Below are positions 1-20,122 of a stretch of 20,122 nt of DNA, piece after piece. Made by a program: the position numbers and the translations under genes. Source of the stretch: a virus. The notes under the pieces were generated by a model. The model was not told where the DNA came from. It saw nothing but the letters and a program-made list of their open reading frames with translations, and did no database searches. How positions within the stretch are numbered: position 1 is the stretch's first letter; each line of letters opens with the position of its first letter. The stretch spans positions 1 through 20,122 of the IMG/VR virus record IMGVR_UViG_3300017971_000876. The stretch is one strand, 5' to 3'.

Positions 1-1407
1 GAATATAGTAGGGTTGGTCTGGTTTGCGTGGGCGAAGTCATAGTTTCGATCCGCAGTATCGCAAAACAATATTGATTTAGAGGTGTCACCAAGTCCCCAC
101 ACCGCAGAATCATTAGTTTGGTTGGTACTCCAATCTATCCTCGAATCCCCGGCGTTACCTAATCTTATGTCTACGTTATTATTTACTATCAAGTCACTGG
201 CGAAATAAGTTACCGAGTCGTGAAATACATTGCCGTCCACCTCTAACTTGCCACTGACAAACAGATCATCGTTAGCCGCTAGGCCGTGAGAAGTGCTGCC
301 AGCGTCGCCTACGATAGTTATTCCAGTACCGTTTGGGAGGAGCGTTAGATCGCCATTAGACGTAGTTGCGATTGTTCCACCGCCGCTTAAATTCAAGTCC
401 CCGCTGGTTGTGATTGTACCGTCCCGGAAAATAATTAAATTATTCGAGGCGCCGTCATTTACCAATATTGGGATTGCTGAGTCTGCATCGGTTACAATCT
501 CCAGACACCTAGCTCCGGTTGCCCAGTTGGCCCCGTCGGCCTCCAACTTCAGAACACTAGCCGTGCCAGAAGCCGCAGGAGAACATTTGATACTTGCGAC
601 ATCTCCGCTTGTCTGTGTACTACCTAAGAGCGTAATGCGGCTATCCGTTGCCGACAAGTTGAGATTGCCAGATACTGCTAAGTTGTCATCTAGATAAGTA
701 AGCCCGTTAACCTCTAGGGTGTCGCTAACTAGCAGATCATCTTCCCCGCTCAAAGCATGGGACGAAGAACCCGACCCGACCACCGTAAACCCCGTGCCGT
801 GCGGGGATAACACTATGTTGGCGTTGGACTCGGTTGTGATATTGCCGGCTAGAACTATATTACCGTCGAAGTAACTTAAGCCGTCTACTTCTAGACGACC
901 ACTTACAAAAATGTCGTCATTGGTGTTAAGTGTATGGCTGGTGCTTCCGGCGTCTCCTACGATAGTGATCCCTGTACCGTTGGGCAAAAGGGTGATATTT
1001 CCGTTCGACGTGGTAACAATAGACCCGCCGCTATTCAGCGTAAAGGTGCCGTCTATAGAAAGACTGTCTCCCGCGTTCTGCGGTGTTACGGTAGTTCCCG
1101 TTCTGGACCACAAGGTCCCGCCTATGTCGTAAGCGAACCTAACGCCGCTGGCTCCGTCGGATTCTACCACAAGAGACTTGCCTATGTCTCCCACAGCAGG
1201 CGCCGGAGGAGCAAACGCGGCGTAGGTTACAGGGCCTACACCCGTGACTCTCCAAAAACTACCGTCGTCCGTCTGCTGTATTAGCCGACCTATGTGCTTT
1301 GTTGCTAGCCCTGCGCCTGCTAGCCTAGCGGTTTGGTTTGCAAAATTTACGTCGTCAGGCCTGTGGATGTCTCCTAGGCCTAAAACATCATGATATTCGT
1401 ATGCCAT
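1..1407 (-). CDS. Phage tail fibre/appendage protein with internal repeats (3' end outside window)
   Basis: An open frame starts at the ATG at 1407 and stays open for 469 codons to the window edge, so the C-terminus is missing. After a leader beginning MAYEYHDVLGLGDIHRPDDV, the protein is rich in Gly, Ser, Thr, Asn and Asp, as beta-structured phage fibres are. Three imperfect repeats of about 50 residues (about 133-182, 193-242 and 348-397) share an xPxGTGxTxVG...SHxL...DD...V...LEVxG pattern. Residues 410-469 (ending in DFAHANQTNPTIF) resemble a segment I recall from uncharacterised phage and metagenomic virion proteins. It is the last gene of the tail/baseplate run and probably forms a distal fibre or adsorption appendage. 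I see no enzymatic motif. The structural role is well supported; receptor binding is inferred from position and composition. Confidence 0.75.
   Translation of the reverse strand, partial: MAYEYHDVLGLGDIHRPDDVNFANQTARLAGAGLATKHIGRLIQQTDDGSFWRVTGVGPVTYAAFAPPAPAVGDIGKSLVVESDGASGVRFAYDIGGTLWSRTGTTVTPQNAGDSLSIDGTFTLNSGGSIVTTSNGNITLLPNGTGITIVGDAGSTSHTLNTNDDIFVSGRLEVDGLSYFDGNIVLAGNITTESNANIVLSPHGTGFTVVGSGSSSHALSGEDDLLVSDTLEVNGLTYLDDNLAVSGNLNLSATDSRITLLGSTQTSGDVASIKCSPAASGTASVLKLEADGANWATGARCLEIVTDADSAIPILVNDGASNNLIIFRDGTITTSGDLNLSGGGTIATTSNGDLTLLPNGTGITIVGDAGSTSHGLAANDDLFVSGKLEVDGNVFHDSVTYFASDLIVNNNVDIRLGNAGDSRIDWSTNQTNDSAVWGLGDTSKSILFCDTADRNYDFAHANQTNPTIF
217..1011 (-). repeat. Three imperfect protein repeats in the fibre gene
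   Basis: Units lie at about 1011-862, 831-682 and 366-217. The first and third are closest: both encode LLPNGTGITIVGDAGSTSH followed by a DD-(I/L)-FVSG-(R/K)-LEVDG segment. The middle one is diverged (SPHGTGFTVVG, SSSHALSGEDD, LEVNG). Similarity is clear in protein and partial in DNA, which fits old duplication within a beta-rich fibre shaft rather than recent tandem copying. Confidence 0.7.
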
Positions 1408-1409
1408 CT

Positions 1410-1577
1410 TTAACCCCTTGCTAGCAAGATGTTTTCGCTGTTGTCTTTAATGTCGTTTAAAGACCGGTCTTTTATAAACGAATAGGCCTCTTCCCCGGGA
1501 GCTACTGCCACTATGAGGACGGGATCGAATTCGTACGGGATTAGTATCTCTTCGTCTGCTCTGAATTCTAGTGTCAT
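1410..1577 (-). CDS. Small phage protein, 55 aa, unknown function
   Basis: A short frame of 55 codons begins at the ATG at 1577 and ends in TAA at 1412-1410. Its ATG overlaps the TGA of the preceding gene in the ATGA arrangement, and its stop lies 2 bases before the fibre gene start at 1407. That exact fit between two genes is the main evidence that it is real. The product begins MTLEFRADEEILIPYEFDPV and is acidic, with no membrane segment and no recognised motif. Genes of this size between a baseplate-rim-like protein and a fibre are often small accessory tail proteins, but I do not recognise this one and assign no function. Confidence 0.65.
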   Translation of the reverse strand: MTLEFRADEEILIPYEFDPVLIVAVAPGEEAYSFIKDRSLNDIKDNSENILLARG

Positions 1578-1891
1578 TGGTTATTAGCCCTAACGTCTAT
1601 AAACATGTCATATTTTCCAGGTAACGTAAACTCTCCGCCGCCCGACTCTACAAAAAGAAATTCTGCCGTACTGCGTCCTTCTACTAAATCACTAGACTGG
1701 AACGTTACGCTTCCTAGTTCGTCGTCAGTACCGTCAGGAACTACCGTCCTTGATATCTTTGTGGTTCCGTCGGGTTTGGTTAACCTCATAGTAATAGATG
1801 AGTACACACTAAGGATTAGTCCATCGAACCGGAAGGACATAGCCGGGGCGGTATCTCCTACTACCTTGTTAATGATTATTTGGCGGTCCAT
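1574..1891 (-). CDS. Putative baseplate upper (BppU-like) Ig-fold protein
   Basis: The product is 105 residues, beginning MDRQIIINKVVGDTAPAMSF. The order of a GDTAPxxxF start, a central strand region (TMRLTKPDGTTKIS) and a late FTLPGKYDMFIDV segment resembles the Ig-like N-terminal domain of BppU-type baseplate proteins, which attach receptor-binding proteins to the baseplate rim. No C-terminal fibre follows, so it would be the single domain alone. The start at 1891 lies inside the end of the upstream gene (23-base overlap) but has a good ribosome site, AAAGGA, 5 to 6 bases before the ATG. The family assignment is from pattern recall; the position among fibre genes supports it. Confidence 0.6.
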   Translation of the reverse strand: MDRQIIINKVVGDTAPAMSFRFDGLILSVYSSITMRLTKPDGTTKISRTVVPDGTDDELGSVTFQSSDLVEGRSTAEFLFVESGGGEFTLPGKYDMFIDVRANNQ

Positions 1892-2177
1892 AGTGTTCCT
1901 TTAGAAAATCGGTTATCTGTTTTACCTTCTGACGCTCTGCCGCTATCTGAAAGTCAAAGTGATTTCTTTGGTCCTCTAGAAACTTAAAAAAATCGGTCCT
2001 CTGCTCCGCTAGGGCGTCTTTAAAGTCGTTACGTGTTGCCGTTAGGGATTCGTCGAAAGTCTTAGCTAGGTTAGGCAGCGTATGTTTCGAAAACCGGATA
2101 ACAAACCAAATCAAAACACCCAACCCGCCTATATTGCCCAGAGCCTCTATAATCATTTTAGTATCCAAGAATTCCAT
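1869..2177 (-). CDS. Small membrane protein, holin-like
   Basis: From the ATG at 2177 the product is 102 residues. One hydrophobic segment (about residues 9-29, IIEALGNIGGLGVLIWFVIRF) is followed by a long charged helix likely to form a coiled coil (ALAEQRTDFFKFLEDQRNHF), ending in a hydrophilic tail. Size, one N-terminal membrane segment and a place beside the fibre genes are compatible with a holin or another lysis-accessory protein. No endolysin is visible in the window, so the lysis role is inferred. A TTG at 2183 would add two residues; I prefer the ATG because the weak AGAAAG site is better spaced for it. It could instead be a membrane-associated tail or superinfection protein. Confidence 0.65.
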   Translation of the reverse strand: MEFLDTKMIIEALGNIGGLGVLIWFVIRFSKHTLPNLAKTFDESLTATRNDFKDALAEQRTDFFKFLEDQRNHFDFQIAAERQKVKQITDFLKEHYGPPNNH

Positions 2178-2200
2178 AACCAAGACTTTCTATTTTCGTT

Positions 2201-2455
2201 TTATTCTGACTCGCTAAAAGACACCTTTACGGTGCGCAGGTCCCCGGGGTCTATTTGTAAATTAGCCTCTTCGGGGATTTCCGCGCGTTTTTTTATCTTA
2301 GCGCCTACAATATCGAGTTGCATCTTTAGCTGTGCGATTTGTTGCTGTAATTTATCGTGTTTTAATACGATGTTTTCAATTTGTAGTCGTTCTACGTCTA
2401 GTAGTTCCACAAGATCCTTTACTTCTTCCGATACTTTGACTTCGTTCTCACTCAT
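2201..2455 (-). CDS. Small coiled-coil phage protein, unknown function
   Basis: The product is 84 residues, MSENEVKVSEEVKDLVELLD at its start. Residues 5-60 are a charged heptad-like helix (QIENIVLKHDKLQQQIAQLK), followed by a short C-terminal strand region (NLQIDPGDLRTVKVSF). It has no membrane segment, signal peptide or enzymatic motif. A clear AAAGGAGT ribosome site precedes the ATG, and the gene sits between the propeller fibre and the holin-like gene. A fibre chaperone or trimerisation factor is possible from the coiled coil and position, but nothing in the sequence decides it. Confidence 0.7.
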   Translation of the reverse strand: MSENEVKVSEEVKDLVELLDVERLQIENIVLKHDKLQQQIAQLKMQLDIVGAKIKKRAEIPEEANLQIDPGDLRTVKVSFSESE

Positions 2456-2467
2456 AAAATACTCCTT

Positions 2468-3664
2468 TTAAATGGTTGATAAACTATGTATGTTAGTTCC
2501 CGACGTGCCGAAAAGGGTAACCTTTCGACCGTCGCTAGATATCTGTTTTATGCTTCCGGTGCCTCCTGTGATGTCTATACCGAATACATCGGGTACCCCC
2601 CAAGTCTCGCCGTCGTCTAAAGACACTAATAGCGTCTCCGTAGCGCCCGCTGAAGACACGATCCAGCTAACTAGTACGACAGCCCACATATTACCCCCTA
2701 GATAACGTACTTCACGAAGGTCGTTTGTGGGGGTAGATAACCCTTTGAAATCTACAGTTGACTGTGTCCAAGTAGTGCCTAGGTCGTCGCTGTACCACAG
2801 TTCGTCCCCCGCGTCTCCGCATACAATTAACCGCCCGGATTCTCGATGGTAGTCCATACCGAAACCCCTAGTACCTCCGATGGCCGAAGATATATCCGTA
2901 TTAGACCACGTATCGCCGTCGTCTGTGCTAATGCTTAATGTAGTCGTAGGACCGCTCGAATCCGAAAACAAGGCTAGCCACGTATTAGAGCTCCCTGTAT
3001 AGACCAAATCCCACAGCGTGTCGCTACTCCCAGCTGGGATGGGGTCGGTAGTAGCTGCGGCCCAAGAACCTGCTACGCCAGAGGAGGCTATGCGAGTGTT
3101 AATGGTTCCCGAAGAATTACGCATTAAGATAAGAAAGTCGGAGTCTGGGTATTTAGTAGCAACTCTTTGTATGTTACCAGCCCCCCCGATAGTGGCGCTA
3201 GCTACAGTGGTCCAAGCGGTGATTCCTGCGTCAGCACTATAGTTCAGGTCTTGGTTACTGTTTACCACAGCGATATAGTTACTAGTATCTATAGCTAGTT
3301 TTACGTCGCACGCAGCGGACAGCGCGTTGCCTGCCGCCCACGTCCAACCGTCGGTACTGTAATAGGTTGCCGTAGACACCGAATTAGTTCCTAGCCAATA
3401 GCCCACGCTAGGGTTGAATACACCGAATTCCCCAGCGGATATATCTGTCCCTTTTCGCCAGTTGTTTAAAACCGTTGCCCCGGCTTTCTGTTGCCACTGG
3501 TATGTTAGATTATGTAGCCAATTCATCCACCTAGCTGGGGGGACATCGTCTATTTGCCAGCCTGTATCTTTGACCCCTTCGGCGGGTTCTAGCGTCCTTC
3601 CCGAATCTGTCGCCCAGCGCCCAAATTGAGTAGGGAAATTTAGTTCTATATTCATTCCGCCCAT
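2468..3664 (-). CDS. Tail fibre/tailspike-like protein with sialidase-type Asp-box propeller
   Basis: The product is 398 residues. The N-terminus (about 1-75) contains VPPARWMNWLHNLTYQWQ, a type of sequence common at the virion-attachment end of phage fibres. The rest carries at least five Asp-box-like motifs (S-x-D-x-G-x-T-W): residues 103-109 STDGWTW, 143-151 SADAGITAW, 246-253 STDDGDTW, 292-299 SDDLGTTW and 348-355 SLDDGETW. Asp boxes mark blades of sialidase/BNR beta-propellers. I do not see the arginine triad and FRIP motif of true sialidases, so binding rather than hydrolysis is more likely. GAGGT lies 6 bases before the ATG at 3664; a second ATG at 3655 is less well placed. It follows the DUF2612/gpI-like gene, as fibres usually do. 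Confidence 0.8.
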   Translation of the reverse strand: MGGMNIELNFPTQFGRWATDSGRTLEPAEGVKDTGWQIDDVPPARWMNWLHNLTYQWQQKAGATVLNNWRKGTDISAGEFGVFNPSVGYWLGTNSVSTATYYSTDGWTWAAGNALSAACDVKLAIDTSNYIAVVNSNQDLNYSADAGITAWTTVASATIGGAGNIQRVATKYPDSDFLILMRNSSGTINTRIASSGVAGSWAAATTDPIPAGSSDTLWDLVYTGSSNTWLALFSDSSGPTTTLSISTDDGDTWSNTDISSAIGGTRGFGMDYHRESGRLIVCGDAGDELWYSDDLGTTWTQSTVDFKGLSTPTNDLREVRYLGGNMWAVVLVSWIVSSAGATETLLVSLDDGETWGVPDVFGIDITGGTGSIKQISSDGRKVTLFGTSGTNIHSLSTI

Positions 3665-3667
3665 GGA

Positions 3668-4357
3668 TTACCTCGCTATCAAATATGTACCCGATACCGC
3701 CCTTATTAAAAGACCGGCAACCGTTTTTAATATTGTAAGCTCCCCTATGCCGTCTTTGTTGGCTTCGTCTACCCAATACCCGCCGGTGCTCTGCGCATCG
3801 TTACCAAAGCCGTATACAGAGCTAGTCTCCAAACTATCGCCGCTAGCAAACTTGAATTTAGATCCGTAGGCATGACCGTTGTATATAAACCTAGAGTCTA
3901 CGGCGGCACTCCTGATATCGGCCAACAATTGAGCCAAGGTTAACGGATCTGGGTCTGTTGGCAACAAAGCCTCTCTCAAGACCAAACGAAATGCGGCGGG
4001 ATGGTCTTCTATTATTTCGTAAGTTCCGCTATGAAATAAGTCCATTATCTCTAGGATTTCTGAAGCGGTTCCGTTCGATAGATTTCGCAAAATACGGATT
4101 CTAATGGCCGTTCTATAATCGTCGTCGCTACGATCTAGCCTGTCCTCGCCTACTATACTACCGATACCGTCTAACTGTGCGCCTACTGCTGTGTCTATAG
4201 TTCTTTCGTCTATGAGTTCAAAAGAGGAGTTCTCTAAATCCTGTATCTGTTCTATAAACGATTCTAATATGCCTAAAAATACAGGCTGATTTTTGAACTT
4301 CTCGATAGGGCGGGTTAGTGCCTCTGCGACGTGGTTTGTTTTCTTTACAAGCGTCAT
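3668..4357 (-). CDS. Baseplate/fibre-connector protein, DUF2612 (P2 gpI-like)
   Basis: The product is 229 residues. It has the layout of DUF2612-type tail proteins, which occupy the gpI position: an N-terminal helix, the segment GAQLDGIGSIVGEDR (about 59-73), then DYRTAIRIRILRN (80-92) and a C-terminal part. It directly follows the J-like wedge gene and precedes the propeller fibre, the usual J-I-fibre order. Proteins of this type sit at the baseplate periphery and connect fibres to the wedges. The start at 4357 lies one base after the upstream TAA with no clear Shine-Dalgarno sequence, so translation probably depends on coupling. Confidence 0.8.
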   Translation of the reverse strand: MTLVKKTNHVAEALTRPIEKFKNQPVFLGILESFIEQIQDLENSSFELIDERTIDTAVGAQLDGIGSIVGEDRLDRSDDDYRTAIRIRILRNLSNGTASEILEIMDLFHSGTYEIIEDHPAAFRLVLREALLPTDPDPLTLAQLLADIRSAAVDSRFIYNGHAYGSKFKFASGDSLETSSVYGFGNDAQSTGGYWVDEANKDGIGELTILKTVAGLLIRAVSGTYLIAR

Positions 4358-4358
4358 A

Positions 4359-5825
4359 TTAGGTAATGTCTATATCTGAGGTGTCAAAGGTAGCTTGCGA
4401 CCTCGTCGGAATAGATATGTTGGTAGTTCCAGTAGGCGGATCTACTATATCTACTTTAAACGATGTTACATCATTTACCCCTGCTATGTCAAGCGGAACG
4501 GACTTAAATTGCAAAGCAATTACATCTTCCCCAATTGTAAGAGAGTTTCCATAAGCAGCTACAGCCGCTTTTACCAGGTCGTCTCCGTTGCTTGGATAAT
4601 TGTCGTCTGTGTCTAGTGTGTATTCGAGATGGATCGGTATCTCTGAGGATTTAGAAAAACTAACCGTATTGTCGAACCCTTGGGAGTCGGTTATAGTAAC
4701 GTCTGTACTACCATACGCGTCGATTCCAAGAGGTTTGTTGTCCCAAATAGCTTGTGCTACGGCTTCTTCTTCGGCTGCGGTCCAAGCAGCTTGCTGTGCG
4801 ATAACTTCGAAACTATGCGGCGGAACACCGTCGCTATCGGTCACGCCTGTTTCGTTCTCCAAAACGAAAGCTTGTAACACGCCAGAAACGTCCAGAACGG
4901 CAGACCGAACGGCCTCTAAAGTGCCCGACCCCGCTATTCTTAACAGTTGTTCCCGTCTAGCCCTAAAAGCAGGGTCTTCTTCTACGTCTGTCCCCACGTC
5001 GGCGTCTTCGGTGTTAAAGCCTTTCAGTTCGCCTGTATCGAAAGACAGCAAGGAATTAGCCGTGCCCCCTGTTATTTGGATGGACCCACCATCTCCTTCC
5101 GTCTCTGTAGCAACTCGTACTTTTAGGTTTACGGCGTAGGCGTCTATTCCTGTGGTGTTGTTTTTTATCTCGGTGGCCACGTCTGCGGCGGCCCACGGGT
5201 TGCCGCCGGCAAAATTAACCGTCTGCGTGCCTCCACGGTCTACTTTGAGCGTCAAAGAAGTTCCGTCTAAGTTCCAAGTTCCATTGGTTGTGTTTGTTAT
5301 CGCTGGGGCTGCACTCCAACCGCTTACTGCGGTTATTATGGTGTCTATTTCTCCCGCATACCCTTGTAATACCCCTGTTTCCCTCGCTTCTGCGGACACA
5401 GAAAAAGTGGCTGGTACTCCGGTACTATTAGTTACTGCGGCTAGTGTTACCCATTGCGATCCCGTAGGACCTACACCTACGATAGAACCCGCCGGGACTG
5501 TAGTGCCGTCGTCTAGATACATGCCGTCCAAGGTTACCGTTCCTTTGGTTGCCGCAAGTCTCGTGACGCCGTTGTAGCTAGCGGATTCATCTAAAGAAGC
5601 CCCAGTAGCTGTTTCTGGGTATTGGGCGTTATATACAGACTCTTGTACGTCCCACATCTCCCGAAGTTTATCAGAAAAGACACCCACAATCTGACCTATT
5701 GTCGAAGTGTCCAATAGGTTCAGCTTGGAATTGACCTTATCCCAAAGGTCCTCTTTCACCTCTTGTTTAATAACGTCATAAGTTTTTTTTACAAAACCTG
5801 TGCTTGTTACACCGTATTCGGTCAT
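4359..5825 (-). CDS. Baseplate wedge protein, J/gp47-like
   Basis: The product is 488 residues. N-terminal features (GVTSTGFVKKTYDVI, then SLDESASYNGVTRLAATKG at 78-96) and the region around DVEEDPAFRARREQLLRIAG (280-299) are those of Baseplate_J family wedge proteins, which form the ring around the hub and transmit the contraction signal. Between the usual AVSGW segment (166-170) and that conserved region, about 100 residues (174-273) look inserted, with LTLKVDRGGTQTVNF and GGSIQITGGTANSLLSFDTG; see the findings. The C-terminal half is typical of the family. The ATG at 5825 overlaps the stop of the gp25-like gene (ATGA), so the two wedge subunits are translationally coupled. Confidence 0.9.
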   Translation of the reverse strand: MTEYGVTSTGFVKKTYDVIKQEVKEDLWDKVNSKLNLLDTSTIGQIVGVFSDKLREMWDVQESVYNAQYPETATGASLDESASYNGVTRLAATKGTVTLDGMYLDDGTTVPAGSIVGVGPTGSQWVTLAAVTNSTGVPATFSVSAEARETGVLQGYAGEIDTIITAVSGWSAAPAITNTTNGTWNLDGTSLTLKVDRGGTQTVNFAGGNPWAAADVATEIKNNTTGIDAYAVNLKVRVATETEGDGGSIQITGGTANSLLSFDTGELKGFNTEDADVGTDVEEDPAFRARREQLLRIAGSGTLEAVRSAVLDVSGVLQAFVLENETGVTDSDGVPPHSFEVIAQQAAWTAAEEEAVAQAIWDNKPLGIDAYGSTDVTITDSQGFDNTVSFSKSSEIPIHLEYTLDTDDNYPSNGDDLVKAAVAAYGNSLTIGEDVIALQFKSVPLDIAGVNDVTSFKVDIVDPPTGTTNISIPTRSQATFDTSDIDIT

Positions 5826-6181
5826 ATGATAAGCTCCTCATTAAACTCGAAAGAGCCTTCTACGGTCTCCGCCCGGAAAGACACCGTTAGGGTCCTTGTG
5901 GTATTGATATAATCTATAGTTAGTTCGAAAATATTTAGTATGCCTGGTGTGGTTAAGATAGCGTCCCTAAATATACCTTTTACTGCCTGTATTCGAGGTT
6001 TCTGGCCTAATATCTTTTGAAAATACGGCACCCCAAGGCGTGTATCTAGATACCATTCCCCCAGAAAAAACTGCAGGCGGATCTCGCAGTCTTGTGCTAT
6101 AGCGTCTAGCCCGTCAACTAACTCTATATCGTAAGTCTCAGGGTTTATATATACGTCTCCGCCTGATAGTTTAATATCCAT
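5822..6181 (-). CDS. Baseplate wedge protein, gp25/GPW-like
   Basis: The product is 119 residues, the usual size for the GPW_gp25 family of wedge proteins that bind the first sheath ring. The core GEWYLDTRLGVPYFQKILGQ (41-60) is the diagnostic stretch, followed by a helix (IQAVKGIFRDAILTTPGI) and terminal strands with LTVSFRAETVEGSFEF. Although the family was once called gp25 lysozyme-like, it is structural. The ATG at 6181 overlaps the preceding stop by one base (TAATG), and the stop overlaps the J-like gene start. The conserved placement directly before J supports the call. Confidence 0.9.
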   Translation of the reverse strand: MDIKLSGGDVYINPETYDIELVDGLDAIAQDCEIRLQFFLGEWYLDTRLGVPYFQKILGQKPRIQAVKGIFRDAILTTPGILNIFELTIDYINTTRTLTVSFRAETVEGSFEFNEELII

Positions 6182-6606
6182 TATTGAGCCTTAGATTTTA
6201 TCTGTCCCGCCGTGCTTATCTCAACGTTACAGGTACAAGGGACTAGGTCATAAGGCGATGCCTTCTCTTGCCAGAATCCAGCACAAGTTCCAGTGTCGCC
6301 CTCGCGTAACACAAGGCCGCCCTCTGCGCGTACTTTTACGGCTGTGGCGGCAACTGTTCCGACTCCGCTTAAAAAGTTGGTAGATGCTGAGGTATGCGGG
6401 CATTGTGCGCCGGTTGCAATATTCCAAGTTATAGTTATGCTAGTAGTCCCTACCTTTTTATTGCTAGCTTTACACTTTGTAGATAGTACCGGCACTACTT
6501 TAACGGGGTCTTGCCCCACGTCGCCAGTATATACAAGATCCCCCGGCCCGGAAGTGTTGGTAAATTTTACTAACATGTCTTCGTTTGCTATTAGTTCTAA
6601 AGCCAT
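6181..6606 (-). CDS. PAAR-like spike-tip protein, Cys-rich
   Basis: The product is 141 residues and sits between the spike and gp25-like genes, where contractile systems often encode a tip protein. The segment AVKVRAEGGLVLREGDTGTC (89-108) resembles PAAR-type repeats, in which short strands with a GD turn build a conical tip. Cysteines at 45, 69, 108, 124 and 126 plus His71 could bind a metal ion, as PAAR tips do. It would cap the spike and help pierce the cell envelope. The assignment is from motif shape and gene order; the family is diverse and I cannot identify the exact subfamily. The start overlaps the preceding stop as TAATG. Confidence 0.65.
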   Translation of the reverse strand: MALELIANEDMLVKFTNTSGPGDLVYTGDVGQDPVKVVPVLSTKCKASNKKVGTTSITITWNIATGAQCPHTSASTNFLSGVGTVAATAVKVRAEGGLVLREGDTGTCAGFWQEKASPYDLVPCTCNVEISTAGQIKSKAQ

Positions 6607-7145
6607 TATAAATCCACCGTAAAATTCCCGTTAATGTCTACCTGGGTAGTTGTTACCGTAATAGTAGGGCCTGCTTCCTTGCCTACGACTAAATCTGTCG
6701 GGGCTACTGTGTCTAGTATTGGTTTCCCGGTTGGGAAAAATCCAGGGATGGCTATAGCGTCACTAAGGTTATGCTGTCTCAAATCTATTTGATCGTTAGG
6801 TGTGTCTCCTGTACTCAACATATACGTTTCGAGAGACCGATCCGCGAAAACCAAAAGCACGTTGTCTCCGGGCTGCAAAGGGTAGACTATGTAGAAGGTT
6901 CCTCCTCGAGGGAAGACGACAGGCACAGCTGGGATTGTCGGTAGCTCCTCTTGTATTTCGTTGCCGTCTTCGTCGAACACTGCTCTATTTAATAAAGGTT
7001 GGACTTCTGCTTGCCTCAACGCAGGATCATAGGTTTTAACTAACCCGGGCATGCACACAGAAGTATTGTCGTATATGTTGGATGCCAAAGTATTCATAAC
7101 TTCGACCATCGTAGGCGTGCGGCTTTGTTCTACGCTTTGTGTCAT
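6606..7145 (-). CDS. Central spike protein, Gp138 N-terminal OB-fold type
   Basis: The product is 179 residues. The segment beginning SVCMPGLVKTYDPALRQAEV (about 29-48), then VPVVFPRGGTFYIVYPLQPG and NVLLVFADRSLETYML, matches the OB-fold domain of Gp138-type membrane-piercing spikes in small-baseplate myoviruses. The C-terminal LVVGKEAGPTITVTTTQVDI can start the trimeric beta-helix of the needle. It would sit under the hub and carry the PAAR-like tip encoded next. The ATG at 7145 overlaps the upstream stop (TAATG). The short C-terminal part suggests a short needle compared with T4 gp5-type spikes. Confidence 0.85.
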   Translation of the reverse strand: MTQSVEQSRTPTMVEVMNTLASNIYDNTSVCMPGLVKTYDPALRQAEVQPLLNRAVFDEDGNEIQEELPTIPAVPVVFPRGGTFYIVYPLQPGDNVLLVFADRSLETYMLSTGDTPNDQIDLRQHNLSDAIAIPGFFPTGKPILDTVAPTDLVVGKEAGPTITVTTTQVDINGNFTVDL

Positions 7146-8062
7146 TATGCTAATCCTGCCGGTTTTGCTTCGATTTCCGTATACCAGTCGCGCCCGAAGG
7201 TGTCGCCAAAGTGTTTTACACGCTCTACCTTAAACTGTCCGTTCACAAGTTCCGATTGTACTATTATTCGGCCTCCTGGTTTTAACTTTCCTTGCAACAA
7301 ACTCGTGACCGTTATCTTTCCTTTTTCTGCTATCTGCGGGGAACCCACCATCCCGAAGTCTTTAGATAAGATCACTATTTCTTCGAAGTTCGTATCCGTC
7401 GGAGCTAGTACTTGCAACGAACCATCTTGTATAGACCATCTAAACCCAGCTGAAGACATAAGAGAGTCAAGTATGTCCGCAGCGGAACCACTAGCGACGT
7501 AGCCTTGTGTAAATACGGAGTATCCGTTCCTAAAAACCCCTACTCCTAGTTTTTCTGCGATGTTGCCCGGGCTTACGTCTAGCAAAGCAGCGGCGTCTAA
7601 GGCTACTTGCGCGACAGTGGTTCCCGCTTTATATGATTTGTTCATCCTCCCTTTGCGGTATTTGTTTTCCCCGTCGCCGGCTTCGATGGTAGTTACCCAA
7701 TCTACTGCTTCCTTTTCCGAATGGGCGAAGGTGATATTACCCGAGAAGATGGTTTCTAAAGAACCCATGTATCCGGCTTCAATGACTAAAGGCCAATCAT
7801 AAGCGATAGGAGGAGTTGCCGTTCTTGCGGTATCTGCTATCTCCGCACCTGTCTGTATCGCCGCACGGTTAGGGATGTTTAGGTTGTAGACTGTGATAGT
7901 AGCTTGGTTAGGCTCTTTAGACAACGTCTTCTCTACGTCGAACGTAACGCGCAATTGTGTGTCTATACGATCCTTAACTAACGGGTCGCCTGTCTGCGTG
8001 GTTATAGGCACGCCTCCTATGTTCATCGAAAAGTCTCGATTGTATAGGTCTACAACAGTCAT
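7145..8062 (-). CDS. Baseplate hub protein (gp27/gpD-like)
   Basis: The product is 305 residues. An N-terminal region (DTQLRVTFDVEKTLSKEPNQ, then ATITVYNLNIPNRAAI) is typical of hub proteins that form the platform between tube and spike. A middle part with AGTTVAQVALDAAALLDVSP resembles the LysM-like/helical part of late-control-D-type hubs, and the C-terminus has strands around GRIIVQSELVNGQFKVERVK. It lies between the plug and spike genes, the expected site. I cannot tell from sequence alone whether gp27 or phage Mu gp44 is the nearer relative. The start overlaps the preceding TAA as TAATG. Confidence 0.8.
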   Translation of the reverse strand: MTVVDLYNRDFSMNIGGVPITTQTGDPLVKDRIDTQLRVTFDVEKTLSKEPNQATITVYNLNIPNRAAIQTGAEIADTARTATPPIAYDWPLVIEAGYMGSLETIFSGNITFAHSEKEAVDWVTTIEAGDGENKYRKGRMNKSYKAGTTVAQVALDAAALLDVSPGNIAEKLGVGVFRNGYSVFTQGYVASGSAADILDSLMSSAGFRWSIQDGSLQVLAPTDTNFEEIVILSKDFGMVGSPQIAEKGKITVTSLLQGKLKPGGRIIVQSELVNGQFKVERVKHFGDTFGRDWYTEIEAKPAGLA

Positions 8063-8397
8063 TAAGGCAAACTATCCTCTTCCACATAGCCGATTAACAC
8101 GTTCGTACCTAAGTCTTCGAACCCGGGATCCAGAGGTGTCGACCTAGTATCTATAGTAATTATCTCCCCCGGCGGTCGCGGAGTGTTACGCAAGGTATGT
8201 AGTTGTGCCCAGCTCGACACTAGACGGTATCCGCTTTTAATAGGGTTATCTTCGGTGTCAGAGATCGAAAAATACCAATAGTCGTCACGAGAGTTATAGT
8301 TGAAAGTCAACTTATAATTAACCCCGTCTAAAGCGACTATCCGCGAAAAGTTGCCTAGTGTGGTTGCATCTTTTATAGGAGTGATAATAATAGCCAT
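8062..8397 (-). CDS. Baseplate plug-like protein (Pam3 gp18/DUF6983 type)
   Basis: The product is 111 residues. VALDGVNYKLTFNYNSRDDY (21-40), a following WYFSISD, and a PPGEIITIDT segment (75-84) near an LG...VLIGYVEED end fit a small family that I recall as the baseplate plug of cyanophage Pam3. Such proteins are thought to close the tube lumen or bridge hub and Dit-like ring. A GGAGGGT ribosome site lies just before the ATG at 8397, and the stop overlaps the hub gene start. The fold family is recognised with fair confidence; the plug function rests on that homology. Confidence 0.7.
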   Translation of the reverse strand: MAIIITPIKDATTLGNFSRIVALDGVNYKLTFNYNSRDDYWYFSISDTEDNPIKSGYRLVSSWAQLHTLRNTPRPPGEIITIDTRSTPLDPGFEDLGTNVLIGYVEEDSLP

Positions 8398-8400
8398 CGA

Positions 8401-9042
8401 TTACCCTCCGAAGAAACTAGCTATATCGCTAAGTATAGAAGACCCCGCGGAAGACTGCGCTGGGGTGGCTGCTTCCGAGGGAACAGTGCCTTGGTTTGAC
8501 GCTGCGTTATTGGCTGGGTTTTCTGGTATAGGTACGTCTATAGACAGAGCTTTGGCTTTTTTTACCTCTTTCATGCTAATAGAACAGTTAAGTACTTGCC
8601 CGGTATCTGCGTTGCGGGTTACCACAAGACTTTCGATAGCCATACTAGTATAAGACCGTAGAGACGTTAAAACAGACATAGTAACGCCCTGTGTCATCAT
8701 CTCTTGCATTACGGCATATGCGTCGTCTGCCCTATCGGAGCCAGGGAAGGAAGGAACAAATGCATCCGACGCAAACGTAGACGGAGGGGAATTAATACTT
8801 GCTAAATACGTTATCGGCGTATTAGTTACTATACCTTCAATCTCGAGACGGGTAGGCAACTTCCGTATATGGTCCGTCATAGTCGAACCGTCTTCTACTG
8901 GGTGTTCTGTGATCTCCGCGCTGTCTGTATGTATTTCGTTGACGGAGCAGTCTAATTGTACGAAACCCACCCCTAATTGAGCAGGTGTGCTGCCAAAAGC
9001 CACTTTTGTTTTAGACCCAAAGAGGAATTCTGTCAAACCCAT
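8401..9042 (-). CDS. Dit-like baseplate/tail protein
   Basis: The product is 213 residues. The N-terminal part, with FVQLDCSVNEIHTDSAEITE, HPVEDGSTMTDHIRKLPTRL and EIEGIVTN, is characteristic of the Dit-like N-terminal domain found downstream of tape measure genes in many myoviruses. These proteins form the ring joining the tube end to the baseplate. After a central part ending in MKEVKKAKALSIDVP, the C-terminus is low-complexity (Ala/Ser/Pro-rich) and ends with a possible amphipathic helix, SILSDIASFFGG. The ATG overlaps the tape measure stop as TAATG. Confidence 0.8.
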   Translation of the reverse strand: MGLTEFLFGSKTKVAFGSTPAQLGVGFVQLDCSVNEIHTDSAEITEHPVEDGSTMTDHIRKLPTRLEIEGIVTNTPITYLASINSPPSTFASDAFVPSFPGSDRADDAYAVMQEMMTQGVTMSVLTSLRSYTSMAIESLVVTRNADTGQVLNCSISMKEVKKAKALSIDVPIPENPANNAASNQGTVPSEAATPAQSSAGSSILSDIASFFGG

Positions 9043-10838
9043 TATAGGAAGCTCCCAGCTACCGAAGGCCTTAGACTACGCCCTGCGGTTCGATTTTGGT
9101 TATCTAGAACTTTTTTAACTTCTCGTTTTGTTTGGGAAGCCACTTGTGCAGCAAGTTTACTCTCATCCATACCCGGCGCCGCGGAAACGTCGACGGATAT
9201 GTTTGCGTTATTTTCGCTATAGTAAGACATTGCTCCTTCAGCTGGGGCTATTGTGTTTGGGGTTACTTGTCCGCCCGTTGACTGCACTTCGTTGATCCCT
9301 CTTATTTGAGGCGGTAGCGTCTTGCCGTGCCCCGACCGGCCAAACATACCCGTGAAGAAGTCTCCAATCCCCTCGAACAACCCAACAACACTATCATAAA
9401 CACCGTTAGCCCAATTGACGATTCCGTCGCCTAAGTTGGTAAGACCTCCCATGATATCGGAAAAGAGTATTTTGTTTACATCATCGCTTACACCAAGGAA
9501 GGTTTCCGTGATCCACGTTGCGGTAGAACCCAGAGAAAACTTAAAGGCTTCAATCCCCTGCCTAATGAATTCTTCTATAGCTGCGGATAAGATGTCTAGA
9601 CCGAGGCTAGTAGACTGCCAAGCGCGATCCATGTAGCCTTCGATAACTAAGGCCATCTCATCCCACAACGCGCCTAGTACGTCGCTGGTGTCTTTAGTTT
9701 CATCCGTAAGGTCGTCGAAGAACATCTTCATACCTTCGAACGAATCCCTTAGGTCTATGTCGAAAGCCTCTATTAACCAATCGTTAAAGTCACCGAAGAG
9801 TGACTCTTTGCCGTCTAAAAAGGCTAGGAAGTCTTCTACTACCAGAAAGATACCGCCAAGGATGAGACCGAACTTGCCCCAAGCGCCCATCTTTAATAGC
9901 TTTATGATGCCCATAAGGGCTAACCCTAATGCGATAAATTTCTTAGCCCCGTCGGGGAGTCTTGAGAATAGCTTTCCAGACCACCGTATCAAAGTGAGAA
10001 AAGCAGAAATTAGCCTTCCAAAGACTGAGGCTACTCGACCAACTATGGGCGCGAGACGGGCGAATATGCTCTGAATCCCCTGACGGACCCATTTTCCGTT
10101 AGCTCGCCACCAATCTAGCATAGCATCAGTAGCTTGATTTATCGCGGGGAGTGCCGCTTCTGTGATGGCTAGTTTTATCCCACGGGTAGCCATCGATATG
10201 CGTTGTTGATTATCTACATAATCGGCGCTAGCTTTTATTGCGTCTTCTCGGATGACCGCGCCGAAGTCATCCATCTCTTGCATCATCTCGCGTAGGGCTC
10301 CGGAGCCCTCTTTGAGCATAGGTATTAAGTTAGCTCCGCCTCGCCCTAGTAGCTTAGTCGCTACTGCGGTTCGTTCTGCGTCGGAGCCTAACTCTTTCAT
10401 ACCGTCGGCAATTTCCATCAGGAGCTGAGTTGTATCTTTAAAATTGCCTTGTTCGTCTCTTACAGAGACGCCCAACCGTTGGAATTCTCTGGTGTAGGTT
10501 TTAAGTCCTGCTTGTGCGTCAACTTGCGCGGCTTGTAGCCGGCGTATACCGGATTCGATATCCCCTAATGACGCTCCTGATAGACTAGCAGCATGTTCAA
10601 ACTGTTGTAAGGTGGTAGTGGCTACGCCCGTCTTTTTAGACAGCTTGTCGAACCGGTCGCCTAAGCCCGTTATCTCTTTGATAGCGTTTTTGACAAAACC
10701 GAAAACTTTGATTCCAGCAAAAGCGATAGCCGCCGCTTTTGCTAGTTTCATAAGACCTTTAAGTCCGCCTTCGGCGTCCTTTAGTCCTTTTTTGTCGGTT
10801 TTTATGCCTAGTAAGGCAACTAGTTCTTTAATGATCAT
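9042..10838 (-). CDS. Tail tape measure protein
   Basis: The product is 598 residues. It follows the chaperone pair and has tape measure features: mostly helical, hydrophobic segments near 33-48, 266-284 and 300-338, and the region AVATKLLGRGGANLIPMLKE (158-177) common in phage tape measures. The protein fills the tail lumen during assembly, sets tail length and is released during infection. At about 1.5 angstroms per residue (a known rule of thumb) it would suit a tail of roughly 90 nm. No lysozyme or peptidase domain is visible. The ATG overlaps the chaperone stop (ATGA), coupling its synthesis to the frameshifted product. Confidence 0.9.
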   Translation of the reverse strand: MIIKELVALLGIKTDKKGLKDAEGGLKGLMKLAKAAAIAFAGIKVFGFVKNAIKEITGLGDRFDKLSKKTGVATTTLQQFEHAASLSGASLGDIESGIRRLQAAQVDAQAGLKTYTREFQRLGVSVRDEQGNFKDTTQLLMEIADGMKELGSDAERTAVATKLLGRGGANLIPMLKEGSGALREMMQEMDDFGAVIREDAIKASADYVDNQQRISMATRGIKLAITEAALPAINQATDAMLDWWRANGKWVRQGIQSIFARLAPIVGRVASVFGRLISAFLTLIRWSGKLFSRLPDGAKKFIALGLALMGIIKLLKMGAWGKFGLILGGIFLVVEDFLAFLDGKESLFGDFNDWLIEAFDIDLRDSFEGMKMFFDDLTDETKDTSDVLGALWDEMALVIEGYMDRAWQSTSLGLDILSAAIEEFIRQGIEAFKFSLGSTATWITETFLGVSDDVNKILFSDIMGGLTNLGDGIVNWANGVYDSVVGLFEGIGDFFTGMFGRSGHGKTLPPQIRGINEVQSTGGQVTPNTIAPAEGAMSYYSENNANISVDVSAAPGMDESKLAAQVASQTKREVKKVLDNQNRTAGRSLRPSVAGSFL

Positions 10839-11469
10839 TTGTGATTATCCGCTGCCCGGGCGTTAGCCTCTTCCTTGATATCTAGCACTAAGTTAGCGTC
10901 TAAAACATCGATTAGATCGTAATAGGTTTCTATCTCTGTAAGAGTGGCGACTCGTTCTGTGACGAGCCGCCATACCATCCAGTTTATGTGCTCAGGCACA
11001 GGGACACTAACCGTGCTATTTACCCTTTTGCGCTTTGGGAAGGTAGGACGTCTCCCAAGGCGCTCAAGGACTTTCCCCATTGTACCTTCATACCCCAAGC
11101 AAGCCATTGTAGCAGGGAACCGATGTCCCCTAAAAACAGTGCCTCAAACGCCCTATCTATGGACTTTCCGTTCACATGCGTTACTTGCGAGAGTCCTTTT
11201 ATAAGGTCGTTCTTTACTCGTTTGAGTTCTTGGGGTTTTAAGCTCTTAAGCGCGTCTAAAAATAAATCTGCGTCTATCTCTTTTTCTAAGATTTCCTCTT
11301 TATCGGCATCGCTCTTGCCTGAAAATATACCGTTAAGAATCGGAGCGACTACAGGAGAAAGAACAGATACAACGTCGATAAGCAGATCCATAGAGACACT
11401 AGGCGGCAAAGGATACATTTCAAAGTTATTATCGCCTATTTGTTTCGTTACTGGATCTTTTTGGCTCAT
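10835..11469 (-). CDS. Frameshifted long tail assembly chaperone (gpGT-like)
   Basis: Translation begins at the ATG at 11469, shares 133 codons with the short chaperone, shifts -1 at GGGAAAG (11077-11071) and continues in the other frame for 78 residues, giving about 211 residues. The junction reads ...KVQWGK then VLERLGRRPTFPKRKR. The second part, with ERVATLTEIETYYDLIDVLD and ANLVLDIKEEANARA, resembles the T part of lambda-type gpGT. The frame has an ATG at 11107, but it lacks its own ribosome site, which favours expression by frameshift. The long form would bridge the tape measure and tube subunits during assembly. It is absent from mature virions in known phages. The stop overlaps the tape measure ATG. 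Confidence 0.85.
11020..11469 (-). CDS. Short tail assembly chaperone (gpG-like)
   Basis: The product is 149 residues, the form made when ribosomes do not shift frame. It begins MSQKDPVTKQIGDNNFEMYP, a start typical of tail assembly chaperones lying between tube and tape measure genes. It has helical segments (EKEIDADLFLDALKSLKPQE; NDLIKGLSQVTHVNGKSIDR) and a C-terminus LSALGDVLPSQSAKG that lies within the frameshift stimulator. By analogy with lambda gpG it coats the tape measure before tube polymerisation. A strong AGGAGGT lies 9 bases before the ATG, fitting the large excess of the short form over the long form. Confidence 0.88.
   Translation of the reverse strand: MSQKDPVTKQIGDNNFEMYPLPPSVSMDLLIDVVSVLSPVVAPILNGIFSGKSDADKEEILEKEIDADLFLDALKSLKPQELKRVKNDLIKGLSQVTHVNGKSIDRAFEALFLGDIGSLLQWLAWGMKVQWGKSLSALGDVLPSQSAKG
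11030..11077 (-). promoter_or_regulatory. -1 programmed frameshift signal: GGGAAAG slippery site plus stem-loop
   Basis: In the frame of the short chaperone the codons are TGG GGA AAG, giving a canonical X XXY YYZ heptamer G GGA AAG at 11077-11071, the same heptamer used by lambda G/GT. After a 7-base spacer, arms GCGCCTTGGGA (11063-11053) and TCCCAAAGCGC (11040-11030) form an 11-position stem with one C.A mismatch around a 12-base loop. The loop segment TACCT could also pair with GGGTA just after the stem, which would make a pseudoknot; that last point is speculative. Confidence 0.88.
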
Positions 11470-11472
11470 TTA

Positions 11473-11910
11473 TTAATTACCTCCTACATTCATTACAAGG
11501 TCATCGGTTTCAACAATCCACTCTCGAGTAGTAACTTCGTTTGAATACTCGACATTAGCGGGCTTGACAATCCAAGACTTCTCGGCAAACACTAAAGTAG
11601 TAGCGGTAGTACTAGAGTTGTCTTTAATCTGGCTAGGCCCAATAGCATCGCCGGAAGGTGAAATTTCATCTAGGTTGACCGCAGCCGAAAGCAGCTGGTT
11701 AGTCAAGCTAGACTGTAAAAGCGTGAACGTAATACGACCGCTTTTGTTGTTAGACCGAGCCCGACAGCTATCACCGTCGGAACCTACAGTTAAATTAAAA
11801 CTATCTGCGTTACGCTCGACAGTTACAAAAGTGCCTTCGGCGAATCCGCTTACCGGGATACCTACGGCTACGAGGGAAATTTGAGCAGGATCATAAACTC
11901 CTAAAGCCAT
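11473..11910 (-). CDS. Tail tube protein (DUF3277/KPP10 ORF10-like)
   Basis: The product is 145 residues, the standard length for the DUF3277 tube proteins of KPP10-type myoviruses. The N-terminus ALGVYDPAQISLVAVGIPVS and the segment GFAEGTFVTVERNADSFNLT are characteristic, followed by SNNKSGRITFTLLQSS and a C-terminal VEYSNEVTTREWIVET. It polymerises into the inner tube through which DNA passes. It directly follows the sheath gene, whose stop codon overlaps this gene's ribosome site. High expression is suggested by the strong AGGAGGT. Confidence 0.9.
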   Translation of the reverse strand: MALGVYDPAQISLVAVGIPVSGFAEGTFVTVERNADSFNLTVGSDGDSCRARSNNKSGRITFTLLQSSLTNQLLSAAVNLDEISPSGDAIGPSQIKDNSSTTATTLVFAEKSWIVKPANVEYSNEVTTREWIVETDDLVMNVGGN

Positions 11911-11917
11911 TGTTTAG

Positions 11918-11924
11918 ACCTCCT
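11918..11924 (-). promoter_or_regulatory. Strong ribosome binding site of the tube gene
   Basis: AGGAGGT lies 7 bases before the tube ATG at 11910 and overlaps the TAG stop of the sheath gene. The same layout, CTATAGGAGGT with the TAG stop inside, precedes the sheath gene itself. Confidence 0.85.
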
Positions 11925-13446
11925 ATAGCGAGATGGTTCCAGTAATCTGGACTCTGTGGACAGCCCCGGCGTAATTCGCGGTGAACGTGATATCGGGTAG
12001 GATCCTTAGACCTTTATTGGCGTCAGATATGGCCGATACGTCTGGCACGAACACTTCCGGTGCGGGGTTGTTAGTAAGTAATCTCTCGGGATTGGCTTCG
12101 TCTACGGTGAACTCTTTTAGGGCCTGTCGCACGCGGGCTTCCACCCTTGCGATACCGTTGTTAGTGTATGGAATCTTTCCATCATTCGCTAGCTGAGTAA
12201 ATACGTATTCCTTCATACGCTGCTCTAGCGCGTCTGTTCCTCGAATAATGTCGTAGAATTCGTTACCCGAAACCTCTCCGTTTAGAGTGATACTTACTCC
12301 GGAGATACTTACATAATAGTTAGCGTCTTTGCCTTCCAGCGCAGTTGTATGGGTATCACTGAGTTTCATCACATCGACGCTACTAAGGGACTTAAAAGCC
12401 CAAGTAATAGATCCGGGATCCTCAGGGAGACAACGACCTGCCCACGCGGCGCAAGGAAATTGGGTGTTGGCTTTGTAATGATAGGTATACATTGTTCTAT
12501 CATACCCAGCCGTCTGTAGCGTTGCTGCAATATCGGTCGTGGAAGTTGAATCGTATGTTTCGTTATCCGGGCTAGAACAAATCATAGTCTTGTTAGGACT
12601 CATCGCCTCAACCCCAGCGGCTAACGCTGAGAGTACGGCTTTGCCTTGGTTAGTCGGCAAGATCGCATAAAAATCATCGTACTGCGCGCGAATCGCCGTA
12701 AGGTCTGCAACGATACCGTTCGGAGTGCCGTCTGCGGTGACATCGGCAAAATGAAGCAAGTCGTAATCCGCGTTAACTCCGTACAACCTAAATTTATCAG
12801 GCACGGTATCGGCGGCAACAGATACGTAAGTCGTATTATCTGTAGCAGTTATAGAACTTTTCGGACCTACGTAATTCCAAGTAACGGTTCCATCCGTAAT
12901 ACCGGAACCCGTTCCTGTCGGTCCGCCAGCCGCTGCCGAAGTTCCGGCAGATGTGCAAATATAAATCTTAACCGGAGCGGTGTCGTTAGTGACATGATCG
13001 CCTACCGCGTATGCAGTTGTCCCAGACCAAGCGGAAGGGTCTAATGCTCCTGCCAATCCTGCGCAAATCTCGGCAACAGTAGGGGTCGCGTCTGTGGTGT
13101 ATTTGGCTTCTACTCCGTTGTGATACACTTTATACGCATAACTAGCACGCAAATCTGCGCTATTAGGCGTAATGTTTACGGTCATAACCTGATCGTTGGC
13201 GGTCCTGCCTACGGCTAACGTAGATGGTCTAGGTGTTTGCGCAAATACCGCGCTAGCTGCAAGGTATGCTGCGCTTGTAGTTGCGAAGCCGTCTGTTACC
13301 ATATCGGCCACAGACGTATAAAGTCTATACCTCTCGGGAAAGACTGTGTGATACGCCGTTATCAACGGGATACCAAAACCTACCCGGGTAGGAGTCGTAG
13401 TAGCCCTCGTAATCGAAACCGACACAATAGTAGTCAGCGTAGTCAT
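11923..13446 (-). CDS. Tail sheath protein (DUF3383) with inserted carbohydrate-binding-like module
   Basis: The product is 507 residues. The N-terminus (SITRATTTPTRVGFGIPLIT; FPERYRLYTSVADMVTDGFA) and C-terminus (PDITFTANYAGAVHRVQITG) are those of DUF3383 proteins, the contractile sheath subunits of small-baseplate myoviruses. The part around EICAGLAGALD (126-136) should run straight into KSSITATDNTTYVSVAAD (196-213), but about 60 residues are placed between: a W-x-x-x-T-A-Y-x-x-G-D start, Cys164, and TDGTVTWNYVG at the end. This resembles small carbohydrate-binding-like modules and would face outward on the tail. AGGAGGT lies 6 bases before the ATG. Confidence 0.9.
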   Translation of the reverse strand: MTTLTTIVSVSITRATTTPTRVGFGIPLITAYHTVFPERYRLYTSVADMVTDGFATTSAAYLAASAVFAQTPRPSTLAVGRTANDQVMTVNITPNSADLRASYAYKVYHNGVEAKYTTDATPTVAEICAGLAGALDPSAWSGTTAYAVGDHVTNDTAPVKIYICTSAGTSAAAGGPTGTGSGITDGTVTWNYVGPKSSITATDNTTYVSVAADTVPDKFRLYGVNADYDLLHFADVTADGTPNGIVADLTAIRAQYDDFYAILPTNQGKAVLSALAAGVEAMSPNKTMICSSPDNETYDSTSTTDIAATLQTAGYDRTMYTYHYKANTQFPCAAWAGRCLPEDPGSITWAFKSLSSVDVMKLSDTHTTALEGKDANYYVSISGVSITLNGEVSGNEFYDIIRGTDALEQRMKEYVFTQLANDGKIPYTNNGIARVEARVRQALKEFTVDEANPERLLTNNPAPEVFVPDVSAISDANKGLRILPDITFTANYAGAVHRVQITGTISL

Positions 13447-13452
13447 GTGGTT

Positions 13453-13459
13453 ACCTCCT
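13453..13459 (-). promoter_or_regulatory. Strong ribosome binding site of the sheath gene
   Basis: AGGAGGT sits 6 bases before the sheath ATG at 13446 and overlaps the TAG stop of the upstream neck gene. It fixes the start of the sheath protein and fits a very abundant product. Confidence 0.85.
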
Positions 13460-14036
13460 ATAGTGACACTGTTGTGTCAATTTCTACTTCGGAATCATCC
13501 GTATTAGATATTTCTACTTGTTCTATATAAGTGACATATTCGTAAGCGTTCAGAGGTGCTCCGAAAGTTACGTCTATGTTTGCTCTTGATACATAAGCGT
13601 CGTGTATTAATTGGTCAATATTCTGTACGGTGCCCGTGTTATTGACCGCAATACTGTTACTTCTGAAATGGTCTATGTAGCTAGGCATACGCAGCGCGGA
13701 TTGTGCCCGTGCAGCATACTGCGTAGCCGCATAACCTGGGTTTCGAGAGTCTTGTAAGGCTATATAAAATTGCACACTAATAACAAACGTACAAGGCACG
13801 CAAGTGTTGTATTCGATCTCCCGCAATAAACGTTCTTCGTCAAAAGTCGTACGTGTCTCCCAGTGGGACGACACAGGAGTAGGCCCAGAGATAACCATAA
13901 GACTAGCGAACGGATAGTCAGGCAAAGGGGCAGATTGGTTGCGCCATATAGTTTTTATATTAGTAGCGTCTTGACACCATTGTTGTACGGCGTTTTGAAA
14001 CGTCTCTAGGCTAATAGGGCTATCTACCGGCTGCAT
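13458..14036 (-). CDS. Neck/tail terminator-like protein (LIC_12616 family)
   Basis: The product is 192 residues. The segment WCQDATNIKTIWRNQSAPLP followed by DYPFASLMVIS (41-51), then strands with CTFVISVQFYIALQDSRN and a C-terminal region TYIEQVEISN, fits the LIC_12616-type proteins encoded immediately before DUF3383 sheaths. They are regarded as tail terminators or neck proteins that cap the tail for head joining. The ATG at 14036 lies 17 bases inside the end of the upstream gene, preceded by AAGAG. Gene order (connector, gp10/gpG-like, closure, terminator, sheath) strongly supports the role. Confidence 0.8.
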   Translation of the reverse strand: MQPVDSPISLETFQNAVQQWCQDATNIKTIWRNQSAPLPDYPFASLMVISGPTPVSSHWETRTTFDEERLLREIEYNTCVPCTFVISVQFYIALQDSRNPGYAATQYAARAQSALRMPSYIDHFRSNSIAVNNTGTVQNIDQLIHDAYVSRANIDVTFGAPLNAYEYVTYIEQVEISNTDDSEVEIDTTVSL

Positions 14037-14397
14037 CTTCTACTCTTGTCGCTAGCGCTTTGTAATGCACGTTACGGAACCAAACCCTATCTATTTGATA
14101 AGTCTTGCCGTTATATATAATAAGGTCCGGTTGTGTTTTGTTAATTTGGTCTATCGTTCTTAGTTCGTCGTCAGCGTATATTTTTATAGTGTCTCGGCCT
14201 CTTCTGCCTTCTGGTAGGTCGTTTATTTCAATACCGTTTGCCGGCTGTATATGCGCCTGTATAGTAGACTGTGTAGGTACTGGCTCTTGATACCGGCCAT
14301 GTTCGTCATAGCCTCCTACGGATGCGCGGATTAACGTGTAAGGGCTTGACGTCTTTACAAGCAAGTCCTCAAAAAGCCTAGTCCATTCTACTACCAT
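14020..14397 (-). CDS. Head-closure/head-tail joining-like protein
   Basis: The product is 125 residues. After an N-terminal helix, SVGGYDEHGRYQEPVPTQST (26-45) and the following strands (ADDELRTIDQ, then DLIIYNGKTYQIDRVWFRN) give the pattern of small beta-barrel head-closure or stopper proteins: a G...Y...G start, an LPEGRR turn at 61-66 and a late YNGKTYQIDRV. Such proteins seal the portal channel and receive the tail. The ATG at 14397 has only a weak AAGAA upstream; the gene follows the gp10/gpG-like one by 3 bases. The exact family is not certain. Confidence 0.7.
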   Translation of the reverse strand: MVVEWTRLFEDLLVKTSSPYTLIRASVGGYDEHGRYQEPVPTQSTIQAHIQPANGIEINDLPEGRRGRDTIKIYADDELRTIDQINKTQPDLIIYNGKTYQIDRVWFRNVHYKALATRVEDAAGR

Positions 14398-14400
14398 GTT

Positions 14401-14901
14401 TTATTTCTTCGACTTAGGGTCTACAACTTCTACGCCTATAGCGTCCATTAGTTGCCCCGTATCCCTCAAAATCGGATCTCCTGATTTACCTTGTTGTTCT
14501 TTTCGAGCTTTAGTACTATCCGCCCAATCTGCTATTTGTCTCAGCTTATGACCGTTAACAGTCTCAAACATATCGGCTTTAAACATCTCGCCTAGTAATA
14601 GTAAAAGACCGTCTATATCTTTTCCCTCGAGAGCCTTCTTTAATATTTCCGCCTCTTCTTTGGAGTATTTTTCCGCGTGTTGCTCCAGAGTAGCTCTCAT
14701 TAATTTGCGCTCTGGTATCTTTCCGTCTTTACTTCCAAATTCATGCACAGCGGCTAACTCTACATTAGTAGTCCCGTCGTGGTCTTGGCCTGCTTCGGAA
14801 CCTTGCCAGCCGACAGAAGCCGCTTTACCGTTTACATTACGGCTTAACATTTTTTTTATTTTGTTCCAGCCGCGGTCTTTTTCATCGGTGTATTTCGTCA
14901 T
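14401..14901 (-). CDS. Neck/tail completion protein, HK97 gp10/Mu gpG-like
   Basis: The product is 166 residues. VELAAVHEFGSKDGKIPERK (48-67) is a well-known signature of phage virion morphogenesis/tail completion proteins (HEFG followed by IPER), and RDTGQLMDAIGVEVV near the C-terminus is the second one. A basic N-terminal region (NKIKKMLSRNVNGKAASVGW) precedes them. It probably acts at the head-tail junction. The ATG overlaps the connector stop (TAATG). Confidence 0.8.
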   Translation of the reverse strand: MTKYTDEKDRGWNKIKKMLSRNVNGKAASVGWQGSEAGQDHDGTTNVELAAVHEFGSKDGKIPERKLMRATLEQHAEKYSKEEAEILKKALEGKDIDGLLLLLGEMFKADMFETVNGHKLRQIADWADSTKARKEQQGKSGDPILRDTGQLMDAIGVEVVDPKSKK

Positions 14902-15365
14902 TAGCTGGTATACGGGTCTTCATCCACATCGGTTACACTATCGCCAGGGCCGCCTGGTATGTCGTTCATCCCGCGATAGAAGCTAGGCTGCACAGCGTCA
15001 GTATCTGCGTTAAGCGTCTCTTTTTCCGATTTGCTAAGGCCTCCAAAAGAAGGAAGCGCAAGTATGGCCGCGGCAACAGTCACCCCAGAAGGGTCTAGTT
15101 CGTTGGCTTGTTTTCGAAACTGCTCTGCTAATTTCGAACCCGATACTGATATATCACCTTCTCTATAATCGGTTTCTCGGGAGAACTTAGCCGCCAACCC
15201 TCGCAGAACAAGGGCGGCGGCCAGTCTCGTATCGGAGTATTGAGCGGCAGCGTAAGCAATTTCTTCGTTTTGTACTAGTTGCCTAGTCGTATCGGTACAA
15301 CCCGACAGGTAACGAATTTCGTCGTTAGTCGAACTAGTAGGATCTCCCGAATACGACCAAGTCAT
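14901..15365 (-). CDS. Head-tail connector/adaptor protein
   Basis: The product is 154 residues. The start MTWSYSGDPTSSTNDEIRYL, then a QLVQNEEIAYAA helix and LAAKFSRETDYREGDISVSG (58-77), are typical of small helical adaptor proteins that bind the portal ring (gp6/gp15-type connectors). The C-terminus, with ALPSFGGLSKSEKETL and PSFYRGMNDIPGGPGD, resembles the disordered tail seen in this group. GAGGAG precedes the ATG with good spacing. It is the first gene of the neck block. Confidence 0.8.
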   Translation of the reverse strand: MTWSYSGDPTSSTNDEIRYLSGCTDTTRQLVQNEEIAYAAAQYSDTRLAAALVLRGLAAKFSRETDYREGDISVSGSKLAEQFRKQANELDPSGVTVAAAILALPSFGGLSKSEKETLNADTDAVQPSFYRGMNDIPGGPGDSVTDVDEDPYTS

Positions 15366-15367
15366 AA

Positions 15368-15628
15368 TTACTCCTCTTTGTTTTTACGAGGTCTCCCACG
15401 ACGGCGTTTCTTACGCTTCTCCGGTTGTCGCACTTCTTCTTTTGCCTCAGGTTTTGACTCTACCTTATGTGCAAAATTATTAGGCATCAAACGAATAAAG
15501 CCCGTACGCTCTAACCTATCGACAATATCCACTTCCCAAAAGTCGGCTTCTGGGACGGGTTCGCCGATAGGCAGGCGTATGTTTTCGCCGTCGCGTTGAA
15601 CCACTATTTCTTTACGTGTTACCCACAT
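15368..15628 (-). CDS. Small head-region protein with C-terminal AT-hook-like tail
   Basis: The product is 86 residues. Residues 1-52 form a small domain (VTRKEIVVQRDGENIRLPIG, then DIVDRLERTGFIRLMP). The C-terminal third is highly charged and ends in KRKKRRRGRPRKNKEE, where RGRP (77-80) within basic residues is the core of an AT-hook, a minor-groove DNA-binding motif. Small proteins at this place, between capsid and connector genes, are common, but I do not recognise the family. DNA binding inside the capsid or at the portal is an inference from the tail. No strong ribosome site is seen; the ATG is 5 bases after the capsid gene stop. Confidence 0.7.
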   Translation of the reverse strand: MWVTRKEIVVQRDGENIRLPIGEPVPEADFWEVDIVDRLERTGFIRLMPNNFAHKVESKPEAKEEVRQPEKRKKRRRGRPRKNKEE

Positions 15629-15633
15629 AATTA

Positions 15634-16602
15634 CTACAGGACGTTATTGAAAAACACGCCGAGGTCAGAAGCTACAAGCTTCTGATCGAAGTACATTTCA
15701 CCTTCGACCCTATCGGAAGACAAGTGCTCCATTCGGAACTTCTTCATCCTCTGCCCTTGCGCGCCTGCGCCAAGATAGCCGGTCCAGTTGAACACGTAAC
15801 CTGCGGAAGGAAGCAGGATACTCGGTCTAGGAGCGGAGTAGCACAGGAATGCATCATCTGTGAAAAGGTCCGCCATAACAGCAGTAGCACCTTCGTTAGC
15901 TGTGTTGTTCACAGCGTCAGCCACGAGCACGCGCCCGCCGCCGTTAGGGAACAACACAGACGCCAAGAGATCCATAGTGACGATCTTGTCTCTGGTGTAC
16001 GCGATACGGTCCAAAAAGTCGGATGCGTCCTGAAGAGCTGTCCAAACGTCAGAAGCAAGCACTAAAGTGTTAGGCCAAAAGCCCGTCTTGGTATGCATAG
16101 CTTTCATTTGAACACGCATATCTTTAATAGGAGTTCCTGCGGCCACGTTCCACTTGGTTCCCGGAACGATATCTGCTCCTGTGCTAGAACCGGTCCATAC
16201 ATTAGTGGTGAAGTACTTAGCAGCCCACAGTTTTTCTCTTTTGAGAACCAAGTCTCTCATTACGAATTCTGTGGCGTCTCTATCTGCGTCCAGGGGGGTA
16301 TCGGTGTTAGCCCTTACTTCGTCATCTACGTCCTTGTGAAGAGCGTATCTCTTGCAAGAGTAGCTATCCGATTCGATATTATACCCAGACCCTGCGGACT
16401 CGGAAGCCGGCGCACGCTCTTGGGTGTCAGTGCGAAACCATTGATCCTTTGGATACTTGAAATAGTAATCACTCTTCTTTCGCACGGGGACCATGGGAAA
16501 AACCTTATCCGCGACGAATCCACCCATGTCCTGGAGATAAGCCACGGAGATGTTAGTTAGAGGTGCATTAATATGCACATCACCTGCGGTCGGTTGAGGC
16601 AT
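15634..16602 (-). CDS. Major capsid protein
   Basis: The product is 322 residues. The N-terminus (PLTNISVAYLQDMGGFVADK; VFPMVPVRKKSDYYFKYP) and the middle (DADRDATEFVMRDLVLKREK; GFWPNTLVLASDVWTALQDA) follow a family of major capsid proteins with the HK97 fold, ending in a P-domain/A-domain type region (CYSAPRPSILLPSAGYVFNW). No long N-terminal delta domain is present, which fits a separate scaffold protein. It follows the decoration gene and has AAAGGAG 7 bases before its ATG. A short inverted repeat lies near the 3' end. Confidence 0.9.
   Translation of the reverse strand: MPQPTAGDVHINAPLTNISVAYLQDMGGFVADKVFPMVPVRKKSDYYFKYPKDQWFRTDTQERAPASESAGSGYNIESDSYSCKRYALHKDVDDEVRANTDTPLDADRDATEFVMRDLVLKREKLWAAKYFTTNVWTGSSTGADIVPGTKWNVAAGTPIKDMRVQMKAMHTKTGFWPNTLVLASDVWTALQDASDFLDRIAYTRDKIVTMDLLASVLFPNGGGRVLVADAVNNTANEGATAVMADLFTDDAFLCYSAPRPSILLPSAGYVFNWTGYLGAGAQGQRMKKFRMEHLSSDRVEGEMYFDQKLVASDLGVFFNNVL
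15665..15685 (-). other. Inverted repeat near the 3' end of the capsid gene
   Basis: A perfect 8-base stem (TCAGAAGC / GCTTCTGA) with a 5-base loop lies inside the last codons of the capsid gene. On the minus strand the following bases include TTTTT about 10 bases later, which is too distant for a standard terminator. It may stabilise an upstream mRNA end or be chance. Confidence 0.4.
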
Positions 16603-16609
16603 AGCTCAT

Positions 16610-16616
16610 CTCCTTT
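16610..16616 (-). promoter_or_regulatory. Ribosome binding site of the capsid gene
   Basis: AAAGGAG lies 7 bases before the capsid ATG at 16602, immediately after the TAG stop of the decoration gene. Confidence 0.8.
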
Positions 16617-17609
16617 CTATAGTTTGCTCTTAGTATCTAGAGATACCGCGATAAGTTCGCCGCTAGCACTTGCGGCTTCCAATGCTCTGCCACTGATATA
16701 CGAGTTAGACGCAGTACCCGTAAGCACCTCGACAGACAACCCGAGGGGCGTCAACGCGTTGCCGGATTTAAAATCAAGCTCGGAGGTTACGCCAGTAGTG
16801 GGGCTAGAAATAACAGGCGTACCACTAGTGATATCCACGGTAGCCGTTGAGTCTGCTTCGATAACAGTCTTAACTTCGGCTGCGGTAACTGCGTTAATAT
16901 CCGCAGCGTCGCCGGTGCCGGCTACAGGAGCCGCAAAGGTAAGGCCGGAAGTCCCCGCGGCGGCGGCGATGGCAAAGCCCGAGCCCGCGCCGTCGGTAGA
17001 GATTTTAACCTGACCACCTACGTCCTCAGCGAAACCGCCGAGAAGCTGATCGTTGATCCCTTCGGCAACTAGAAGAGCGGTAGTAGTGGTTTTGTTAAAA
17101 GTAATAGTCTGTACTACTCCGTCATACTCTCCACCTGTGATGGTGATAGTAAACGCCAAGGTGTCTTGATCAGCAACCGGATAAGACGTAGTATCTGTGA
17201 TACTGGCCTGTGCCGCATCCCAAGTACAAGTTGCGTTACCTACATTATCGACATCCACAACGATAGTATCCGCGGGATTCAGGTTATAAGTAGGCGCGCT
17301 ACAAGTCTTAGACGCTGCAGTGGCAGAACTAGCGGCTGTGACTGCGAGTCCCGAAGCGTTACTCATCACAGACGCGCCTTTAGCGACAGCTGCGCCGGCT
17401 TTTACCTTAGACACACCAGCGGAAGCCACAGCGGCGGCTTCGCCTGAAGCGCTAGGTTTGTTTTGCAGTACCCCGTCACATAGGGCTCCGTTACTCGAAT
17501 TGAGTGCTACGCCCCCGGAACCGATAGTAACAAATTTGTACTGATCGGAACTAAGATCGCCAGAAGCGGTCTGGCCGGGAATAATGGTTTGTGCTCCTTC
17601 ATAAGCCAT
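16617..17609 (-). CDS. Capsid decoration/cement protein with large inserted domain
   Basis: The product is 330 residues. Residues 1-95 (MAYEGAQTIIPGQTASGDLS; CDGVLQNKPSASGEAAAVAS; GVSKVKAGAAVAKGASVMSN) and 302-325 (NSYISGRALEAASASGELIA) together match a capsid cement protein that is normally about 110-130 residues. Between them, residues 97-300 are an insertion with strand-rich segments such as LAFTITITGGEYDGVVQTIT and TADEV-type TAAEVKTVIEADSTATVDIT. The insert has two related parts (about 150-230 and 236-292). The protein probably binds the capsid outer surface. Strong AAGGAGGT precedes the ATG by 6 bases, fitting high copy number. Confidence 0.82.
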   Translation of the reverse strand: MAYEGAQTIIPGQTASGDLSSDQYKFVTIGSGGVALNSSNGALCDGVLQNKPSASGEAAAVASAGVSKVKAGAAVAKGASVMSNASGLAVTAASSATAASKTCSAPTYNLNPADTIVVDVDNVGNATCTWDAAQASITDTTSYPVADQDTLAFTITITGGEYDGVVQTITFNKTTTTALLVAEGINDQLLGGFAEDVGGQVKISTDGAGSGFAIAAAAGTSGLTFAAPVAGTGDAADINAVTAAEVKTVIEADSTATVDITSGTPVISSPTTGVTSELDFKSGNALTPLGLSVEVLTGTASNSYISGRALEAASASGELIAVSLDTKSKL

Positions 17610-17615
17610 AATTTT

Positions 17616-17623
17616 ACCTCCTT
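17616..17623 (-). promoter_or_regulatory. Strong ribosome binding site of the decoration gene
   Basis: AAGGAGGT is 6 bases upstream of the ATG at 17609 and overlaps the stop codon of the scaffold-like gene. Confidence 0.85.
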
Positions 17624-18527
17624 ATTTCCCTGCCTGCGCGGGGTGCTCGTCCAAATACGCATCATAGAGGCTAGGATCCTCGTTAAGCGCCTTGGCGATG
17701 GCTTGCTCTTTAGTCAAAGGCTTCTCGGATTTCTCAACGTATTTAGCCGCGGCTTTTGTAAGTTTATCCATAGCCGAACCGGTATTAACTTCGCCGCGTC
17801 CGCCTAGCTCGTTAAACATTACGCTCTTCTTGATAGCCGCCGCCGAGTCTTTCATGATCGCAAACTGGGCCTCTGCCATGTCTTTGTCTTTGTCGGCAAG
17901 GCTTTTAAACATGGCGCCTAGTTCTTCTGAGGACTTACCGGGGATACCCGACAATTCTTCTTTGGCCTTTGTTACCCAAGACTCAAGTTCTCTGAGGTCT
18001 TGTGCTTCTTTGAGCGCCTTAGCTACTGCTTCGTGCTTCTCTTTCATGGCGGCCATCTCTTCGTCATGCGCCTTTGTGATTTCGTCAAATTGCTTCTTGA
18101 CTTCCTCGGGCATACCTTCGAGAGATTTCTTCATTTTCATCTCCTCTTCTTCGTCCTCTTCTTCTTCGTCAAGAGGCATAGCTTTCTTCTCCTCTCCTTT
18201 CGCTTTATTCACGGGCTCTTCATATCCCGCGATGCCTGCGATAGTGGAAAGAGATTCAGTGGTTAGTTTGTCCTTAAAGGATTCCGCAAGTCGAAGCATC
18301 CCCTTTAGTACAGGGACGGCGTCGGCGTCTAGCTCTGCTTTTTCTACAAACTCGGCTAGTTTCGCTTCGCCTTCAACCTCGGTATCCAGAACAGCTTTAA
18401 TGATTTCTTCGTTCATATTGCTCTCCTGTTTAACTATAGGGAAGCGCTTCTTTTTATTGGCTCCCTTGTCAACTATAGACACTTCGTTAACTTCGAAGTT
18501 TTTTAATTCTGTCAATTGTTTAGTCAT
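17622..18527 (-). CDS. Scaffold-like acidic coiled-coil head protein
   Basis: From the ATG at 18527 the product is 301 residues. Residues 12-33, FEVNEVSIVDKGANKKKRFP onward, match the segment normally seen at the end of S78-type prohead proteases. The rest is highly charged and helical: an acidic run at 120-129 (PLDEEEEDEEEEM), then coiled-coil sequence to about 235 (KAHDEEMAAMKEKHEAVAKA). Composition and a place just before decoration and capsid genes indicate an internal scaffold that is cleaved or expelled during maturation. The start is chosen because it overlaps the preceding TGA as ATGA and has AAGAG upstream; a TTG at 18560 would extend it by 11 residues without a ribosome site. Confidence 0.8.
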   Translation of the reverse strand: MTKQLTELKNFEVNEVSIVDKGANKKKRFPIVKQESNMNEEIIKAVLDTEVEGEAKLAEFVEKAELDADAVPVLKGMLRLAESFKDKLTTESLSTIAGIAGYEEPVNKAKGEEKKAMPLDEEEEDEEEEMKMKKSLEGMPEEVKKQFDEITKAHDEEMAAMKEKHEAVAKALKEAQDLRELESWVTKAKEELSGIPGKSSEELGAMFKSLADKDKDMAEAQFAIMKDSAAAIKKSVMFNELGGRGEVNTGSAMDKLTKAAAKYVEKSEKPLTKEQAIAKALNEDPSLYDAYLDEHPAQAGK

Positions 18528-18865
18528 CCAATTTCTCTTTTGCAAATGGGGCAAGAACAATATAATCGGGCCATGGTCTCATTTAAAACGGTATTTATAG
18601 ACCAATAGGTGGTATAGAATTGCATCGAGTCACAATAGTCATCTACTGAACAATCGTTAAAAACCATAACACATTTGCTTTTATCAATTTCTACGGTTGC
18701 TCTTCTTGTGCCTACTTCGAAGTGTGCCACTATGCCGTCCGAATAAGATTCAGATGTCGGGGTGATTTCATTTGCCTCCAACCAATCCAAAAACACACAA
18801 AGTATTTCTTCTCTTGTCATAACTTTGTTTTTCATTTGCGCCGCTATTCCTATACAATCCAACAT
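18524..18865 (-). CDS. Small Cys-rich protein between protease and scaffold, unknown function
   Basis: Starting at the ATG at 18865, which overlaps the protease stop as TAATG, the product is 113 residues. The middle part (MTREEILCVFLDWLEANEIT; GIVAHFEVGTRRATVEIDKS) looks like a small alpha/beta domain. Cysteines at 3, 22, 64, 71 and 77 and a C-terminal CSCPIC (104-109) make it much richer in Cys than its neighbours, and CxCxxC could bind zinc. A longer frame reaches 18979 but overlaps the protease by more than 100 bases; a shorter start is at 18835. I do not recognise the family. Its place inside the head operon suggests a maturation or moron role, unproven. Confidence 0.65.
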   Translation of the reverse strand: MLDCIGIAAQMKNKVMTREEILCVFLDWLEANEITPTSESYSDGIVAHFEVGTRRATVEIDKSKCVMVFNDCSVDDYCDSMQFYTTYWSINTVLNETMARLYCSCPICKREIG

Positions 18866-20088
18866 TAATCGTCGTCTACTGACAAAGAGTCGCAGGTAGT
18901 CCACGTGATTGTCGGGTTTGGATCTGCTGTAGAATCTGTGTTTAGATATCCGTTTAAAACATCTGGAGAAACCTGCCAAATAGCTTTTTCTATGTTCTCT
19001 CCCATATTCGATTTCTCAACTAGCTCCACAAACGTCACTTTGGGCATCTCCGCTTTATTAAGAGGTCTCCGTACGCCGAAACCGCCCGGGCTAAACGCTG
19101 TTACTTTTCCGGATTTGAAAAGCTCCCACTCTTTTTCGCCTAGCTCGACGCCCATGATCCAGCTACCAGAATGCACAAAATCGTCACCGAATTTGCGGCG
19201 ACTTACTTTGTGTTCTTCTCCGTTCAACGCTTTTAGGTAATCTTCTCGACTTGGGTATTGCTCAACCCAGCTCTCTACTACTTTGGCGTCTGCTTTTTTG
19301 ACGTGCTGTAGACCAATAACACGCGAGGATTGTAAGTAGTTATGAGCCATCTTTTCCACTTCATCCGGCGGCATCCAATCGTTATGCGCGTCGGCTTGTG
19401 CTCCATTAGCACCATACGGGTCAACAACAACACCGTAAACAATGCGCTTCATAGGCGCTTCTTTTGATATTTTGGATGTTAGTTCTTCGCCTGTGGAATC
19501 GGCTTTATACTCGACAATCGGCTTATTACTCGCCTGTCTGTCATTATAATAACACTTTTTATCATATTTGTCTAGTAAATTCGACCATATAGCGTTTAAT
19601 TTACGATCTACTTCCCCGGAGTCTCCATATTTGCGCACAGCTTCGGGGTGAGGCAGACTATGATCCGCCCTTATGCCTAGGTTCTTCTTTGACGCTTTGC
19701 CGAGGGCGATCACTAGACAGGGGTTAATGTCTTCTAGTTCGTCTACGTCTTTCGTAATATGTACGTCTTCTCGGTCTATTCCTAAAGGGTCTAGATACAG
19801 TTCTTTAAATATGTCCCCCGTCGCTCCTATGAGTGCTTCATTGCGGGCTTTCTCTACAGGAGACAACTCAGACACCACGAAGGAGATTAACGCTTTGGAT
19901 ACGCTCTTCTCTTCGTCGCAACGCTTAGACTCTAGTTCTATCTTTCTCTGTTTTGCTCTATTAGCCTTTGCCTTGCCTCCCGATTTTGCCCTGGCTGCTT
20001 TGACTAAGCTAGCATGTAGCCATTTAGGCAGGTACTCTTTGGACATAGCTAACATTTCTTCCAGGAATTCTCTCGAATGGGTTGTCAT
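18865..20088 (-). CDS. XkdF-type prohead serine protease with UDG-like N-terminal domain
   Basis: The product is 407 residues. Residues 1-60 are basic and helical. Residues about 66-176 look like a uracil-DNA-glycosylase superfamily domain: VVSELSPVEKARNEALIGAT in the place of motif A, NPCLVIALGKASKKNLG (122-138), and SLPHPEAVRKYGDSGEV (144-160) with the HP of the second motif. The segment between is unusually short. Residues 213-345 are the XkdF-like protease (Peptidase_S78_2 type): KRIVYGVVVDPYG, VIGLQHVKK with candidate His262, HSGSWIMGVEL with candidate Ser309, and TAFSPGGFG. It would cleave scaffold and capsid precursors. AAGGAG precedes the ATG. The protease call is firm; the glycosylase-like call is from pattern recall and activity is unlikely to be judged without a structure. 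Confidence 0.8.
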   Translation of the reverse strand: MTTHSREFLEEMLAMSKEYLPKWLHASLVKAARAKSGGKAKANRAKQRKIELESKRCDEEKSVSKALISFVVSELSPVEKARNEALIGATGDIFKELYLDPLGIDREDVHITKDVDELEDINPCLVIALGKASKKNLGIRADHSLPHPEAVRKYGDSGEVDRKLNAIWSNLLDKYDKKCYYNDRQASNKPIVEYKADSTGEELTSKISKEAPMKRIVYGVVVDPYGANGAQADAHNDWMPPDEVEKMAHNYLQSSRVIGLQHVKKADAKVVESWVEQYPSREDYLKALNGEEHKVSRRKFGDDFVHSGSWIMGVELGEKEWELFKSGKVTAFSPGGFGVRRPLNKAEMPKVTFVELVEKSNMGENIEKAIWQVSPDVLNGYLNTDSTADPNPTITWTTCDSLSVDDD

Positions 20089-20101
20089 CGTTGTAATCTC
20101 C

Positions 20102-20122
20102 TTATTCGCTCAGGACTATTGA
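20102..20122 (-). CDS. C-terminal end of an upstream gene (possibly portal)
   Basis: On the minus strand the first 21 bases read SIVLSE then TAA, ending just before the protease ribosome site. The only other frames either stop at once or run into the protease gene. In this type of head operon the upstream neighbour is usually the portal gene, but six codons cannot identify it. Confidence 0.35.
   Translation of the reverse strand, partial: SIVLSE

Follow-up and report, generated by a model that had tools for sequence, protein, structure and literature searches.

A 20,122-nt stretch of DNA from an uncultured tailed virus (positions 1 to 20,122 of IMG/VR record IMGVR_UViG_3300017971_000876; hereafter, the window) encodes a 407-aa protein, P0001, in which an XkdF-type (Peptidase_S78_2) head-maturation protease is preceded by a domain with the fold of uracil-DNA glycosylases (UDGs). 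Computational analysis established the fold, the homology to UDGs, the recurrence of the fusion and, for the window protein, a position in a head operon. The UDG-fold module is most likely a head-located DNA-binding module and not an active glycosylase. With confidence that is about evenly balanced, P0001 is seen here as a head-maturation protease with a UDG-superfamily N-terminus derived from family-4-like enzymes, which probably binds DNA without cutting bases and may be carried in the head.

Gene layout and neighbourhood

The open reading frame picked out in an earlier, sequence-only reading of the window holds as a minus-strand gene. From its N-terminus, P0001 consists of a helical region, the UDG-fold domain, a linker and the protease (Table 1). 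An identical protein is encoded by a second contig, L002, on which the upstream genes are visible. The helical region is also present in relatives, two of which give a weak Pfam ChaB match, and the linker may be a zone of self-cleavage. The protease is matched by Pfam S78_2 with E = 3.4e-17 (63.1 bits against a cut-off of 24), and its residues H249, H262 and S333 (FSPGG), which are invariant or nearly so across the family, probably have a catalytic-type role. A 151-aa ORF (window 18524-18979) overlaps the protease gene at its 3' end; from an internal Met this ORF would give a protein of about 103 aa with a C-terminal CSCPIC and no significant Pfam match.

Table 1. Features of the window, and of related contigs where a contig is named.
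Feature	Location	Strand	Evidence or remark
Fusion gene, 407 aa (P0001)	18865..20088	-	ORF list; Pfam S78_2; AF2 model; UDG fold
Helical N-terminal region, aa 1-60	19909..20088	-	SxExLxxxLxxAKxxLPGW...GGxA type
UDG-fold domain, aa 64-178	19555..19899	-	VIA Z 11.6; HMM E 1.4e-30; pLDDT ~95
Motif-1 region FVVSELSPVEKARNEALIGA, aa 70-89	19822..19881	-	Canonical GEAPG...PF replaced
Missing-segment site, aa 113-116	19741..19752	-	~25 residues of longer relatives absent
ALGKASKKNLG, aa 128-138	19675..19707	-	UDG strand-helix core
Motif-B/intercalation loop PHPEAVRKYGDSGEVDRK, aa 146-163	19600..19653	-	Invariant columns, 63-sequence alignment
Inter-domain linker, aa 180-204	19477..19551	-	pLDDT <50 over 182-199
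Peptidase_S78_2 (PF14550), aa 205-338	19075..19476	-	Pfam
Scaffold-like protein	17622..18560	-	phrog_17741, 3.3e-12; synteny
Cement/decoration-like head protein	16617..17609	-	
Major head protein	15634..16602	-	phrog_1005, E 2.4e-82
Vsr/EDxHD-type (I-Bth0305I-like) endonuclease ORF, 265 aa	L002:1894-2691	-	Antisense inside intein
Polyprotein-type head proteases	L022:1947-6641; L126:3167-6883; L012:7948-12480; L128:2941-6045; L028:6304-9645		
UDG-protease chain with rubrerythrin and rubredoxin-like domains	L055:8213-10330		
UDG-protease chain with 2'-5' RNA ligase-like domain	L013:6511-8496		

Carriers of the fusion share the gene order portal-(MuF)-UDG-protease-scaffold-capsid. Portal and/or MuF homologues precede the fusion gene, scaffold and MCP homologues follow it, and at least one of these is present in 117 of the 119 loci listed. 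The scaffold-like protein in the window starts with EVSIVDKGAN, a segment that resembles the N-terminal portion of phrog_3017, a head-protease family (E = 2.7e-5). The MuF and UDG-protease genes of L002 flank a gene (2733-3011) for a 92-aa protein with an HEIVH metalloprotease-like motif and a weak SprT-like match (E = 0.0066).

Homology and predicted structure of the N-terminal domain

Direct matches between P0001 and UDGs are weak. The UDG region alone gave no significant UDG match in Pfam, the whole protein found no match among PDB sequences (phmmer), and NCBIfam returned sub-threshold matches only, both to family-4 UDGs (E = 0.032 and 0.091). As scans of viral contigs for close relatives recovered the same virus only, relatives were sought instead by a DNA pattern for PHPx6GDxGE[VILMF]xRK, a motif inside the supposed UDG domain and outside the protease. 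The longer relatives carry, in order, FVGASPG...PFVG...YLKPLGL...TNAVP...REPTxxE...VALGxTA...LPHPxAVRRFGDSGEVxRK. They match Pfam UDG with E values down to 2.4e-23, and the UDG domain of one of them matches family-4 UDG and UdgX chains in the PDB (about 1e-10). An HMM from 48 long relatives matches P0001 with 108 bits (E = 1.4e-30), in two blocks with the missing segment between them, while 200 shuffles of P0001 reach at most 3.2 bits against the same HMM. By profile comparison, the N-terminal half of P0001 is homologous to UDGs, the link becoming significant through its relatives.

An AlphaFold2 (AF2) model of P0001, made from a 63-sequence alignment, has a mean pLDDT of 83 overall and of about 95 across aa 65-178, the part predicted to adopt an alpha/beta/alpha fold with a central parallel four-stranded sheet. 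When the model was compared with the PDB using Foldseek, the top 36 matches, including all those at E ≤0.001, were family-4 UDG or UdgX structures. VIA-align placed model residues 64-175 on Thermus UDG 1ui1 over 111 residues (Z = 11.6, rmsd 1.7 Å), with Z values of about 9.4-9.6 for UdgX and 8.4 for TDG and Mug. The sequence-only reading had proposed that a prohead protease here carries a UDG-superfamily domain, and had let this proposal depend on the predicted fold. With UDGs as the top structural matches, at a Z of 11.6, the fold proves to be that of a UDG, and the fold, the HMM of the relatives and the S78_2 match agree on the fusion. The two motifs on which that reading had drawn were also correctly chosen, ALGKASKKNLG representing the ALG strand-helix and LPHPEAVRKYGDSGEV (aa 145-160 of P0001) the HP loop, or motif B.

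Residues lost and kept

In UdgX, E52 belongs to motif A, F65 stacks, N91 and H178 contact uracil, and R184 in the intercalation loop touches the DNA backbone (PMC10359453, PMC10776899). At the positions of UdgX E52, F65, N91, K94, H178 and R184, P0001 has S73, L86, K113 (the segment being missing), none, H147 and K153, respectively. Of the long members of the clade, 47 have a residue at the E52 position, and in each of them it is A, G or S and never Glu; F is found at the F65 position in 22 of 48 and N at the N91 position in 26 of 48, and the K94 position is P in 47 of 48. H178 is H in every one of the 48, R184 is R or K in 39, and across the window protein and 63 relatives the H and P of the HP loop, the H being that of H178, are conserved in 64/64. 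Motif A of the window reads V-S-E-L-S, replacing GE[AG]PG with its catalytic Glu, and motif B reads HPEAVRK, the last position being K and not R as in the HPS...R of family 4.

The short motif spacing remarked on in the sequence-only reading is genuine and is explained by the lack of two pieces. One is a loop that is absent from the whole clade relative to family 4. The other, a segment of about 25 residues (TN-xVP...GRxREPTxxE) that includes the uracil-binding Asn, is lacking in the window copy and in 15 of the 63 other relatives scored. Within the UDG domain, the invariant columns of the 63 sequences are G130, P146, H147, P148, G155, D156, G158, E159, R162 and K163, and the sole invariant column outside it is protease S333. 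The invariant GDxGExxRK is the sequence signature that defines the clade. Since the motif-1 acid, the stacking Phe and the Asn segment are all gone from the window protein, the conventional uracil pocket is gone as well, with the histidine and proline of the DNA loop remaining, and a loss of canonical uracil excision is well supported by these replacements. Some UDG families function without the family-4 motif-1 acid, so the full-length relatives may or may not have lost activity.

Selection and history of the shortened form

In the shortened form, comparison of close pairs gives a median dN/dS of 0.068 for the UDG-like part and of 0.087 for the protease (nine non-independent pairs, all from shortened relatives, the only close copy of the window protein being identical to it). 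The UDG-like domain of the shortened relatives is under strong purifying selection and is not drifting, a constraint that is also compatible with a purely structural domain. The residues kept and lost and the selection results are both consistent with the 'degenerate, DNA-binding or structural' version of the domain considered previously. In a tree built without the missing segment, the window and L107 are placed together among the long, polyprotein-bearing forms and away from the main short group. The best tree needs three changes between long and short, and 0 of 200 bootstraps have one change. The AU test weakly rejected one common clade of short forms (p = 0.036, rising to p = 0.15 without L090), and three is therefore a provisional count of the changes. 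Because family-4 UDGs possess the segment, its loss is the simpler reading.

Recurrence of the fusion and multi-enzyme chains

The pairing of the two domains, for which a count had been suggested, is not a one-off, as the UDG-domain motif pattern was detected in at least 119 viral contigs. S78_2 lies at the C-terminal end of all 56 non-redundant, complete motif carriers among the matches listed, and 44 of these 56 give a Pfam UDG match. Other domains among the 56 carriers are DNA ligase (16), methyltransferase (6) and a LigD phosphoesterase match (3). Some carriers are chains of 1000-1565 aa with added methyltransferase, ATP-dependent DNA ligase and LigD-like domains. The L022 chain, at the upper end of this range, has methyltransferase, ligase, UDG, LigD_N-like and S78_2 domains in that order, and L126 is similar. 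All five giant chains (Table 1) combine a methyltransferase and/or an ATP-dependent DNA ligase with UDG and S78_2, the LigD-like domain being present in some, and the L012 chain has an additional nucleotidyltransferase match. An adenylation-type ligase motif I (KxDG or KxNG) is present in 25 sequences, and the LigD-like HxxHxDLRxE is located between UDG and protease in 21. One further UDG-protease chain bears a domain with the metallo-beta-lactamase fold.

When 84,980 genomes of prokaryote species were searched with the motif pattern, eight contigs were found, one of them a chance match. The remaining seven comprise five methanogen MAGs, one Phycisphaerae and one Bacillota, which suggests that part of the clade has archaeal hosts, with MAG binning errors a possible source of such matches. 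The methanogen contigs (L124, L125, L127, L128 and L129) are Methanotrichaceae/Methanosarcinales MAGs.

Among cultured phages and plasmids, a tblastn search with P0001 matched the protease half only, the UDG region of the window gave no relevant match, and a long-form UDG domain found stand-alone UDGs or polymerases only, by annotation. The UDG-like gene of Moorella phage MTATph1 is of the stand-alone kind. In three cultured viruses and one plasmid with S78_2 that were examined, no UDG domain is annotated before the protease, and no cultured phage with the fusion was seen in these searches. A search of the literature on UDGs with head proteases, XkdF fusions and protease-ligase fusions, in which few subscription journals were covered, found no report of this fusion; within this incomplete coverage, no description was found of the UDG pairing or how often it occurs, of the multi-enzyme chains or of the shrunken form.

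An antisense endonuclease frame in the MuF intein

The MuF gene upstream of the UDG-protease gene (L002:904-2736, plus strand) carries an intein, and the 265-aa endonuclease ORF lies antisense within it in codon-on-codon register, both strands being open. The predicted structure of the ORF product resembles Vsr (Z = 11.1) and, among homing endonucleases, I-Bth0305I (Z = 10.2). Relatives occur in seven other viral contigs (L135 with 100% identity and L136-L141 with 36-44%; L142 is also listed). In these seven contigs the relative is likewise antisense to a long open frame, codon-on-codon, and intein motifs are visible in those opposing frames that are shown far enough. The antisense protein scores higher in alignment than the opposite frame in 28/28 pairs. 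Phage records with a relative of this ORF number 129, of which 62 are from Salmonella, and no report of an antisense endonuclease inside an intein was found in the literature covered.

Proposed role and alternatives

Loss of the pocket residues, combined with invariance of the HP loop and of GDxGExxRK, suggests that the UDG-fold module of P0001 probably binds DNA, or a feature of DNA, without cutting bases. Going by gene order and analogy, the S78_2 half would carry the module into the procapsid together with the scaffold. Digestion of the scaffold, followed by self-cleavage at the disordered linker (aa 180-204), would free the module, which may then remain in the head with the genome and contact packaged or ejected DNA. 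In relatives, chains that end in this protease also bear ligase, methyltransferase, LigD-phosphoesterase-like, 2'-5' RNA ligase-like, rubrerythrin or metallo-beta-lactamase-fold domains, which suggests that the protease acts as a head-entry tag, and our hypothesis is that it targets nucleic-acid enzymes to the head. A bolder extension, possible but doubtful, is that in a lineage of tailed viruses the procapsid takes in polyproteins of as many as 1565 aa, with methyltransferase, ATP-dependent DNA ligase, UDG and LigD-like domains, by means of a self-cleaving protease; there they would be cut loose and then passed into the host with the genome as a DNA-repair kit, of which the window virus would keep a stripped-down, non-cutting UDG module.

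The alternative that survives best, unlikely but deserving serious consideration, is a structural or protein-binding role in which the UDG fold serves to dock the protease to scaffold or portal and does not touch nucleic acid. Such a role would fit the lost catalytic positions, the strong purifying selection that the domain experiences in shortened relatives and the adjoining scaffold and portal genes. The invariant polar residues, however, cluster in or just after the loop that touches DNA in UdgX and family 4, other DNA enzymes are added to the same chain in relatives, and S78_2 proteases without a UDG domain exist in cultured phages. It is distinctly improbable that the module is a still-active glycosylase with rearranged chemistry, D156 and E159 of GDxGExxRK replacing the motif-1 acid: although none of the 63 aligned sequences varies at H147 or at the acidic pair, the fold is intact and more than half of the long forms keep the uracil-binding Asn, the window copy has neither the Asn segment nor an aromatic stacking residue nor the motif-1 acid, and the segment was lost more than once on the best tree in forms that are still constrained. 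Counter-defence, whereby the module would bind uracil or AP sites, or mimic host UDG, and so shield the genome from uracil-directed host systems, seems very unlikely; a late head protease is an odd partner for a counter-defence protein that acts early, an injected module being the exception, even with the UDG-like fold and HP loop retained, and the genes in view are 20 kb of structural ones. A chance resemblance or mis-joined ORF, a suspicion prompted by the missing Pfam UDG match of the window protein alone, is refuted by the two identical contigs, the fusion in 56/56 relatives, the structural match and the HMM score relative to shuffles, and deserves practically no credence.

The recurrent fusion, extended in some contigs by a DNA ligase and a methyltransferase, suggests that viruses of this kind couple DNA-repair parts to their head protein machinery. 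Fusions of head proteases and DNA enzymes have been known as annotation oddities; here one pairing is recurrent, syntenic and selectively constrained, and forms a graded series that runs from chains with intact UDG, ligase and methyltransferase to a UDG fold in shrunken form. The question of which enzymes travel inside phage heads thereby becomes testable, and in the window protein a repair enzyme fold has apparently kept its DNA-facing side and lost its chemistry.

Comparison with known systems

P0001 resembles the XkdF/Peptidase_S78_2 proteases (PF14550, phrog_3017) in its C-terminal domain, conserved H and S, and head-operon position, and differs from the four cultured or plasmid relatives examined in having a UDG-fold N-terminal domain. 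Already annotated fusions of S78_2 with a DNA methyltransferase (phrog_1530) or an RNA ligase (phrog_14859), for example from Rhizobium phages RHph_TM16 and RHph_Y1_11 and from Arthrobacter phages, also join a nucleic-acid enzyme to the same protease, but the enzyme is another one and the UDG domain is not covered by them. UdgX (MsmUdgX, 6ail) has the same fold (Z = 9.4) and provides the best sequence matches of the full-length relatives, whereas P0001 is without H109 (the nucleophile) and E52, and the KRRIH R-loop with its cross-linking His is absent from both the window and its relatives. Family-4 UDGs (UDGa; Thermus 1ui0/1ui1, Sulfolobus 4zbx/4zby and Thermotoga 1vk2) have the fold in common with P0001 over 109-115 residues (Z = 10.3-11.6, rmsd 1.7-2.4 Å), with a similar strand-helix order and motif-B HP loop. 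Four cysteines for a 4Fe-4S cluster are a feature of that family; P0001 has none at the aligned positions and also lacks GE[AG]PG, the uracil-binding Asn and the stacking Phe. Compared with these enzymes, P0001 is shorter by two loops, is fused to a protease and carries the additional invariant GDxGExxRK.
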